Origin: Nocardiaceae bacterium
GTDB lineage: Bacteria; Actinomycetota; Actinomycetes; Mycobacteriales; Mycobacteriaceae
NCBI GenBank assembly: GCA_021372355.1
Contig: JAJFUQ010000215.1
Coordinates: 1-64,000, forward strand
Length of the DNA: 64,000 bases
Reading direction: 5' to 3'
Every line of letters starts with the position of its first letter. The stretch's first letter is position 1. Below the pieces are notes generated by a model, which saw only the letters and a list, made by a program, of their open reading frames with translations, ran no database searches and was not told where the DNA came from. The position numbers and the translations under genes are program-made. Shown in pieces: positions 1-64,000 of this stretch.

Positions 1-308
1 CCGTCCTCGTCGTCTGCAACCTGGGCGATCTCCGCTACCCGGCGAGCGACCGTTGCCTCATCCGCAGCCATGTTTCGCGCGAGAGCATCGGCGTCCGTTG
101 TCGGCCGCCTCCGATCGAATGCCGCAAGCAACATCCCACCCTTGAGGATGAAGTCGTCCCGATACGGCGAACGACTCAGCCGGGACAACCAACGCTCGAC
201 CACGTACATCGTCAGCAGCTCTTGCGTTCCTCTGCCTTCGCGACGAGCACGGTTCTGTAGGTCGAGGTACGCCCGTCCTGCGGGAGTATCGCGAGTTGGT
301 CTACTCAT
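1..308 (-). CDS. AbiEii-type nucleotidyltransferase toxin (partial, C-terminus beyond window)
   Basis: The first 102 codons are readable before the window ends. They contain an 'ILKGGMLL' segment followed about 12 residues later by 'R-R-P-T-T-D-A-D', the nucleotide-binding and metal-binding pattern of the AbiEii/AbiGii nucleotidyltransferase-fold toxins. Known members modify host tRNA 3' ends and stop growth. The ATG (308-306) overlaps the TGA of the upstream antitoxin gene in an ATGA, so the two are translationally coupled. The order antitoxin then toxin is that of type IV abiE operons. The identification is by motif and context; the C-terminal domain cannot be seen. Confidence 0.85.
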   Translation of the reverse strand, partial: MSRPTRDTPAGRAYLDLQNRARREGRGTQELLTMYVVERWLSRLSRSPYRDDFILKGGMLLAAFDRRRPTTDADALARNMAADEATVARRVAEIAQVADDED

Positions 309-895
309 GCCGCGGTCGCCACATCAAGCGCTACCCGCATCGGGCCGAAAACCCCAAGCGTCTCGGCATACGACAGCAGCTGTGCAGGTCTCGCATCCTT
401 TCGCCCGAGGTACCGACGCAGCGCAGAGTACGCGAGCGGTTCACCGAATCGATGCCTCAGCCGCATCAAGTCCACAACCGTCCGGGTTGGGTCGTATACC
501 CGTACAGGTTCGCCAGGCGCGGCTTCGAACGAGGAGAGGCCCAACTCGAAAGCCCGCGGCTCGAACTGGAACACGATCGTCGGCGGGTAGTCGATCTTCG
601 GCACGCTGCCGCCCTTCGGCACCGCAATGTGAACGGCGGCAACGAGTTCGTCCGTCAGGTCATGAACGGCAGCTGCGGACAAGCAGCAGACAATCCCCCG
701 ACTCACCCGCTGCGATACTGCAAGCGCGTCGGGAAACGAAGCCGGCGGTGCATCTGCGCGACGGAACACTCCACGCGAAAGCTCCACAACGCGCCCCTCA
801 TCGCGCCATAGGTAAAGGTCGCGAGGATGTACGCCGAGTTGCCGCGCGACCTTCGTCGTGAAGGTCGGCGGCAAGGCTTCATTCACCGCACGCAT
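305..895 (-). CDS. AbiEi-like antitoxin / transcriptional repressor
   Basis: This 196-residue protein has an N-terminal winged helix-turn-helix (about residues 10-50, with 'ARQLGVHPRDLYLWRDEGRVVELSRGVFR' spacing) and a C-terminal region typical of the AbiEi antitoxin family ('YDPTRTVVDLMRLRHRFGEPLAYSALRRYL'-type segment near residue 130). AbiEi proteins neutralise the cognate nucleotidyltransferase and repress their own promoter. It is first in a two-gene operon and overlaps the toxin gene by four bases. A good minus-strand -10 box and a 10-bp inverted repeat lie just upstream, consistent with autoregulation. Function is inferred from family and partner. Confidence 0.85.
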   Translation of the reverse strand: MRAVNEALPPTFTTKVARQLGVHPRDLYLWRDEGRVVELSRGVFRRADAPPASFPDALAVSQRVSRGIVCCLSAAAVHDLTDELVAAVHIAVPKGGSVPKIDYPPTIVFQFEPRAFELGLSSFEAAPGEPVRVYDPTRTVVDLMRLRHRFGEPLAYSALRRYLGRKDARPAQLLSYAETLGVFGPMRVALDVATAA

Positions 896-909
896 GGATA
901 CAAACCACC

Positions 910-977
910 AACAGTCGGAATGTCTATGGGGCGATTATATCCACGATCCTTCAAGAAGTCGTGCCCGTCCGACTGTT
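910..977 (-). promoter_or_regulatory. abiE promoter with flanking inverted-repeat operator
   Basis: A minus-strand TATAAT (939-934) lies about 40 bases upstream of the antitoxin ATG. It is framed by a perfect 10-bp inverted repeat: AACAGTCGGA at 910-919 and TCCGACTGTT at 968-977. No good -35 is visible, only ACGACT at 962-957. Known AbiEi antitoxins repress by binding inverted repeats around their promoter, so these arms are the probable operator half-sites. Confidence 0.6.
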
Positions 978-1031
978 GAGTCATTGATCCGTAGACCCAA
1001 TATGCGCCAGGCGTCGCCTAACACTCGCTAA

Positions 1032-3020
1032 TCAGGGCACAAGAATCGTCGCACCCAGCTCGTCCATCAGAAGCCCAACGGCTTCCTCGACAACTCCGAT
1101 GTGCTCAGGCTGGTCGGTCGGCGGGCCGTCGGCCATTAGCGCTGCCCATAGTGCCTCCTTATCGCTGATTTCCCATCCAGGTGGCGGCGTTGGGACTCTG
1201 GCAGCGGTTACCTCGAGAAGCGCAGGGTCGTCGACTGCGATGTGGCCCTTCAGCTCAAGCCAGGCGTGCCATTCTGCGCGTTCGCGCCGATGGCGTTCGA
1301 TTGTGTCCAGTCGCACCTCATCGAGGCCGTGAGCGGCCGATAAGTCGTCGAGAGTGCGAGTGCCGGGCTCGCACCGACCATACGAACGTGTGATCAATCC
1401 CAGTGAAGCGAGCGAGTTCAGTGTTTCGGACCCGGCGGAGGCACCGAGCTGCGCGGCGGCGAACACGTCAGCCGGAGTGCGCAAACCAGCGTGGACGATC
1501 AGTTCGTATGCCTGCTTCAGGTGCAAACCAACCAGTCGCCAGATCGGATGTACCGGCTCAACCCGCGCTCGGTCACGACGGATCGGATCGTCCTCAATGA
1601 TCAGTTGTCGCTCATCGCCGGCACCAGTCGCAGGTGTGACAAGTGCGTACTGATCAGCAAGAACGCCGGTCGCGGGCCTCATCCGCAGGATCGGAGACCC
1701 AGGTCGTTCCCGCAGCTCCATCAGTACATCGCCGATGGTTCGGTCCGGTATCAATCCCGCAGCAATTGCGAGACCGCGCCTCCCGGTCTCGACCGTCGGC
1801 ACACCATTGACGAGTTGACCTGCCCGGGCCGCATCGACAGCGAGTGCTTGCAGGACAGCCAGAACAACGTGGAGATGTCGCGAACCGCGGTACTCGAGCT
1901 GAGCCCACTTGCGGGAGTGAGCCAGCCAGTCGCGATGTACCCCCGAATGTATTAGCCCCCCTGTGTGCTGTTTCGTGTGGGCGCGAGAGCGGTGTTTGTC
2001 GGTGATTTCGACTGCGTGGGCGAATGCGCGGTCCCATTGAGGTGCAAGGGCTTCCGCCGTAGTGCGCTTCTTCTCGCTGTAGACAGCCGCCAGTGCCGGC
2101 CAGGCTCCGCGATCCAGCTGGTCGACAACCTCGTTGAGAGACCAGCCCCTAACCGCGCAGGCATAGAGGACTGCCTGGCACGCTTCAGACCTCGTGTTCC
2201 AGAACCCGCGCGGCATCGTGCCCTCGATGGCGAAGGCGGTGACGTGCTGAGGCAGAGCTGTGTGAAAGACGACTTCGGCCGGCAGTCGGCGTGAGGCTCC
2301 GACCCCCTCGGTGGGGATGGTGCTGCGCTCGCGCGCCTGCGCAGCTATGCCGGCACCGAGCGCGGCTCTCAGCCGCGCGACCAGTCCTCGATCGCTTCGG
2401 CGTGACAGCAACTCGATTGCCTCTGACACCGCGCCGACTAGCTGGCGGCGTTGCCCCTCTTTCGTCCAAGAGCCCGGCGGCACGATACAGCCAGTGGCGC
2501 AGTTGAGCATCGGGGTCGGGTCGAGGGTGCGGCAGAACGGCTGAATCGCGGAGAGCAATGTTCGGATGTGTTCGACGCGGAGCTGCTCGGCGAGTGGCAC
2601 GTAAAGATGCCTTCCGCCTGAGCCTGGGTTGACGTCTTCAACGACAACCCCTCCCGCCGTCTCGACGATGTGCCTCAGCCATTGCGCATCCCGAATGACC
2701 GAGTCGGGTCCGTGCACTTTCGCATCGAGGTCGAACACCAGGATGCGTGTCCAGCCGCCGCTGTAGAGATAGACGGCAACGGGCATATCGGGGACTTTGA
2801 AGCGTCCGAGACGCCGTGATCGGTCGTAACCAGTCCCGGTCCAGATGCGGCCAGATGAACGCGCAGACAGCAGTGGCGTCAGCGCGGCGTAGATCGCGTC
2901 ATCGTCGCGGACGTGGTGCCGCGGTGATGATCCGCCCGGATCACATTTCTTAGCGACGGCACGCGCCGGATGACTACGAGTCGTCACCGAGCATGCGATA
3001 CCATCGGACATGTCGGCCAA
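1032..3020 (-). CDS. Archaeo-eukaryotic-primase-like plasmid replication protein
   Basis: This 662-residue protein has an N-terminal domain with 'ILVFDLDAK' (about residue 95) and 'GSGGRHLYVP' (about residue 135). They match the hhhDhD and s-x-H catalytic motifs of the archaeo-eukaryotic primase (AEP) superfamily used by plasmid and phage primase-polymerases. The C-terminal half is helical and contains likely HTH segments that could bind the origin. The TTG start at 3020 is preferred because an AGAAGGG ribosome site sits 6 bases upstream; an ATG is available at 3011. Next to the partition genes it is the best candidate for the replication initiator or primase of the plasmid. No separate Rep protein was recognised in the window. 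Confidence 0.7.
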   Translation of the reverse strand: MADMSDGIACSVTTRSHPARAVAKKCDPGGSSPRHHVRDDDAIYAALTPLLSARSSGRIWTGTGYDRSRRLGRFKVPDMPVAVYLYSGGWTRILVFDLDAKVHGPDSVIRDAQWLRHIVETAGGVVVEDVNPGSGGRHLYVPLAEQLRVEHIRTLLSAIQPFCRTLDPTPMLNCATGCIVPPGSWTKEGQRRQLVGAVSEAIELLSRRSDRGLVARLRAALGAGIAAQARERSTIPTEGVGASRRLPAEVVFHTALPQHVTAFAIEGTMPRGFWNTRSEACQAVLYACAVRGWSLNEVVDQLDRGAWPALAAVYSEKKRTTAEALAPQWDRAFAHAVEITDKHRSRAHTKQHTGGLIHSGVHRDWLAHSRKWAQLEYRGSRHLHVVLAVLQALAVDAARAGQLVNGVPTVETGRRGLAIAAGLIPDRTIGDVLMELRERPGSPILRMRPATGVLADQYALVTPATGAGDERQLIIEDDPIRRDRARVEPVHPIWRLVGLHLKQAYELIVHAGLRTPADVFAAAQLGASAGSETLNSLASLGLITRSYGRCEPGTRTLDDLSAAHGLDEVRLDTIERHRRERAEWHAWLELKGHIAVDDPALLEVTAARVPTPPPGWEISDKEALWAALMADGPPTDQPEHIGVVEEAVGLLMDELGATILVP

Positions 3021-3041
3021 GACACACCCTTCTGGGGTTTC

Positions 3042-3078
3042 GAAGACCTCCCGTTCCCGCGGGGGGTCTTCTTCTTTT
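3042..3078 (+). terminator. Rho-independent terminator-like hairpin in the rep leader
   Basis: Arms 3042-3053 and 3060-3071 form a 12-bp stem with one G-U pair and a 6-base loop. They are followed on the plus strand by TTCTTTTATT. It reads as an intrinsic terminator for a plus-strand RNA, yet there is no plus-strand gene upstream. On the minus strand it lies directly ahead of the replication gene's ribosome site. It could therefore end an antisense RNA or act as a leader structure. Confidence 0.55.
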
Positions 3079-3128
3079 ATTAGGTTGTTTTACGAGCTCA
3101 ACTCGTGCCGCTAAGGGCGCCTCCGTTG

Positions 3129-3536
3129 TTATCCAGTGAGAGCCAGCTGTCGCGGCTGTGTGCGGGTAGCACGTAGGTCGCGACGACCGACCGCTTTGGC
3201 GAGCAAGTCGACGACGACAGGTACGCGAGATCGATCGCCGCGTGCGCGTACCCGGCGATCGATCTCCGACAGGACTGGAAGAGTCACACGGGTTTGAATC
3301 CACCCGGTCATGTCGTCAGTGGCAGGGATGCCGGATCGGTCAATGGCATCGAAGTCGAGCATCTGCGGCGCCCCGACTTCGTCTTCCATCTCGAGTTCGA
3401 TTGCCAGGAGGTCGGCGATGGTTTGTCCGAGTGGCAGCCCCGCCCTCTTCGAGTGCAGCTTCAATATCTCGACGAGCGTCGCCGGGGCGGTCACAACCTG
3501 AATCTGTCGGCGGTTACCTTTGCGCGGCTGCGCCAT
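3129..3536 (-). CDS. Small plasmid-core regulator of unknown family
   Basis: This is a 135-residue basic protein. The ATG at 3536 is chosen over a TTG at 3539 because AGGGGAG lies 6 bases upstream of the ATG. Two segments, about residues 10-50 and 75-115, each read as a strand followed by two helices ('VTAPATLVEILKLHSKRAGL' and 'RVTLPVLSEIDRRVRARGDR'). That pattern fits two ribbon-helix-helix-like units, though I cannot name a family. It lies between the replication gene and parB. Its upstream region carries repeated CTAACAG/CTGTTAG sites, which suggests a DNA-binding autoregulator, perhaps of copy number. The function is inference only. Confidence 0.6.
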   Translation of the reverse strand: MAQPRKGNRRQIQVVTAPATLVEILKLHSKRAGLPLGQTIADLLAIELEMEDEVGAPQMLDFDAIDRSGIPATDDMTGWIQTRVTLPVLSEIDRRVRARGDRSRVPVVVDLLAKAVGRRDLRATRTQPRQLALTG

Positions 3537-3579
3537 CAAACTCCCCTTCCCTTGTCTCTGTCCTGCATCATGCCGGTAT

Positions 3580-3685
3580 CTGTTAGCTAACAGGCGACGC
3601 CACGCCGGTAAGAATCTAAATGTGGCTAACAGATTGGATCGATCGGGGGCCGCCGACGAATGTCAGACCACATTCAAGCTGTTAG
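3580..3685. promoter_or_regulatory. CTGTTAG/CTAACAG operator-like repeats
   Basis: A perfect 14-bp palindrome CTGTTAGCTAACAG (3580-3593) is followed by the half-site CTAACAG at 3626-3632 and by CTGTTAG at 3679-3685. All lie in the 430-base gene-free stretch upstream of the small regulator at 3129-3536. The spacing and orientation suggest cooperative binding of a dimeric repressor or initiator. Confidence 0.55.
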
Positions 3686-3814
3686 GCAATGGGTTTGACC
3701 TGCATAAACGCAGAACTGCGGCGCATCGGTGCGCAGGATTCTGAGGCATAGGGATCGCGCCGTCAAGATCGGCGCAGCGCGCACTCAACGGGCATCGACG
3801 CACGCGGCGATCCT

Positions 3815-3848
3815 GACAGGACCCTGTCCTAGTTCAGCTGGACAGGGT
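3815..3848. repeat. Alternative hairpins downstream of the par operon
   Basis: ACCCTGTCC (3821-3829) pairs perfectly with GGACAGGGT (3840-3848) across a 10-base loop. The same CCTGTC can instead pair with GACAGG at 3815-3820. The element lies beyond the stop of the parB-like gene and may be its transcription end, but no T-run follows on either strand. Confidence 0.45.
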
Positions 3849-3967
3849 GCGCCTGCGAGTGGGCCTCCACCCCGGTGCGGGACCCCTCCCCCACTTCATG
3901 CGGAAGTCGACAGCAACTGAGCGCGCCTTCGGGGATTGTGCCCGCGCGCGAGCACATCGGTGTGGGA

Positions 3968-4642
3968 CTAGACGTTCAGGTACAACCGCAGCGCCTGCTC
4001 CGTGAGCGCGCTGCGCGATCCGGCACCCCACTCCTCGGCGAGACGATCAAGCTGCTCGGCGTCTGACGCGATGATGCCGGCGAGCGCCACGCGTGCCGGA
4101 GCTTCAATGTTCCGCCTGCGGCGGGTTGTCACCGAACGCTGGAACAGTGCGCTCGGCTTAGCCTTTCGAGCCGTGCGCCAGTGCTTGGACAGAACCGTTG
4201 CGTTGTCTTCGACCGCGTCCAGGACGATCTGCCCATAGGTGCGTGCGTTGCTCGGATCCGCAGTCCGTTCCGACAGCGCCAGATCTCGCAGGGCCCGGAA
4301 TACATCCGGAGCGATTGACGCCTCCGGTGGCCGCACGCGAGAGGGAGCCGCGGGGACCGCCTTAGGAGTCGTAACGGCCGTTGCCCTCGAAGCCGGCTCA
4401 GCGTCGAACTTCGGCTCCGGTACCTCGAGGGGGTCGATGCGCTGCAGCGGGCGTACGTTCTCACGACCGGGCCGGTGATCCTCTGCCGCGGCCTTCGGCT
4501 CAGCGGGGGCTTGCTCCTCCGCTTTTGGTGTTGACTGTTCGGCCGGCTTCGGAGTCGGCGTGGGCAGCGGAGGCAGAAGATCGTTCAGCTCGGCGATGCC
4601 ATTGTTGGAGAAGGCGCCTCCGCGGCGCTGCGGGCGGCTCAC
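3968..4642 (-). CDS. parB: ParB-like centromere-binding protein
   Basis: This 224-residue protein has a long proline/alanine/glutamate-rich linker (about residues 20-110) and a C-terminal segment (about 175-224, 'IEAPARVALAGIIAS...SRSALTEQALRLYL'). That segment has the strand-helix-helix look of ribbon-helix-helix DNA-binding domains. Such proteins serve as the centromere-binding partner of small ParA ATPases in type Ib partition systems. The GTG start overlaps the parA stop in a GTGA, so the genes are coupled. The repeat array upstream of parA is the likely binding target. The assignment rests on context plus fold pattern; it is not a canonical HTH ParB. Confidence 0.7.
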   Translation of the reverse strand: MSRPQRRGGAFSNNGIAELNDLLPPLPTPTPKPAEQSTPKAEEQAPAEPKAAAEDHRPGRENVRPLQRIDPLEVPEPKFDAEPASRATAVTTPKAVPAAPSRVRPPEASIAPDVFRALRDLALSERTADPSNARTYGQIVLDAVEDNATVLSKHWRTARKAKPSALFQRSVTTRRRRNIEAPARVALAGIIASDAEQLDRLAEEWGAGSRSALTEQALRLYLNV

Positions 4643-5568
4643 GCCACTCCCCCACTCAGGGCAGGTGCCTCCGCGAGTCGGGTGAGGACCTCGCGGGTCA
4701 GGTTGAGGTAGTCGCTTGCCAGTCCCGACGGGTCACGGCTCCAGAGGCGCTCCTTGCCCGGCGGGAGTTGACCGCTGATGGTCTGACGAAGCACCTCGAT
4801 GCGCGTGAGCTTGTTCGCCTCAGCGAGCTCGACCAGCTCTGCGGGAGTCACGTGACGGTTGCGCATGTCAACTGCCGAAGCCTTGTCCGAGCGGATGAAG
4901 GTCCGGAATGCCTGCACGCCGGAATCGCCGAGGATCTCCTCGATCGATTCGAATACGTCGCGGTTGCGGACTGTCGCGCGTGGGTTGGCATCGAACAGCA
5001 CAACGCCGAGGAGCTGGATGGCTGCACCGTTGGCGCGGGCGCGCTGGTAGCGGGCCGCGAGCAGTTCAACACCGGACAGACTGGCGTCGTCGTCCTTCGT
5101 GGGTACGAGCAGGTGTGATGCCGTCGCCAGAAGTGCATCGAGCAGCGGTGCGTCACCAGGTCCCGAGTCGATCAGGATCAGGTCATATCCGCCTTCTACC
5201 TGCAGTTTCGCCAGTGCGGCACTGAGGTTCCCGGCCATATCGATGCCCTATTGTTCGGAAAGGGCAGCGGTTGCGGAGACTGCGGCAAGGACAGGTCCCC
5301 CAGGAATCAGGTCCAGGTTCTCTCGGACGTCAGTCAGCGGCACGAGAGGCTCGCCGTATTGCAGCGTCATGCCGAGGCTGCGTCCGCGATCCCCCTCTGC
5401 CCCCAGGTCCGAGTTCGTGAGGTTCGCCTGCTGGTCAGAGTCGACGAGCAGAACTTTGCGGCCCGAGGCAGCGACCAGGCTGCCCAGCGCGCTCACCAGG
5501 CTGCTCTTACCCACGCCGCCCTTTTGATTGGCCACTAGGAGCGTGCGTGCCAATGAGGTGCTTGTCAT
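4639..5568 (-). pseudogene. parA: ParA partition ATPase interrupted by an in-frame TAG
   Basis: The frame opens at ATG 5568 and shows a deviant Walker A 'NQKGGVGKSS' at residues 14-23. After 106 codons it meets TAG at 5250-5248, then continues without any shift through 'LILIDSGPG' and a normal ParA C-terminus to 4639. The sum is the usual ParA length, about 309 residues. One base change (for example CAG to TAG) explains the break. An ATG at 5238 follows an AGGG seven bases upstream, so the C-terminal 199 residues might be made separately. The ATPase site would then be split, because the P-loop is in the first piece. It could be an inactivated gene, a suppressed amber or a sequencing error. 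Confidence 0.8.
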
Positions 5569-5589
5569 GTGCGTGACCGTAGATGCCCA

Positions 5590-6490
5590 ACCGGTGTCCC
5601 TATCGGCAAGACACGGCCGTTATCCGGACTGTAATCCGACTGAATGTCCGACCGTGACGTCGTACGGTTGCTCTGCCGACTCGACGGACGTATGACGCCC
5701 AGCCACTCGCCCCCATCGTCGGTGGTGCGTACGGCGGTTGAACGGAAGGTCGTTCGTGTGTCGGTACGTCCCAATACCGCGCGATTCACCGTTCGTCCCG
5801 TCGGCAGTGGTTCGGCTGGTTTGTCGGTCTTCCTGCGTCCGTACGACGGCTGTAGGTGCGCCCTATCTCCCGGCCGCAGGCTGGCCGAGAAACCGGCCGT
5901 CTACCGGAAGGTTGCACGACCGATGCACTGCCGATTTTTTGGCCGCATGTCGGTCGTCACGACGGCTGTACAACGATCGGTCACATCGCCATGCCTCGTC
6001 CGTGCAGTTGTCCGGCAGACGGACGTTGATCGGTCATCTCAACAGTCGTACGACGTTCCGTCACAGGGCCGTGCATCGGTCGAAGGGCGGCCAGCCCATC
6101 AGTCGGTACTCGGTCGGAGATACTGCCGTTCATCGGCCGAACATTCGTGCGGCACTCAGACGTCAATCGGTCATTTCGACCGTCGTACAACGATCCGTCA
6201 TACCGCCGTGCATCCGGCGAACGTCAGCCGTCCGATTGGTCGTTCCTCAGTCGGAGACACCGCCGTTCATCGGCCGAACATCTGTCCGGAACAACGACTA
6301 TCCGTCCGTCGTACAACGTGCCGACATACCGCCGTCAGTCGGCCGTTTCTCAATCGTTCCGACAGTCGTGCACCTGCCGTTCCTACGGCCAGTCCATAGG
6401 CCCGCCAGCGGCAGCGCGACAGGCCGTTATGTCGCCGTATCTGCGCCGTTGCACTGGCCGGTCATACGGTCGTAAATCGTGTCTGCAACG
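5590..6490. repeat. Degenerate CGG/CCG repeat array, candidate centromere (parS)
   Basis: About 900 bases directly upstream of parA are packed with short CGGTC/GACCG/CCGT units, often about 10-11 bases apart. Longer imperfect copies occur. A block at 6111-6142 recurs at 6252-6283 with only a few mismatches, both ending CATCGGCCGAACAT. Blocks starting GTCGTACAACG occur at 6182 and about 6309, with relatives near 5963 and 6045. All six frames are open in places only because of the repeat composition, so no gene is called. Helically phased repeats upstream of a parA operon are typical of type Ib centromeres, which also serve as the par operator. Origin iterons are the alternative. Confidence 0.65.
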
Positions 6491-7800
6491 GGTGTAACCC
6501 GGTTGTTGATTGGGCTACAGGCGGTTACTTGCTTGGATTAATGCCGCCCATCACACGTCCGCCGGTGCGGGTGGCCGACCGGATCGCAATACGGGCTTCT
6601 CACTGGGCTTAACAGTCGAACACGCTGGTCACACCCGCAGCCGATTTCGGCGTGCGCCTCCACTCGGCACTTCGCCGAAGATCGGGGGAGTGCCCATTGA
6701 CTAGCTGCCGCCAAATTGTCGGCTGACAAACTTGAGTTAGCGCCGGTTGCCTCTCACATCGAAGCGTCGCAACCGGATCGGCTCGACCGCCGATGCGACT
6801 CGCACGGAACCATTGTTCGCTCGACCTTGCCATCTCAGCTTCGCGGCGAATCGGCCGATGATCATCGTGATCGGCCGCGTTCGTCGCTCTGCCTACTGCT
6901 CGTCCTGGGCTGCTGCGATTGGCAACTCGCATGCCGGCGCGCGAGCATGCCGGTGGCGACAGCTGGGCTATCGCCGAGACTTTATTGGCCGGGGACATGA
7001 GGAGTGACGTGACCGTGGCCGCAACCGTCGTCCGCTGGACCGCGTCGATCACCGAGAATTGTCAGCAAAGCGCGCCGTGACAGAGGCGCGTGAACCGATG
7101 GCCACGACAGCCTCACCGCCTATGTCGGCGATCCGGGATCGTCAAGGCTGATCGAAAGGCCGAGCTGGAGGTAAGCGACCTACGTCAGAGTTCGTTCAGA
7201 ATCGAGCACTGTTCACCTTTGAACTCGAACCACCGCTTCGCCGGCACCGATCGGTCGATGCTGCTCGCGAGTCGGTGACTCGAAGTCGAGGTGGGGGGAG
7301 TGGGGGAGCGACGCAGATCCAGACGGCGGAGGTGTCGGTTCGATCCCGTTCGGCGGGATACCACTCGCACCGTCGACGCACATCGACCGGCGGTCACAGC
7401 ATCACCGGAGGAACTCTCGGCGGCGAGCAGTCTGCAAGCCCGTTGGTCGCCGGAGTCCTGACCGTTCTCGAGGATGACTAAGTGTCTTTCTATCGCTGCA
7501 TTGCCACTTCGGTGCCGCGACCAGCGGGAACTGGTGGCGACTCGTGGCGAAAGTTGCTTTCGTGAAGTCGCGGATGCGATACCGGCTTGTCCACTTGGCG
7601 CACGCGCACAACATCAATCCGTCAACTCGTTGATGCCCCCCGCTGTTTGGTCCTGTCAGAATCACGGACGCGAGATCAACGGGGCCGCTGGTTGTCTTGG
7701 CGTATGGGAGCGCATGTTGGGCGAGGGTCGCCAGTTGAATTTGTCCGCAGTTCGTCTCTAACCGAAGCTGGTCGGGAGTGGGGGAGGGGAGCCCGGCCCG
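6491..7800. other. 1.3 kb without a supportable gene
   Basis: No open frame here has a convincing start, ribosome site and protein-like composition; the candidates on the two strands overlap each other and are arginine-rich. I see only minor structure: CGGCCGAT (6852-6859) paired with ATCGGCCG (6870-6877) around a GATGATCATC palindrome, a direct repeat GCATGCCGG near 6930 and 6945, and a small hairpin ATCCCG/CGGGAT at 7343-7359. Its place beside the partition array makes an origin or decayed sequence possible. Confidence 0.4.
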
Positions 7801-8115
7801 TCACAGTGACGTTGTCGCGCCACGCATTTGGATGCGCGACAGGGAAATTCCCTGAGATGCGAGATCAACCAGTTCTTCGACCTTCAGCCACCGGCTGGTC
7901 GCTCTACGAGTGAGAACGAGCGCCGTCCGACGCTCCTCAGCGATCAACTCGAAGGCCAGAGCGCAGTCTCCTGCCGCGTACGCCTGTATGGCTTTCTCAG
8001 CCACGTCCTTCGAGAAGAGCAAGGCATCGAGATCCAAGTCCGTTCCGGCACGCGCCGCGAGCCGGACAAGTTCGCCGAGCTGGACGCGCGTGATTCGGTT
8101 GTGCTGGCTAGTCAA
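7801..8115 (-). CDS. Hypothetical 104-residue protein
   Basis: This small, mostly helical protein starts at TTG (8115); no ribosome site is visible, so the start is uncertain. Composition is protein-like, with alternating Leu/Ala/Glu helices such as 'QLGELVRLAARAGTDLDLDALLF' and 'DCALAFELIAEERRTALVL'. I do not recognise a family, and the competing frames on the other strand look worse. It is separated from the GNAT gene by an 8-bp perfect hairpin (8161-8187). It may be a remnant. Confidence 0.4.
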   Translation of the reverse strand: MTSQHNRITRVQLGELVRLAARAGTDLDLDALLFSKDVAEKAIQAYAAGDCALAFELIAEERRTALVLTRRATSRWLKVEELVDLASQGISLSRIQMRGATTSL

Positions 8116-8160
8116 TGAAGTAGATCCGTTCAGACGCTGGCGGGACGCTCTATGTGGTCA

Positions 8161-8187
8161 CCGCGGTATCGGGCACCGCTACCGCGG
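8161..8187. terminator. 8-bp perfect hairpin between two minus-strand genes
   Basis: CCGCGGTA (8161-8168) and TACCGCGG (8180-8187) form a perfect stem with an 11-base loop downstream of the GNAT gene. There is no T-run, so termination is only a possibility. Confidence 0.35.
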
Positions 8188-8269
8188 CCGCGCACACCGC
8201 ATCGAAGGTAGCTGCTCGGACCACGGGACGCTATTTGATGGCTCGGGCCACCTCGCATTGCCCCTGCGG

Positions 8270-8890
8270 TCATCCAGCACGGCCTTCCCGCCACATCGAC
8301 CACAGAAGTGGTCCATCACTTAGGGGTAGGGGAGCGGTGACTCGAAATCCGACCTTCTCGTAGAGAGGGATCGTCCGTTCGCGAGTACAGACGAGGTAGG
8401 CCGACTCGTTTCGTTTGTCGCAGCTCGACAGGCGGTGCTCCAGCAGCTGCGTGGCAAATCCTCGGCTGCGATGCGATGGACTCGTGCCGATGTTGCAGAG
8501 GTACCAATGTGGGTCGATCGGGTGCACTCGGTCGAACTCACCCCGCACTTTCAGCGCGGTCGGGATGCGGTCGCGGAGCGCCCACAGCAACTCCGGCGCC
8601 TCGCGCACGAGTGCCAGCGTGCTTGTCTGCCATTGTCCGGGTGGATTCCAAATCGCCACTGCCGCAATTGCATTGTCATCCGACCTGACTACATCGACGC
8701 CTCCGCCGGCCAGGTGATGATTCGTCAACGTGGTGCGGAAGAAGGTCGCGAGACGCGGCTCGGTCTGCGGGTGGTCCGCCCACAGGTGACAGATAACCGG
8801 GTCGTCGGCGAAGGCAGCGGCCAGGACGCTGGCAGCCTGCGCGATGTCGGAACGCGCGAGCGGAGCAATAGTCGTCGACATATCCGACAT
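8270..8890 (-). CDS. GNAT-family N-acetyltransferase
   Basis: This 206-residue protein has the GNAT acetyl-CoA-binding motif A around residues 135-165: 'YLCNIGTSPSHRSRGFATQLLEHRL', an R-x-x-G-x-A pyrophosphate loop. A late segment 'LYEKVGFRV' is typical of the family's C-terminus. It would transfer an acetyl group from acetyl-CoA to a small amine or a protein; the substrate is unknown. The ATG at 8890 is chosen because AAAGGGAGG lies about six bases upstream, although the frame is open to 9040. It is divergent from the methyltransferase gene with a 58-base shared promoter region. Confidence 0.85.
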   Translation of the reverse strand: MSDMSTTIAPLARSDIAQAASVLAAAFADDPVICHLWADHPQTEPRLATFFRTTLTNHHLAGGGVDVVRSDDNAIAAVAIWNPPGQWQTSTLALVREAPELLWALRDRIPTALKVRGEFDRVHPIDPHWYLCNIGTSPSHRSRGFATQLLEHRLSSCDKRNESAYLVCTRERTIPLYEKVGFRVTAPLPLSDGPLLWSMWREGRAG

Positions 8891-8948
8891 TGTGGCCTCC
8901 CTTTCAGACAGTGGGATCAGTGCCCGAAGAGCAGTACTGTCCGAAACC

Positions 8949-9779
8949 ATGAGCGGTGTTGCGAACAATATCGGCGCTACAGCCGTTGCGGTCAGCCAGA
9001 TGCGGGCCGTCGAGTCAGCGCGCCCCGATCGTCTGATCAATGATCCACTTGCCGCGGAGCTGGTCGCGGCATCGGGGATCGAGGGTGTGAGCTCGGTGAA
9101 CCTGGCGACGGTGGAGGCAGTGCCGATGCTGTCCCGGATCTACGCGGCGGTCGTGCATCGCACCCGTTTTCTCGACGACCACGTGATCGATGCCGTGAAA
9201 TCCGGGTGCACGCAGGTGGTCATCCTCGCGTCAGGACTGGACTCTCGCGCCTTCCGGCTCGAGAGCGACGCACGCTTCTTCGAGATCGACCTGGCGAACC
9301 TCTTCGAGTTCAAGGAACCCGTTGTCGCCGAGAAGCCCGTGATGGCAGCAAGCCGCACCGTCATTACCGCAGATCTGACCGATCCGTCATGGACGACGGC
9401 ATTGACCACCGCCGGGTTCGATCCTTCGGAGCCGACGGCGTGGATCGCCGAAGGCATTCTGATGTATCTGACGGATGCACAAAACGACGGATTGATGTCC
9501 GAAATCGCTGGCCTGTCTGCGACTGGCAGCCATCTCATGTTCGTTGCGAACGGTCCGGGCTGGCTGGCCGACGAGCACTCGAAGCAGCTCAAGCAGGCAG
9601 TCGACAGTGCGGGGTACGGCTTCCAGTCGCACCTCGACGATCCGAAAGCTTGGCTATCGCGGTTCGGATGGACGGTCTGCGAGGCAGTGACGCTCGAGGA
9701 AGTCGGTTACCGACTTGGGCGGGTCGAGACTGTCAGTGACGGGCCGGCGAAGTCGTGGGCGGTATGCGCCCGGAGGTGA
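8949..9779 (+). CDS. TIGR00027-type SAM-dependent methyltransferase
   Basis: This 276-residue protein resembles the large mycobacterial family of putative leucine-carboxyl-methyltransferase-like (Ppm1/Tcmp) enzymes. It shows an N-terminal 'RPDRLINDPLAAELV', the SAM-binding segment 'QVVILASGLDSRAFRL', an acidic 'FFEIDLANLFEFK' and 'AWIAEGILMYL'. The reaction is methyl transfer from S-adenosylmethionine; substrates of this family are mostly unknown. I place the start at ATG 8949 because the family begins just before the 'AVAVSQMRAVESARPD' stretch; the upstream extension to 8844 overlaps the divergent GNAT gene. The gene looks intact and stands alone. Confidence 0.85.
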   Translation: MSGVANNIGATAVAVSQMRAVESARPDRLINDPLAAELVAASGIEGVSSVNLATVEAVPMLSRIYAAVVHRTRFLDDHVIDAVKSGCTQVVILASGLDSRAFRLESDARFFEIDLANLFEFKEPVVAEKPVMAASRTVITADLTDPSWTTALTTAGFDPSEPTAWIAEGILMYLTDAQNDGLMSEIAGLSATGSHLMFVANGPGWLADEHSKQLKQAVDSAGYGFQSHLDDPKAWLSRFGWTVCEAVTLEEVGYRLGRVETVSDGPAKSWAVCARR

Positions 9780-9839
9780 CGCTACAACGGGAGTTCGTCG
9801 GCAAGTCAGCCGAGAATCGGCTGGCGCGGCAGCCCTCGA

Positions 9840-10889
9840 TTACCCGGCCTGGTTCTCGTCCGGAACAATGACCGCGACCGCAATCGTCGGCGCAGCAATT
9901 GGATCAATGTGCGTCGCGGTGAACCGCATTCGCATCCAGCCGCCGCCTGCCCGACGCACCCGAACGCTGTCTCGAACCGGGCCGTGGGCGCTCCGTTCGA
10001 CCATCTCGGGGAACCGCGCGTACTCGTCGGGATGGAAGCCAGGCATCTGACCGGTGGAGACTCCATGGCCGATACCCGGGACCCAGGGAGTGAGCCATCG
10101 CAGCACAGTCGGCGCGTGGATCACCCTGTGATCGATGATGGCCCCGTACGCGCCCGCCTCGGCGAGAACCTGCCGTCCGACGGTGGCATCGAAGAGTGCG
10201 AGTCGCGTCGCGGTGATGGCAGCAGCGCAGGTGATGTCCTCCATGAGACCTCGAATGCGCGGGCCAGCTGACGTCTCGACATACCGTTCGGCAAAGTGGA
10301 TGACCCGCAGCGTCTCCTGATTTCCCTCGTCGGGGATACGCAGGACGAATGTTCCCTGCTCGGCATAGCCAGGCTGAGCATGATTGACGTTCTCCCACAT
10401 GCGGACGACATCGGCCAGCTGCGCAACGCTGGAATACATGTCGAGAGGGCCGTAAACGGCACGGTCTCGTTGGTCCTCTGCAACGGCCAGGAGGTCGAGC
10501 CCGGCGGAGGTCAGGTGCAGTCGTGGTGGCAGACCTCCTGCAACCTCGAGTTCCCACTCATACCCCGCGGTCGAGGGAGCAGTGTCGTTGCCATCGCCGA
10601 ACTGGAGCTTGACCCCATGAATCGCCCGACTTGGGCCGAATACTGGCACCGCTGCAGCGAACCGCCCAAGGGATGAAGCGGCGGGTTCGCTGAGTGGCTG
10701 AACGACCTCGGCTCCATGGTTTCGTACGTTCTCGACAAGCCCGCGAACCACAGCGAGACGTGCTCCGCGAAGAACATTTGCCAGCGGCCGAAAATTAGTC
10801 GAGACGGCGTTCTGGCTCACGATTGTTGGTTCGCCACAGAGGGTTTCGACCGTCATCGAAATCGCACTCTGCGCTACGTGGTCACTCAT
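9840..10889 (-). CDS. Protein of unknown function, GAF/PAS-like actinobacterial family
   Basis: This protein has 349 residues from ATG 10889, where GGTGG precedes the start; the open frame runs 14 codons further up. The central part holds 'RLHLTSAGLDLLAVAEDQRDRAVYGPLDMYSSVAQLADVVRMWE'. The last 100 residues ('PGFHPDEYARFPEMVERSAHGPVRDSVRVRRAGGGWMRMRF') read like a PAS-type sensor fold. I recall similar proteins annotated as DUF5593 in Gordonia and Mycobacterium, but I cannot confirm this. No DNA-binding domain or enzyme motif is evident. It faces away from the conjugation operon and lies 60 bases past the methyltransferase stop. Confidence 0.6.
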   Translation of the reverse strand: MSDHVAQSAISMTVETLCGEPTIVSQNAVSTNFRPLANVLRGARLAVVRGLVENVRNHGAEVVQPLSEPAASSLGRFAAAVPVFGPSRAIHGVKLQFGDGNDTAPSTAGYEWELEVAGGLPPRLHLTSAGLDLLAVAEDQRDRAVYGPLDMYSSVAQLADVVRMWENVNHAQPGYAEQGTFVLRIPDEGNQETLRVIHFAERYVETSAGPRIRGLMEDITCAAAITATRLALFDATVGRQVLAEAGAYGAIIDHRVIHAPTVLRWLTPWVPGIGHGVSTGQMPGFHPDEYARFPEMVERSAHGPVRDSVRVRRAGGGWMRMRFTATHIDPIAAPTIAVAVIVPDENQAG

Positions 10890-11231
10890 CGCCACACCAC
10901 CCTGCACACTCCTGGTTGACAGCAAGATCACGTTTTGGCATCGTGACCCTCGCGTTCGGCAGGTCCACGCAGTGCGTGTGCGAGTACGCCCCCTTTTCTG
11001 GCGGCTGGCCCGACCATGCTGAACGCATCGCGTACCTCACGACATGAGGTTGCGGCGTCGGCCCTCTTCTGTCCGCGTCGCCCGCGCAGCTAATTCGATC
11101 AACGGCTGGCAAACTCCACGCATCTCTGGTGGGGACTGTTTTGCGCTGCCGGTTGACGACTGCCGTGGCCACCGGACACCTCAAGGAACCCCGCATGCGA
11201 CCTCTGGACCTGATTCCTCTCGCGCTCAAGC
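10890..11231. other. Gene-free region upstream of a strong terminator
   Basis: There is no supportable coding frame between the divergent gene at 10889 and the hairpin at 11232. The stretch ends in a plus-strand intrinsic terminator, which implies that something here is transcribed, such as a small RNA or an attenuated leader. Confidence 0.4.
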
Positions 11232-11263
11232 GCGCGGCTGATGTTCAGCCGCGCTTCTTCCTC
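11232..11263 (+). terminator. Intrinsic terminator / attenuator
   Basis: GCGCGGCTGA (11232-11241) pairs perfectly with TCAGCCGCGC (11245-11254) around a TGT loop and is followed by TTCTTCCTC. No plus-strand gene precedes it. It lies about 310 bases ahead of the conjugation operon and could attenuate it or end a small RNA. Confidence 0.55.
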
Positions 11264-11413
11264 GATTTATCGGCAAAACCCGACGTAAAAGCACGCGATT
11301 GTGTCGCGGCTAACGCTGCGCATCCTGTGTTGTCGAGCGAGATCGACTTTCGAAACGCCTCGATTCTGGCGTCAGAAGGCGCTTTTCGCGCACCGCATGG
11401 CCGACGCGGTGCG

Positions 11414-11539
11414 GCAGAACACCGGCCCGGAAAGTCGCGACGGCACCGGGCGTCCGCGGCCGGTGTTCTGCACCCATCGGCGTTTACACGACCCAACAGT
11501 CTGATCACCGATGCGCCCAGCGGAGTGCGCTCGGTGATC
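11414..11539 (+). promoter_or_regulatory. Structured leader of the conjugation operon
   Basis: Two strong stems precede the first operon gene. GCAGAACACCGGCC (11414-11427) pairs perfectly with GGCCGGTGTTCTGC (11458-11471). GATCACCGA plus GCGC (11503-11516) pairs with GCGC plus TCGGTGATC (11527-11539), with one bulged base. The second stem ends 15 bases before an AAGGA ribosome site. Such a leader suggests control of transcript elongation or stability, or protein binding. Confidence 0.5.
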
Positions 11540-11566
11540 TCCCATCAATCGATAAGGAATAAACGA

Positions 11567-12085
11567 ATGTCCCACCGTCACAACCGCATTGCCGCAGCGA
11601 TCGCCCCAACTTTGATGCTGGCTGTGTACACGGCACCACCGGCCCTTGCCGATGAAGGCAACGGTCAAGGTGCCGTCACATCTGCTTCGACGCAGTCGGC
11701 CGTGACCGGCTCGGCATCGACTCAGGGTGCCGTCACGGCACAGACCCTGTCGACTGGCGTTTCAGCTGACATTCCGGTCGTGAGCGATGCGATCCAGCTG
11801 ACTTCGGCAGCTACTGCCATCGGCGGCGAGGAAGGCGCGGCAGCGGGTGCACGGGCAGGTGCCTCTACCTCGGGCATCGCCCCGGCTGTCACTGGCGGCG
11901 TCGTGGGCGGGGCTGCGGGATGCGCCGTTGGAGGATTCGCGGGTGCCCTTGTCGGAGCCATGATCGCGCCTGAAGGTGGAGCACTTCCTGGTGCGGCGAT
12001 TGGTTGTGCAGTCGGAGCTGTAGGTGGCGCGGTCGCTGGCAGCGAGCTCGCTCAGTCACAAGCAGAGCAGTCGGCGACGGCATGA
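11567..12085 (+). CDS. Secreted glycine-rich protein, first gene of conjugation operon
   Basis: This 172-residue protein begins with a signal peptide (about residues 1-28: basic start, hydrophobic 'AAAIAPTLMLAVYTAPPALA', cleavage near ALA-DE). A Ser/Thr/Gln-rich repeat with 'GAVT' units follows. The C-terminal half is rich in glycine-zipper segments ('GGVVGGAAGCAVGGFAGALVGAMIAPEGGALPGAAIG'), which can form membrane hairpins or oligomers. The start is ATG 11567 with AAGGA upstream. The role is unknown; a surface or envelope component of the transfer machine is plausible from position. The stop overlaps the next ATG in an ATGA. Confidence 0.75.
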   Translation: MSHRHNRIAAAIAPTLMLAVYTAPPALADEGNGQGAVTSASTQSAVTGSASTQGAVTAQTLSTGVSADIPVVSDAIQLTSAATAIGGEEGAAAGARAGASTSGIAPAVTGGVVGGAAGCAVGGFAGALVGAMIAPEGGALPGAAIGCAVGAVGGAVAGSELAQSQAEQSATA

Positions 12086-12768
12086 GACGTTACGACGAGT
12101 CCGAGCTGCCTGAATGGGCTCGGCTGCACATTCCGGATGAGCCGCTGACTGCGGAGCAGCCTGGACGTCGGAGCACCCTGCGGTTTACCAGAGCGGCGGT
12201 CAATGCTCGGTCGGCGAGCGTTGCGACCGACGAGCCGAAGGAACCCCGTGGCTCGAAGCGTGCGGTCCTGGTGCTCGCCAGCGGGGTCGTCATCGCCGTG
12301 ACTTCAGCACTGGCCGGGGTCGCGCTCGCAACCCCCGATAACGGCCGGTCCGTCGAGATTCCCGCCCCAGTCTCCACAGATCAGGGAGTCGTGATCGCGG
12401 TCGGGGACTTCTGCCCCGACAGCACGAACGGTGCAGCGACCACGACCTCAGGACCCGGTAGCGAGTCGACCGCTGCCGGAGTGATCGCAGCGTTCGACTA
12501 CGCGTACTACACCGAGCGGGCTGGTCAGAAGGTCGCCGATCTGATGGTGAATCCGCCGAGCACGGTCCCGGTCATCCAAGCCGCGATCGATGCCGTCGCC
12601 ACGGGCACTCGCGCATGCGTGACCACGCGGCCGACCAGTGACCCGTTGGTCTTCCTCGTTGATGTCTCACTACAAGCCCCGACTGGCCCAGCGGGGGAGT
12701 TGCGGCAGCGCATCACAGTCACGCAGACCGGACCCACTTTCAAGATCGCTCGCGTGGAGGACCGTTGA
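12082..12768 (+). CDS. Single-pass membrane protein of the transfer operon
   Basis: This 228-residue protein has a charged cytoplasmic N-terminus (about residues 1-62) and one transmembrane helix (about 63-85, 'AVLVLASGVVIAVTSALAGVAL'). The extracytoplasmic domain has 'GDFCPDSTNG' and a segment 'AAFDYAYYTERAGQKVADLM', with two cysteines that may pair. Similar proteins occur next to SCO6880/VirB4 genes in actinobacterial conjugative elements and lack a known function. Architecture is compatible with a VirB8/TcpC-like or accessory role. It is coupled by ATGA at its start and TTGA at its end. Confidence 0.7.
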   Translation: MRRYDESELPEWARLHIPDEPLTAEQPGRRSTLRFTRAAVNARSASVATDEPKEPRGSKRAVLVLASGVVIAVTSALAGVALATPDNGRSVEIPAPVSTDQGVVIAVGDFCPDSTNGAATTTSGPGSESTAAGVIAAFDYAYYTERAGQKVADLMVNPPSTVPVIQAAIDAVATGTRACVTTRPTSDPLVFLVDVSLQAPTGPAGELRQRITVTQTGPTFKIARVEDR

Positions 12769-13346
12769 TTACCCACAATCACCTGCCGGTTCGCCAGTCG
12801 CCCATCGGTTTGCAGTCCCAGCCGGCGGTATGGCTGCTCGGTGCTCGAGGTGGCGTCGGCGTCACAACGTTGGCGAGCTTCTGGGACGGCTGGGCTGCCG
12901 ACTCTCGGCGCGAGTGGCCGTGCGGAAACGCCCGCAGCATCGAGAGCCCGTACGTCGTCATCGTCGCCCGCGAAACCATCGCAGGCTTGCAAGCAGCGCA
13001 CGAACTGGTGATGCATCACGGTGCCGCACAGCTGGAATGCGAGATTCTCGGCCTCATCACCGTCGCCGCATCGCGGGAACTACCGAAACCTGTGCGCCAG
13101 TACCGCGAAATCGTGACTGCGGCGGTCGAGTCTGCGGGTGGATCGGTGTGGACGATCGGCTGGCACAAACAGCTCCCTGCGACGGATAGCCGAAAGCTCC
13201 GGTCTTGGCATCCACACGATGGATTGCCCGCCTCGCATCGTCGCCCGGCTCCCGAGGAACCGCCCGCCGACGTCATCGCCGCTGGGGCACGGATCGTCGG
13301 CGCCATTCAGCAGGCACTCCCGCGCGTGTATCGCTGCGCCAGCTAA
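12765..13346 (+). CDS. P-loop-like transfer-operon protein (DUF6668-like)
   Basis: This 193-residue protein starts at TTG 12765, inside a TTGA overlap with the previous stop. Near its N-terminus is 'WLLGARGGVGVTTLASFW', which resembles the deviant Walker A of ParA/MinD-type ATPases but has Val-Thr-Thr where Lys-Ser/Thr is expected. Nucleotide binding is therefore doubtful. The pattern matches what I recall of the DUF6668 family of actinobacterial conjugative elements. A TIGWH segment and Pro-rich C-terminus follow. Role unknown; operon position suggests a cytoplasmic helper of the secretion channel. Confidence 0.65.
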   Translation: MITHNHLPVRQSPIGLQSQPAVWLLGARGGVGVTTLASFWDGWAADSRREWPCGNARSIESPYVVIVARETIAGLQAAHELVMHHGAAQLECEILGLITVAASRELPKPVRQYREIVTAAVESAGGSVWTIGWHKQLPATDSRKLRSWHPHDGLPASHRRPAPEEPPADVIAAGARIVGAIQQALPRVYRCAS

Positions 13347-13373
13347 CGCGCTCCCTATCCCGAAAGGCTTCAA

Positions 13374-13646
13374 ATGCTGCACGCCATCTCCGTCCTGGCG
13401 ATCTCCTTCGACACCACGCCTCAAGCGCCGCCCGGATCAGCCGGACTTCTGAAGATCATCGGCTGGATATCGTGGGCAGTCTCCGCTGCGCTTATCTGTG
13501 CGGTTCTCGTTGCCGGCGGAAAGTTCGCCTGGGAACGCTGGCATTCCGGTGCCACCGAGTCTCCGAAGATGCTCGTTGGCGCACTCATTGGAGCCGTTAT
13601 CGCGGGCAGCGCGGGAGCGATTCTCAACGCCGTCGCACCGGCATGA
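13374..13646 (+). CDS. Small two-helix membrane protein, pilin/VirB2-like (copy 1)
   Basis: This 90-residue protein has two hydrophobic helices (about 27-50 and 66-87) joined by a short loop containing 'WERWHSGATESPK'. GAAAGG lies six bases before the ATG. Size, two helices and position ahead of a VirB6-like gene fit TrbC/VirB2-type pilin or channel peptides. The sequence is too short for certainty. It overlaps the next, related gene by ATGA. Confidence 0.7.
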   Translation: MLHAISVLAISFDTTPQAPPGSAGLLKIIGWISWAVSAALICAVLVAGGKFAWERWHSGATESPKMLVGALIGAVIAGSAGAILNAVAPA

Positions 13647-13912
13647 ACGCCGACATCGTGGCGGCAGCGAACGTGCCACTCTCACTGCCTGACGAGGTAA
13701 TGGCCCAGATCAACAACTTCCTCGGTTGGGCCGCTGGGCTTGTGGGCCTCGTGTGCCTGGCGAAGGTCGTCTTCGTCGGTGCCCGCATCGCGTGGGACCG
13801 CCAGCACACCGCAGGACTCGAGTCCCGGCCCGCTTCTGAACTCCTCGCCGCGCTGGTCGCATGGCTGCTCGCCGCTGTGGCCTGTTCCGGCATTGCCGCT
13901 GCTCTTCTCTGA
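13643..13912 (+). CDS. Small two-helix membrane protein, pilin/VirB2-like (copy 2)
   Basis: This 89-residue protein has two hydrophobic helices (about 28-48 and 68-88) and a loop 'AWDRQHTAGLESRPASELL'. The loop parallels 'AWERWHSGATESPKMLVGAL' of the gene before it. The two are probably an ancient tandem duplication that now encodes partner subunits. The ATG lies in an ATGA overlap with the previous stop. A pilin-like or channel function is inferred from size, topology and context. Confidence 0.7.
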   Translation: MNADIVAAANVPLSLPDEVMAQINNFLGWAAGLVGLVCLAKVVFVGARIAWDRQHTAGLESRPASELLAALVAWLLAAVACSGIAAALL

Positions 13913-13923
13913 GGCCCGCACAC

Positions 13924-14757
13924 ATGAAGCTTGACGATCCTGCTCAACGCAGAAATCCCCTCTGGTGGGCTTTGGCAGCTCTCGGCCTGGTCGCGGTCCT
14001 GGTACTTGGCTGGGTAATCATCACCGCACTCGCCGCTGAAGAGAGTCCGACTGAACCGGGCTCGCCGGCGGCCGAAGACGGCACGGGTTCCGGCTCGCCG
14101 ACCTTTGCTGCCGATCCGGTGTTCGACTCCTACGGACGAGTCGCCTACGTCCCGGCGAACAGTCCACACGGTGTTGCTCTGGCTGCCAGCACGGTATCAG
14201 GAACGCCTGGTCGCCCGGGTACACAGAAACCCGATGGAGTGCTGCTACAGAAGGTCAACGGCGACATGGTGCTGCCCTTCTCCACCTCCGATGGGCCGAC
14301 CGGATTCACGTCGACCGGCGTGGCGACAGGCTTCTCCCACACCCCGCAAGGCGCAGCGCTCGCGGCGATCCACTACATGTGCTGGCTGCAGAAGCCGGGC
14401 GCACGCACCGATCGAGTGAAGGCACTCGTCGGACACGGCATCGTCGACGACGACGAGCTCCTACGAAACATGATCAAGAATCCGCGCACCAACTTCGATC
14501 TGAAGGGGGAGTGCACTGCCGGTCAGCTCAAGGTCGACTACAACGCGGTATTGACCAAGGTGCGTCTCGGCTATCGGCTCCGGTACAAGGACGGCTCCGA
14601 ATCCAACTTCATGAACGTAGTCATCGTCGAGTGGAGAGACGGTGGCTGGATTCTCAAGCTCCGGGCTTACAGCAATGACGATGAACCTGGCGGTTACTTC
14701 GGTCCCAATCTGGTGTTCGACCCGGCGCAGGGATGGGTCTCGTGGTTCCAGTCTTGA
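13924..14757 (+). CDS. Membrane-anchored transfer protein (TcpC/VirB8-like role possible)
   Basis: This 277-residue protein has an N-terminal transmembrane helix (about residues 14-38). A Glu/Pro/Gly-rich linker follows, then an extracytoplasmic domain of about 200 residues with 'SHTPQGAALAAIHYMCWL' and 'YRLRYKDGSESNFMNVVIVEWRDGGWILKL'. The beta-rich last part ('VDYNAVLTKVRLGYRLRY', 'WRDGGWILKL') resembles the NTF2-like folds of TcpC/VirB8 assembly factors, but I see no diagnostic motif. The stop overlaps the next gene's TTG start in a TTGA. Confidence 0.65.
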   Translation: MKLDDPAQRRNPLWWALAALGLVAVLVLGWVIITALAAEESPTEPGSPAAEDGTGSGSPTFAADPVFDSYGRVAYVPANSPHGVALAASTVSGTPGRPGTQKPDGVLLQKVNGDMVLPFSTSDGPTGFTSTGVATGFSHTPQGAALAAIHYMCWLQKPGARTDRVKALVGHGIVDDDELLRNMIKNPRTNFDLKGECTAGQLKVDYNAVLTKVRLGYRLRYKDGSESNFMNVVIVEWRDGGWILKLRAYSNDDEPGGYFGPNLVFDPAQGWVSWFQS

Positions 14758-16148
14758 TCCAGCGCCTGGTGTGCGTGCTGCTCACGTTGGGGATACTGCT
14801 CGTGTTCCCGCCGACCGCGTCTGCCGAAGATCCGACACCAACCCCAACACCCGGCACCACCGAAGAAATCGTCAGCACCGCAACAGGGTTGGCCAGCTGT
14901 TCAAACCCCGCAATCGGGATCGCGATCTCAGCGGCTGAAGCGGCCGGTCTGACCGGGACACAAGGTTGCTTGGAATCGGTTGTCGACGTCGCGGAGCCAG
15001 TAGTCGGCGCAGTCGGTTCCGGCCTGCAGTCAGTGGCAATGTCAGCTGGTGAGTCGCTTGCCGAATCGTTCGGTGAGACCGGCGTCGACCTCATGCGCTT
15101 TGGCCTCACGTGGTGGACCGAAACGCCGGGAGTCACTCCGGGTCTCTACAAGTCGGTCACCACCCAGGTCACGGCCTACACCTACAACCTGCAATACGCG
15201 GCACTGATCCTGTCGGTGATCGTGCTCGCGGGACGACTGGTGATCGCCAGGTCAGGCGCGATCCGAGACACCAGCGAGGAAGGCCTGCGGACGCTCACGC
15301 GGGCAACCTTGGTCGCAGGCGGGATCTCCGCGGCGATCACCGCGGGGCTCCATCTCTCTGATGGGTTGTCGACGTGGATCATCCAAGGCCTCGTCGGTGA
15401 CCAGACCGCAGGTCTGGCGGACAGGATGATCCCGCTCTCGCGTGCGACCGGTGGCATCGCGACCGCGATGCTGTTCGTCATCGGGATCGTCGGAATCCTT
15501 GGCGGCCTGGTGCTGATGTTCCTGCTGCTGCTTCGATCCGGCATGTTGATCGTCATCACCGCCGCGATGCCGATTGCGGCAACGGCCAGCGGTACCAACG
15601 TCGGGTCACAGTCCTTCGAGAAGATGCTGTCCTGGGCGATCGCATTTCTGCTGTTCAAACCGGTCGGATCGCTCGTCATCGGGGTCGCCTGGATCACCTT
15701 CCAACGGGCAACCGACAACGGCACTGACTCGGACCCGGCCACCGTCCTGATCGGAGCATTGCTGCTGTGCTCGTCAGCGTTCGTTCTGCCATCGCTGATG
15801 CGACTGATCGCACCCGCGGTCGCGACGCTCGGTGGGGGAGGCTCGGGAATTGCGGCAGCCGCGGGCACGGCCGCCGTTGTCGGCGGAGTGGTCAAAGCGG
15901 GAGCCGGCGTCGCGGCTGGTGTAGCCAGCGGCGGGGCAAGTCTCGTCGCGGGCGCAATCGGTTCCGTTGCCGGCCGCTCCAGCGGCGGAGCTCCGTCCGG
16001 GTCCGCGCCGCCGTCGTTCGGAACGCGTGGCCAGCAACCCTCGGGGGGAGGTGGTGGTACGCCTCCCAACGCTCCACCACCTCCAGCGCAGACGGGGAAT
16101 CGCTGGTCAGGGTCGTCCGCAACCGGTCACGGGGGATTCCGGCGATGA
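14754..16148 (+). CDS. VirB6/TrbL-like polytopic membrane protein
   Basis: This 464-residue protein starts from TTG 14754 (TTGA overlap, as at 12765); an ATG at 14733 in the same frame is the alternative. It has a signal peptide (about 1-24), then a periplasmic part, and five to six hydrophobic helices between about residues 135 and 370. The long C-terminal tail is rich in Gly, Ala, Ser and Pro ('SGGGGGTPPNAPPPPAQTG'). This layout is that of VirB6/TrbL channel proteins of type IV secretion, where the tail is often extended. It lies immediately upstream of the SCO6880-type gene (ATGA overlap). Confidence 0.75.
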   Translation: MIQRLVCVLLTLGILLVFPPTASAEDPTPTPTPGTTEEIVSTATGLASCSNPAIGIAISAAEAAGLTGTQGCLESVVDVAEPVVGAVGSGLQSVAMSAGESLAESFGETGVDLMRFGLTWWTETPGVTPGLYKSVTTQVTAYTYNLQYAALILSVIVLAGRLVIARSGAIRDTSEEGLRTLTRATLVAGGISAAITAGLHLSDGLSTWIIQGLVGDQTAGLADRMIPLSRATGGIATAMLFVIGIVGILGGLVLMFLLLLRSGMLIVITAAMPIAATASGTNVGSQSFEKMLSWAIAFLLFKPVGSLVIGVAWITFQRATDNGTDSDPATVLIGALLLCSSAFVLPSLMRLIAPAVATLGGGGSGIAAAAGTAAVVGGVVKAGAGVAAGVASGGASLVAGAIGSVAGRSSGGAPSGSAPPSFGTRGQQPSGGGGGTPPNAPPPPAQTGNRWSGSSATGHGGFRR

Positions 16149-17632
16149 CTGCAAACCCAGTCGAGTACCGAACCTATGGCTCCTGGCGGCGGCCGCGCTC
16201 GGCAGGCGTAGCTGGCCTAACGTTCGGCACCACGATGCTCGGCATCGCGGGAATCGTCATCCTCATGCTGATCGGACTGCTCTTCGGCTTCGGAGTCGCT
16301 GGCATCGCCACACTCCTCGCGGTCCTTGCATTCACCCCGCTCGTCATCTCGCTCGACGGCAGGTCCGGCTATGAAAGGGCACTCATCATGTGGCAGTTCC
16401 GCAAAGCTCGCCGACGCGGGGAGCACGTCTACGCCTCCGGTGCGTTCTCGCGTATCCCGGGTGGTCGCTACCGACTGCCGGGCGTCTTGGCTGAGACCGA
16501 GTGCTACGAAGCGGTCGATGCACAGAACCGGAGGTTCGGCATGATCCACATGCCGTCCAAGCACTGCTACACCGTGGTTCTCGAAGCGCACCCGCAAGGC
16601 GGGGAGAACTTCGATCAGGACACCCTGGACCAGGCGGTCGCGAACTGGGGCGCAATGCTTGCCGCAGCAGGAATGACGGGTGACATCGCCGGTATCGCAG
16701 CGACCGTCGAGACGCTTCCGCAGACCGGAATCGAACTCTACGAGACGGTGTCGCGGCAGGTTCGCGTTGACGCACCCCAGCTCGCGCGCGATGCGATGTA
16801 CCAGCTGGCAACGGGTTTGACGCTGGGCAGCTTGAAGCTGACGGCACGAATCGCGATCACGTTCGTCGCCCAAACTGCCGCGAGACGTAAGGACTGGACC
16901 GAACAAGCCGTCGAAATCGCCCGGCGACTGCCTGAGTTCACATCTGCAGCGGCGCGGGCGGGTGTTCCGGCGACACCGATGACGGCGAACGAAATCATGG
17001 GGTTCGTACGCCGCTCGTACGAGCCGGGTGTGCTCGAGGACATCGAACGGGCGCTGATGAGTGCGGACCCCGGCCTTGAGTGGGCCGACTGCGGGCCGCG
17101 CACCCAGCTCGAGGAGAAGGGTCACCTCGTTCACGACGGCGCCATCTCCGCGACGTGGGAAATGCGTTCGGCACCAGCAGGTTCAGTGTTCGAGCGGGTA
17201 CTACAGCGGCTCGTCGAACCCAACCCGGAACTGCCCGTCAAGCGCGTGACGATCATCTACCGGCCCCACTCGGCGGCAGAAGCCGCGGACACTGTGGACT
17301 CGGATTATCGGGATGCGCTCGCCGCCGTCACCGGATCGTCCGGTCTGGCGAAGGCGCAGGCTGAACTGGATGTGCAGTCAACCGCGCAGTCTCGGATCGC
17401 TCAAGCACGTGGTCATGGGTTGGTGCGATTCGGGCTGTTGGTAACGGTCACTCAGCCTGATGACACTGCGGATGTTCCTCGCGTTGATGCTCTCGTGCGG
17501 GATCTGGCGCATCAGTGCCGCCTAGTAGTACATCGTGCGCACTATTGGCAGGCTGCGGCTTTTGCCGCGAGCCTGGGTGTGGGAGTGATTCCGCCGGATC
17601 ACTCGACGATTCCGTCGATGTTGGCCGGATAG
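16145..17632 (+). CDS. SCO6880-family (PrgI-like) type IV secretion protein
   Basis: This 495-residue protein begins with a two-helix PrgI-like membrane domain (about residues 18-70, beginning 'EYRTYGSWRRPRSAG'). A large soluble region follows that resembles the N-terminal domain of VirB4 proteins without an ATPase site. SCO6880-type proteins are the actinobacterial form of the inner-membrane scaffold, with VirB4 split into this protein and a separate ATPase. The ATPase follows here with no gap (TAG then ATG). The ATG start is in an ATGA overlap. The frame is open upstream to 15767, but that part is antisense-like and overlaps the VirB6 gene. Confidence 0.85.
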   Translation: MTANPVEYRTYGSWRRPRSAGVAGLTFGTTMLGIAGIVILMLIGLLFGFGVAGIATLLAVLAFTPLVISLDGRSGYERALIMWQFRKARRRGEHVYASGAFSRIPGGRYRLPGVLAETECYEAVDAQNRRFGMIHMPSKHCYTVVLEAHPQGGENFDQDTLDQAVANWGAMLAAAGMTGDIAGIAATVETLPQTGIELYETVSRQVRVDAPQLARDAMYQLATGLTLGSLKLTARIAITFVAQTAARRKDWTEQAVEIARRLPEFTSAAARAGVPATPMTANEIMGFVRRSYEPGVLEDIERALMSADPGLEWADCGPRTQLEEKGHLVHDGAISATWEMRSAPAGSVFERVLQRLVEPNPELPVKRVTIIYRPHSAAEAADTVDSDYRDALAAVTGSSGLAKAQAELDVQSTAQSRIAQARGHGLVRFGLLVTVTQPDDTADVPRVDALVRDLAHQCRLVVHRAHYWQAAAFAASLGVGVIPPDHSTIPSMLAG

Positions 17633-19312
17633 ATGACCAGTCCCGCACGAATCAAGGTCATGTCCGACGACGAGATCGCTCTATTGGAGCGTCGTAGTGC
17701 GGCAGCAACAGGATTCCGCAGGGTTTGGCTGGACCTGCAGCTATCCCGCCAGCACGCACGTCGGGCAACACGCACCCGATTGGCGCGAGTTTCCGGCGAA
17801 TCGACCGACCGACCGGTGCTGCGAGTCGATGTGCACGGATTCGTCGGCCGCAGTGGTGGCCGGATGTCGACGCTCGCCCCGCCGCAGGAATACCGAGCCA
17901 CAACCGACCAGGTCGCCGGACTCTTCCCGTGGATCGTCGGTGCCAGCGCGCCCATCCTCGGCACTCCGCTCGGCGAGCACCTGTCGACAGGCGCCGCGGT
18001 GTGCTTCGACCCGCTATCGGCCTGGCGAGCAAAGGCAATGACGGCACCGAGCTGCTTCATCGTCGCACTCAACGGCTTCGGCAAGTCCACCTTGCTGCGC
18101 CGCCTCGCCTTGGGCGACATTGCTGCGGGCACGCGCGTGATCTGGCCAGGAGACGTCAAACCAGACGGCCGAAGGCTCACCGAACAGGTTGAGGGCGGGC
18201 AGATCATCGAGGTCGGCTACGGCGTCGGGTCGATCAATCCGCTCGATCTCGGACCGATCGGTGCCGCAATCGAGCAGCTGTCGGACCCACAGTTGCGTCG
18301 CGCGACGGAGTTCGCGCTCTGGCAGCGCCAGCTCAATATCGTGGCGGCGTTGATGGAGATCGTGCGTCGAGCTCCGTTGAAGGACTTCGAGGAAACGCTC
18401 CTCGCGTCCGCGATCCGGTTGCTGTACACCCCGCGCCGTGACGGAGGCGCTGGCTTCGACCGGAAGAACCCTGCGATCATCTCGGACTTGATCGACCTCA
18501 TCGTGAAGGGTCCGGAGGAGCTGCGCCAGGACGTCGTCGCCGACTCTGACCTCGAGTATCGGGAACAGACCAAACCGCTGCTGCGGACCCTCCGTGCCCT
18601 GATCAAAGGCCGATTCGGGGAGGTGTTCAACGGCCGCAACACAGTTCGCTTGAACGTGTCCGCGCCGTCGATCTGCCTCGACATGTCGTCGGTTCCACCC
18701 GGCGATGAGCTGATGCGCGGCGCCGTCCTGCTCGCGGGCTGGTCGGAAGCGTTCGCCACGATCGAGGCCGCGCACGTACTCGCCGATGCCGGGCTTGGTC
18801 CGAACCTGGCGTTCCACGTCCTCATGGACGAGCTGTGGCAGGTCTTGGCGTGCGGGCCGATGATGGTCGGCCGTATCGACGCGGTTCAACGCCTGCAGCG
18901 AACGATCGGTACCGCCATCACTGCTGTAACCCACAGTGTCGCCGAGATGAAGGCAGCTGGCGCGCTTGGCTTCGTCGAACGCAGCCGCGCCCGGATCATC
19001 GGGCCGGTGCCGCATGCGGAGATCGAGCGGCTGTCGGAGGTGATCAGCTTCAGCGAGAAGGAAAAAGAGATGATCACGTCCTGGTCGGACACTGCGGACC
19101 TGAACACCGTGATCGACCAGAAGCAGGCACGAGGCGGCGCGTCACCGATCGCGGCCGGAACCGGGCACTTCCTACTCAAGCTTGGCGAAGGTCGTCGGCC
19201 CGGCACACCGTTCCGCGTCGTGGTTCCCGAAGCCGAACGGGAAGCCGGGATTCACGAGACTGATGCTCGGCTGACGGCCGCTGACCGAGACCGTACGGCG
19301 GCATCCGCGTGA
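17633..19312 (+). CDS. VirB4-like conjugation ATPase
   Basis: This 559-residue protein has a Walker A 'LNGFGKST' near residue 148 and a Walker B 'FHVLMDELWQVL' near 400. A later stretch, 'AVTHSVAEMKAAGALGFVERSRARIIG', is typical of VirB4/TraC ATPases checking substrate state. It powers assembly of the transfer channel and pilus-like structures at the inner face of the membrane. It follows the SCO6880-type gene directly. Length is shorter than a full VirB4 because the N-terminal domain is encoded by the previous gene. The gene looks intact. Confidence 0.88.
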   Translation: MTSPARIKVMSDDEIALLERRSAAATGFRRVWLDLQLSRQHARRATRTRLARVSGESTDRPVLRVDVHGFVGRSGGRMSTLAPPQEYRATTDQVAGLFPWIVGASAPILGTPLGEHLSTGAAVCFDPLSAWRAKAMTAPSCFIVALNGFGKSTLLRRLALGDIAAGTRVIWPGDVKPDGRRLTEQVEGGQIIEVGYGVGSINPLDLGPIGAAIEQLSDPQLRRATEFALWQRQLNIVAALMEIVRRAPLKDFEETLLASAIRLLYTPRRDGGAGFDRKNPAIISDLIDLIVKGPEELRQDVVADSDLEYREQTKPLLRTLRALIKGRFGEVFNGRNTVRLNVSAPSICLDMSSVPPGDELMRGAVLLAGWSEAFATIEAAHVLADAGLGPNLAFHVLMDELWQVLACGPMMVGRIDAVQRLQRTIGTAITAVTHSVAEMKAAGALGFVERSRARIIGPVPHAEIERLSEVISFSEKEKEMITSWSDTADLNTVIDQKQARGGASPIAAGTGHFLLKLGEGRRPGTPFRVVVPEAEREAGIHETDARLTAADRDRTAASA

Positions 19313-19343
19313 CCGAGCTTTTAAGCCGAAGTTCCTGGCTGCG

Positions 19344-20921
19344 GTGGGGATTGTGAGTGTCCCGCTGTTGCTCTTGCTGCTCACCGTTGGCAGCGACGAG
19401 CCAACACCGATCGGCTGTGGCATTCCCAGTGGGGGAGACCGGCTCGCGCCGGCTGGGTCGTTCGTAAAACCGGTCGACCCGTCGACCGTCACGTTCACCT
19501 CGGGGTTCGGGCAGCGCACCGATCCACCTGGCTTTCACCAAGGCATCGACCTTGCCGGCCAGGTGGGAACGCCGATCTTTGCCGCGGCGGACGGTGTCGT
19601 CGTCGCGGCGGGACCTGCTCAGGGTTTTGGCCATTGGATAGTGATCGACCACCAGCTGAATGGTCAGCTCACCTCTTCCGTGTACGGCCACATGTATGCC
19701 GACGGCGTTCTCGTCAGCCAAGGCGATCGCGTTCGTGCAGGCCAGCACATCGCCAACATTGGGAACGATGGCGGATCGACCGGTGCTCATCTGCATTTCG
19801 AGATCTGGCCGGGCGGTCGTCTTGCGGGCGGTAAAGCGATCGACCCGAAGCCTCAGTTCGACAATGCGCCGGCGCCTGGCGAAGCCGGGTCGACGGACAC
19901 GCTCGCCGGTGCGGTGGCTCCCGCGCCTGGTGGAGGCGATCTCTCGAATCCGATTCCGGCGTCGATCGGCAGCGAGGCCAATCTGCAGGTTGACGCTCAA
20001 CGGCTGATGCGTGCGGTGCATCAGCGCTTTCCACAAATCACCTCGCTCGGCGGATGGCGTGCCGACGGGCAAGGCGTTGCTGATCACCCGGACGGGCGCG
20101 CGGTCGACGTCATGATCCCTAACTACGAAACCGGCGCTGGGGTTGAGTTGGGCAACGCCGTGCGGGATTGGGTCTTGTCTAACGCAGAGTTCTTCCACGT
20201 CGAGTACGTGATCTGGCGACAGACCTACTACACGCCTGGGCAGTCGGGATCGGCGATGGAAGATCGCGGTTCTCCGACCGCGAATCACTTCGACCACGTG
20301 CACGTCACCGTCGCCGGCGGCGGCCACGACGACGCATCGACCGCGTGGGGTGTTGCGCCGGAAGGAACAGCACCGGCGCCGGCAGTGACGGGTTCATGCG
20401 AAGACAGCACGGCGGGGGAGTCCGGGACCGATGTCCGCGCTGGATCAGTTCCAGGTGAGTTTCTGCCGTGGCTTCGACAAGCAGGATCGCTTTGTCCGCA
20501 GATCAGAGCGAGCCTGTTGGCCGCGCAGATCCAGCAGGAATCTGCGTTCAACCCGCAGGCTGTCTCCAGTGCCGGCGCTCAAGGTGCCGCGCAGTTCATG
20601 CCCGGAACGTGGCCCGCTTACGGACGCGATGACGACGGGAACGGACAAGCCTCGCCGTTCGACGTTGGCGATGCCGTCATGGCCCAAGGCCGATACATGT
20701 GCGCGATCGCGAAGACCATCGACCAGGCGATTTCGGATGGTCGCGTCAAGGCACCCGACGGTCCTGAGCAGCTGTACCTCGCTGCGTACAACGCCGGTGA
20801 GGGAGCAGTTCTGTCGGCCGGCGGGATGCCGTCGGGCGGTGACTACACCACCCAAACCCAACCCTATGCCGACCGAATCCTCGCGATGGAACCGTCGTTC
20901 CGTGCTTCGACTGCCTCATGA
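19344..20921 (+). CDS. M23 endopeptidase - lytic transglycosylase of the transfer machine
   Basis: This protein has 525 residues. A hydrophobic N-terminus is followed by a LytM/M23 metallopeptidase domain (about 45-165; zinc-site motifs 'HQGIDLAG' and 'GAHLHFEIWPG'). A middle domain (about 210-330) has 'DHPDGRAVDVMI' and 'NHFDHVHVTV'. The C-terminal SLT lytic transglycosylase domain (about 375-515) has 'IQQESAFNPQAVSSAGAQGAAQFMPGTW' with a catalytic Glu. It would open peptidoglycan for the secretion channel. The GTG at 19344 has no ribosome site. Adding one base to the T-run at 19319-19322 would join the frame to the GTG at 19309 that overlaps the previous stop, giving a better signal peptide, so the true start may be obscured by a deletion. 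Confidence 0.85.
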   Translation: MGIVSVPLLLLLLTVGSDEPTPIGCGIPSGGDRLAPAGSFVKPVDPSTVTFTSGFGQRTDPPGFHQGIDLAGQVGTPIFAAADGVVVAAGPAQGFGHWIVIDHQLNGQLTSSVYGHMYADGVLVSQGDRVRAGQHIANIGNDGGSTGAHLHFEIWPGGRLAGGKAIDPKPQFDNAPAPGEAGSTDTLAGAVAPAPGGGDLSNPIPASIGSEANLQVDAQRLMRAVHQRFPQITSLGGWRADGQGVADHPDGRAVDVMIPNYETGAGVELGNAVRDWVLSNAEFFHVEYVIWRQTYYTPGQSGSAMEDRGSPTANHFDHVHVTVAGGGHDDASTAWGVAPEGTAPAPAVTGSCEDSTAGESGTDVRAGSVPGEFLPWLRQAGSLCPQIRASLLAAQIQQESAFNPQAVSSAGAQGAAQFMPGTWPAYGRDDDGNGQASPFDVGDAVMAQGRYMCAIAKTIDQAISDGRVKAPDGPEQLYLAAYNAGEGAVLSAGGMPSGGDYTTQTQPYADRILAMEPSFRASTAS

Positions 20922-20932
20922 AGGGACTTGAT

Positions 20933-21466
20933 GTGAAAGCCCGAGTGCTAGCCGTACTGCTGGCGGCTGCCGTTCTTGCCGGATGCGGGAACGATACCGA
21001 GCTCGCCAGCGACGATCATGCCCACATCGATCCGCTCAATCCGAGGCACATGACACCTAACCAGGTCGCGACAACCGCGATGGGCGTCATCCTGTCGTGG
21101 AAACCGGCCAAGGACTCGTCGTCAACGGATGCGTTCCGGAGGGCGCAGCGCTGGCTAGGAGGGGAGCTCCTGGAGGCAGCCCGAGTCACGACCACCGCCG
21201 AATCTGAGGTCCGGCCCGATCCGCGCTGGGCGGTTTGGCGGGAGTCGCGTGACGTGATCAGCGCCGCCTGCATTCGTTCGGATTCGACACCAAACGCCCC
21301 CGCTGGAATGCGGACGGTCGTCATCGACGTCACCTGCACCCAGAACGTCCTGCACTCGTCCGGTGCAATCACTCCGCTGACACCAGAGACCTGGCGGGTC
21401 TCCGTCACGAAAACCGAGGGCGGGTGGCTGCTCACCGACTATCGCTTTCAGAGAGAGGACAAGTAG
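20933..21466 (+). CDS. Lipoprotein of the conjugation operon
   Basis: This 177-residue protein has a lipoprotein signal: basic start, hydrophobic 'VLAVLLAAAVLAGC' and Cys at about residue 18. It would be lipidated and held on the outer face of the membrane. GTG 20933 is preferred because AAGGGA sits six bases upstream; an ATG at 20918 overlaps the previous stop and is the alternative. The mature part has no recognised domain. Lipoproteins at this place in the operon may be structural, or may act in exclusion or coupling to the cell wall. Confidence 0.75.
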   Translation: MKARVLAVLLAAAVLAGCGNDTELASDDHAHIDPLNPRHMTPNQVATTAMGVILSWKPAKDSSSTDAFRRAQRWLGGELLEAARVTTTAESEVRPDPRWAVWRESRDVISAACIRSDSTPNAPAGMRTVVIDVTCTQNVLHSSGAITPLTPETWRVSVTKTEGGWLLTDYRFQREDK

Positions 21467-23322
21467 TGCCGCCACAGATCAGAGCCGAACGTCCCCACGG
21501 CAATAGCGACGTCGCGACGCTGAAGCTGCTCGGCGTCGTCATCCCGCTGTCGTTTCTGCCGGTGCTGGCCTTTCGATTTGCGGGGGAGCCGCTCAGCAAC
21601 GGGGCCTGGAACCCGCTGGGCCTGTTAGCGCTGTTGGCGACCGGGAAGCGGGCGTGGCCTCTAGCTGCGACGATAATCCTGATCGCCTTGGTCGTCGTTG
21701 TCTTCGTAGCAGTTGTTGGCGTTGCGTTGTGGTGGGGTAAGCAGCGCTTCAGCGTCGCCGAGACTGCGAGCGATCGCCGCCTGGACCGGCTTGCCGCCAC
21801 GATGCCTGCACCCCGCTCCGTACGGGAAACGTCGCCTGCGTACCTTGCTCAGACTGCCGATCGCCTTGCCGGTTCGATCCCAAGCGAACATCCGGCTCGG
21901 AACGGCCTTCTGGTCGGTGTGACGGTCGCCGGCCGACGCGAGCTCCGTTCGCCTTGGGAGTGGGTGATCATCGCCATCGCAGGTGCGCGAATGGGTAAAA
22001 CCGCGGCGCTGGCAATTCCTGCGGCGTGCGCCGCACCCGGGGCATTAGTGGCCACCAGCAATAAGAAGGACTTGTACACCCACACCGCAGGCGTCCGTTC
22101 AGTGCAGGGCAGGGTTTGGCTTTTCGATCTTCAGGGCGTCACGACCGGAAACCCGCGTTCGCGAGCGACGTTCTGGTTCAACCCGCTGCTGCCCGTAGTG
22201 GACCTGCCGTCCGCGAAAGTCGTTGGCGGCTATTTCATTTCCTCGGCCGTCGCCGAGAACGCTCGGGTCGACGCCTACTTCGACGGAAACGCTCGCGACC
22301 TGCTCGGTTCGTACATCCTCGCGGCCGCTCTCGCCAGTGGCGATCTGCGGCACGTCGTCGAATGGCTGATCGACACACAGTCTCGGGTTCCGGTCACTGT
22401 TCTGGAGACGCACGGCTACCGCGGGCTCGCCGAGACGATGCGGGGAAAACAGGCTGTCAATGCTCGTCAGCGTGACGGCTTCTACGACATGGCGCGGCGT
22501 TTCTTGGCGCCGCTCGACGAGCCCCGGTTCGCCGAGGCGGTGCTGCCGTGTCGACGAACGGTCATCGGTGTCGACATGAACCAGCAGCTCACGTTCATGC
22601 CTGGTGAATACGTGCATCGGCTCGAGGAGTTCAATCCCCCGGAGTTCGTCCGCATCGGCATTGACACGGTGTACGCACTGTCGAAGGAGGGCGAGGACAG
22701 CGCTTCGGCGATCGCAACTGCGCTGATCGGAGCAATTCTGGAAGCCGCTGACCACCATGGCGCAGCCCAGCCGTCGGGTCGGCTCGACGTGCCGTTGGTC
22801 GCTGTGCTCGATGAGGCGGCCAACATCTGCCGACTGCAGCAGCTCCCGGATTGGTACTCGCACTACGGATCTCGCGGAATCATCCCGATCACGATCCTGC
22901 AGTCGCCGTCGCAGGGAAAGCGGGTGTGGGGCGAAACCCGTTATGCCGCAATGTGTGATGCAGCGAACCTGGAGTGGTACGGCGGCAACGTCGCCGACGA
23001 CGGCTACCTCGACAGCCTTTCGAAGTCCATCGGCGACCACTATGTGCGCACCGAGTCGCACACCGCGTCGCTCGGCGTGTTCAACGGGGGAGCGGGCAGT
23101 CGTCAGGCCGGATGGGAACGGGAACGAATCTTCGATACCTCCGATCTGAAGGCGCTTCCATCCGGTCGGGCGATCGTCACCCTGGCCGGTTCGAAACCGC
23201 TTCTCGTTCGGAAGGTGTTCTGGCAGGACACACCTTGGGCTGAGCGGATCGAGCAGTCAGTGTGCGACTACTCCGGCGCGGTTCGACAGGTTTCTCCGGG
23301 AGGCGAGTCGCGTGAGCTTTGA
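21466..23322 (+). CDS. VirD4/TraG-type coupling protein
   Basis: This 618-residue protein has two N-terminal hydrophobic helices (about 20-40 and 65-95). Walker A is 'AIAGARMGKTAAL' near residue 180 and Walker B is 'VAVLDEAANICRL' near 445, followed by 'ITILQSPSQGKRVWGE'. This is the type IV coupling protein fold that brings the relaxase-DNA complex to the channel. GTG 21466 overlaps the preceding TAG (TAGTG); the frame extends upstream to 21424, but that part is in the previous gene. It ends inside the next gene. Confidence 0.88.
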   Translation: MPPQIRAERPHGNSDVATLKLLGVVIPLSFLPVLAFRFAGEPLSNGAWNPLGLLALLATGKRAWPLAATIILIALVVVVFVAVVGVALWWGKQRFSVAETASDRRLDRLAATMPAPRSVRETSPAYLAQTADRLAGSIPSEHPARNGLLVGVTVAGRRELRSPWEWVIIAIAGARMGKTAALAIPAACAAPGALVATSNKKDLYTHTAGVRSVQGRVWLFDLQGVTTGNPRSRATFWFNPLLPVVDLPSAKVVGGYFISSAVAENARVDAYFDGNARDLLGSYILAAALASGDLRHVVEWLIDTQSRVPVTVLETHGYRGLAETMRGKQAVNARQRDGFYDMARRFLAPLDEPRFAEAVLPCRRTVIGVDMNQQLTFMPGEYVHRLEEFNPPEFVRIGIDTVYALSKEGEDSASAIATALIGAILEAADHHGAAQPSGRLDVPLVAVLDEAANICRLQQLPDWYSHYGSRGIIPITILQSPSQGKRVWGETRYAAMCDAANLEWYGGNVADDGYLDSLSKSIGDHYVRTESHTASLGVFNGGAGSRQAGWERERIFDTSDLKALPSGRAIVTLAGSKPLLVRKVFWQDTPWAERIEQSVCDYSGAVRQVSPGGESREL

Positions 23323-23770
23323 TGTCGACGACGACTGGGAAGCCCCCGAGCCCCCGGTCCCGGAGGAGCCGAAGCGACCGAAGTTCAAGTACGCCAACGT
23401 CTACGAGTGGGTTGAGCAGTGGCTCTCGCGGACGATTCGGCGTGAGATGAATCCGCTTGCAGGAGCTGGGTTGTCGTGGGATCACCGGTGGTGGGCCTAT
23501 CCGGAAGTCGTTGCACGGCTGTCCTCCCTCCACCTTGCGTGGGAAGAAGCTCGCTCGTCGAAGGACCTCAGCGCAATGTCTTCTTGGTGGCTGCACCACC
23601 TCGACCCTCACCTGCGGGTGATCTTCGACTCCGAGCATGGTCCGATGTCACACGCCAATCGTGAGAACACGTTCCTCGGCTGGCCGGCTCTGCCGGTCGC
23701 GCCGGCACCGCCCGAGGTGAAAGCGGTGACGCTTGGGTTGCTCACGGGCGATGAGCCGCCGACGATGTAA
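23312..23770 (+). CDS. DUF4913 protein
   Basis: This 152-residue soluble protein has an acidic Pro-rich N-terminus and a Trp-rich body ('NVYEWVEQWLSRTIRREMNP', 'WDHRWWAYPEVVARLSSLHLAWEEAR', 'SSWWLHHLDPHLRVIFD'). This is the DUF4913 pattern, repeatedly found beside coupling-protein genes in actinobacterial conjugative elements. Function unknown; a relaxosome or coupling accessory role is inferred. GTG 23312 overlaps the coupling protein gene by 11 bases. It is the last gene of the plus-strand transfer operon. Confidence 0.8.
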   Translation: MSFDVDDDWEAPEPPVPEEPKRPKFKYANVYEWVEQWLSRTIRREMNPLAGAGLSWDHRWWAYPEVVARLSSLHLAWEEARSSKDLSAMSSWWLHHLDPHLRVIFDSEHGPMSHANRENTFLGWPALPVAPAPPEVKAVTLGLLTGDEPPTM

Positions 23771-23862
23771 TGCCTTGAATCGGCCAACAAGGAAATTCGA
23801 CGTCGGGCGAGCAGAGCTCATGCGAATCTAGGCTCAGCATTCGTGCGAGAAACGGGGGAACC

Positions 23863-24045
23863 ATGGCCGGAAAGTTTGAGCTTTACACAGACAAGGCAGG
23901 TAAGTACCGCTTCCGCCTTAAGGCCAGCAATGGCCAGGTCATCGCCGTTGGCGAAGCCTACGAATCGAAGGCCGCTGCGAAGAATGGCATCGAGTCCGTC
24001 AAGAAGAATGCTCCAGACGCAACGGTCGTTGAAGTAGAGAGTTGA
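23863..24045 (+). CDS. YegP-like (DUF1508) small protein
   Basis: This 60-residue protein reads as one complete DUF1508/YegP unit: 'FELYTDKAGKYRFRLKASNG', 'GEAYESKAAAKNGIESVKKNA'. A GGGGGA ribosome site precedes the ATG. The family has no settled function. It stands alone between the transfer operon and the convergent relaxase gene. Lysine content is higher than in its neighbours. Confidence 0.85.
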   Translation: MAGKFELYTDKAGKYRFRLKASNGQVIAVGEAYESKAAAKNGIESVKKNAPDATVVEVES

Positions 24046-24079
24046 TCGCGGCAATACAGATGCGATCGACGGCCTCTCA

Positions 24080-27000
24080 TCAGTTGCCGAGGCCGTAACC
24101 AGGACTTTCGCGGTGGCGGTCAGGCGTGAGTGGTTGTGAACGGCCGGTCTCCGATTGCTTGGTTCGGTGACGGCTTTGATCGGCGCTCGGCGAGCGACGC
24201 ACAACGTCAGCATCGACCTCATTCGTCTGCTGCTCGAGTTCGCGATAGTCATGCTCGCAGCGTGCGACGTGGGCGTTCAAACGCGCAATCTCTGAATCAG
24301 CCGCGTCTATTGTCAAGCGCATCCGCGCCGCGAACGTCCCATCGTCTCGGATACCCGCATTGCCCGACTGCTGCAAGTATTCGATCGCGGCACGATGGCG
24401 GGCCTGGGCTTGACTCAGTGCCTCTCGCGCTTGCCACAGTGAGACGCCGGCCTGTGCCCAACGCTCACGAGACGCTACCTGGTCGGAGAGAAGAACGGCG
24501 TCTGTTCGTTCCGAACGCTTTACCGGCAAGGTTGCAAACCGCAGCCGTGAATTGACGACATCGCGACGCTTGTCGGTCAGAGCATCCAGTGGGTCGTCTC
24601 CGGGCTGGCTGGCCGTTAACCGGGACATGGCGATTTCTGTGAGAGCGGCATCAAATGCCCTGCGTTGTTCCGCGTCTTCACCGGGCGTTCCGCATGCGGT
24701 GAGCCATGGCGCTTCCTCGTCCTGTGCCGCCGTCAAGTAGCGAGCAACGTGTCCGCCAATATGAGCGAGTTGTTCGGACGCCCATCGTGCGACGATGAAA
24801 TCAATCGCGGCAGCCCTGGCGCTGATGGCGACGAGTTGATAGCGGCTGGCGAGGTCATTTCGGCGGCGTGGCAGATCTCGAGTTGCTGCGGCAAAGCTCT
24901 GCGACGCCTCCGCCACGCCACCTGAAGCGGTGGCGGCCGTGATCAGTTCCCGGGTGTTCCATCCGAACGACTCAGACTGCCCGGTCGCATAGACGATCCT
25001 GTCCCACACAGGGTCCGCAAGAAGCTTCGCCAACGCAGCCTCACCGTGTGCTTCCACGATGATCTTCTCGGCCAGGCCGGAGTACAGAACCATCGCGGCC
25101 TGGTTGTAGAGCGTCAACGATTCCGGTAGCGATTCAGCCTGCGTTCGCGCCGCCGCGAGTTCTTCGAGGGCGGTCTTCTGTGCGCCGTCGCGAGAGATGA
25201 TTCGCGTCAGAAGTCTTCGTGCTCCCGGGTGCGGATCGGATACATGCTCGGCATCGAAGTCGGGCAGTTCGTCGTTGGCGACGTACACGTTGTTCGCATG
25301 CTTGCCGCGGGTAAGCGCGACGTACAACGACTGACGCGTCATTGCTGCGTCGGCAACAACATGGGCAGTTGCAACCGTCATGCCTTGGGCGCGATGAACG
25401 GTCGAGGCGTAGCCAAGTTGGACGTGGCTGGTTACGTAGTCGACAGGAAGGTCAGCTTGGCCGCCGCTGACCAGGTTCTCGACGAGTGTTGATCCGTCGG
25501 TTCGGGTTTCGGCGATGCGCCACAGATCGCCATTCTTGATCCGGCCTCCACGCTTACCGTCTCTGCCGCGCACTTCGTATTTGGAGGTGTTTCGACGGGT
25601 GACCACGATGTCTCCGGCCGCACCAGCTAAACCATCGGACAGCGAGACTTCGGGCCCGGTGACGGTGCCGTTGGCACGGTAGAACGCCGCAGCTCGGGTA
25701 TTGAGCTCGATGACAAGATCGTTCGTGGGGGCGATCATGAGCGCCAGATTGCCGGCGGCGATATCCGCGCTGTACGCGCCAAACACCAAATCGGGGAGTT
25801 GGTGCTTCATCGCTTCCCTGATGCGTTGATGCTCCGCGTACCAGTCCAATGCCTCGGCTTGTCCGGCCCGCAAACGCAGGGACGCGTCGGCTTCGCCGCC
25901 AGTGGTGAAGCGATGCACGGTCGACAGCATGGGCGCCTGCGTCCGCTCGGCGAGGTCACGCAGGATCCCGGACGACTCGACAGAAGGCAGTTGTTGTGGG
26001 TCGCCGAGCAACCGAACAACGGCGCCCTCGCGAGCGGCGATCTCGGACAAGTCGGCAAGGTTGCGGGCCGATGCCATGCCCGCTTCGTCGACGAGCAGCA
26101 GGTCGCCTGCGGTGATTCCGGTCGGCAGCCCGTGCTGGTCGCGCGTGAGTAGGTCGGCGATTGTGCGTCCCTCGACACTGATTTCTTCGCCCAAGACTTC
26201 CGCAGCTCGCGCTGATGGTCCGAGTGCGATGACCTTGCCGTGGCAGCGTTCCCAGGCTCGAGCTACGACCTTCATTGCGGTCGTCTTGCCCGTTCCAGCG
26301 GCTCCGACACCTACCGCAACGTGCTGGCCCGCGGTAAGGAAGTGGTTGACAAGCGCCGTCTGATCCGTGCCGAGTTCGTGCCCGGAACTGCGCTCGATGT
26401 CTGACATCGCACGTTCAATGATCCGCTGGGGCACAGTGAGATTGCTCGGTTCCTCAGCACGGAGCCGCATGTACTCCTCGGCGTTGAGGACTTGTTGGCT
26501 GGTGTAGATCATTCGTGCGGGATCGGTGGTGTGTAGTCGCTGGACGCCTCCGATAGCTCGGTCCGCGAGTCGGTCTGGCGCGTCCCGATAGACCCTGAAT
26601 ACTTCGATCGACCACCCGGTTATGACCATCTCGGTGGCTTGTTGGGCGGCGGCGCCCAGGTCATGATCGGAGCTGAATCGGAACTCTCGCAATCGCCGCT
26701 GAACTTCAGCCGCCACGTTCCAAACTGTCCAGGTCCCTTGCCGTCGAGAAAGCGTGTCTATGACCTGCTGCGCGAGGCCCGGCAATTGCTCCGGACGGTA
26801 AGTCAGACGCGCATCGGCTATCGCATCGATTTGAGACAGCGGCGACTCGCTGCCGGTTAAGCGGGCAGCACGATCCGCCCACTCGGAACGTAAGCCAGCC
26901 AGTGTCTGTGGGTTCTTCTTTCCCTTGCGGGTGTCGAGAGTGGCTTGCTGGGCGATCGCATATTGGAGCTTCTTGGTCGGGTTCTTGCCGTTCTGTGCGA

Positions 27001-28075
27001 GGTACTCGTCGGCGAGTTCGGCCATGCGTTCCTCGATATCTCCGCGGCGGGAGAACTCCGCGAGTAGAGGGCGTGGGACGCCATCGACTTCATAAACCGG
27101 CTGCTTGCCGCTGGCTGCGGTCGGCCCAGGGGAGAAGCTGACACCGAGCTGGCGCCCGAGAATGTCGGTGATGCGGGAGTTGTACCGCTCCGACGCCGCC
27201 ACGGCAGCGCGGTAAAAGACCCGACCGTCGATTGTGGTCCAGCGTCCGTCGGCGTGAACCCTGTTGGCAAGGGCGGCGTGGGTGTGGAGGTTAGGGTCGC
27301 CCGCTCGATTGTCCCAGTGGTCGAAACGGGCGATCAGTAGTCCATCGGCTTTGATGACTTCCTTGCCGCCGGCGCCACGACGTGTGTAGGCGACTTCGGC
27401 TTCGATCCACGCGAGGGTTTCAGTGACTGCCTGGTCGTGAGCTTGTTGTACGGCGCGGCGTAGGTGGTCGTCCCCGAGCCCCCACAGCACGGAGACCGAC
27501 TTCGCGGGTGTGAACACAAGGTCATATCCGGCGACAGAGGCTCGCGTGGCGGCGTACTGGTCGGCGATCCACTTTCTGATGTCGGCGTCTGCGAGCACGT
27601 CGCCGTTGATGCCTCGCTGCGCTCGCAAAGAGGCTTCGGCGACTTCGAACTTGATGCGCTCCTTTACGTGAGCCGACGGATAGCAGCCATGCTCGACCCG
27701 ATAGTCCGCGCATGCCTTCTCGACGTCGAGAACATAGTCCGCGCGTTCAGTCTTCACGAATCCGCGTCCCAAGGCGGTTCGCTGCGACCACTCGATCAGA
27801 GCATCAATGCCCGCAGAGGCAGGTGGCTTCGATTCCAGCGCAGTGGGGGTCCGAGCGGCTCCGAAGACGCTTCGCATGTGGGATTCGGTGACTACTTGAC
27901 CGACTTCAACGCCAACAAGCTCGGTAAGCTTTCCGTGCCATCGACCTGGGGGAGCGCCCGCGGCGGTGTAGTAGTCGGCAGCGTCTTTCACCCGCGATTC
28001 CGGCGCATCTCCGTTCGCGGTGTGCTTCGTCAAATAGGTGTATCCATCCCCAGCACTGAGCTTGTGGATGGTCAT
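24080..28075 (-). CDS. traA: MobF-family TraA relaxase-helicase
   Basis: This protein has 1331 residues. The N-terminal relaxase domain has 'SAGDGYTYL' and 'AADYYTAAGAPPGRW' with candidate nicking tyrosines. The three-histidine metal site lies in 'DHWDNRAGDPNLHTHAALANRV' (about residues 265-290). The second half is a RecD/TraI-type helicase, with Walker A 'GAAGTGKTTAMK', 'LLVDEAGMAS' and 'TVHRAQGMTVATAHVV'. It would nick at oriT, stay bound to the DNA 5' end and unwind the strand during transfer. ATG 28075 is chosen because the MobF consensus starts 'MTIHKLSAGDG'; the open frame above it is not family-like. It faces away from the gene at 28239. Confidence 0.9.
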   Translation of the reverse strand: MTIHKLSAGDGYTYLTKHTANGDAPESRVKDAADYYTAAGAPPGRWHGKLTELVGVEVGQVVTESHMRSVFGAARTPTALESKPPASAGIDALIEWSQRTALGRGFVKTERADYVLDVEKACADYRVEHGCYPSAHVKERIKFEVAEASLRAQRGINGDVLADADIRKWIADQYAATRASVAGYDLVFTPAKSVSVLWGLGDDHLRRAVQQAHDQAVTETLAWIEAEVAYTRRGAGGKEVIKADGLLIARFDHWDNRAGDPNLHTHAALANRVHADGRWTTIDGRVFYRAAVAASERYNSRITDILGRQLGVSFSPGPTAASGKQPVYEVDGVPRPLLAEFSRRGDIEERMAELADEYLAQNGKNPTKKLQYAIAQQATLDTRKGKKNPQTLAGLRSEWADRAARLTGSESPLSQIDAIADARLTYRPEQLPGLAQQVIDTLSRRQGTWTVWNVAAEVQRRLREFRFSSDHDLGAAAQQATEMVITGWSIEVFRVYRDAPDRLADRAIGGVQRLHTTDPARMIYTSQQVLNAEEYMRLRAEEPSNLTVPQRIIERAMSDIERSSGHELGTDQTALVNHFLTAGQHVAVGVGAAGTGKTTAMKVVARAWERCHGKVIALGPSARAAEVLGEEISVEGRTIADLLTRDQHGLPTGITAGDLLLVDEAGMASARNLADLSEIAAREGAVVRLLGDPQQLPSVESSGILRDLAERTQAPMLSTVHRFTTGGEADASLRLRAGQAEALDWYAEHQRIREAMKHQLPDLVFGAYSADIAAGNLALMIAPTNDLVIELNTRAAAFYRANGTVTGPEVSLSDGLAGAAGDIVVTRRNTSKYEVRGRDGKRGGRIKNGDLWRIAETRTDGSTLVENLVSGGQADLPVDYVTSHVQLGYASTVHRAQGMTVATAHVVADAAMTRQSLYVALTRGKHANNVYVANDELPDFDAEHVSDPHPGARRLLTRIISRDGAQKTALEELAAARTQAESLPESLTLYNQAAMVLYSGLAEKIIVEAHGEAALAKLLADPVWDRIVYATGQSESFGWNTRELITAATASGGVAEASQSFAAATRDLPRRRNDLASRYQLVAISARAAAIDFIVARWASEQLAHIGGHVARYLTAAQDEEAPWLTACGTPGEDAEQRRAFDAALTEIAMSRLTASQPGDDPLDALTDKRRDVVNSRLRFATLPVKRSERTDAVLLSDQVASRERWAQAGVSLWQAREALSQAQARHRAAIEYLQQSGNAGIRDDGTFAARMRLTIDAADSEIARLNAHVARCEHDYRELEQQTNEVDADVVRRSPSADQSRHRTKQSETGRSQPLTPDRHRESPGYGLGN

Positions 28076-28238
28076 CACTCGGCATAGTTTGCCAGGCCCA
28101 GGCCACCATGCCGCACATCTAGTGCAAGAGGTGTGTAGAAGAATCATTGGACGGTCATATGTAGAAGCGAGTGTTAGGCGAAACGGGTGGATTCCGAGGT
28201 TGTTCGGTTGTCGGTGGCGGGCTGTAGGGTGCGGAGCC
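28076..28238. other. Candidate oriT / divergent promoter region
   Basis: This 163-base gap lies between the relaxase gene and the divergent accessory gene. It is less G+C-rich than its surroundings and holds the direct repeat TGTAGAAG at 28134-28141 and 28160-28167. Relaxase oriT sites commonly sit here. No nic consensus can be confirmed by eye. Confidence 0.4.
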
Positions 28239-28736
28239 ATGAGTTCGTCATCGCAAGCGGCCGCTCGCCGCTCGTTGCGCCCACACACTGGCGCCTCCGT
28301 GAAGGAGAATCTCCGCAAGGCTCGAGAGGAGGCGAAGGCAAGGCAGGCCAGGCTCGAAGAACTGGCGTCGCCGATTCACCTGGCCGCCGAGCGGCTCGAC
28401 AGGCTCGACGGAACCGTCGGCGCTAAGGCGTCCGCAGCTGAACGCAAAGAAAAGGCGCTCGCCGAAGCGCGTGACAAGAAGATCGCCGCGATAATCGCCG
28501 AGTACGAAGCAAAGATCACCGACCTCCGTTCATTGGTCGAAAGGGACATGGAGGCCGCGCGCGCGGCGCAGGGCGACGAGGAACGGGCGGCGCTCGCCGA
28601 GTATGCGCAAGCGGTCCTGACATTCCGCGATCGTGCGTCGCTCCCCGAACTGGCAGCAGTACTTGGCATCAGTGTTCGCGCGGTGAAGACCGTGATAACC
28701 GAGGCTGAGTCGACCCTGGCCGGCCAGTCCAGCTGA
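28239..28736 (+). CDS. Coiled-coil protein with C-terminal HTH, possible relaxosome accessory
   Basis: This 165-residue protein has an N-terminal basic segment and a long Ala/Glu/Lys/Arg coiled coil (about residues 20-115). A C-terminal segment 'SLPELAAVLGISVRAVKTVITEAE' is an HTH of the sigma-70 region 4 type. It is divergent from the relaxase across the candidate oriT and coupled to the next gene by TGATG overlap. DNA binding at oriT or regulation of transfer genes are both possible. The start is ATG 28239; the upstream extension runs antisense to the relaxase gene. Confidence 0.7.
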   Translation: MSSSSQAAARRSLRPHTGASVKENLRKAREEAKARQARLEELASPIHLAAERLDRLDGTVGAKASAAERKEKALAEARDKKIAAIIAEYEAKITDLRSLVERDMEAARAAQGDEERAALAEYAQAVLTFRDRASLPELAAVLGISVRAVKTVITEAESTLAGQSS

Positions 28737-29293
28737 TGACAGTCGCGGATGTTCCCTTTCCAGGCCTGGTCGATCTGGCCGTGGAACTGCGTTGCTCAAC
28801 CGCGGCAAGGCCGAGGGTTTCTGATCCGCACCTCAATCCCAGCCGTCGCACCATTGATTCGTTCTGGTCCCATGTTGTCCGCTCACCCGGGGACGGATGC
28901 TTCTGGTGGGTTAGTTCGATCAGCTCCCCCGATGGGTACGGCCGCTTCAACTACGCGAGCGGCAGTCGGCAACGCACTGTGCTCGCACACCGGTTTGCGA
29001 TGGAGCTGGCCATCGACGGACCGCTCGACGATGACGTGGTGTGCGAGCACAAATGCAACGAGCCCCTTTGCGTGCGCGTCGACGATCGCCACCTCGTCCG
29101 ATCAACGCAATCCGAGAACGTGCGTTACGCCGTGGCACTAGGACGGCTGGCCGGACCGCTCCCGCTCGACCAGCACGGACGTTCCCGATATCAGCGGTCA
29201 CTCGACATTCGTGCAGCGCTCATTAACGGCTACGACCCGGAGGCGCTTTACCGCGCCAAGATGAACGTCGGCCCTCAAGGGCTACTGTTCTGA
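28736..29293 (+). CDS. HNH endonuclease-like protein
   Basis: This 185-residue protein has a central block (about 45-135) matching phage-type HNH homing endonucleases: 'SPGDGCFWWVSSISSPDGYGRFNY', 'LAHRFAMELAIDGPLDDDVVCEH-KCNEPLCV' and 'HLVRSTQSENVRYAVA'. The first HNH histidine is in 'CEHKC'; the expected Asn-Pro-His part reads 'RVDDRHL', so the usual 'NP.H' is altered to 'VDDRH'. Activity is uncertain. The last 40 residues could be an HTH-like tail for DNA binding. It is cotranscribed with the coiled-coil protein next to the relaxase. Confidence 0.7.
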   Translation: MTVADVPFPGLVDLAVELRCSTAARPRVSDPHLNPSRRTIDSFWSHVVRSPGDGCFWWVSSISSPDGYGRFNYASGSRQRTVLAHRFAMELAIDGPLDDDVVCEHKCNEPLCVRVDDRHLVRSTQSENVRYAVALGRLAGPLPLDQHGRSRYQRSLDIRAALINGYDPEALYRAKMNVGPQGLLF

Positions 29294-29306
29294 GATCCCA
29301 ACGCGG

Positions 29307-29582
29307 CTAAACGCCGTTCACGGAACGACCGTATCGACGCTCCCAGCACGTGGCAAAAGCGCTGTGCGTCACAGATCGCCGAATTTCAGTCTTCCGTTCG
29401 GTCCGCCGCCGTAGCGCAGCGACGTCGTGAATCGTGAAGTAGCCCGATTTCTGACTGACGAGCCCGGCGGTCAACAGCTGCGACCGCGCGCGGTTAACGT
29501 TTCGCGAGAGTGTGGCGAGCGTACTCTGCGACAGGCTTCGGCCGGATGCGCACAGACTTTGGACAGGCGGATCACAGATCAA
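29307..29582 (-). pseudogene. Crp/Fnr-type regulator C-terminal fragment
   Basis: Residues 17-60 of this 91-codon frame ('LSQSTLATLSRNVNRARSQLL', then 'TAGLVSQKSGYFTIHDVAALRR') match the winged-helix DNA-binding end of Crp/Fnr regulators, where 'SQ..LA...v.R..v.r.l..L...GlI....g...I.d..aL' is expected. The cyclic-nucleotide sensor domain is absent and the frame upstream is not protein-like. I call it a truncated remnant. The region up to 29724 shows nothing else. Confidence 0.5.
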
Positions 29583-29724
29583 GGTTCTCGATGGGCATGC
29601 TCATCTGGCGCATCGGGATGATCCTCAACTGGTGGCCACGCTTGTGCGTGAGGTCGCGGGTTACATCTGAACGATACGTATCGCCATGTCGGGCTCCATC
29701 AGCGTGGACTCTCCAGGCTGGACG

Positions 29725-32700
29725 TCACCTGCCTAGATCGTGGCGGGGTTGGACAACGTTCTGATGCATGTAGCTCTGGGTCGGCCTGTTGTCGAAGGAG
29801 TCCTCGGGCCCTAACCGGGATGTGTCGGGGATGGCGGCGGCAACTGCTCCGAGGTCATCTAGTAGCGAGGTGGGAATTCCGTGCATGTTATCGATGAGGC
29901 CCGTGCGGTCTCGGGGTTCTTTAACGGCCACCGCAGAGCAAACGTAACCAGCAGCGGCACGCGCATGTGTCCGAACTACGGCAGCCACATATTTCTCGGC
30001 AGTGTCGAAGTCTGATTCGGCGACCATCTTCTTCGACGGATTCAGTTCGAGACTCCACCCAGGTTTCCGACCGGCTGCGCGCATTCGCTCCTCCGCTTCC
30101 GCGCGGCGCGCTATCGCTTCCGGTGTGTTCTGCTGTGCCTCGATGTCCCGACGCAGACGCAGCACAGATACTTCGAGTTCGTCGAGTTCGCCCACGTGGG
30201 CGAACTGCTCGCTCATCTTCGGTGTGTAGATGTCGATTGCCCGCTGCTTGTCGTCGATCAATGTTTGCGCGCGTGCGATCCGGCCGGGGAGACGGTCGTA
30301 AAGGTTCTCGATACGAGTGGCAAAGCCGCTGCGGAGACTGCTCAGATTCTCAGTCGCCGGCCAAAGTGCTGCTCGATCGAGCAGCACTCCGACTTCTCCA
30401 GGCATGTCCAAGTAGATCCAGGCGCGATCGTCACCGCCTCGACTGAGTCGCACATCGACCTCGCCTGGGAACGTTGCGATGATCTCACTGCGACCGACTC
30501 CAAGTCCCTTGAGCGCGACGTAGGTGGCGCGGGCATGGTCGAACAGCGCGGCACTGCGGTCGGCGCGTTCAGCATGGCCCCGACCACCGACCGTGAAGGG
30601 CTTGCCACCTGCCGCCCATTCCGCATGTGAATCGAGACGAGCCTGGACGAAAGCGATCTCTTCCTCGAGTTTCGGAATCGCCCGCGCGGCCTCTCTAACG
30701 TTGTGGGTTGCAGTCCACTTAGCCTCGCGGTGAGCACCAGCGAGTGCCCTCAGTTCCTTGAGCCGTTCTTCGTTCTCGACAAGGGCGATAAACCGCGGGT
30801 CGCCGGTGGCAGCGGCTTTCGTGGCGGCAGCGGCTGCGCTGAGGCTTTCCTCGGAGACATCTTCGACGCTGGTGACGGAGTCATCGAGTTGCCCGCTCTT
30901 GGCCTGTTCGATGAAGTGGGCCTTCGATTCAACTTTCGCCCACATTACGGTATCGGTTGTGGCCTCGGTGACGTAGGTGAAGATGTCGATGCGTTCGTTC
31001 TGGTTGCCCTGCCGGATGATGCGGCCTTCGCGTTGTTCGAGGTCAGCGGGCCGCCAGGGCACATCGACATGGTGCAAGGCGATCAACCTTGCCTGGACGT
31101 TCATGCCGGTGCCCATCTTCTCGGTCGAGCCGATGAGTACCGCGATCTGACCGGACACGCACGCCGCAGACAGCGCCTGCTTCTGCTGGGCGGTCTTTGC
31201 GTCGTGGATGTATGCGATCTTCTCGGTGGGGACCCCGAGCTCGACCATGTGATCGCGCATGCCGTCATAGAACGACCATGCTCCACCGGACTTCGGTGTT
31301 CCACGGTCGCAGAAAATCAGTTGGAGCGCGCCTCGCGTGGGGCTGACGCGGCCGTCTTCGCTGACATATGTGTTGTGTGCGTTCGTGTGGTAGACGTGCG
31401 CAGCTCTGCTGGCCACAGCGAATGCGCGCGAGTACTCGTCATCGGGCGCTTCGAGGTTGGCCAGGCGTGGGTCGAGGGCTGCGTTGCGACCATCGGACAG
31501 CACCTTCAGGACGTTGTCGATATCTGGTCGGCGCGGGTCGGCGTTGTCGAGACGGTACTCGAGGTCTGCACTGAAGTCTCGCAGGGCCTGGCTCGCGGGG
31601 ACGGTGACGATCTGCCGGCCGTCGTAGTCGGGAAGTTTGGCCGGCACCTGAGCGCGGACCACCACGTCGGTGTACTGGGCGCTCATCGCGAACATTTCTC
31701 GCGGATTGGAGAACGCGGCCACCTTCGTGATCACCTTCAGCTTTGTGCCCGCGGTGTTGGTGATCGTCTCTGATTTTGACGCGGTGAATGCAGCCGCCCA
31801 GTCGTTGATGGAGCGCACCCCAGCCATTTCGAGCACGTCGGGCCGCAGGTACTGCTGCATGACCCAGGCCTCGGCGAGGCTGTTGGCGATCGGCGTTCCG
31901 GTCGCAAAGGTGGCGACGCGCTCGCGTCCTGGCTCGATCTCGTGCCCTCGGGCTGCAGCTCGTTCCTGCGCCCTGTCACGGAGCATCGCAAGCTTGAGAC
32001 TGAGGTCTTCCGCCTTCTGGGAGCCGGTGTGAGCGAGGGATTCGATCGAGCACATTCGGGACTTGTTTTTGTAGCCGTGCGCTTCGTCGACGAACAGGTA
32101 GTCGCAACCGGTCTGCTCGAAGAGAACTGCTCCGGCGTCCTTCTTATCGCGGTTGGTCAGCGTCTTCAGCCGCCTATCCAAACGGGCCTTGTACTTCTCG
32201 ACCTCTTTGACGGTTCGGTTGCTGGGGGTGTTGCCGCTCGCGCTCGCGCGCAGCATTTCGGCTTCGATGCCGTCGAGTTCGGCTTGGATGTACTCGATCT
32301 GCCGTTGTGGAGCGACGTTGATCCGTTCGAAGACCGATTGGGGCACGATCACCATGTCCCAGTCGCTTGTGGCGGTCTGTGCGACGAACAAGCGTCGGTC
32401 CTCGTCGTCCATGCCTTTGGCACCGACAAGAACGTTGGCCGCTGGGTACCACTGCTTGACTTCGCGACCGAATTGTTCGATCAAATGCGTTGGCACGACG
32501 ATCCATGGCTGGTTCACCAGGCCACGGCGTTTGAGTTCCATCGCGGACATGAAGATAGTGCCGGTCTTGCCGGCGCCGACAACGTGGTCGAGAAGCACGG
32601 TCGGCTCCGCGGCGATTCGCGCGACTGCATTCCGTTGATACCAGTGCGGGGTGAAAGCGGGGGAGAGCCCTGGCAGCTGGAGGTAGGTTCCGTCGTGCCG

Positions 32701-35505
32701 TGGGGCGACCCATGCGTTGAAGCGGCGGTTCCATTCGGTGAGCAGGCGCTCGCGCCGCACGGGGTCTGACCACACCCAGGCTTGGAACTCGACGGTGATC
32801 TTCTTGGCTTGGACTTGGGCGATCGCGGTCGCTTCTTCGTCGACCTCGGGTGCGCCCTCGTTCTGGGCGGCTCTGCTATTTCGGAGCACGATCGGCTGCT
32901 GGTTGAGCAGCGCCTCGTACAGTTCGATGGCGTCGCGCCCCTTGTTCCGCAGTGAAAAGCCGAACTCGGACTTCACTTTCGCGTTCCAGCGGTCCGAGCC
33001 GGTGGCGGTGACGATCCAGCCGCTGGCACTGGTGTGCTCGACGCGGACGTCGCGCACATTGAAGATGTCGCGAACGAACTGCTCGTAGTCCGTGGTGGCG
33101 ATCCAGGTGACACCAGGGCTGACTTCACCGATCTGGCTGGGCGATTTCGGTGTGGGCAGGGCGGCATGGAGTGCTGTGTGGAGCTCGCGCCATTCGGCTA
33201 CATCGGGTTCGGATTCGATCAGCTCGGCAGTTCGCTCAGCCTTGGCAATCACATGCCCTGACAGTGCGGCCGCCGCGGGAACCAGTGGGTGCGCCGGGTC
33301 CTCGGGATCGGGGAATACCAGCCCCCGGATCTGAGTGCGCGCTTCGTTCGCACTGATACTCAGGAGACCTGCGATGCGGTCCACATCGACAGCCCCGGAT
33401 TCTCCGAGCGAAATCGCGACTGCCTCGGCAGGGCTGGAGGCTGAAATTACTGGTGTTGGACGCACGACGACGTCTCTGGAGAAGATCGCTGACTTGGCAG
33501 CCCTACCGGTCTCGTCGTCCCAGCGCTCCAGGGCAAGGATCGTCTGCTTCGCCGGATCGGTCTTGAGCGCCTCGAGATGTGTCTGGCGGCGAACTGGGGG
33601 ACTGGCGGTCCACGCCTTCTCCTCGAGTTCTTCGAGAATGTCGGCTGGGATGCTTCCGGTGAATGGTTCCCCGGTATCAGGGTCGCGATTGTCGTTGCGG
33701 TACTTGACTTCCAGCTCAGCGAGCTTTTTCGCAGCTTCTTCGGGCGTCCGTTGGCTACCGCCGGTCAGCTTCGATCTGTTGAGTGGGCCATAGGTGGCGA
33801 CGTAAGCGTCATAGACCTTGTTCAGTTCGAGACGTACGGCGTCTCTCTCGGCGAGGTCAGCGTGCGATCGTTGGCTGGCGATCGCAGCTTCGGTGAGGTC
33901 CCGCAGCCGAAGAAGGTGCCGAGTCTCGACCGCACGCGTTCGGTAGACAGTGAACGGCTCCGTCTCGCCTGCGATCGTGCGCCGATAAAACGTGTCGCTT
34001 GCCTCGTCGTAGGTGATGCGTCCAGCTGGTTGATCGTCGGCATACAGGTCAGAGGCGGTTGACAGTCCAATGTGGTCGAGCTGCGGACGGGCGCGATGTC
34101 GGGCAGTCAAACCTGCACCGCGTCCTCGCGCCTCTTCGATGTATGGCGTAAGTGCCTGGCGGAGCTGAGTGCTGATGTTGTCGAGATCGTGGTTGTGAAC
34201 GACGAGAGAGCCGTCCCGGTACAGTCCGCGATCTGCTCGGACGGTGCCGAGCACCAGTTCGGGGCGATTGATGAACCAGCGGTTCATCGGCACGACGGCG
34301 CGACCCTCGCGGGCAGGGACATCGGTTTCGTCGGTGTGCAGCCAGTCAACAGCCGACGAGTGGGGGATGGCTTCATCTTCGGCACGGCGACGGAACACCA
34401 GCACATCAGTCACGACCTGTGTTGCGGCTACTCGCTGAAAAGCACGAGAGGGCAGTCGCACGGCGGAGACGAGTTCGGCGACGTCATGGATCGCGGTGCG
34501 GGCTTTCGCATCTGCCGCGTCGAGGGTGAACGACGAGGTGACCAATGCGGCGTAGCCGCCGGGGGCGACCAGATTCAGTGATTTGAGGATGAAGTGGTTG
34601 TGGATGTTGTGTCCGGCGGCGTTGTGAACGGGGTCTACCAGGGCGTACCCACCGAATGGCACGTTGCCGATCGCGGCGACGAAGCTGCCGTCGCCGATAC
34701 GGGTCCGCTCGAATCCTTCGTTCCGGATCTGGGCTTTGACCGGGTAGAGGTAGTGCGCGATCTTGGCCGAGACCGGGTCGAGTTCGACGCCGACCATCGT
34801 GGCGGACTCGGGCGCCAGGCCGATGAAGTTGCCTGAACCGCAACCCGGTTCAAGCACTCGACCGCCATCGAAACCGGCTTCGATCAGCACGTCCCACATC
34901 ACCGCTGCGACCGCTGGGTCGGTGTAATGGGCGTTCAGCGTCGAGTGTCGGGCAGCCCGGTACTCCTCAACAGACAAGGCCGCCCGGAGGAGTTCGCGTT
35001 CCGGTTCCCATTCGGAGCGGTTCTCGTCGAAGACAGTTGCGCATCCGCCCCACCCCGACCACGCGGCCAAGACCTGTTGCTCGGTCGGTGTCGCGTGGCG
35101 CTGGGCCGCATCCAGCTTGGCGATTAGTTCGAGTGCGGCGAGGTTGGCTCGAACTCGGCTCTTCTCACCGGTCGGAACCGTGACTGTGCCTGCGTGTCGG
35201 TATTCGATAGCCACCGCGAACTCGTTCGCAGCCGAGTCGATTACCTCTGGTTCTGCGTCAGACTCCAGTTCCGCGACGACGGTGCTGGCACGGACCCACA
35301 CACGCGAACCGTCAGGTCGAATCGCTTCGACCGTCCGCGTGGAGGCGAGGTGAGAGACGGGAACACCCATCTCGGACTGCGGAGCGTGCGGTAGCAGCGC
35401 CAATTCGTCAGCGGTCGCAGGCAGATCGGTTCCACCGGGGTCGATGACTGCCGGGTCGACGGGTTGGCGGAAGTCATCGGAGTCGAATAGCGCGAACTGG
35501 TCTAC
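29725..35505 (-). CDS. Giant adenine-methyltransferase / SNF2-helicase fusion
   Basis: About 1926 residues are clearly coding below 35505. SAM motif I 'LEPGCGSGNF' is near 34840 and the catalytic motif 'GNVPFGGY' near 34660, in place of the commoner N-P-P-F. Then come Walker A 'VVGAGKTGT' near 32575, 'FVDEAHGYKN' near 32085, 'TGTPIAN' near 31890 and the motif V/VI block 'KMGTGMNVQARL...REGRIIRQGNQN' near 31000-31110. Such methylase-helicase proteins are common on large conjugative plasmids and phages, where modification or anti-restriction roles are proposed. The start is unresolved: the frame stays open to ATG 36138, but the part above 35505 overlaps another coding frame, and the first ATG inside the clear part is 35370. 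Confidence 0.82.
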   Translation of the reverse strand, partial: VDQFALFDSDDFRQPVDPAVIDPGGTDLPATADELALLPHAPQSEMGVPVSHLASTRTVEAIRPDGSRVWVRASTVVAELESDAEPEVIDSAANEFAVAIEYRHAGTVTVPTGEKSRVRANLAALELIAKLDAAQRHATPTEQQVLAAWSGWGGCATVFDENRSEWEPERELLRAALSVEEYRAARHSTLNAHYTDPAVAAVMWDVLIEAGFDGGRVLEPGCGSGNFIGLAPESATMVGVELDPVSAKIAHYLYPVKAQIRNEGFERTRIGDGSFVAAIGNVPFGGYALVDPVHNAAGHNIHNHFILKSLNLVAPGGYAALVTSSFTLDAADAKARTAIHDVAELVSAVRLPSRAFQRVAATQVVTDVLVFRRRAEDEAIPHSSAVDWLHTDETDVPAREGRAVVPMNRWFINRPELVLGTVRADRGLYRDGSLVVHNHDLDNISTQLRQALTPYIEEARGRGAGLTARHRARPQLDHIGLSTASDLYADDQPAGRITYDEASDTFYRRTIAGETEPFTVYRTRAVETRHLLRLRDLTEAAIASQRSHADLAERDAVRLELNKVYDAYVATYGPLNRSKLTGGSQRTPEEAAKKLAELEVKYRNDNRDPDTGEPFTGSIPADILEELEEKAWTASPPVRRQTHLEALKTDPAKQTILALERWDDETGRAAKSAIFSRDVVVRPTPVISASSPAEAVAISLGESGAVDVDRIAGLLSISANEARTQIRGLVFPDPEDPAHPLVPAAAALSGHVIAKAERTAELIESEPDVAEWRELHTALHAALPTPKSPSQIGEVSPGVTWIATTDYEQFVRDIFNVRDVRVEHTSASGWIVTATGSDRWNAKVKSEFGFSLRNKGRDAIELYEALLNQQPIVLRNSRAAQNEGAPEVDEEATAIAQVQAKKITVEFQAWVWSDPVRRERLLTEWNRRFNAWVAPRHDGTYLQLPGLSPAFTPHWYQRNAVARIAAEPTVLLDHVVGAGKTGTIFMSAMELKRRGLVNQPWIVVPTHLIEQFGREVKQWYPAANVLVGAKGMDDEDRRLFVAQTATSDWDMVIVPQSVFERINVAPQRQIEYIQAELDGIEAEMLRASASGNTPSNRTVKEVEKYKARLDRRLKTLTNRDKKDAGAVLFEQTGCDYLFVDEAHGYKNKSRMCSIESLAHTGSQKAEDLSLKLAMLRDRAQERAAARGHEIEPGRERVATFATGTPIANSLAEAWVMQQYLRPDVLEMAGVRSINDWAAAFTASKSETITNTAGTKLKVITKVAAFSNPREMFAMSAQYTDVVVRAQVPAKLPDYDGRQIVTVPASQALRDFSADLEYRLDNADPRRPDIDNVLKVLSDGRNAALDPRLANLEAPDDEYSRAFAVASRAAHVYHTNAHNTYVSEDGRVSPTRGALQLIFCDRGTPKSGGAWSFYDGMRDHMVELGVPTEKIAYIHDAKTAQQKQALSAACVSGQIAVLIGSTEKMGTGMNVQARLIALHHVDVPWRPADLEQREGRIIRQGNQNERIDIFTYVTEATTDTVMWAKVESKAHFIEQAKSGQLDDSVTSVEDVSEESLSAAAAATKAAATGDPRFIALVENEERLKELRALAGAHREAKWTATHNVREAARAIPKLEEEIAFVQARLDSHAEWAAGGKPFTVGGRGHAERADRSAALFDHARATYVALKGLGVGRSEIIATFPGEVDVRLSRGGDDRAWIYLDMPGEVGVLLDRAALWPATENLSSLRSGFATRIENLYDRLPGRIARAQTLIDDKQRAIDIYTPKMSEQFAHVGELDELEVSVLRLRRDIEAQQNTPEAIARRAEAEERMRAAGRKPGWSLELNPSKKMVAESDFDTAEKYVAAVVRTHARAAAGYVCSAVAVKEPRDRTGLIDNMHGIPTSLLDDLGAVAAAIPDTSRLGPEDSFDNRPTQSYMHQNVVQPRHDLGR

Positions 35506-36074
35506 GGCTTCTGAGCGCGCAGCCTTTCGTGCATTGCGTCGCTGTCCGCGAGCTCCGCCAGCACCGTTTCCGCTAACCGTCGGCTCAGCGGATCGCTCGG
35601 TCCTTCCGGCAGCGACAGACCGGCCGCGTCGCGTTCGCTCAGCAGCATCTCGGCTCTTGCGAGGAACCGCGGATCGTTCACTCGGTCCGGCCACAGTTTC
35701 GGGGCCAGTTCCTCGATCTCCGGGTCCGTCGGCGGAAGCGGTCCACCGTCGTTGTGAGGCACCCAGTCCAGCGTCATTTCGGTCTCCGGCTCGTCGTCCT
35801 CGCTGTGGCCCTCCCACAGCTGAGTCAGAACCGCTTCCACTGCGCTCTGCTGCGCCTGCTTGTTGATCTCCGCCTGCTCCATGAAGCCCGGCGGTTGCCC
35901 GTTGTGGCTGCTCGTCCAGGACCTCGTCATCGAAATTCTGTTGTCGTAGGCGATCTGATCGGCCAGCAGTTCCAGCTCCGCGGTCTTCGTCGCGATGAGT
36001 TCCTCGAACTGCTCCTGGTCCAACCCCAGCTGTGCGTAACGCTCGCGAACCGACTCGCGCAGACCCATCACCAT
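35502..36074 (-). CDS. Hypothetical protein overlapping the helicase open frame
   Basis: This 190-residue acidic, helical protein ('LDQEQFEELIATKTAELELLADQIAYDN', 'DPRFLARAEMLLSERDAAGL') has normal composition. The other frame of the same bases reads as a Gly/Arg/Ala-rich string, so this is the coding one. ATG 36074 has AGAAGGA eight bases upstream. It ends exactly where the helicase frame becomes protein-like, and a -1 shift near its end would fuse the two. Family unknown; it is probably translated with the helicase. Confidence 0.65.
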   Translation of the reverse strand: MVMGLRESVRERYAQLGLDQEQFEELIATKTAELELLADQIAYDNRISMTRSWTSSHNGQPPGFMEQAEINKQAQQSAVEAVLTQLWEGHSEDDEPETEMTLDWVPHNDGGPLPPTDPEIEELAPKLWPDRVNDPRFLARAEMLLSERDAAGLSLPEGPSDPLSRRLAETVLAELADSDAMHERLRAQKP

Positions 36075-36195
36075 CAGTTGCGTCCTTCTCCGTGGTGTCG
36101 ACATCGAAAAGTTGGCCCTGACCACTGTCGTCAGCCATGAAAGTTAAGTCCGTTCAATCACGATTCAACTGGCGAGACCCGGTAGCAGCCACAGG

Positions 36196-36387
36196 TCAAG
36201 ACCACTCATTCCGCGGCGCCGGCCGCACCCCGGCGGCGCATATTGCGCCAACGATAGCGGGCAAGATCAAGAGCCCGCCAATTGCGGCGAAGCCAGCTCG
36301 AACAACGCTGCGATGTCGCCCATATGAAGCGAGTCCGCACATCGCAGGCAACGCGAGGAGAACAAAAAGGCCGATCACGGCAACCAT
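36196..36387 (-). CDS. Small two-helix membrane protein
   Basis: This 63-residue protein has two hydrophobic helices (about 2-20 and 32-55, 'VAVIGLFVLLALPAMCGLA' and 'AGFAAIGGLLILPAIVGAICAAG'). GGAG lies eight bases upstream of ATG 36387; the longer frame upstream is not protein-like. It stands just upstream of the helicase genes. Function unknown. Confidence 0.5.
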   Translation of the reverse strand: MVAVIGLFVLLALPAMCGLASYGRHRSVVRAGFAAIGGLLILPAIVGAICAAGVRPAPRNEWS

Positions 36388-36604
36388 CTGGCACACTCCA
36401 ATTAAGGGTGTGCCCACCGTAGCGGTGGGTGCTGACAACGTGCAGGTCGCTGGTTTCATTGCTGACCGCCGATGGTGCCGTAGCTCGTCAGTAGAACCAT
36501 CGCGACCGTTTCCTCCGCGCTGGACAACGATGCGACATTCTCGGGCTCCACCGAGGAACCGTAGGGAATGCAAAAAGTCTCCGGACTCGCCGCGCGGCTC
36601 AGCG

Positions 36605-37618
36605 TTATCTGTGCCGGAACTCGCGCGGAGAGCAGCCTGTCCATCGCTTGAAGGTGTGCGAGAAGTTGGTGAGGTCGCTGTATCCGAGCTCCGTTGCGAT
36701 CTCACTAACCGATACCGATCGGTCGAGAAGCCGCAGCATTGCGCGCTCGCGCAGGAATGTCTGGTGCAACGCGCGAAAAGAGGTCCCCTCCTCGGAGAGG
36801 CGCCGCTTGAGTGTGCTGATGGATATCGACAGCTCGCGTGCGACCCACTGGGTTGTTCGCTGTCCGGGCTCAGCCTTTTCCAGCAACCGTCTCACCTTCT
36901 CCGAGAACGACGTGGTTCCCTTCCGCTCGTCGAGAGTTCGTTGCAGATCGTCGATGGCAAGTCGATACGCGACGGGATCAGAGAACCGGCAGGCTTCGTG
37001 GAGAGTGTCAGCGGGGATGTGGAGGAACGACTGCGGAGCGTCGAAGAACAGGCGCCTGGCTAGTACGTCCTCATGATTGGTCTGAGGTAGGACGGCCGGC
37101 GCTGGCCAACTCAGGTGGAGTGTAACGGTCGGCACCTCGCCGGCGAGCATGTCAAGCATTCGCAAGAGCGTCGACCCGCAGTAGGTGACGACAAGGCAGT
37201 CCAGGGCCGCATCACCTGCATGTCCGGTAAGCCCGACAGTGAGGCCTTGTTCTGTTGGGTGGAACTGCGGGCTGAGAGCTGTCGAAATCAGAGGCAGATA
37301 GGTGAGCAGCTCCACGATCTCGGCTACCGAACCAGCACTCACCAGCGGAAAGCTCAACGGACCGAAGGACATCAAGTGGGCCTGTTCAGCGAACACAAAC
37401 CCGAGCAGGGTTGCCTGGTCGACATCGAGTTCGGGGTAGGCCTCGCGAAACCATCGCAACGGGACCTGGACGTCATGCTGGACCAGCGTCGCCTCGTCGG
37501 TTCCTTCGCGAGTCATGATGCTGCGAAGTCGCGCGACGGCGTCTGGATCGAGTGCTTGGCTCTGGAGCAGTTGCACAAACGCAAGCGGAGGCACACCTCC
37601 GTCATTGAGGTTCACCAT
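36605..37618 (-). CDS. AraC-family regulator with arabinose-binding-like N-domain
   Basis: This protein has 337 residues. The N-terminal half matches the Arabinose_bd type sensor found in regulators of P450, alkane and steroid genes ('SFGPLSFPLVSAGSVAEIVELLTYLPLI'). The C-terminal half is the two-HTH AraC domain ('WVARELSISISTLKRRLSEEGTSFRALHQ', 'SVSEIATELGYSDLTNFSHTFKRWTGCSPREFR'). It likely activates the divergent ferredoxin-P450 operon in response to the hydrocarbon substrate or product. The ATG at 37618 is preceded by GAGGGA. The family and divergent arrangement are standard for CYP153 clusters. Confidence 0.88.
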   Translation of the reverse strand: MVNLNDGGVPPLAFVQLLQSQALDPDAVARLRSIMTREGTDEATLVQHDVQVPLRWFREAYPELDVDQATLLGFVFAEQAHLMSFGPLSFPLVSAGSVAEIVELLTYLPLISTALSPQFHPTEQGLTVGLTGHAGDAALDCLVVTYCGSTLLRMLDMLAGEVPTVTLHLSWPAPAVLPQTNHEDVLARRLFFDAPQSFLHIPADTLHEACRFSDPVAYRLAIDDLQRTLDERKGTTSFSEKVRRLLEKAEPGQRTTQWVARELSISISTLKRRLSEEGTSFRALHQTFLRERAMLRLLDRSVSVSEIATELGYSDLTNFSHTFKRWTGCSPREFRHR

Positions 37619-37735
37619 TGTCCCTCTGAGCCGAATTCACAAGTTTCTGACTCCGCCGAACATAGCCGCAGCTCTTATCTCTGACAACACTTTGACTACG
37701 TTCCCACGTCAATGACGACGTACTATGAGTTGGCT
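37619..37735. promoter_or_regulatory. Divergent promoter region, araC / ferredoxin-P450 operon
   Basis: This 117-base intergenic segment is A+T-richer than its flanks. It contains TTTGACT at 37691-37697 as a possible -35 and the 11-bp palindrome CGTCAATGACG at 37707-37717, a candidate regulator site. No optimal -10 spacing was found. Confidence 0.45.
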
Positions 37736-38056
37736 ATGGCAACCGTCACCTTTATTTCCAACGACGGCGAAAAGCACGAGGCGCCTCTCGATGAAGGTCA
37801 GTCGCTGATGAGAATCGCGACCAACAATGCAGTGCCCGGCATCGACGGTGACTGCGGAGGCGAAGCCGCATGCGGCACCTGCCACGTGATCGTTGATCCG
37901 CAATGGTCCGAGCAGGTGGGCCTCTCCGGCGCCGATGAGGAGGGGATGCTCGCGATGAACCCCGAGCGTCAGCCGACCTCTCGCCTGTCCTGCCAGATGG
38001 TGGCCTGTGCGGCATGGGACGGCTTGATCGTCCAAATGCCTGAGTTCCAGATGTGA
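37736..38056 (+). CDS. [2Fe-2S] ferredoxin of class I P450 system
   Basis: This 106-residue adrenodoxin/putidaredoxin-type ferredoxin has cluster ligands Cys40, Cys46, Cys49 and Cys86 in 'DCGGEAACGTCH' and 'RLSCQM'. It shuttles electrons from the reductase at 39494 to the P450 at 38082. ATG 37736 gives the usual family N-terminus 'MATVTFIS'; an in-frame ATG at 37712 would add eight residues. First gene of the operon. Confidence 0.9.
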   Translation: MATVTFISNDGEKHEAPLDEGQSLMRIATNNAVPGIDGDCGGEAACGTCHVIVDPQWSEQVGLSGADEEGMLAMNPERQPTSRLSCQMVACAAWDGLIVQMPEFQM

Positions 38057-38081
38057 CGACGAGAGAGACAGATCAGACGTG

Positions 38082-39497
38082 ATGAATATTCCTGGGGCAA
38101 TCACCGCCAAAGCTATTCCTGGGGCAATCACCGCCAAAGCTCAGTCGATCCTGCCGATCGAGCTGCAGATCCAGGGCGCACACTTGTACGACAAGGCCCG
38201 GCGATGGGTGACCGGAACGAACGGGGAGAGAATCTTCGTCGAGATCCCTATCCCGCCGGTCGAGGACGTCGAACTCGCCGACATCGATCTCAGCAACCCT
38301 TTCCTCTACCGCCAGGGGCGCTGGCAGTCCTACTTCGAGCGCTTGCGCAACGAGGCTCCGGTCCACTATCAGCCCAACAGTCCATTCGGTCCGTTCTGGT
38401 CCGTCACGCGGCATGCCGACATCGTCGCCGTCGACAAGAACCACGAGGTCTTCTCCGCCGAGCCGCTCATCGTCATCGGGGTCCCGCCTCGTTTCCTTGA
38501 TATCGAGATGTTCATCGCGATGGATCCCCCACGCCACGACGCGCAGCGGGCCGCCGTCCAAGGGGTGGTCGCGCCGAAGAACCTGCGTCAGATGGAGGGA
38601 CTGATTCGAACGCGCGTCCAGGAAGTGTTGGACAACCTGCCCGTGGATGAGCCGTTCGACTGGGTGCAGAACGTCTCCGTCGAGTTGACCGCTCGGATGC
38701 TTGCGACCCTCCTGGACTTCCCGTACGAGCGCCGTCGCAAGCTCGTCTACTGGTCAGATCTCGCAACCTCGATGGAGCAAGCCAACGGCGGTCCCTCGGA
38801 CAACGACGAGGTGTTCGAGGGCATGCGCGACATGGCGCGAGGTCTCAGCGCACTCTGGCACGACAAGGCGGCCCGGACAGCTGCGGGGGAGGAACCTGGC
38901 TTCGATCTGATCACGATGTTGCAGAGCGACAAGAGCACCCACAACCTGATCGACCGCCCGATGGAGTTCTTGGGCAACCTTGTGTTGCTGATCGTCGGAG
39001 GGAACGACACGACCCGGAACTCGATGAGCGGTGGTGTCCTTGCGCTGAACCGGTTCCCTGACCAGTTCGAGAAGCTGAAGGCAAACCCCGAGCTGATCCC
39101 CAACATGGTCTCGGAGATCATTCGGTGGCAAACCCCGCTGGCCTACATGCGCCGGATCGCCAAGGCCGACACCGTGCTGAATGGGCAGTTCATCCGCAAG
39201 GGCGACAAGGTAGTGATGTGGTACGCCTCGGGCAACCGCGACGAGCGGGTATTCGATCAGCCCGACGAGTTCATTATCGACCGGGCCAACGCTCGCAACC
39301 ACATCTCCTTCGGCTTCGGCGTCCACCGCTGCATGGGCAACCGGCTGGCCGAGATGCAGTTGCGGATCCTCTGGGAGGAGTTGCTTCCCCGCTTCGAGAA
39401 CATCGAGGTCGTCGGCGAGCCTAAGTACGTGCAGTCCAACTTCGTGAGGGGTATCAGCAAGATGATGGTCCGCCTCACCCCGAAAACTGGCGCATGA
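38082..39497 (+). CDS. CYP153-type cytochrome P450 (terminal hydroxylase)
   Basis: This 471-residue P450 has an I-helix 'LLIVGGNDTTRNSMSGGV' and a heme loop 'SFGFGVHRCMGNRLAEMQ' (Cys ligand near residue 415). The long N-terminus, 'PPRHDAQRAAVQGVV' and the company of ferredoxin and reductase are typical of CYP153 alkane/fatty-acid omega-hydroxylases. It should oxidise the end carbon of medium-chain alkanes or related aliphatics. A 27-base tandem duplication (38088-38141) repeats nine residues near the start. ATG 38082 is preceded by an in-frame GTG at 38079. The stop overlaps the reductase start by four bases. Confidence 0.88.
   Translation: MNIPGAITAKAIPGAITAKAQSILPIELQIQGAHLYDKARRWVTGTNGERIFVEIPIPPVEDVELADIDLSNPFLYRQGRWQSYFERLRNEAPVHYQPNSPFGPFWSVTRHADIVAVDKNHEVFSAEPLIVIGVPPRFLDIEMFIAMDPPRHDAQRAAVQGVVAPKNLRQMEGLIRTRVQEVLDNLPVDEPFDWVQNVSVELTARMLATLLDFPYERRRKLVYWSDLATSMEQANGGPSDNDEVFEGMRDMARGLSALWHDKAARTAAGEEPGFDLITMLQSDKSTHNLIDRPMEFLGNLVLLIVGGNDTTRNSMSGGVLALNRFPDQFEKLKANPELIPNMVSEIIRWQTPLAYMRRIAKADTVLNGQFIRKGDKVVMWYASGNRDERVFDQPDEFIIDRANARNHISFGFGVHRCMGNRLAEMQLRILWEELLPRFENIEVVGEPKYVQSNFVRGISKMMVRLTPKTGA
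38088..38141 (+). repeat. 27-bp perfect tandem duplication inside the P450 N-terminus
   Basis: Bases 38088-38114 and 38115-38141 are identical and begin ATTCCTGGGGCAATC. They encode the nine-residue unit IPGAITAKA twice, so the reading frame is kept. The event is recent, since no base differs. Confidence 0.95.
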
Positions 39498-40696
39498 CCT
39501 CGCAGCGGGCCCTCATCGTCGGGGCCAGCCATGCCGGGGCCCAACTCGCGACCAGCCTGCGCCAAGAAGGGTGGACCGGTGAGATCGTCCTCATCGGCGA
39601 GGAGGCGACGCTGCCGTACCAACGCCCTCCGCTGTCGAAGGCCTACCTGGCAGGGAAGAGCACACTCGACGAGCTCGCGATCCGCAGCACCGAGTTCTAC
39701 GTTAAACAGGGAATCCAACTCTTGGATGCGACGGTGGAGGCGATCGACCGCTCGGCTGGTCACCTCTTCCTGAGCACCGGCGACGAACTGCCCTACGACA
39801 AACTCGCGCTGTGCACTGGTGCCCGACCTCGTCGGCTCCGAATCCCGGGAGCCGATTTAGCCGGCGTCCACTACCTACGCACCGCCGCCGATGTCGAGCT
39901 GATCCGACAGGCCGCCATCGCAGGTCGAAGAGCCGTGATCATCGGCGGCGGCTACATCGGACTGGAGACGGCCGCGTCGTTGCGTGCACTGGGTCTGGAG
40001 GTCACGGTGCTCGAGGCGACCGAGCGCGTCCTCGAACGGGTTACCGCCCCCGAGGTATCGGCGTTCTTCGACCGGGTCCATCGTGGCGAAGGAGTCAGCA
40101 TCCGGACTGGCACGCTGGTCGAGGCGCTGTCCGGCGGCGGTCGGGTAAGTGAAGTGATCCTGGCCAGTGGCGACTCAGTTCCCGCCGACCTCGTCATTGT
40201 CGGCATAGGCGTTGAGCCCAACACCGAGCTCGCGGCCGCCGCGGGTTTGGTCGTCGACACCGGCGTGGTGATCGACGACCAGACCCGGACCAGCGACCCC
40301 GACATCGTGGCCGCCGGGGACTGCGCAACCCATGACATGGCCCGCTACGGCCGTCGTATCCGCCTGGAGTCCGTGGCGAGCGCAGGCGAGCAGGCCAAAG
40401 TCGCCGCCGCGACCGTCTGCGGGAAGTCCAAGACGATAGCGGCGCTTCCATGGTTCTGGTCAGATCAATACGATCTCAAGCTCCAGATCGCCGGTCTCAA
40501 CACCGGGTATGACGAAGTCATCCTCAGGGGCGACCCGACCCGGGACCGCGACTTCACCTGCTTCTACCTCCGTGCTGGCGAGCTCATTGCCGCCGACTGC
40601 ATCAACCGGCCTCGCGACTTCATGTTCAGCAAGCGGGTCATCACGCAGCAAATCCCCGTCGACCGGGCCGAACTTACGCTCGCCGCCTCCGCCTGA
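39494..40696 (+). CDS. FAD-dependent ferredoxin reductase
   Basis: This 400-residue putidaredoxin-reductase-type flavoprotein has the FAD-binding 'ALIVGASHAGAQLA' (note Ser-His in the G-x-G-x-x-G region), 'PYQRPPLSKAYLAGK', the NAD-binding 'VIIGGGYIGLETAASL' and 'IVAAGDCATHD'. It passes electrons from NAD(P)H to the ferredoxin at 37736, completing the three-part class I system. The gene overlaps the P450 stop by ATGA. Intact and of normal family length. Confidence 0.9.
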   Translation: MTSQRALIVGASHAGAQLATSLRQEGWTGEIVLIGEEATLPYQRPPLSKAYLAGKSTLDELAIRSTEFYVKQGIQLLDATVEAIDRSAGHLFLSTGDELPYDKLALCTGARPRRLRIPGADLAGVHYLRTAADVELIRQAAIAGRRAVIIGGGYIGLETAASLRALGLEVTVLEATERVLERVTAPEVSAFFDRVHRGEGVSIRTGTLVEALSGGGRVSEVILASGDSVPADLVIVGIGVEPNTELAAAAGLVVDTGVVIDDQTRTSDPDIVAAGDCATHDMARYGRRIRLESVASAGEQAKVAAATVCGKSKTIAALPWFWSDQYDLKLQIAGLNTGYDEVILRGDPTRDRDFTCFYLRAGELIAADCINRPRDFMFSKRVITQQIPVDRAELTLAASA

Positions 40697-40764
40697 GGTG
40701 ACGGTTCCTCGGGCCGATCGTACGGCGGCAACGAGTTCGGACCGTATTTCGGAAAGGAATGTCA

Positions 40765-42249
40765 ATGACGAACGTCATCCAGTTCCCACTGTCGAAGGGT
40801 CGCGAGCAGCTCTCGTCGGTCCTCCTGTCGCCACTGCCGAATCGGGTCGACGCGGCCCTGCTACGGGCCAGTGACCTGTGGCCTGTCCGTGAGCTCGCCC
40901 CGCCCCCGGCGGGGTCCGGGCTCGACCCGGTCCGAGGGACCGCCGGCCTGCCTCTTCTCGGTCACACGCTGGACTACATCCGGTTCGGCTCTGACTTCAC
41001 CCGGGCCAGGTACCAGAGGTTTGGACCGGTCTCTTGGATGGGCGCCTTCGGCACGAAAATAGTGATGGTAGCCGGTCCGGATGCCACACAGGAGGCGCTA
41101 ACGACCAAGGCGAAGTCGTTCTCCCAGGACGGGTGGACCTATCTCATCGATGCCTTCTTTCACCGGGGCCTGATGCTGATGAGCTTCGACGAGCACAGGA
41201 TGCATCGGCGGATCATGCAGGAGGCGTTCACCCGAGACCGGCTTGCCGGCTACGTCGACCAACTCGGCCCGACGCTGGAGACCAGCATCCCGAGGTGGAC
41301 AGCGGGCCAGTCCACGCGAATCTACCCCCTGCTGAAGGCCCTGACTCTCGACGTCGCAACGGAGGTCTTCATGGCAGGTCGGGGAGGGAGCGAGAACACT
41401 GACGCAATAAACGAGGCCTTCGTGGCGACCGTGCGTGCGGCCAGCTCGATCATCCGTTTCCCGCTGCCGGAGACTCGGTGGCGAGCCGGAGTCCGTGGGC
41501 GCACGCTACTGGAGGACTACTTCACCCGGCACCTGTCGGCTGCTCGAAGCGGCCAGGGAAGCGACCTCCTTGCAGGGCTGTGCCATGCGCGCACGGCCGA
41601 CGGTGAGGCGTTCACCGATAGGGACGTCGTCAACCACATGATCTTCTTGATGATGGCGGCCCATGACACATCGACCATCACCACTGCCGCTGCCGCCTAC
41701 TTCCTCGCCAAACACCCGGCCTGGCAGAAACGAGCTCGGGCCGAGTCCGACCAGCTGGGTGGACGTCGCCCGGACATCGACGACCTGGACTCGCTGGGGA
41801 CTCTCGACCTGGTGATCAAGGAGACGCTTCGTCTGGTGGCGCCCGTGCCGATCGTGATGCGCAAGACGGTCGAGAACGTAGAGATTGCCGGACGCCACAT
41901 CCCGGCGGACACCCTAGTGGCCGTGGCTCCGGCGGTGAACCACTTCGACGAGTCGTGCTGGACCGACCCCAACACCTTTGACCCTGACCGCTTCAGCGAG
42001 CCGCGGCGTGAGGACCAAAATCACCGCCTCGGGTGGATTCCCTTCGGAGGCGGGGTGCACAAATGCATCGGTCTCAACTTCGGCACCCTCGAGGTCAAGG
42101 CGATCCTGCACTACATGCTGCGCACCTACACCTGGACTGTCCCCAACCAGTATGTAGCGAGATGGGACAACACCTCGCTCCCCATACCTGTCGACGGTTT
42201 GCCGATCACCCTGGAGCGCAGATGGGTCAAACACCGATGCACTCCCTGA
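40765..42249 (+). CDS. Second cytochrome P450
   Basis: This 494-residue P450 has an I-helix 'MMAAHDTSTITTAAAAYFL', ExxR 'IKETLRLVAPVP' and a heme loop 'PFGGGVHKCIGLNFGTLE'. It belongs to the CYP51/CYP136-like branch rather than the CYP153 branch; I cannot name the subfamily. Its partner is probably the ferredoxin upstream. ATG 40765 is chosen because AAGGA lies six bases upstream; the ATG at 40759 is too close. The 68-base gap after the reductase may hold a separate promoter. It overlaps the next gene by 28 bases. Confidence 0.87.
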   Translation: MTNVIQFPLSKGREQLSSVLLSPLPNRVDAALLRASDLWPVRELAPPPAGSGLDPVRGTAGLPLLGHTLDYIRFGSDFTRARYQRFGPVSWMGAFGTKIVMVAGPDATQEALTTKAKSFSQDGWTYLIDAFFHRGLMLMSFDEHRMHRRIMQEAFTRDRLAGYVDQLGPTLETSIPRWTAGQSTRIYPLLKALTLDVATEVFMAGRGGSENTDAINEAFVATVRAASSIIRFPLPETRWRAGVRGRTLLEDYFTRHLSAARSGQGSDLLAGLCHARTADGEAFTDRDVVNHMIFLMMAAHDTSTITTAAAAYFLAKHPAWQKRARAESDQLGGRRPDIDDLDSLGTLDLVIKETLRLVAPVPIVMRKTVENVEIAGRHIPADTLVAVAPAVNHFDESCWTDPNTFDPDRFSEPRREDQNHRLGWIPFGGGVHKCIGLNFGTLEVKAILHYMLRTYTWTVPNQYVARWDNTSLPIPVDGLPITLERRWVKHRCTP

Positions 42250-42950
42250 GGGCAACCTACTTCCTCGACATCGAGCACGAGTCCGTCCGGGCGTTCACCG
42301 CCGCCGCGATTGGGGATGCGGGCACCGACCGGGACAAGGCGAAGCGACTTTTCACTGCCGTCCGCGACCAGATCTGGTACGACCCCTACACGGTTTCCGA
42401 CGATCCCGCCCACTATCGAGCGAGTTTTGTCCTCGAGGCCGGACGAGCCTACTGCGTCCCGAAGGCGGTGCTCTTGACTGCGGTGTGCCGTGCGGCAGGG
42501 ATTCCGGCACTGCTGGGCTTCGCTGACGTCCGCAATCACTTGCAGACCGAAACGTTGCGAGCGCTCATGGGCGGCACTGACCTGTTCGTCTACCACGGCT
42601 ACAGCCATCTCTACATAGATGGCAGGTGGTTGAAGGCGACGCCAGCGTTCAACACCGAATTGTGTACGCGTTTCGGTGTACCGCCGGTGGATTTCGACGG
42701 CGATCAAGACGCCCTCTTGCACGCCTTCACCACAGACGGAGCCCAGCATATGGAGTACGTCCGCCAGCGCGGCGTCTTCGACGACCTGCCTTTGGACGCA
42801 ATCCTGACAGAGCTTCGGCGCACCTATGGACAGCTGATGCTCGAGGGCACTCACGTGATCGCTGACGCTTTCACCGCCACACCCATCGCGCGCGGCAGCC
42901 GGTCGCGGCATTCAACAACGCATCAGCCGAACAAGGAGACCAGCAAGTGA
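42222..42950 (+). CDS. Transglutaminase-like protein
   Basis: This 242-residue protein shows the papain-like transglutaminase core: a Cys segment 'AGRAYCVPKAVLLTAVCRAAGIPALLGFADV' (about residues 70-100) and a His segment 'HGYSHLYIDGRWLKATPAFN' (about 125-145) with an Asp after it. Bacterial members act as amidases, proteases or acyl/amide transferases. In this operon, with P450s and a BtrH-type protein, an acyl- or amide-bond step in tailoring is possible but unproven. ATG 42222 has GGAG six bases upstream. It is coupled to the next gene by GTGA. Confidence 0.8.
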   Translation: MGQTPMHSLRATYFLDIEHESVRAFTAAAIGDAGTDRDKAKRLFTAVRDQIWYDPYTVSDDPAHYRASFVLEAGRAYCVPKAVLLTAVCRAAGIPALLGFADVRNHLQTETLRALMGGTDLFVYHGYSHLYIDGRWLKATPAFNTELCTRFGVPPVDFDGDQDALLHAFTTDGAQHMEYVRQRGVFDDLPLDAILTELRRTYGQLMLEGTHVIADAFTATPIARGSRSRHSTTHQPNKETSK

Positions 42951-43783
42951 CGACGCACAGCCCACACACCGCCGCCAAGACCGTAGCGATCACCGGCGGA
43001 GCCCGTGGCATCGGCTACCAGACCGCGAAGGAGCTGATCCGACGAGGCCACCGCGTCGCCATCGGCGACGTCGACGAGGCACGTGCCAAGGAGGCCTCCG
43101 ACGAGCTCGGGGTGAAGGTTGTCACCCGTCTCGACGTCACCGACCCCGACTCGTTCCGCGACTTCCTCGACTTGGTCGAGAGGGACCTCGGTCCCCTCGA
43201 CGTACTGATCAACAACGCGGGCATCATGCCCACCGGGCACGCCCACGAGGAAGACGATGCGGTGACCCGGCGGCAGGTCGAGATCAACGTTCTGGGAGTC
43301 ATCTTCGGGACCAAGCTCGCCCTTCAGCGGATGCTGCCGCGGGGGGCCGGTCACATCATCAACACCGCATCTCTTGCCGGTGAGCTTGCCGTGCCCGGTC
43401 TGGCGACCTATTGCGGCACTAAGTTCGCGGTCATCGGGTTCACCGAGGCAGCACGACAGGAGTACCGCAAGTCCGGGGTCCAGCTGTCCACCATCCGGCC
43501 CACGTTCACCAACACCGAGCTCGTCGCTGGGACGGCAGGAGCCAAGGGACTGCGCAACGCCGAGCCCGAGGAGGTCGCTCGAGCGACAGACGATCTGATC
43601 GAAAACCCGCGTCCCTTCGTACGCATCACCCGCCTCGCCGGCGGCATGGTCGCGGCGATGAAGTTCGTCCCCGGATGGCTGGCCGCCGGGCTCGGCTCCG
43701 CCCTGGGCACGAGTTCGGTGTTCCTCGCCGACGTCGACATGAGGGCCCGCCAGGCCTACCTGGACAGAATCCGGAACAACTGA
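42947..43783 (+). CDS. Short-chain dehydrogenase/reductase
   Basis: This 278-residue SDR has the NAD(P) motif 'TGGARGIGYQ', 'NNAGIMP' and the catalytic Ser in 'INTASLAG', with 'YCGTK' providing Tyr and Lys. It probably oxidises an alcohol made by one of the P450s, or reduces the ketone. The C-terminal 60 residues are hydrophobic ('MKFVPGWLAAGLGSALGTS'), which suggests a membrane-near substrate. GTG 42947 overlaps the previous stop and has AAGGAG upstream. Confidence 0.9.
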   Translation: MTTHSPHTAAKTVAITGGARGIGYQTAKELIRRGHRVAIGDVDEARAKEASDELGVKVVTRLDVTDPDSFRDFLDLVERDLGPLDVLINNAGIMPTGHAHEEDDAVTRRQVEINVLGVIFGTKLALQRMLPRGAGHIINTASLAGELAVPGLATYCGTKFAVIGFTEAARQEYRKSGVQLSTIRPTFTNTELVAGTAGAKGLRNAEPEEVARATDDLIENPRPFVRITRLAGGMVAAMKFVPGWLAAGLGSALGTSSVFLADVDMRARQAYLDRIRNN

Positions 43784-43823
43784 CCCAGTCTTCGAAACCT
43801 TCGGAACCACAAGAGGAAGTCAC

Positions 43824-44891
43824 ATGCCCCGCACGACCCTGATAAAGGACTACACCCATCAGATGGGGGGGCACTGTGGTTCCGGCGCGATGCGCGATCT
43901 TCTGCAATGGCACGGTCTGGGGTGGAACGGACCACCCGGTGAAGGCCTGGTGTTCACGCTCGGAGGCGCGCTCGGGCTGTCCTACCTCCGATCGAGCGAC
44001 CTGATTCCACCGCTGTACCTCGTAGGACGAGGCGCCGACTTCGAAATCGATCTACCCCGCCGGCTCGGCGGACAGGTCCAAGTTCTCACGACCGACGATC
44101 CCCGGGAGGGATGGTCGTGGGTTCGCGACGAGATCGACGCAGGGAGACCCAGCCTGGTTTGGGGCGACATTGCAGAGCTGCCGTACCTGCGGGTCCAGCT
44201 ACAGATGAGTCGCCACGACATCGTGGTGATCGGTTACGACGAGGCCAGAGGGATTGCCTTTGTCGTGGACAACGACCGCGCCGAGGTGCAGGAGGTTCCA
44301 CTCGATGCCCTGGCTCGCGCGCGGTCCTCGACGTCGTTCCCTCAACCGACACGTCACTGCACGTACCGCATCAAATGGCCGGGCGCACTGCCTGACGTGG
44401 CGGAAGTGGCGGCAGAAGCATTTCGCCAGTCCGCGGCCAGCATGCGCCGCCCGTCGCAGCCTGGGATCGTCGATCTCACGACAGCGGCGGCCGGAGCCGA
44501 GGGCTTAGCTGCGGTCGCACAGTTGGCGGCAGACGTTCGGACCTGGGTCGATCTTCCGATAGTCGACCTCGAGATCCTCTTGTTCGCGTTGAACGCTTTC
44601 ATCGAGAAGGCAGGCACCGGGGGTGGGCTGTTCCGCCGGTTGCTCGCCGATGGCTGCGCGGATGTCGCACGTCTGACCGGTGACCTCGCCACCGCAGACC
44701 TCGCAGTCGCCGCCCGCCGTTGTGCGCAGGCATGGTCCAAGACTGCACGGGCGGGAATTCAGCGCGACGTTGATGTGCGAGCCCGGGTGGACGACGTGGC
44801 CTTCGCGGCTAGCCGGCTGCCAGAACTCGAGTTGGACCTGGTCGAGTCCCTGGAGTCTGCTTCACGCTCACTGACGGCTGCAGCTCACTGA
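43824..44891 (+). CDS. BtrH-N / DUF4872 protein (papain-like acyltransferase fold)
   Basis: This 355-residue protein has an N-terminal part with 'HQMGGHCGSGAMRDLLQWHG', a Cys-containing start typical of BtrH-N proteins. 'RPSLVWGDIAELPYL' and 'SRHDIVVIGYDEARGIAFVVDND' with a His follow. The C-terminal half is helical (DUF4872-like). BtrH is the acyl transferase of butirosin biosynthesis, which moves an aminoacyl chain from a carrier to the antibiotic. The presence of this family here suggests transfer of an acyl group. RBS AGAGGAAG precedes the ATG. Assignment is by pattern; substrate unknown. Confidence 0.8.
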   Translation: MPRTTLIKDYTHQMGGHCGSGAMRDLLQWHGLGWNGPPGEGLVFTLGGALGLSYLRSSDLIPPLYLVGRGADFEIDLPRRLGGQVQVLTTDDPREGWSWVRDEIDAGRPSLVWGDIAELPYLRVQLQMSRHDIVVIGYDEARGIAFVVDNDRAEVQEVPLDALARARSSTSFPQPTRHCTYRIKWPGALPDVAEVAAEAFRQSAASMRRPSQPGIVDLTTAAAGAEGLAAVAQLAADVRTWVDLPIVDLEILLFALNAFIEKAGTGGGLFRRLLADGCADVARLTGDLATADLAVAARRCAQAWSKTARAGIQRDVDVRARVDDVAFAASRLPELELDLVESLESASRSLTAAAH

Positions 44892-44970
44892 CAGCCGCTA
44901 TTCCCGGACCGTCGGCGAATCGATCTCCGATCGCTGTGCGTTCGGAAGCACTCTTGAAGGAAGGAATGCC

Positions 44971-45048
44971 ATGCAGAGCACGATGATGAACGTCCCGTTG
45001 GCAACTGCGGCGGTTCTGCGCCCGGCTCAAGTATGGATGGCCCGGTGA
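44971..45048 (+). pseudogene. Probable remnant of an acyl-CoA ligase N-terminus (25 codons)
   Basis: A strong ribosome site (GAAGGAAGG) precedes ATG 44971. The peptide begins 'MQSTMMNVPLATAAVLR', which resembles the first residues of long- and medium-chain fatty-acyl-CoA ligases ('M.STM.D.PL....IL'). It ends after 25 codons and the rest of a ligase is not found. It could instead be a small peptide gene. The stretch 45049-45275 holds nothing else I can support. Confidence 0.4.
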
Positions 45049-45275
45049 CCGTGCGGATCTTGCAGTCCGACGTGAGCGTGAAGGTCGGCACGCTCGCCAA
45101 GGTCAGACGGAGGGCCTCCATGTTGGCCAACGCGTTGCGCCGGACCGGCGAGGGCAACGTGGAGTGGTGTCAAAGGCTGCCAAGCGCTCTTTCGGGAGTG
45201 CGCCGGGTCTATTTGCGTAGCGGTTCACACTCCAGATCGGTGTTGGGCGCAGTTCGTCGACAGGGAGGTCTAACC

Positions 45276-45803
45276 ATGGGCAAGGCTTCGGATGCGGTCA
45301 GTGGGTCCGACGCCGACGTGAAGGAGTGGGTGCGCTCGTTCCGGCTCCCGGAATCTGGTTCAACTGAGTTGCCGCCCCACCATTCCAATTGTCTTGGTTG
45401 TGGGCCGGCAAACCCGCACGGGCATCACCTCTCGGTACGGCGTTGTGGAGACGGCGTCGTCGCTCACCACACTTTCGACGAGCGTCACGTGGGCGCGCCC
45501 GGGATCGCACACGGCGGCGCGGTGGCGACCGTCATCGACGACCTGTTCGGCTTCCTGCTCTACTCGGTCGGCGAACTCGCAGTGACGCGTCGTCTTGAAC
45601 TCGACTATCTCGCCCCGGTTCTGCTCTTCACTCCCTACACTCTGCACGCCGATGTGCGGTCTCGGGATGGCCGGAAATTTAGTCTCGTGGCCAGGATGTT
45701 CGATGCAGAGGGGCGCTCGGTCGCCAAGGGCACTGCCCTGTTCATCGTGGTCGAGGTCGAACATTTCCTGCAGTCGCAGGCGAACGCTTGGAGCCAGTCA
45801 TGA
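45276..45803 (+). CDS. Hotdog-fold thioesterase (PaaI-like)
   Basis: This 175-residue hotdog protein has the thioesterase motif 'GIAHGGAVATVIDDLFGFLL', where an acidic residue of the long helix activates water, and 'SNCLGCGPANPHGHHLSVR', which also marks this family. It would hydrolyse an acyl-CoA or carrier-bound acyl ester. ATG 45276 has GGGAGG seven bases upstream; the open frame above (to 45033) is not protein-like. The stop overlaps the third P450 start in an ATGA, so the products probably act on the same chain. Confidence 0.87.
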   Translation: MGKASDAVSGSDADVKEWVRSFRLPESGSTELPPHHSNCLGCGPANPHGHHLSVRRCGDGVVAHHTFDERHVGAPGIAHGGAVATVIDDLFGFLLYSVGELAVTRRLELDYLAPVLLFTPYTLHADVRSRDGRKFSLVARMFDAEGRSVAKGTALFIVVEVEHFLQSQANAWSQS

Positions 45804-47014
45804 CCGCACCGACCGAAAAAGAACTGCTCCTCGACGCCTTGCTCACCAATCACGGTCCAGCCGGACCTTACGAAGCGTTCCGGCGTCTGCGCGAGACGCA
45901 ACCGGTGTTGCTGACACGATCGGGAGTGCTGGTGTTGAGTCGCTACGACGACTGCGCGGCGGCGCTCCGCGATCGTAGCCTCGGGAAGGCCGACGAGTCG
46001 CTGGGCTTCGGCTTGTCCGAGATTCCTGAAGAGTTGCAACGTCAGGCTATGCACCGATTCCGGCGCACCATGCTGTTCCGCAACCCGCCTGACCACCACC
46101 GGCTGCGCCGGCTGGTCTCCGATGTGTTCACCCCCCGGCACATCGACGAGTTGCGCAGCCGCATCGTCACACAGATCGATCACCTGCTCAATGCCATGGA
46201 GGAACGGGACTCCGTCGACATCATCACCGAGCTGGCGCTCCCACTGCCTGTGAATGTGATAGGAGACCTTCTCGGGGTTCCAACGGCCGATCGAGCAGTT
46301 GCCGCGCCTCTGGTGCGGGCCCTGCTCGCCTCACTCGAACCCGGTGCCGACATCGAGTCGCTGACCGCCGCCTGTGAAGCTGAAGACCAGCTTGCCACGT
46401 ATTTCACTGACCTCTTGGCGGCCAAACGCGCGCGCCCCGCGGATGACTTGCTCAGCCGACTCGCCGTCGCGCACGGCGAAGACGTGTTGGACGACGACGA
46501 ATGCGTCGGCACCGCGATTCTTTTGTTCGCGGCGGGGTTCGAAACGACAACAAACCTCATCGGCAATGGCATCGCCGCGCTGCTCGCCCACCCCGACCAA
46601 ATGCACCTATTGCGTGCGAGGCCCGAATTGGCGAGCAAAGCTGTCGAAGAATTGTTGCGTTACGACGCGCCGGTTCAGACCAACGGGCGCACGGTGCTCG
46701 AGCCGACACGGCTGGCAGGAGTCGATCTACACCCCGGGCAGGTCGTATTGACCCTGCTCGGCGCGGCCAACCGAGACCCGGACCGATTTTATGACCCCGA
46801 TAGGCTGGACATCACCCGAACAGGGGTCCCGCCGTTGTCGTTTGGCGCCGGCATACACTTCTGCCTCGGCGCACCACTGGCCCGGCTCGAAGGATCCATA
46901 CTCTTCCCGCTGATCGTGGCCCGTTTTCCCGGTCTTAGGCTCCTCGAACAGCCCCGCTGGCGTACCGGGCTGTCCTTCCGCGGGTTGTCGAGCTTGAAGG
47001 TGGCCACCGGGTGA
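45800..47014 (+). CDS. Third cytochrome P450 (CYP107/biosynthetic type)
   Basis: This 404-residue soluble P450 has 'LLFAAGFETTTNLIGNGI', ExxR 'VEELLRYDAPVQ' and the heme loop 'SFGAGIHFCLGAPLARLE'. It resembles the class of actinobacterial P450s that decorate polyketides, lipids and terpenes (CYP105/107-like). It would draw electrons from the same ferredoxin and reductase. ATG 45800 is in an ATGA overlap with the thioesterase. It is the last gene of the plus-strand metabolic run. Confidence 0.88.
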   Translation: MTAPTEKELLLDALLTNHGPAGPYEAFRRLRETQPVLLTRSGVLVLSRYDDCAAALRDRSLGKADESLGFGLSEIPEELQRQAMHRFRRTMLFRNPPDHHRLRRLVSDVFTPRHIDELRSRIVTQIDHLLNAMEERDSVDIITELALPLPVNVIGDLLGVPTADRAVAAPLVRALLASLEPGADIESLTAACEAEDQLATYFTDLLAAKRARPADDLLSRLAVAHGEDVLDDDECVGTAILLFAAGFETTTNLIGNGIAALLAHPDQMHLLRARPELASKAVEELLRYDAPVQTNGRTVLEPTRLAGVDLHPGQVVLTLLGAANRDPDRFYDPDRLDITRTGVPPLSFGAGIHFCLGAPLARLEGSILFPLIVARFPGLRLLEQPRWRTGLSFRGLSSLKVATG

Positions 47015-47576
47015 GTCGGTAGTCGTGAAGGCGTCGTCGCCCAAGGCATGAGGTGGTCCGTTCACCAAGGAGCTGACCGGGCATGGTGCCGCGAAAGCGG
47101 TTGGTACCGGGCCCGCGGCGCGATAGCGGATCTGCGATTGTGCGAGCGCCGCTTGCACAGTTGCAGTGGTACCACCACATCGCCCACATGCCCTGCTCGA
47201 GAATCTGGAGTTTCTGACCTGCGACGATGGTCGCCAGGACCGCTTGCACAAACGTGTCTGCAAGGCCGTCCCAACTTCGTCTCGAAGAGAGTTGGACAAA
47301 GGGCGTCTGCCTCGGGGCCGGTTCAGGTGGTGTGGGCGGGAACTGGGTTGTGGGTGTGCGGCGTCCATTGACGTCCGTCCCACCGTCAATGGTCGGTGAC
47401 TACAGGGCACGACCCTTTGAGGCCGTGACCTTGGCCGTTTCGGGGCCCGGATCGACGAGAGGTGCGCGGTTCTTCGCGACTGATTCTGACTAGCGATAAG
47501 CGCACGTTACCGATAGTCAGACGACATTCCGCCGCACCTCCCCACGCACTGCGTGTGCGGGGTGATACTGCGATTT
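47015..47576. other. Junction region without a supportable gene
   Basis: These 560 bases lie between the metabolic island and the recombinase. A minus-strand stretch near 47170-47290 has protein-like composition ('VQAVLATIVAGQKLQILEQG') but no intact frame. It is probably a relic left at the island boundary. No att repeat could be identified by eye. Confidence 0.4.
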
Positions 47577-48773
47577 ATGACCGTTGCGCTGGTGTCCGAC
47601 GACGTCCTCGCCGGGCTGCTGCCGGCGCTGCTCGACGACGATCCGGACGAACGAGCCGTCACCGACACGCTGCTCGAGCGCGTCGACCTGACGGCCGAGC
47701 TCGGACGGCTCGTCGACGGTCTCGCCGAGCTGCTTACCCACGCCCGAGCTGCCCGGACCCGGCGCGCCTACGAATCCGACCTCGCGCACTTCACGGCGTG
47801 GACCTCGGCGCATCGGCTACCGGCGTTGCCCGCCGACCCGCAGACTGTCGCGCTGTACCTCACCGCGCACCAGGACCAGATGCGCTCCGCCTCGCTGCTG
47901 CGCCGGCTGTCGGCGATCGCCGTCGCCCATCGCAGTGCGGGGCACCGCTCACCCACTGACCACGAACTCGTGCGCCGTGCCGTCACGGCACTGCGCCGCA
48001 AACACGGCACCCGGCCGGCCGCCAAGGCCGCGCTGGTCACCGCGCAGCTGACCGTCATCTGCACCCGCCTCGACGAGCAGACCCGGCCCCACTCCCCAGA
48101 ACCGGGCCAGTCGGCTCGCGTGGCCGACCGGCAAGCCCGCAAACACGCGGCCGCGGTACTGCGTGCCCGTCGGGACCGGGCACTGCTGCTCGTCGGATAC
48201 GCCGCCGCGCTCCGCCGCAGCGAACTCGTCGGGCTTAACATCGGCGACCTCACCGAACGCGCAGCCGGGCTGAGTGTGTTCATCGCCCGCTCGAAAACGG
48301 ATCAACTGGGCCTCGGTGACTTCGTCGGAATCGCTCACGGTCACCCGCCGGACACCTGCACCGCCACCTGCCCGATCCGGGCCTGGCGCGAATGGACCGA
48401 GGCCCTCGCGCGCGAGATCGGTATTGCGGTCGAGGACCTGCCGCACGATTCGCCCGCGTTCCGCCCCATTACCCGCCACGGGCGTCTCGGCACGCCTGCC
48501 GATCCCGATCCGCATGCACGGCTCACTGGGCAGTCCGTTGCGCTGATCGTCAAACAAGCCGTCGAGCTGCTCGAGGACCCGAAACGTTTCCCGGCCGTGC
48601 AGTACGCCGGCCACAGCCTTCGTGCCGGGTTTGCCACACAGGCTGCCGCTGCCGGAGTCCCGCTCGACCGGATCATGCGTCAGACCCGCCATTCCAGCAT
48701 CGCCGTCGCCCTGCGCTACATCCGCGAGGCCGACGTCTGGCGCGACAACCCCACCGCATCGCTTGGGCTTTGA
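47577..48773 (+). CDS. Tyrosine recombinase / integrase
   Basis: This 398-residue protein has an N-terminal SAM-like core-binding domain (about 50-130, 'RTRRAYESDLAHFTAWTSAH'). The catalytic domain has Arg in 'ALRRSELV', His346 and Arg349 ('HSLRAGF'), His372 ('TRHSS') and Tyr381 ('ALRYIRE'). It catalyses site-specific recombination and may have brought in the defence genes that follow, or may resolve plasmid multimers. ATG 47577 is an internal start of a frame open from 47553. The protein looks intact. Confidence 0.9.
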   Translation: MTVALVSDDVLAGLLPALLDDDPDERAVTDTLLERVDLTAELGRLVDGLAELLTHARAARTRRAYESDLAHFTAWTSAHRLPALPADPQTVALYLTAHQDQMRSASLLRRLSAIAVAHRSAGHRSPTDHELVRRAVTALRRKHGTRPAAKAALVTAQLTVICTRLDEQTRPHSPEPGQSARVADRQARKHAAAVLRARRDRALLLVGYAAALRRSELVGLNIGDLTERAAGLSVFIARSKTDQLGLGDFVGIAHGHPPDTCTATCPIRAWREWTEALAREIGIAVEDLPHDSPAFRPITRHGRLGTPADPDPHARLTGQSVALIVKQAVELLEDPKRFPAVQYAGHSLRAGFATQAAAAGVPLDRIMRQTRHSSIAVALRYIREADVWRDNPTASLGL

Positions 48774-49037
48774 CAGCGACGTGAACTACGGTGCCAACCC
48801 GCATTTTCGACGCAACTGAAGAGCCTGCGGACACCGCGCTGACGCGATTCGGAACCCGACATCGACAACGCGCTGCCTGGTTCGGGCACGCCACGTCCCT
48901 GATGATCTACGGAGTTAGCCGGTCTAGCGATCTCGGCCATCCTCCAAAGGTTTGTTCGACCAGCGGCACGTACAGGCCGTTAGCCCGCGATAATTGGTGT
49001 GGCCAGGCTTCGCGCGCCAGGTGTAAGCTCCGCCGTC
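48774..49037. other. 264-base gap after the recombinase
   Basis: There is no supportable frame. As the sequence immediately downstream of an integrase it is the natural place for an attachment site, but I found no direct repeat to prove it. Confidence 0.3.
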
Positions 49038-50402
49038 ATGTCGACAACCGATGATCACGCCGTCGATGATCCTGTCGACGCTTCCGAAGACACCTCGACC
49101 GGCGAAATCAACAGCAGGGCTCCCCGTGCCAATGGCCACCCCCCTGCCAAGAGGAAGCGCAAAAAGAAGTTCACCCCAGCTGCAGAAGCGTTCGCCGAAG
49201 ACATCCGCAAGAAGACCGCGTGGATGACCGCAACCGACCACGTTGTCCAAGCTCTTAGATCACGCGATCATCTGACCGATGTCTTTGATCAGCTCGACTC
49301 CCGCGAGCAGTTCCTCGACGCGATCAAGGTGCCGCGTCATATCATTGATGCCTTTGTTGCCACCGACGGTGTGGCGAGCGCATTCAATGGCGCTGAGAGC
49401 GCGATCAATGGATTTGCGGTTGATCGGGACTACATGGACTCGGTGATCAGGGCGACTCGCGACTGGGGCGCGGCGTCGATGAACATCAAGGAGCAGTTTC
49501 TGGCCGATCCGGTCTCCTCGCTCGGGCAGACGGGGGCGACGTTCAGGGTCCCCGACCAGCTGATCAACTCGACAATCTTTGAAAGCGCCATCACTGCCGA
49601 CTTCCTGCAGGCAATTCGCCCACACGACCGTCGGATCTGTGAGATCGCGGGCCTGAGTGACCGGGCCGAACTGATTGCGGACACCAGCGCGTGGGCCCTG
49701 CCGAGTTCCTTCTTCGATGCTTTCAGGCACTTTCAACACCTCGTCAGCGACCCGCTTCCGTGGAACTGGGCAACGAGGTACGAGAGCGATGTGCTCGAGT
49801 CGGTCTTGAAAGCCGACGGCATCCCGATCGTGTACATCCCTCGGGCCGAGATCGTCGATGAGGTGGTCAGCCAGGAAGACCGGGAGTCTCGAATTCGTGT
49901 ACTGATGGATCGCGTCGACGACGTTCTGGCTGATTGCGACGAGGAGCTCGCGGGCGAGCTGGAGGACGACTTGACCGCGCTCGCGGCGAAGGTACGCGAG
50001 GCGATCAATGCCTACCGCGACGGCCACGCTACGTCAGCTCAGGCGCTCGCTGTGCTCGTGTGCGACACCATGATTCGTGCACACCTCGACGAGAGCCATC
50101 AACGCGCTTTGGTCAAGGCGGAGAAGGAATGGAAGCTCACGAAGACCGTCCAGGCGAAGATCCTTCGCTACAGGCTCGCCATGACACCGGTCTACCGCTT
50201 TCTGTACTCGTGGCGGCGCGGCAGCGGAAGTCCGATCCCAACATTTCTACAACGACATATCAGTGTCCACCACGTCCGTGATGACCAGTACAGCCCTGAG
50301 AACGCTGTACTCGCCTTAATGCTGGCGTCGTCGTTGGTGCTGGCCTTCAACGAAAAGTTGTCAGTCGATCGCGCTGAATCAGACGCCGACGACGCAGCCT
50401 GA
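49038..50402 (+). CDS. Unknown protein with C-terminal HEPN-like R-x4-H motif
   Basis: This 454-residue protein has a disordered charged N-terminus with 'KRKRKKK' (about 38-45) and a long helical middle. At the end is 'LQRHISVHHV...ENAVLALMLASSLVLAF', in which Arg406 and His411 form R-x4-H followed by a helix. The R-x4-6-H signature is that of HEPN ribonucleases, whose members are toxins and antiviral effectors; many abortive-infection proteins end like this one. No other domain is recognised. ATG 49038 opens the gene. It stands ahead of a Pycsar pair, so a defence role is inferred, not shown. Confidence 0.6.
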   Translation: MSTTDDHAVDDPVDASEDTSTGEINSRAPRANGHPPAKRKRKKKFTPAAEAFAEDIRKKTAWMTATDHVVQALRSRDHLTDVFDQLDSREQFLDAIKVPRHIIDAFVATDGVASAFNGAESAINGFAVDRDYMDSVIRATRDWGAASMNIKEQFLADPVSSLGQTGATFRVPDQLINSTIFESAITADFLQAIRPHDRRICEIAGLSDRAELIADTSAWALPSSFFDAFRHFQHLVSDPLPWNWATRYESDVLESVLKADGIPIVYIPRAEIVDEVVSQEDRESRIRVLMDRVDDVLADCDEELAGELEDDLTALAAKVREAINAYRDGHATSAQALAVLVCDTMIRAHLDESHQRALVKAEKEWKLTKTVQAKILRYRLAMTPVYRFLYSWRRGSGSPIPTFLQRHISVHHVRDDQYSPENAVLALMLASSLVLAFNEKLSVDRAESDADDAA

Positions 50403-50644
50403 GTGACTGAAAGCTGCCATCGATGGCGGCAATTGATCTGAACGCACGGAACCCTAAAGGCTTTCGCCTAGTCGTGCAGTTCCGGATGCCCGAGGCAAGA
50501 GGAGCCGCGAACTTAGTCTCCGACCGCTAACTCGCTGTCATCCGTGGTTCCGACACCGACGATTCGGCTTGCAAAGTGAGGACGCCGAGCCGATGTAAGC
50601 GGCTGGCAGACCTGATTGTCGGACATGCTCAATATCCTGACCCT

Positions 50645-51208
50645 ATGTTCAGATCGTCGTCATCGCGCGGCAAACGACTGCCTGCGCCCGCTCCTACCCC
50701 TGAGCCTGACCACGCGTGGAAGACACTCGCGCTCGTGAACGAGTGGATTCGCCATGCAGACGCCAAAGCTGCGGTGACGCTCGCGCTCACTGGGGCACTC
50801 GCGACGACGATCTTTAATCTGGTGAAGGACTTCGACCGGCGCACGGTGCTGTTCGACCTGCTCGTCGTGCTCGCGTGCGCGCTCACGGTGCTGACGGCGG
50901 CACTGTGCGGTTGGACGCTAACCCCGCGCGTAAACGACAAAGATGTCGACCCACTGTCGATCAATCGGCTGTACTTCGGGAGCATCTCCCACCACTTCGC
51001 AGGGAGACGGCCACAGTATGCCGACGTGCTAAACACACTGACTGCCGACCCCTCCGAGCTCATAAAAGACCTCGCCGCCCAAATCCATGCGAATGCGAAG
51101 ATCGCGACGACTAAGGCGAAATCGGCGAAGTGGGCGATCCGATCCGCATTGGCAACGGGCGGGACGGTCGCGGCAATCGCGGTCATCGTCGGCTTCAGCA
51201 ACTCATAG
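50645..51208 (+). CDS. pycTM: Pycsar effector, PycTM-type membrane protein
   Basis: This protein has 187 residues. The N-terminal helix 'HAWKTLALVNEWIRHADAKAAVTLALTG' (about 23-50) is the hallmark of the Pycsar effector domain. It runs into hydrophobic helices at about 42-58, 68-90 and 166-184. On phage infection, the partner cyclase makes cyclic UMP or cyclic CMP, the effector binds it and breaks the membrane, and the cell dies before phage release. The cyclase follows 12 bases later. ATG 50645 is chosen from family length; the ribosome site is weak. The 241 bases upstream hold no gene. Confidence 0.85.
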   Translation: MFRSSSSRGKRLPAPAPTPEPDHAWKTLALVNEWIRHADAKAAVTLALTGALATTIFNLVKDFDRRTVLFDLLVVLACALTVLTAALCGWTLTPRVNDKDVDPLSINRLYFGSISHHFAGRRPQYADVLNTLTADPSELIKDLAAQIHANAKIATTKAKSAKWAIRSALATGGTVAAIAVIVGFSNS

Positions 51209-51220
51209 AAAGGGCCCGCG

Positions 51221-51949
51221 GTGGACGGCAACTACAAGCCCTACGACTACTTCAAGAGCGCGGAACGGATCAAGGAGATCCTTGATCAACCCGCTGGCAG
51301 CTTCCAGGAAGTCGACGGTCTCCCCGACCGGGACAAGCTGACCTTCACCAACGGTTATTACGGGACATGCTCCGCTCTATTCATCGACATCCGGGGCTCG
51401 TCCGCGCTAACGCAGAAGTACAAGCGCCCCACTCTCGCGAAGATCTATCGGGCGTTCATCTCGGAAATGGTCGCCCTTCTGAATTCAGATCCCTATGTCC
51501 GGGAGGTCAGCATCGTTGGCGACTGCGTGTGGGCCGTGTACAACACACCCTTGCAGTCACACATCGACGACGTCTTCCGTATCGCTTATCAGGCGAACAC
51601 GCTAAGGAAACTCTTGAACCACCATTTCCAGAAGAAGGGCATCGACCCAATCAGCATCGGCATCGGTGCGGATTGGGGGCGGGCCCTCATGATCAAGGCT
51701 GGCTATAGCGGCAGCGGGATAAACGAGGTCATATACATGGGCGACGTCGTCAACCGCGCCGCACATCTCGCGCACGAGGCTGGCCGTCAATGGCGAGATC
51801 CGATCTTCGTCGGCTCCGCCTTCCAAGGGAACCTGAACGAGCACAATCAGGAACTCCTGAAGCAGCAGTACGTGCAAGGTCTAGGAAACATCTACACCGG
51901 CGACGTCGTACACACGAACATGAACGATTGGATCAAATCCTTGGCGTGA
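51221..51949 (+). CDS. pycC: Pycsar pyrimidine nucleotide cyclase (PycC)
   Basis: This 242-residue class III-like nucleotide cyclase has metal-binding Asp56 in 'ALFIDIRGSSALT' and Asp101 in 'SIVGDCVWAVYN', and a later 'IYMGDVVNRAAHLAHEAG'. This is the PycC pattern; PycC enzymes turn CTP or UTP into the cyclic 3',5' second messenger. Substrate choice cannot be read here. GTG 51221 has AAAGGG upstream. It directly follows the PycTM gene, so the two form a complete Pycsar system (here effector first, cyclase second). Confidence 0.87.
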   Translation: MDGNYKPYDYFKSAERIKEILDQPAGSFQEVDGLPDRDKLTFTNGYYGTCSALFIDIRGSSALTQKYKRPTLAKIYRAFISEMVALLNSDPYVREVSIVGDCVWAVYNTPLQSHIDDVFRIAYQANTLRKLLNHHFQKKGIDPISIGIGADWGRALMIKAGYSGSGINEVIYMGDVVNRAAHLAHEAGRQWRDPIFVGSAFQGNLNEHNQELLKQQYVQGLGNIYTGDVVHTNMNDWIKSLA

Positions 51950-52200
51950 TCTTGTGAACGGTGCTGCCGAGCTATCTCGAGCAGGCCAAGGGCGGCGCTA
52001 ATACGGATGGACACCCAGCTGTTACGCCTAGCGCGTACCGCAGCACCAAGGCCTTGGTCGAATCGGGCCGGCTCTGCTCGTGTGGCAGGAGCGAGACCGG
52101 CGCTCCTTCTGGCGATCACACGGCGCTGCGCGGTCGCGGGTCGCGCGTCCAGGTCTACGTCTCGCTAGACTTCCGAACACATTCCGAATAGTATGGTCCC
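51950..52200. other. 250-base gap upstream of the toxin-antitoxin pair
   Basis: I see no gene. The A+T-richer end (52170-52195, ACACATTCCGAATAGTATGG) is the likely toxin-antitoxin promoter region, with TAGTAT as a possible -10 very close to the start. Confidence 0.35.
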
Positions 52201-52665
52201 ATGGCCATTGCAGCTGACCTCCCTGCCCGGACGCGGCGCTCCTCGGACCTGAGCAAGCACTCAGCCGAGGTATTCGCCGAGGCCGAGGATCACCCGGTCA
52301 CTGTCACGCGCCGCGACGGCGAGTCGCTCGTGCTCATGTCGAAGCGCGAGGCCGAGGCCCGCGCCCGCCTTCTGAACTTCGCAGCGCAGCTCATCACCGT
52401 CACTCTCGACGAGAGCGGGCCCCTCGCTGAGCGCATGTCCAAGGCCTTCCCGTGGATGCTCGCACTCTCGCCGACGGACCGAGAATCTTGTGCGCAGGAC
52501 CTCGTCGACGCCGCACGTGCCTCGTTTTCAACCGACCAGGCGCATTTGGCGATCGCGGAGCTGACGTCTTGGAAGGAGACAGCTGTGGCGGTAGCCGCAG
52601 GGCTTGGCAGCGCCGACGTCGAGTGGCTCGACGACGACGCCGGCGAGGCCGTTGAGCGTCCCTGA
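52201..52665 (+). CDS. Phd/YefM-type antitoxin
   Basis: This 154-residue protein has an N-terminal 55 residues that match the Phd/YefM antitoxin fold ('SDLSKHSAEVFAEAEDHPVTVTRRDGESLVLMSKREAE'), which binds operator DNA. The extended C-terminus would wrap the toxin. It is longer than simple Phd proteins because of a helical tail. The toxin gene follows after two bases, so the order antitoxin-toxin is the usual one, and autorepression is expected. Confidence 0.85.
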   Translation: MAIAADLPARTRRSSDLSKHSAEVFAEAEDHPVTVTRRDGESLVLMSKREAEARARLLNFAAQLITVTLDESGPLAERMSKAFPWMLALSPTDRESCAQDLVDAARASFSTDQAHLAIAELTSWKETAVAVAAGLGSADVEWLDDDAGEAVERP

Positions 52666-52667
52666 TC

Positions 52668-53021
52668 ATGGTTGCCGCCAAGAAGGGACTGCTGGTACCC
52701 CGTCCTCCGAAGAGGGTCGAGTATGAGATCCGGTTCGCGACCGCTGATGCGGAGAAGGGGTGGAGGGACCTCGTCGCGACCATCCGCAACTCCATGTCGG
52801 AGACCTGGGACTTTCTCACGCGGACACCCTTGACCACGACACCGACGAACTACCGGCTGAAGGGCGAGCTCGCGACGATCCGGCGCGACAGGGGTGCTGC
52901 CCACGAGCGCTGGCAGCACAAGCCAACAGCGAAGGGCACCGCGCGCATCTGGTTCTACGTCCACGAGCGAACGGTGTTCCTCGAACAGGTGCACACGAGC
53001 CACCCGAACGAGACGAAGTGA
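52668..53021 (+). CDS. RelE-like toxin
   Basis: This 117-residue basic protein has 'RLKGELATIRRDRGAAHERWQHKPTAKGTARIWFYVHERTVFLEQVHTSHPNETK'-type architecture: a basic helix, then 'RIWFYV' and 'VHT.HPNETK'. The family is the mycobacterial RelE/YoeB-like group, ribosome-dependent mRNA nucleases. The length is normal. It is the second gene of the pair. The ATG at 52668 follows the antitoxin stop by two bases. Confidence 0.8.
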   Translation: MVAAKKGLLVPRPPKRVEYEIRFATADAEKGWRDLVATIRNSMSETWDFLTRTPLTTTPTNYRLKGELATIRRDRGAAHERWQHKPTAKGTARIWFYVHERTVFLEQVHTSHPNETK

Positions 53022-53085
53022 CTTTGTATGCGGCCGGGCGACTTCGACGGTTCAGTACCGGCGCGAACAGGAAGGCTCGCGAACG

Positions 53086-55647
53086 TTGGCGGAGATACCG
53101 GTAGCCGAGCGACGGAAGGTCCTGCAGCGATCGGGGAACAGATGCGCATTCGCGGGATGTGGGGTACTGCTCACTGCTCCCGCGACGGAACATGATCGTT
53201 TGGTCTCGGTCGGCAAGATCGCCCACATCGTCGGCCAGTCGCCAGATGGTCCGCGGGGTGACTCACCTCTAACCCGCGAGGAACGCGACCGATACGAGAA
53301 TGTTCTGTTGTTGTGCGACTATCACCACGACATTGTGGACAAGCAGCCGGCAACATTCACAGTCGAACTGCTGCACCGGATGAAGGCCGACCACGAAGCG
53401 TTCGTCGAGAAGCAACTCGACCCTGCGATTGTCGCGGCGCCCTACGCACATGCTGCGACGACGCCGTACGACATCCTCGGGCGACCCGAATATCTGACGG
53501 TACTCCGGCGAGCCTCGGATCACAGAATGCACGACCGGCGCCTCGGTGCTGGACTGACTCCGGAGCAGGTGGCCCGCTCTCTACCTTTGCAACCCGTCGT
53601 CCCGACATCGCTGACCGCCTTGTCGGCGGGCAGCGCTCTGTTACTCGCTGGTCCGCTCGGCTCCGGTAAGTCCGATATCGCAGAGCAATGGCACCGCACA
53701 AACATCGCAGCCGCGCAGGCTGCTGATGACCGGCGTATCCCAATTTGGCTGTCCCCGGAGTTGTTGGGCAAACCGCTAGAAGAGCAAGTGATCGACGAGA
53801 TCGGGCTCGCTGCGCTCGCCGGAGTCGGCGTCGATATCGTGATCGACGGTCTCGATGAGCACACGGATCGGTCCGCATCGGCGATCCGGCAGGCTCGAGA
53901 ATTCACCACAAAATGGGCCAAGTCTAGGGTTGTCCTGACCTCACGATCGACGGACGGCGTACCGATTCCAGTTGTCGAGGCGCCACAACTCGACGACAAC
54001 CAGTCCCAACGTCTGATGGCCACTGTTGCTGGGCACCAGCTAGGTCCACTGGATGCGCGAATACTCGAGGCCGTCCACCGGCCACTGTTCGCACTGTTGG
54101 TGGCAGTCCATTCAAGCTCCGACGAAGGTGCGACCGGAATTCCGGAGCTAGTCGACCGTGTCGCCGATACCGTCGTTGCCGCTGGCGGACATGATCTCTA
54201 CGTCGAGCTTCAACGCCTGGCCGTTGAGACCATTCGAAGCAGCAAACCGGTTGACCCTGAACGCTTTACTACCGCTGACGTCGCATCTCGGATTCGACAA
54301 TCGCCGTTGGTGACGCGAATCGGCCGCACCTGTACCTTCTCACTCGCGACGTTCGGACAATGGTTCGCCGCGAAAGCCATTACCGAAGGCGTCGTCGACA
54401 TCGCCACGGAACTGACATCACTGGAAGCCTTCGATCGCTGGAAGTACGTCTTAGCGATCGTCCTTGCCGCTGGCGAGCCTCAGAAGGCTGACGCGGTCAT
54501 GGCACCTCTGGCGCGTTGGAATCCTGGAGCGGCGTCCTGGGTGATCCGGGAAACTCACTCTGGTGGCCTACGCCGCCGCCGGCCCGACTACACCGCTGAC
54601 GACTGGATATCGGTTGGCGAGCGGATGCGGATAGCTGCCGAGGCGTGGCTCGCTGGCCTTGGTCCGCTTGCTGGCGCGACCTTTCCGGTCCGATTCTCGG
54701 GCGAGACAAACCTGGAGGAAGTCACGTTAGCGGTCGACCTCGAACCTCCTCTTCGGCTCACTCTGGGATGGTTGCTGCGCAACGAGGTCCCCAGCGAGCC
54801 GCTCGATGCTGTTGTGCGTCCCCGCAATCTCACCGACCGCACTCTGACGCTACGTACGTATCCGATCACCGTCACCGGTCCGAACTGGGTATGGGAGGTG
54901 ATGCGAGATCTGCTCGCCGGAGATATCACCGCCGAGGGGCTAGCTTCAATCGTCAAACTTGTCGGTGGCAGTCATCCCGGTGTCGTCCGCGAAGAGCTCC
55001 GGGCGCAGTTGGCGCGCAAGCTCTCGATGGCCCCATGGGGGCAGACGGATGAACGCGGTGAAGCGACCGAAGCGCAGTACCCCGGCCCGGATATCGCAGC
55101 GTCCTTCTCGGCGCCATGGGGCTCATACACAGACCAGGCGATGATCGAGCGCGCACGCGCGATCGCGACGGCCGCGATGACCTGCTACCTGGAGCTCACC
55201 GAACTCCTGACACCGAACTTCGGCGATACGCTCGGTGTCCGCGGACTGATGCCGGTCGAGTTCTACGGCAACGTCATGTACTTCCCTGATCATGCAGATC
55301 CCTACCGTCCTGGACCGCCGGAGCCAGGTTTGACCTGGCTGCTCCGGCCGATCGAGCATGGCCGCGAGAAGCGGGACGTGAGCGGAAACAAGGTTTCCCT
55401 TACCGTGAATGACCCTGCGCGCAGCGACGAATTGCACGACAAGCGGGACTCCTTCAGCTCATGGCACTACGAGCAAGTCAAAGTCCGTCCGGCATATGAA
55501 CCTTTCGCACCACAATTCTCGATCCGCAGCGGGCTATCCGACCTTTCTGGCGAGCTGCCCGCAACACAGTTTGCAGTCGAGTGGCTCTGGCAAGACCTCA
55601 AGAGACTCGGCTGGGCCACAGGGTCGTTCGCGCCTCGCTGTCGGTAG
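53086..55647 (+). CDS. HNH nuclease - P-loop NTPase fusion, probable defence protein
   Basis: This protein has 853 residues from TTG 53086 (the frame is open upstream, but inside the toxin gene). The N-terminal HNH domain has Cys20-x4-Cys25, His47 in 'GKIAHIVGQSPDGPRGD', Asn72 and the pair His80-His81 in 'ENVLLLCDYHHDIVDK'. This is the form seen in effectors such as Cap5. Next is an NTPase domain with Walker A at 189-196 ('GPLGSGKS') and Walker B at about 250-258 ('DIVIDGLDEH'). A long C-terminal sensor-like region follows. STAND/NACHT-like nucleases of this layout cut DNA when phage is sensed. Its exact class and partner are unknown. Confidence 0.8.
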   Translation: MAEIPVAERRKVLQRSGNRCAFAGCGVLLTAPATEHDRLVSVGKIAHIVGQSPDGPRGDSPLTREERDRYENVLLLCDYHHDIVDKQPATFTVELLHRMKADHEAFVEKQLDPAIVAAPYAHAATTPYDILGRPEYLTVLRRASDHRMHDRRLGAGLTPEQVARSLPLQPVVPTSLTALSAGSALLLAGPLGSGKSDIAEQWHRTNIAAAQAADDRRIPIWLSPELLGKPLEEQVIDEIGLAALAGVGVDIVIDGLDEHTDRSASAIRQAREFTTKWAKSRVVLTSRSTDGVPIPVVEAPQLDDNQSQRLMATVAGHQLGPLDARILEAVHRPLFALLVAVHSSSDEGATGIPELVDRVADTVVAAGGHDLYVELQRLAVETIRSSKPVDPERFTTADVASRIRQSPLVTRIGRTCTFSLATFGQWFAAKAITEGVVDIATELTSLEAFDRWKYVLAIVLAAGEPQKADAVMAPLARWNPGAASWVIRETHSGGLRRRRPDYTADDWISVGERMRIAAEAWLAGLGPLAGATFPVRFSGETNLEEVTLAVDLEPPLRLTLGWLLRNEVPSEPLDAVVRPRNLTDRTLTLRTYPITVTGPNWVWEVMRDLLAGDITAEGLASIVKLVGGSHPGVVREELRAQLARKLSMAPWGQTDERGEATEAQYPGPDIAASFSAPWGSYTDQAMIERARAIATAAMTCYLELTELLTPNFGDTLGVRGLMPVEFYGNVMYFPDHADPYRPGPPEPGLTWLLRPIEHGREKRDVSGNKVSLTVNDPARSDELHDKRDSFSSWHYEQVKVRPAYEPFAPQFSIRSGLSDLSGELPATQFAVEWLWQDLKRLGWATGSFAPRCR

Positions 55648-55749
55648 CGCCAAATCTCAACCGAGCTTCGTGTTCTGGCGAGCGACTTCTGCTGGGTCAG
55701 AACTCGACATGACGCGTGAAGCAGCAGTGGATCATCGTCCGCTTTTCAC

Positions 55750-55790
55750 GGGACTCCCCGCGGAGTTTCACTAACTCCACCGGGGGTCCC
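55750..55790 (+). terminator. Large hairpin after the HNH-NTPase gene
   Basis: Arms 55750-55767 and 55773-55790 form an 18-position stem with two mismatches and one G-U, around a 5-base loop. It lies about 100 bases past the stop. No T-run follows, so it is a probable, not certain, transcription end. The remaining sequence to 56013 contains an A+T-rich promoter-like stretch (about 55950-55990) ahead of the next gene and nothing else. Confidence 0.5.
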
Positions 55791-56013
55791 GGCGCCTTCT
55801 CACACGAGCCTGCACGCGCGCATGCAGGGCGCGGGCTCCCACTCTCGTCGAGAGGTAACGCTTGGAGCGGACGCGAGCTGAACGCTACGGCACCGTCTCG
55901 TGCCGGTCAAGGACAAGACGAGGGATGGGATTCGCTAGCGTGAGGTTATACCCCCCTGTTATGTATGGGTTAATATTATTACTACGTCATAGAACGCGGA
56001 GAACGGAGGCTAA

Positions 56014-56817
56014 GTGCATCGGCTGACGGCTGCGAACGATTTCGTGGCCAGCCTCCCTGTTCGTTTCGGTGTACCGATTCGGCGGGCGTTCGTGTCACGA
56101 TCTGGCAGCGGCGCGTCCAGCCCCCTCGGCGATCTGATGAGCAGCCGCTCTTCCCGAGCGGGTGGTGGGCGCGGAGGCAAACAGCGCCTTGCGCTGCTCT
56201 TGACAGCCTTGTGGGTCAACTCTCGCGATCCGTACAGCTCGCAGCGGCCAGCAAGTTGGTGGGCAGACATGATTGGTCTGTCTGATCCGTCGAGCCAAGC
56301 CGCGACCCGATCGGTCAAGGCGAATTTGAAAGAACTCGCAGATCGTAAATTCATCCTTCTTGAGCCGGGTCGAAACGGTTACCCGGCAACCGTCACACTG
56401 CTTAGCGAACTCGGGTCGGGCGCTCCGTATTCGCGGCCTCGTCTCGACGCACACCCAAACTACTTTCGCGTTCCGGAAACCCTATGGACCCGTAACTCTC
56501 TGATCGGCAAGCTCGACGCCCGAGGGTTGGCCATGTATCTCATCCTTGCCAGCTACCACAATGCCGAGATGAAGTCGGAAACTTGGTTCAGTGAAAGATC
56601 ATTTAGAGAAAGGCACGGCCTAGCTGAGGCAACGCGGCTCGGAGGGCTCAACCAACTCGTCAACCTCGGCGTTGCCAACATGCATCAAGTCTTTCCGAAC
56701 GTCCAAACTCCCGACGGTTACCGCACCGTCAAGCGCCGTTACTACGAGTTGACTCCAGACTTTGCGCCCCCGCCTCGCAGAACATGGCAGCCGCAGACTA
56801 AGTCGATGGAACTATGA
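56014..56817 (+). CDS. Winged-helix-like protein of unknown function
   Basis: This 267-residue protein has a basic N-terminus and a central segment 'ALLLTALWVNSRDPYSSQRPASWWADMIGLSDPSSQAATRSVKANLKELADRKFI', which looks like a winged helix-turn-helix. A second half with 'GLAMYLILASYHNAEMKSETWFSERSFRERHGLAEATRLGGLNQLVNLGV' looks like another. Two winged helices would fit a replication-initiator-like or regulator protein. GTG 56014 follows GGAGG (seven bases). An A+T-rich promoter region lies upstream. It is coupled by ATGA to a broken gene. Confidence 0.6.
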   Translation: MHRLTAANDFVASLPVRFGVPIRRAFVSRSGSGASSPLGDLMSSRSSRAGGGRGGKQRLALLLTALWVNSRDPYSSQRPASWWADMIGLSDPSSQAATRSVKANLKELADRKFILLEPGRNGYPATVTLLSELGSGAPYSRPRLDAHPNYFRVPETLWTRNSLIGKLDARGLAMYLILASYHNAEMKSETWFSERSFRERHGLAEATRLGGLNQLVNLGVANMHQVFPNVQTPDGYRTVKRRYYELTPDFAPPPRRTWQPQTKSMEL

Positions 56818-57330
56818 CCTCCGGTGCCGGCGACTCCATTCAGCTGCCTCCTGGGTGGAAGACCGTTATGCGCAACAGGTCCGACGTAGGGAACGGCTAT
56901 GAGGGCGTTTGGGTATTGGACAACCCAACCGGCAAGCGATCGCCGCTGGGATTCTTTGAAGCGAGGAACAACCGCCCGCGGACGTCAGCGTTGCCGGGGC
57001 CTCCTCGAGGTAGCCGGAATGCTGCCCGAGGGTATCTGGCCCGATGGCGCCGATGCCTTTTACGAGGCTCTAGCACCGAGCTTTCAAGGCTGGACCCCGG
57101 TTGTGTTCCACGCTAAAGCGGCCATTCTCTATCGGGACGCCTATGAGGTGTTTGGTCGCGAGGCTAAGCCTCCGCAACTATTACCCTCGATAACTGTCAT
57201 TATCGAGGGTAATACATTGGCCATCTGCAGAATCTGCCTGCCAAGCAGCGCCGATGATAAGCGACGGTCACGTATCGACCGCGCGCAGGCCGTGCATGGG
57301 GTGGCGGAATCCGGGCGATGGCGGCCTTGA
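56814..57330 (+). pseudogene. Frameshifted hypothetical gene
   Basis: From ATG 56814 (ATGA overlap) the frame is protein-like for about 60 codons ('GWKTVMRNRSDVGNGYEGVWVLDNP', 'LGFFEARNNRP'). It then turns into Arg/Gly string and stops at 57116. Protein-like reading continues in another frame from about 56990 ('GLLEVAGMLPEGIWPDGADAFYEALAPSFQGWTPVVFHAKAAI') to 57330. One frameshift near 56980-57000 would restore a single gene. The inverted repeat at 57179-57214 lies inside the second part. No family recognised. Confidence 0.55.
57179..57214. repeat. Perfect 15-bp inverted repeat with 6-bp centre (dif-like geometry)
   Basis: TATTACCCTCGATAA (57179-57193) and TTATCGAGGGTAATA (57200-57214) are exact inverses around CTGTCA. 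The inner 11 bases of each arm end in ATAA and begin with TTAT around a 6-base centre, the geometry of XerCD/dif-like recombination sites. It could also be an operator or a transcription terminator stem between converging genes. Confidence 0.6.
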
Positions 57331-57370
57331 CGTCCGCGTCTCCAGCTTTGGCCGCTCTGTGCCCCGAGTT

Positions 57371-58513
57371 TCAGTTGTCGTAGTCGACACGAAGCCGGGC
57401 CGAGACACGGCTGACCTGACAGGTGAGTACATAGCCTTGGGAAAGCTCATCCTCAGTCAGGATCTCGTTTGCGGGCATCTCGCTGCACTGTCCGTCCTCG
57501 ACTCGTGCGCGACACATGCCACAGAAGCCCTGCTGACAAGACCACGGAGCATCGAGTCCTGATTTCAGCACGGCCGCAAGGACGGTCTCGTCTGCCGTGC
57601 TTGGAACCGTTGAGGTTTGGCCCAGAAGCCTCACGGCCACCTGACCAACCGCCTCTGTCCCGGCGGGCGGTCGGGCAATCTGTGGGCTGACGGTGGCGCG
57701 TGTCGCACCGCTGAATACCTCGAGGTGAACGGCACCGGCGTCGACGCCAAGATTGTCGAGGTTCTCGCGCACCGCGGCCGTCATAGGCTCTGGTCCACAC
57801 AGGAACCACTGGTCGGGCGGGGTCGGGACGTTGATGGCAGCGAGGTGCGTTCGTTGTACTCGTTCGTTGTCCGACTCGAGCACGTGATAGACGCGCAGGC
57901 GGCGACCACAGGTCGCCTCGAGATCGGCTATTTCATCAGCGAACATCATCGACTGTCGATCACGGTTCGCGTAGATCAGGCTGAACAAACTCGCCGGCTC
58001 GGTCTCGAGCACGCTCGACATGATCGAAAGCACTGGAGTGATGCCACTTCCACCGGCCACGGCGGCGTAGTGCAATGCGTTTCTCGGGTCCAGTGGCGTG
58101 GTGAATCGGCCGGCGGGAGGTATCACACTGGCTCGAGTCCCGACTGCGAAAGTGTCCACGATACGAGCCGAGACCGCGCCACCCTGCACCTTCTTTACGC
58201 CGATGCGCAACTGTTGCGAGGATTCAGACGCGCAAATTGAGTAGCAGCGGCGAACTTTGCGTCCACCCACGACGTCCTCGATCGCAATGTGTTGACCGGC
58301 CGAGAACCGGTATGTCTCCCGCAGCATCGGCGGAACCCCGAAGGTTATCGCGACACTATCGGCCGTGAGTCGTTCGACGTTGACCACGGTCAGTCGATGC
58401 GGTCCACCGGGGGCAGGCTGCGGCGATGCGGTCCGAGAGAGCTGCGGTAGGCGGCGGAGCGCGCCGCGCGCGAGCGACAGTGGCGCCACCCTTGCAGCAG
58501 ACAGAATGCTCAT
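57371..58513 (-). CDS. Ferredoxin-fused NAD(P)H reductase (FNR-type + plant-type [2Fe-2S])
   Basis: This 380-residue reductase has an FAD-binding 'RRCYSICASES' near residue 85, an NAD(P)-binding 'AAVAGGSGITPVLSIM', and a C-terminal plant-type ferredoxin domain (about 295-380) with Cys-x4-Cys-x2-Cys in 'SCQQGFCGMCR' and a later Cys in 'LTCQV'. It resembles PaaE/KshB-type reductases that feed non-heme oxygenases. Here the likely client is the diiron protein at 60359. It is the last gene of the minus-strand operon. Confidence 0.87.
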   Translation of the reverse strand: MSILSAARVAPLSLARGALRRLPQLSRTASPQPAPGGPHRLTVVNVERLTADSVAITFGVPPMLRETYRFSAGQHIAIEDVVGGRKVRRCYSICASESSQQLRIGVKKVQGGAVSARIVDTFAVGTRASVIPPAGRFTTPLDPRNALHYAAVAGGSGITPVLSIMSSVLETEPASLFSLIYANRDRQSMMFADEIADLEATCGRRLRVYHVLESDNERVQRTHLAAINVPTPPDQWFLCGPEPMTAAVRENLDNLGVDAGAVHLEVFSGATRATVSPQIARPPAGTEAVGQVAVRLLGQTSTVPSTADETVLAAVLKSGLDAPWSCQQGFCGMCRARVEDGQCSEMPANEILTEDELSQGYVLTCQVSRVSARLRVDYDN

Positions 58514-58531
58514 ACCGGCGGGCCCCCCGGC

Positions 58532-58867
58532 TCATTCTCGTTCACTGCAGGCATCGTGTTGGAGGCCTGACTTTTTGAGCAGCCCACGGTTCGATGTTTG
58601 CGCCGCACACTGGTGACGATGTGCATGAGTGTCGGCCTGTGCCCCGAAGCTCCTGGTCCAGCGGGTGTCCGCCTTGAACAAGATGGAGTGCAGGTGCGAG
58701 GTGACCTCACGTGCGGCGCCGGGGTGCATGTTGTCTCGCCAGACATCGCCGAAGTCGTCAGCTTTCTCTAAGACCGTAATGCGGCGGTATTCGCTTTTGG
58801 TGAGCGCAATGGCGGCGCCGAGTGCGGAGAATCCCGTGCCAACAATGGCGACGGACGGCTCACGCAT
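58532..58867 (-). pseudogene. Truncated flavin monooxygenase (N-terminal fragment)
   Basis: The first ~75 residues match the N-terminus of Baeyer-Villiger/flavin-containing monooxygenases: 'VAIVGTGFSALGAAIAL', 'VLEKADDFGDVWRDNMHPGAA', 'LHSILFKADTRWTRSFG'. The frame then runs into unrelated sequence and stops at 111 codons, while a full enzyme needs about 500. It overlaps the stop of the intact monooxygenase gene by eight bases, so it is a decayed tandem copy. Confidence 0.75.
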
Positions 58868-60362
58868 GGGCGTAAGTGTCGGTGGAAGCCGTGACAGGCT
58901 GCCGCTTGACGACGTCGTAATCGCGCAGGATCACCTTGCGGAGCTGCATCACGAACTGTGTGGCGAATCCCGGATACATCGACGGGTTGAACCCATCGCT
59001 TGTCAGGTACCAGCTGCGGCAGCCGGAGTTCCACGTCGTGGTCGCGAGTCGTCGCTGCAACTTCTCGTTGTACTCGGCCTGCCGGTCCTCGCGTACGTCC
59101 AGCATCGCGAGGTTGTTGTCAAGGATCAACTTCACTCCGCGGACGGCGTAGTCGATCTGGCTTTCCATGTAAAGCAGCGCCGAGTTGTGACCAGGACCGG
59201 AGTTCGGACCGAACGTAAAAAAGAGGTTTGGATACCCGGATACGGACACACTCTTGTAGGCGTAGGCGCCTGTGGCCCACTCGTCGCCGAGAACCCGGCC
59301 GTTCCGTCCGTGGACTGGGAACGGCGTGCCGGTCTTTCCGATGACGTCGAATCCGGTCGCGAAAACGATGGCGTCGAGTTTGTGTTCGATGCCATCGGCG
59401 GTTCGCAACCCACCCGGGGTGAGTTTGACGATCGGCCAGGTGATGAGCTTGCAGTTGTCACGTTGCAGGGCGGGCAGGTAATTGCTGGTCATGAGCATGC
59501 GCTTACAGCCGGGCCGGAAGTCCGGGGTGAGTTGGCGTCGCAGCCATGGATCGGCGACTTGCCGGCGAAGATTGGCCTTCCCGATTCGCTCCGCGAGCGC
59601 GGTGACCGGGGTGTTCCAGACCAGCGCCGTCGCGAACGCCTCGTGACCCCAGAAGATCGCCGCACGAGCAGCGGACTGTGCGGCGGGCACCCGACGGAAG
59701 ACACCCGTGAGCCAGTTCGGCTGCGACAGGTTCGGCCGCGGCATCACCCAGCCGGGTGTGCGCTGGAAAACCTTGACCGATGCAGCCTGCTCGACCAGCT
59801 CAGGAATGATCTGAACCCCACTCGCACCGGTACCGATCACTGCGACGTGCTTGCCAGCGAATTCGTAGTCGTGATTCCACCTCGCCGAATGGATTTTGGT
59901 GCCGTCGTAGTCCTTGATCCCTGGTATGTCGGGCAGGCTCGCGTTGGCCAAGGGGCCGGCACAGAAGATCGCCGACCGGGCGGACCAGGTGATGCCGTCG
60001 GCCGTGGTGGCCGTCCATATCCCAAGTTCCTCGTCGAAGGTCAGGTTGACGACGTCGGCGCCGAACCGGATCTTCGGCAGCAGATCGAACCTGTGCACGA
60101 CGTCCTCGATGTAGGACAGGATCTCTGCATTGTCAGACCATGCCTTCGTCCAATCCGGCTTCGGTGCGAACGAATACGAGTACAACAGCGACGGGATGTC
60201 GCAGGACGCCCCCGGATACGTGTTGTCCCGCCACGTCCCACCCACGCGGTCTGAGCGCTCAAGGACAACGACATCGTGGACGCCGGCCTGGTCGAGTCGG
60301 ATCGCTGCACCCAGACCGGCGAGACCGGCACCGACGATCAGTGCCTCGTGAATGTTCCTCAT
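58860..60362 (-). CDS. Baeyer-Villiger-type flavin monooxygenase
   Basis: This 500-residue flavoprotein has 'LIVGAGLAGLGAAIRLDQAG' for FAD, 'GGTWRDNTYPGASCDIPS', 'VAVIGTGASGVQIIPEL' for NADPH, and the fingerprint 'YDGTKIHSARWN'. The fingerprint matches F-x-G-x-x-x-H-x-x-x-W-P/D except for Tyr and Asn, as often seen in mycobacterial MymA/AlmA-like enzymes. It would turn a ketone into an ester or oxidise a lipid chain. It is coupled by ATGA to the diiron gene upstream and, downstream, overlaps a truncated second copy. Confidence 0.87.
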   Translation of the reverse strand: MRNIHEALIVGAGLAGLGAAIRLDQAGVHDVVVLERSDRVGGTWRDNTYPGASCDIPSLLYSYSFAPKPDWTKAWSDNAEILSYIEDVVHRFDLLPKIRFGADVVNLTFDEELGIWTATTADGITWSARSAIFCAGPLANASLPDIPGIKDYDGTKIHSARWNHDYEFAGKHVAVIGTGASGVQIIPELVEQAASVKVFQRTPGWVMPRPNLSQPNWLTGVFRRVPAAQSAARAAIFWGHEAFATALVWNTPVTALAERIGKANLRRQVADPWLRRQLTPDFRPGCKRMLMTSNYLPALQRDNCKLITWPIVKLTPGGLRTADGIEHKLDAIVFATGFDVIGKTGTPFPVHGRNGRVLGDEWATGAYAYKSVSVSGYPNLFFTFGPNSGPGHNSALLYMESQIDYAVRGVKLILDNNLAMLDVREDRQAEYNEKLQRRLATTTWNSGCRSWYLTSDGFNPSMYPGFATQFVMQLRKVILRDYDVVKRQPVTASTDTYAHA

Positions 60363-61288
60363 GCCGACACCGAGACTGGCTCATGGGTGAGTTCCCGCGC
60401 CCAGGTCGGCGTCTTGGGCAAAAGTCGGCTCGGGATGAGGTCGCTCGCTCTGACCAGTGCGTCGGCCAGCAGGTGGTAGGGGTGCGACCGGTCCACCACC
60501 ATGTTCGCCTGTGCCTTGAGAATGTGGAAGGTAGGTAGCCTCTTCGTCGCTGCACTCCTACCGCCGACGACCGCAAAGCGTTTGAACGCTTGATAGAGCT
60601 TCGACTCGGAAAGGCCCATCGCGATGACATTGTCGCGCACTCGGTTGAGCAGCGGGATGTACATCGCCATGCCCAACACGACGATCCGCGGGTCCAGGGT
60701 TGCCGCCATCTGCACCAAGAGCTTGCGCATCGGTGCTCCGCCCATCATGTCGAGCACGTGGAAGTCGACGGCGAGGTGGCGTGACTCATCTGAGTTGATC
60801 TTCGCAAAGACCTCGTGGCAGATCGGATCCTCGACCTCATCAAGGAGGAAGTTGATTAGGGCACCGTCTAGTGCCACTTCGAGCATCGGGATGGCAGTTC
60901 CCAACACGGTGAGCGGAGTGCTGTCGGCATAGGTGTCGAGCCACTTGATCGCGAGTTTGACATTGACGTTAGGTTCCGGCGTCTTGCCGTCCTCGAGCAT
61001 GCCCCAGCGCTTCATCAGCGCCAGCTCCGCGTTTGCGTGCCGCTGCTCCTCGGCATGGAAGTAGGTGTAGATCTCCTTCAGCAGATCATTGGGTGCCTTC
61101 TTCGCCAATGCGGCGAACCCACGAGCACCGATGTTCTCGATCCACACGAGGTCGGCCATGAATGCTTTGAGCTCGTTGAACTGGTCGGGGCGGATCCTGT
61201 CGGCACCCGGCGCATCCCAGTCGGTATCCGACAGCGCCCACTGACCTTCCTTGATCCTGGTCAGCATTTCTTCGAGCGTGATCGCCAT
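60359..61288 (-). CDS. Ferritin-like diiron oxygenase
   Basis: This 309-residue helical protein has two E-x-x-H sites, Glu81/His84 ('HAEEQRHANAE') and Glu168/His171 ('DESRHLAVDF'), plus Glu51 and Glu137 at the expected helix positions. That makes a carboxylate-bridged diiron centre. Family members include p-aminobenzoate N-oxygenase-like and fatty-acyl hydroxylases. It most likely oxidises the substrate of this pathway with electrons from the reductase at 57371. The ATG at 61288 follows an SDR gene with a 3-base gap (GGAGGACTGATCA upstream). Confidence 0.82.
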   Translation of the reverse strand: MAITLEEMLTRIKEGQWALSDTDWDAPGADRIRPDQFNELKAFMADLVWIENIGARGFAALAKKAPNDLLKEIYTYFHAEEQRHANAELALMKRWGMLEDGKTPEPNVNVKLAIKWLDTYADSTPLTVLGTAIPMLEVALDGALINFLLDEVEDPICHEVFAKINSDESRHLAVDFHVLDMMGGAPMRKLLVQMAATLDPRIVVLGMAMYIPLLNRVRDNVIAMGLSESKLYQAFKRFAVVGGRSAATKRLPTFHILKAQANMVVDRSHPYHLLADALVRASDLIPSRLLPKTPTWARELTHEPVSVSA

Positions 61289-61291
61289 TGA

Positions 61292-62125
61292 TCAGTCCTC
61301 CTGGAGGCGGGAAACAACACGGGACACGAGACCGAGCCCGTAGGTATAGGTGCCGGGCAACAATCGCTTGGCCGCCCAGATTGCTTTTGCATCCAATTGC
61401 GGAACCACGTAAAGGTGACCCTTGTCATGAGCGTTAAGCGTTGTCCGGACGATCGATTCCGGCGACACGCCCGTGTATTGCATGAGCTTCGCGGCAACAC
61501 CGACGGCGTCATCTGAGATCACGCCGTTCTCGATTATCGAGGTCTGCACGAACGTCGGGCAGAGCACGGAGATTGCCACCCCTGAGCCCGCCAGCTCTGC
61601 GGCCATCGTCTCGGACAGTGCGAGCACGCCCGCCTTCGTTACGCAGTAAGGCGCCATCCTGGGCGCCGCTGCGAAACTCGCTGCCGAAGCGACATTGATG
61701 ATTCCGCCGCGGCCCGTTGCGCGCAGTCGCGGTGTGAACACGTGACAGCCGTTGATCACGCCCCACAGGTTGACGTCGACGGTCTTGCGCCAGTCCGCGT
61801 ACGGAGTGTCACCGACGTTCTTGCCTCCGGTGCCGATACCGGCGTTGTTGATCACCAGTGAAACCGGGGCCTTTAGCGAACACTCGGCTACGTCCGCGAG
61901 GTGTTCGACCGCATCGAGGTCGGCTACATCGCATTCCACATCAAAGGCCGTGCCACCGGCATCGGCGATGAGGACAGCGGTTGCCTTCGCCGAAGCGCCG
62001 TTGATGTCAGCGCAGACGACCGAGCCGCCACGAGCGGCGATCTCGAGCGCGAAAGCTCGGCCGATACCACTACCTGCACCGGAGACCACCCCGCTCGCCT
62101 TCCAACTCCGACCGCTTCTGCTCAT
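61292..62125 (-). CDS. SadH-like short-chain dehydrogenase
   Basis: This 277-residue SDR has 'SGAGSGIGRAFALEIA' for NAD, 'NNAGIGTGG', a Ser in 'INVASAAS' and 'YCVTK'. The sequence is like the Rv3085/SadH dehydrogenases that stand beside MymA-type monooxygenases. It probably makes the ketone substrate of the monooxygenase from a secondary alcohol, or reduces it. ATG 62125 overlaps the stop of the broken hydrolase gene by four bases (ATGA). Confidence 0.88.
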   Translation of the reverse strand: MSRSGRSWKASGVVSGAGSGIGRAFALEIAARGGSVVCADINGASAKATAVLIADAGGTAFDVECDVADLDAVEHLADVAECSLKAPVSLVINNAGIGTGGKNVGDTPYADWRKTVDVNLWGVINGCHVFTPRLRATGRGGIINVASAASFAAAPRMAPYCVTKAGVLALSETMAAELAGSGVAISVLCPTFVQTSIIENGVISDDAVGVAAKLMQYTGVSPESIVRTTLNAHDKGHLYVVPQLDAKAIWAAKRLLPGTYTYGLGLVSRVVSRLQED

Positions 62126-62748
62126 ATCGCTTCCTCTCGTGAGGGGTCACACGCATCAGTGCCAATGCATGCACGAATCTGGCTGTCACGTCGACGACTC
62201 GGCGGGCGTCCCGGAATCAGCCGGTCCCACGCCTGAGACGTGTCTCCCCTGCCCATTTGAGCCCCCGGGCAGATCCAACGAGAGAAGTCCTCCGAACGAA
62301 TCACCGGCAACGGCAATCCGATTTGCGTTGATCGCGGACCGAGCAAGGAATCCCCCTCAGCACGCACGTCATCGCCAGCCGTCGAAGACGGGTGCCCAGG
62401 TACAAGCCGGTAGTCGGGCGCAAACGCGGGTATCCGCGCCGCCCGCGAAGTTTTCAAGATCAGAGCACGATGGAATCGAGCCGACGCCGTCCCACCAGCG
62501 CTGCCGTTGGGGTACAGGATCACCGGTCGCTCGGCGCCCACTCGCACACCCGCACCAGCCTCAATCACCGCAGCGAGTGCCATCCGCGAAGTTGCCACGC
62601 CGAGACGATTCGGCGGAACGAAGGCACTTCCCGGACGAACGCTGCAGCGAAACAGCGCTGCCGTTGCAAAGCCGGCGAGCGACGCCACGGGAGCATCTGA
62701 GGACAGGCGCTGTCCGATCATGCGTCTCATGGTCGCATCTGAGGACAA
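62122..62748 (-). pseudogene. Frameshifted, truncated alpha/beta hydrolase (LipR-like)
   Basis: The open frame holds the start of an HSL-type esterase ('PVILYPNGSAGGTASARFHRALIL', 'FAPDYRLVPGHP'), but the oxyanion-hole motif (normally H-G-G) is decayed to N-G-S-A-G-G. Near 62350 coding sense passes to another frame, where 'NRIAVAGDSFGGLLSLDL' carries the nucleophile motif G-D-S-x-G-G. The rest of the enzyme is absent. mymA-type loci have a hydrolase here, so this is a lost gene of the same operon. Confidence 0.7.
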
Positions 62749-62758
62749 GTGCTGTCAA

Positions 62759-63424
62759 TTACCTCTTCGTGACGCCTTTCGCGCCTGCCAATGCCCCAGG
62801 TGCATAGGCGGACGTCATATGTGTCGCAAAACGGACCGCGCGTTCGATTATCTGCTCGGGAGTATCGGCGATCTTCCCCGCGTGCCACGCCCGAATGACG
62901 TCGTAGAAGCCGCTCACACCCAGCAGCACGACCATACGGAACTCGCCCGCCTCCACCTCGGGAGCCAGGTACTCCTTCGCGATGTCCGTGATGGCATCGG
63001 CAACCGTGAGTACAAGATCCATCCGGCGTTGCTCGAGCCGGGGGTGCCCGTGGTGATCAGCAAGCATGATGCGAGCGACATCCGGGTTCGCAACAAGGAC
63101 ACCGACGACCGTCTCGATGGCGACCCGGAGCCGGACAATGGGCGGCTCACCCATCGTTAGCAGCGCCCCACTGATAAGTCTCAAATATTCGTCATTGAGT
63201 TCGCCGATAATCGCGTCCAGCAACGCATCCCGGTCCGAGAAGCTCTCGTAGAAATACCTATCGATAAGCCCGGCCTCGGCGGTAACCGCACGCACCTTAA
63301 CGCCTTCCCAGCCATTCTCGGCCCACAACCGCCGCCCCGCCGCAAGGAGCTTGGCCCGGCGATCGGCCGCACGTTCGGCCGCTGTCATCCCCCCATAGTC
63401 ACGGCCGGCCGAAATTCGCGTCAT
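62759..63424 (-). CDS. TetR-family regulator
   Basis: This 221-residue regulator has an N-terminal HTH ('AAERAADRRAKLLAAGRRLWAENGWEGVKVRAVTAEAGLIDRYFYESFSDRDALLDA') and a helical ligand-binding domain. It is the first gene of the minus-strand oxidative operon and likely represses it until an aliphatic or lipid ligand binds. ATG 63424 is preferred as the family-like start; the open frame continues to 63481. It is followed after 10 bases by the broken hydrolase gene. Confidence 0.87.
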   Translation of the reverse strand: MTRISAGRDYGGMTAAERAADRRAKLLAAGRRLWAENGWEGVKVRAVTAEAGLIDRYFYESFSDRDALLDAIIGELNDEYLRLISGALLTMGEPPIVRLRVAIETVVGVLVANPDVARIMLADHHGHPRLEQRRMDLVLTVADAITDIAKEYLAPEVEAGEFRMVVLLGVSGFYDVIRAWHAGKIADTPEQIIERAVRFATHMTSAYAPGALAGAKGVTKR

Positions 63425-64000
63425 ACGTCCATCTTCGCAAAAATCACGGCCGAGTTCGGACCGGCACAGAATAGTGGTCACCGCACTTTCGAGGTCTGGT
63501 CACCGGAGAGTGGCCGAGGCGCTGGCCTAGATCGGGATCGATCCGGCACTGGTCAGCGACTACCCGGCGAGAGATTCGCGACCAGCAGCAATCGATGCTT
63601 GGACCCAGTCCAAACGCGACCGTGGCTGGGACTGTCAGAACAACGGTGGAAATAGTTTCGGTCTGAACTCGCCCACAAGGGGGAAGGATCACGGCGACCG
63701 AAACACTGGATTCTTTGGCGGATTCACTCGATGAACCGGCCACGCGAACCCAGCAAGGCGTGTTGCTGGTCGACCCCGGCGTCCTGCTGAGCGGGGGTCG
63801 AGGGATATCGCCGCGAAAAGTGGCACTAACGATTCACAGAAGACGGCGGCACACGCACTACCTGCGGTAACCCTGGGATTGACAGTCCAGATTCCTTGCC
63901 GGGGGCGATGAGCTGCGCAGGCAGATCCAATCACGAAGGTTGTCTGCAGGAGGGCATCAAGGCTTCCAGTAGCTCGACTCCGACCGCTGCTGGAGCCCAA
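63425..64000. other. Window end without a supportable gene
   Basis: No frame has both a ribosome site and protein-like composition. Short coding-like stretches, such as 'IGIDPALVSDYPARD' near 63530 on the plus strand, suggest relics of an insertion or old gene. The region directly upstream of the TetR start is the likely promoter of that operon. Confidence 0.35.

Follow-up and report, generated by a model that had tools for sequence, protein, structure and literature searches.

A long phased array of degenerate boxes upstream of parA as the probable centromere of an RHH-ParB partition system in Mycobacteriales

Introduction

In type I partition systems with an RHH ParB, the passages covered here describe a static binding of this protein to a centromeric array of repeats (PMC13245405). 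Passages of the same kind characterize the known systems closest to the locus analysed below. The delta/omega/parS system of pSM19035 combines a ParA with an RHH ParB and with contiguous short repeats that overlap promoters, and at least four contiguous repeats are needed for activation of the ParA ATPase (PMC9499535). In parFGH of TP228, the RHH protein ParG coats an array of degenerate boxes, parH, acts on the ATPase through its N-terminal tails and represses its own operon (PMC7308502). The RHH ParB of pCXC100 from Leifsonia has a centromere that consists of direct repeats only and lies upstream of the operon (PMC5016525). A single chain of F TraY comprises the complete RHH dimer fold, and three of these proteins bind DNA side by side as a 'train' (PMC12117103). 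In these accounts, RHH ParBs with repeat arrays, including degenerate boxes as in parH, are known already.

The locus described here resembles pSM19035, TP228 and pCXC100 in pairing a predicted RHH ParB with an array of short repeats, and lies in a stretch of 64,000 nucleotides, the window, which is part of a 71.6-kb contig in a draft genome of 5.37 Mb and 281 contigs. An original prediction had proposed that a phased repeat block at 5590-6490, upstream of parA, is a large centromere bound by an RHH ParB-like protein. We have followed up this proposal by a computational analysis of the array, of the adjacent genes and of the corresponding loci in relatives.

Results

The partition genes and their surroundings

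The parA gene (4639-5568, minus strand) is situated directly downstream of the array and encodes a deviant Walker ATPase (KGGVGKS) that matches AAA_31 and CbiA in Pfam. Counted from the chosen start, its P-loop begins at residue 16, and its distance from the upstream stop is no more than 32 codons, which leaves no room for an N-terminal HTH domain; a deviant Walker ParA lacking this domain is typical of type I RHH systems. The ParA frames of 20 relatives are open over 305-382 residues. In the window, an in-frame TAG at 5245-5247 splits the gene into 5248-5568 and 4639-5238; to either side of it the frame is conserved, at 58-71% identity to eight relatives. Relatives with an intact parA exist, and the source genome has no second close copy, the next best having 43% identity. 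The TAG may be a draft error or a recent loss, and the window copy may be non-working.

The candidate array-binding protein, of 224 residues, is encoded by the parB-like gene (3968-4642, minus strand), which overlaps the end of parA. With its position downstream of parA, an N-terminal tail of low model confidence and predicted RHH folds towards the C-terminus, it has the arrangement of a type I RHH ParB. No Pfam domain of HTH/CTPase ParBs was found in this protein or is listed for 21 family members, and the locus carries an array of short boxes rather than the longer inverted repeat of type I systems with such a ParB. In the family alignment, a short conserved N-terminal stretch (RR.AF.P) is followed by a variable tail and by a pair of conserved blocks. 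RHH_1 of Pfam is matched at E-values of up to 0.5 by 17 of the 21 members; the window protein has a weak RHH_1 match in the C-terminal block, its 18.3 bits being below the curated 20.5.

The structural model of this protein (mean pLDDT 76; ten-residue blocks of 81-97 over residues 101-160 and of 90-97 from residue 181 on) has two predicted strand-helix-helix elements, one at 107-146, where another helix follows up to 161, and one at 183-222. The window ParB is thus predicted to hold two RHH modules in one chain, like F TraY. Its best VIA-align matches are six F relaxosome entries (Z 7.8-8.6, the first five 8.2-8.6; 10-11% identity; 2.8-3.3 A over 88-93 residues), followed by DndE (6.4) and AvtR (6.2); the tool cautions that a best Z of 7-8 is usual even where a model has no clear match. 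The matched relaxosome chains are taken as TraY from the passages covered of PMC12117103 and from the fold, not from a table label; it is on the predicted structure, then, that the single-chain RHH pseudo-dimer fold of TraY is found. Foldseek gave no significant E-value for the model, and a profile search of PDB sequences yielded three weak rows, none of them labelled as the pCXC100 ParB.

Downstream of the parB-like gene, a small gene (3129-3539, minus strand) appears RHH-like by eye and has no Pfam match. Beyond the array, about 1.3 kb (6500-7800) contain no obvious gene, and about 2 kb separate parA from the next annotated gene in relatives L131-L134; the gene-poor stretch is perhaps an origin. 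Genes for a TraG/TraD-type coupling protein and a TrwC-type relaxase occupy 21424-28318, the relaxase gene (24080-28318) lying about 19 kb from the parB-like gene. The contig is probably a conjugative plasmid.

A phased array confined to one place

The proposed parS centromere and parAB operator at 5585-6500 (no strand assigned) is a phased array of about 80 degenerate units of 11 or 12 bp. The array was scored with a cyclic hidden Markov model whose unit of 12 columns may be shorter or longer by one base. Its log-odds amount to 235.6 nats, whereas four shuffles do not exceed 29.0. Along the sequence, every 110-bp segment starting at 5611-6436 scores between +15 and +42 nats, with a peak in the middle of the array (41.8 nats per 110 bases) and about zero from 6491, as opposed to a maximum of 0.02 nats in 1139 segments starting before 5400 or after 6700; the model used, trained on 5585-6490, is in-sample, the comparable fit on shuffles being the one that reaches at most 29.0 against the real 235.6. 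By these segment scores, the predicted limits of 5590-6490 are right within about 10 bases. On a lenient Viterbi path the array would continue to 6603. The periodicity is far above that of shuffles and confined to the array within the window, since neither the spectrum nor a scan with the model detected a second array of this kind in the 64 kb.

Rfam gave no match at gathering scores in 5000-7500, and a promoter scan, which is uninformative for actinobacteria, found none. The DNA of the array has no blastn match among 72,556 plasmid records, and arrays were therefore compared by phase and unit profile.

On the plus strand, the unit has the consensus CGGYCGTw.aww with the core CGGYCG(T), and its box is the pseudo-palindrome ACGGCCGT. 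At least four of the six letters CGGYCG are matched by 73 of the 80 units, all six by only 10, and two units are on average identical at 45% of positions. Lengths of 11 and 12 bp occur in 40 units each, and the mean spacing is about 11.5 bp (11.51 in the unit model). The autocorrelation of 5590-6490 is raised at lags 11, 12, 23, 34, 35 and 46 and also at 57, 69, 80, 103, 126 and 137; relative to 500 dinucleotide shuffles, lags 11, 12, 23, 34, 46, 57, 80, 103, 126 and 137 are enriched with z of 5.0-9.7 and lag 10 is depleted (z -3.3). Spectral peaks at 11.5, 5.72, 3.82 and 2.86 bp form a single harmonic series with a period of about 11.45, and the power near 3.81 is 19.9 in the 300-base segment from 5951, compared to at most 3.5 in the listed segments outside the array.

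What had been predicted about periodicity therefore holds in kind: it is above random, including at lags 11, 12 and 137, and a short phase exists. Its value of 10-11 bp has to be revised, as units of 11 and 12 bp are equally frequent and lag 10 is depleted. The copies expected at 130-140 bp were recovered as a 137-bp direct repeat and as five 33-bp copies spaced 80, 137, 126 and 57 bp, which corresponds to 7, 12, 11 and 5 units. The repeat consists of two adjacent copies on the plus strand (5974-6110 and 6111-6247), 12 units each and 71% identical without gaps; it is a past duplication in which the phase was kept.

The two unit lengths tend to alternate locally (lag-1 -0.33, p 0.002), also without the second 137-bp copy (-0.34, p 0.002). 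Alternation is most regular in 5841-6290 (no strand; mean 11.44), a stretch whose p of 0.0008 applies to a choice made after inspection. A strict long-range regularity across the whole array is not supported (residual 1.20 versus 1.17 when permuted, p 0.60). The opposite of regular mixing is seen in 11 other, mostly mycobacterial arrays of mixed spacing (L045, L061, L064, L066, L068, L071, L074, L075, L076, L078 and L079), whose residuals exceed those after permutation (p of at least 0.99); in the unit string of L045, the 12s come first and most of the 11s later.

Open reading frames across the array

Of the open frames predicted for the array, the two longest, which overlap, extend over 259 and 251 codons. 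Lengths of the same rank are reached by 4% and 0 of 300 shuffles, respectively, and average 254 and 175 codons in ordinary, mostly coding segments of the window. Altogether three frames of the array were without a match in Pfam, and the frame of 251 residues had no tblastn match in plasmids. In relative L129, a part of the array just upstream of parA (3402-3731) is annotated as hypothetical protein CKJ58_RS27285. It lies inside a stretch scoring 24.3, and the annotated protein is probably an artefact.

Arrays at the parA loci of relatives

A tblastn search with the ParB-like protein found 39 PLSDB plasmid records, 22 from Rhodococcus, 10 from Mycolicibacterium, two each from Nocardia and Mycobacterium, and single ones from Hoyosella, Gordonia and a 'Candidatus' organism. 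ParB relatives were further present in 24 of 301 genomes of the family, the window's own included. From the 25 rows of these genomes, 20 upstream regions remained after removal of the window's own and of four weak ones (L023-L026), and 34 of 35 further named loci from genome contigs could be used, L059 having only 58 bases upstream. With the window, this amounted to 55 loci, of which 39 are distinct after removal of 16 duplicates.

In a spectral test that omits the harmonic at 3.0, the best period directly upstream of parA is 11.5-12.06 in 54 of the 55 loci, and 51 of them exceed 99% of 1136 control segments from the same loci. The one deviating locus, L078, has a best spectral period of 10.0 and a unit length of 11.69 in the unit model. 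All 39 distinct loci beat their four shuffles directly upstream of parA in the unit model, with a margin of at least 24.5 nats in 38 and of only 2.0 nats (43.7 versus 41.7) in L077. A repeat array upstream of the par operon, as is typical of type I RHH systems, is thus a general feature of these loci, and the window has the highest log-odds of the 39.

Mean unit lengths range from 11.51 in the window to 12.09, unit numbers per array from 19 to 122, and the information per unit in the fits from 1.3 to 5.3 bits. Ten arrays were fitted without a slip over up to 121 (L041), 108 (L081) and 97 units (L042), counts that may include weakly fitting flanking DNA. By an automatic end rule, the arrays are 240-1392 bp long with a median of 552, which is approximate because the rule failed for L034 and L042 (108 bp); the window array measures 1044 bp by this rule and is the fifth longest of the 39. 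The unit fits were set to start at least 30 bases beyond the P-loop codon, and the arrays begin 30-175 bases from it. A cyclic fit that included coding DNA had been discarded, having run into genes for L030, L031, L032 and L041, because 12 is a multiple of 3.

The two highest controls belong to a second phased signal in L048, which was set aside as another, longer repeat by eye. At about 500-1300 of this locus (reverse-complement coordinates), near the parAB genes of R. koreensis, a repeat cluster contains the palindromic core GTGATGCACCGTGCATCAC many times; it is perhaps a second centromere or iterons.

Further records and controls were evaluated over the 500 bases before the annotated parA in 11 additional plasmid records, with 100 shuffles each; the annotation of three of these and the DNA of L129 were known beforehand. 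The best period is 11.38-12.04 in all 11, and nine surpass their shuffles, L130 (11.8 versus 11.4) and L136 (13.1 versus 12.0) narrowly; L135 and L138 stay below the shuffle maximum. As L128 and L033 represent one and the same plasmid, and the array of L130 is almost that of L077, nine records remain, none of which has more than 30 of 487 14-mers in common with any one of the 39 loci; seven of these nine pass. Among 24 controls from eight of the 11 records (four other ParA genes and 20 other CDS), the highest value is 9.6, versus 11.8-43.5 for the nine passing records. In the window's own genome, three other ParA-like places reach at most 6.2 on another measure, on which the array has 10.3-34.2.

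Further away, 14 loci of another actinobacterial family that encode a similar protein (L110-L123), as well as L127, have no P-loop pattern on the same strand within 4.5 kb, and the 14 have no periodic signal of the window's strength (10.3-34.2). The highest values among these belong to L123 (9.6, at 3.67 bp) and L110 (9.4, at 3.79 bp). Similar proteins lacking a nearby P-loop pattern suggest that the double-RHH family may extend beyond partition. Two loci of other families, L126 and L125, include a parA, and their weak signals lie close to 12 (11.99 and 11.57). In phages, tblastn found no match for the 114-residue ParB core at an E-value of 0.01. Two of the additional plasmids carry dual partition systems, a second ParA with an annotated ParB being found no more than about 2 kb away from the RHH system (L130, 5618-8239; L137, 5302-7888).

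The unit profile and its link to ParB

Units are more palindromic than permuted columns in 32 of the 39 loci (p < 0.05), seven not being significant; palindromic units are expected of a site for an RHH dimer or pseudo-dimer. The window's profile is resembled beyond column permutation by 33 of the 38 others, with five exceptions. Most loci of Rhodococcus, Hoyosella and Nocardia have a GGCC-like core and most mycobacterial loci a CG..CG-like one; L044, L058 and L067 are among the exceptions to this pattern. Across the 39 loci, profile distance tracks ParB distance (Mantel r 0.726, p 0.0005), also among the 648 pairs with a ParB distance above 0.25 (r 0.56). This correlation of sequences amounts to a linkage, which joint descent would yield as well as direct contact.

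Eleven pairs of arrays could be aligned, and the four most informative columns of the unit were compared with the four least informative. In five pairs (58-77% identical), mostly the more diverged ones, the consensus columns are significantly slower to change than the spacer columns, as in L079/L080 (0.143 versus 0.379, p 1.2e-5) and L027/L029 (0.233 versus 0.508, p 1.6e-5); the other six (76-99% identical) display no significant slowing. Larger indels between paired arrays are mostly near multiples of the unit (24, 24, 12, 11, 13 and 37), and scattered indels of 1-2 bases occur as well.

Discussion

What can be concluded about the role of the array? Arrays of the same type lie at the matching gene on many large plasmids of relatives and are very probably the DNA elements through which these plasmids are distributed between daughter cells. 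We are confident that the array is the parS of a type I RHH-ParB partition system, unusually long, degenerate and coded by its phase, for a predicted single-chain double-RHH ParB, and probably also the parAB operator. The proposal of a large centromere for an RHH ParB-like protein has gained support from the comparison, namely from all 39 distinct loci (L077 barely), seven of nine further records, the negative controls, the unit profile that follows ParB divergence and the slower change of consensus columns in five of 11 pairs.

A reading in which the array is only an operator, through which ParB controls parAB with the true centromere elsewhere, has a low probability in our estimate. It would suit the arrays' abutting parA in relatives (30-175 bases from the P-loop codon) and the repressor function that the passages covered of PMC5016525 and PMC7308502 also ascribe to RHH ParBs. 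The 19-122 units, however, are far beyond the need of a repressor, and the 64-kb window contains no second such array. Even less probable are replication-origin iterons bound by a Rep protein: phased plasmid repeats are often iterons, and about 1.3 kb without an obvious gene follow the array (6500-7800), but the arrays are found at parA in 39 loci, their profile tracks ParB, and a mean unit identity of only 45% is unlike iterons as generally known. The notion of DNA devoid of function, whether decaying, of low complexity or coding for repeats, is strongly disfavoured and the least probable of all, for although the two long overlapping frames, the stop in the window's parA and the 137-bp tandem duplication could be cited for it, the same architecture recurs in 39 distinct loci despite the absence of a plasmid blastn match to the array DNA, a 12-bp phase is fitted over up to 121 units without a slip, the three frames are without Pfam match and the 251-residue frame without plasmid tblastn match, and 11.45 is no multiple of 3.

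How might such a centromere operate? We infer ParB binding, its cooperativity, the helix, the contact with ParA and the repression of parA as follows. One ParB chain would occupy each unit of 11-12 bp, both RHH modules reading, as a pseudo-dimer, one ACGGCCGT-like box in the major groove, and about 80 chains would lie side by side, joined by protein-protein contacts. Single boxes would be weak, and specificity would arise only from phase and number. B-DNA has about 10.5 bp per turn. As a spacing of 11.45 bp exceeds this turn, neighbours would be rotated by about 33 degrees (about 51 degrees at 12 bp), and ParB would wind round the DNA as a helix. The N-terminal tails would reach ParA and trigger its ATPase and thereby plasmid movement, a step carried over from known RHH systems such as pSM19035. 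Coverage of the parA-proximal end would repress parAB. A model of one chain per unit, with neighbours in contact, is the simplest and accounts for palindromic but slightly asymmetric units, the strict phase, the weak boxes and their large number.

More tentatively, and with less than even confidence, we consider that the phase itself may encode the centromere, with specificity residing less in any one box than in the whole: a lattice of boxes in register over up to about 120 units would match a continuous helical ParB scaffold of fixed rise, which the window would follow at about 11.44 by alternating 11 and 12. If so, the DNA array would be a printed record of ParB filament geometry, and lineages would differ in rise (about 11.5, 11.7 and 12.0) together with their ParB.

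For a set of large linear and circular plasmids of Rhodococcus, Nocardia, Gordonia, Hoyosella and mycobacteria, the array provides a recognisable candidate centromere; the stretches of 11 relatives, for which only CDS rows are listed, carry no annotated centromere feature. The phase upstream of parA is a simple detector where alignment fails. Dozens of natural variants in spacing and motif could be used to ask what number of RHH proteins a working partition complex requires, and whether it is defined by phase alone.

How, then, does this centromere compare with those described? Its contiguity has a precedent in the requirement for contiguous repeats in pSM19035. That plasmid has six sites of 7-10 non-palindromic 7-bp repeats each and a dimeric ParB, whereas in the window about 80 boxes, spaced at about 11.5 bp, form a single run, and the ParB is a predicted single-chain double RHH. 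The parH site is described, in the passages covered, as degenerate tetramer boxes with AT-rich spacers, bound by ParG as an intertwined homodimer; here, by contrast, GC-rich 8-bp pseudo-palindromes recur at 11-12 bp and the protein architecture is another. F TraY shares with the window ParB the single-chain double RHH, as predicted for the latter, and the F relaxosome supplies its best structural matches; TraY, at 10-11% identity, is a conjugation accessory with three sites at oriT and a role in relaxase activation, and is not known to have a ParA partner, whereas the gene of the window ParB lies next to parA. Among the matches listed (titles, beginnings of abstracts and passages, mostly from the open literature), such an array is described nowhere. 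In the literature covered, and with parH and pCXC100 compared by their description only, what is new is the size of the array, a phase that is maintained while the sequence is almost free, a ParB predicted to hold a double RHH in a single chain, and the occurrence across large plasmids of Mycobacteriales.
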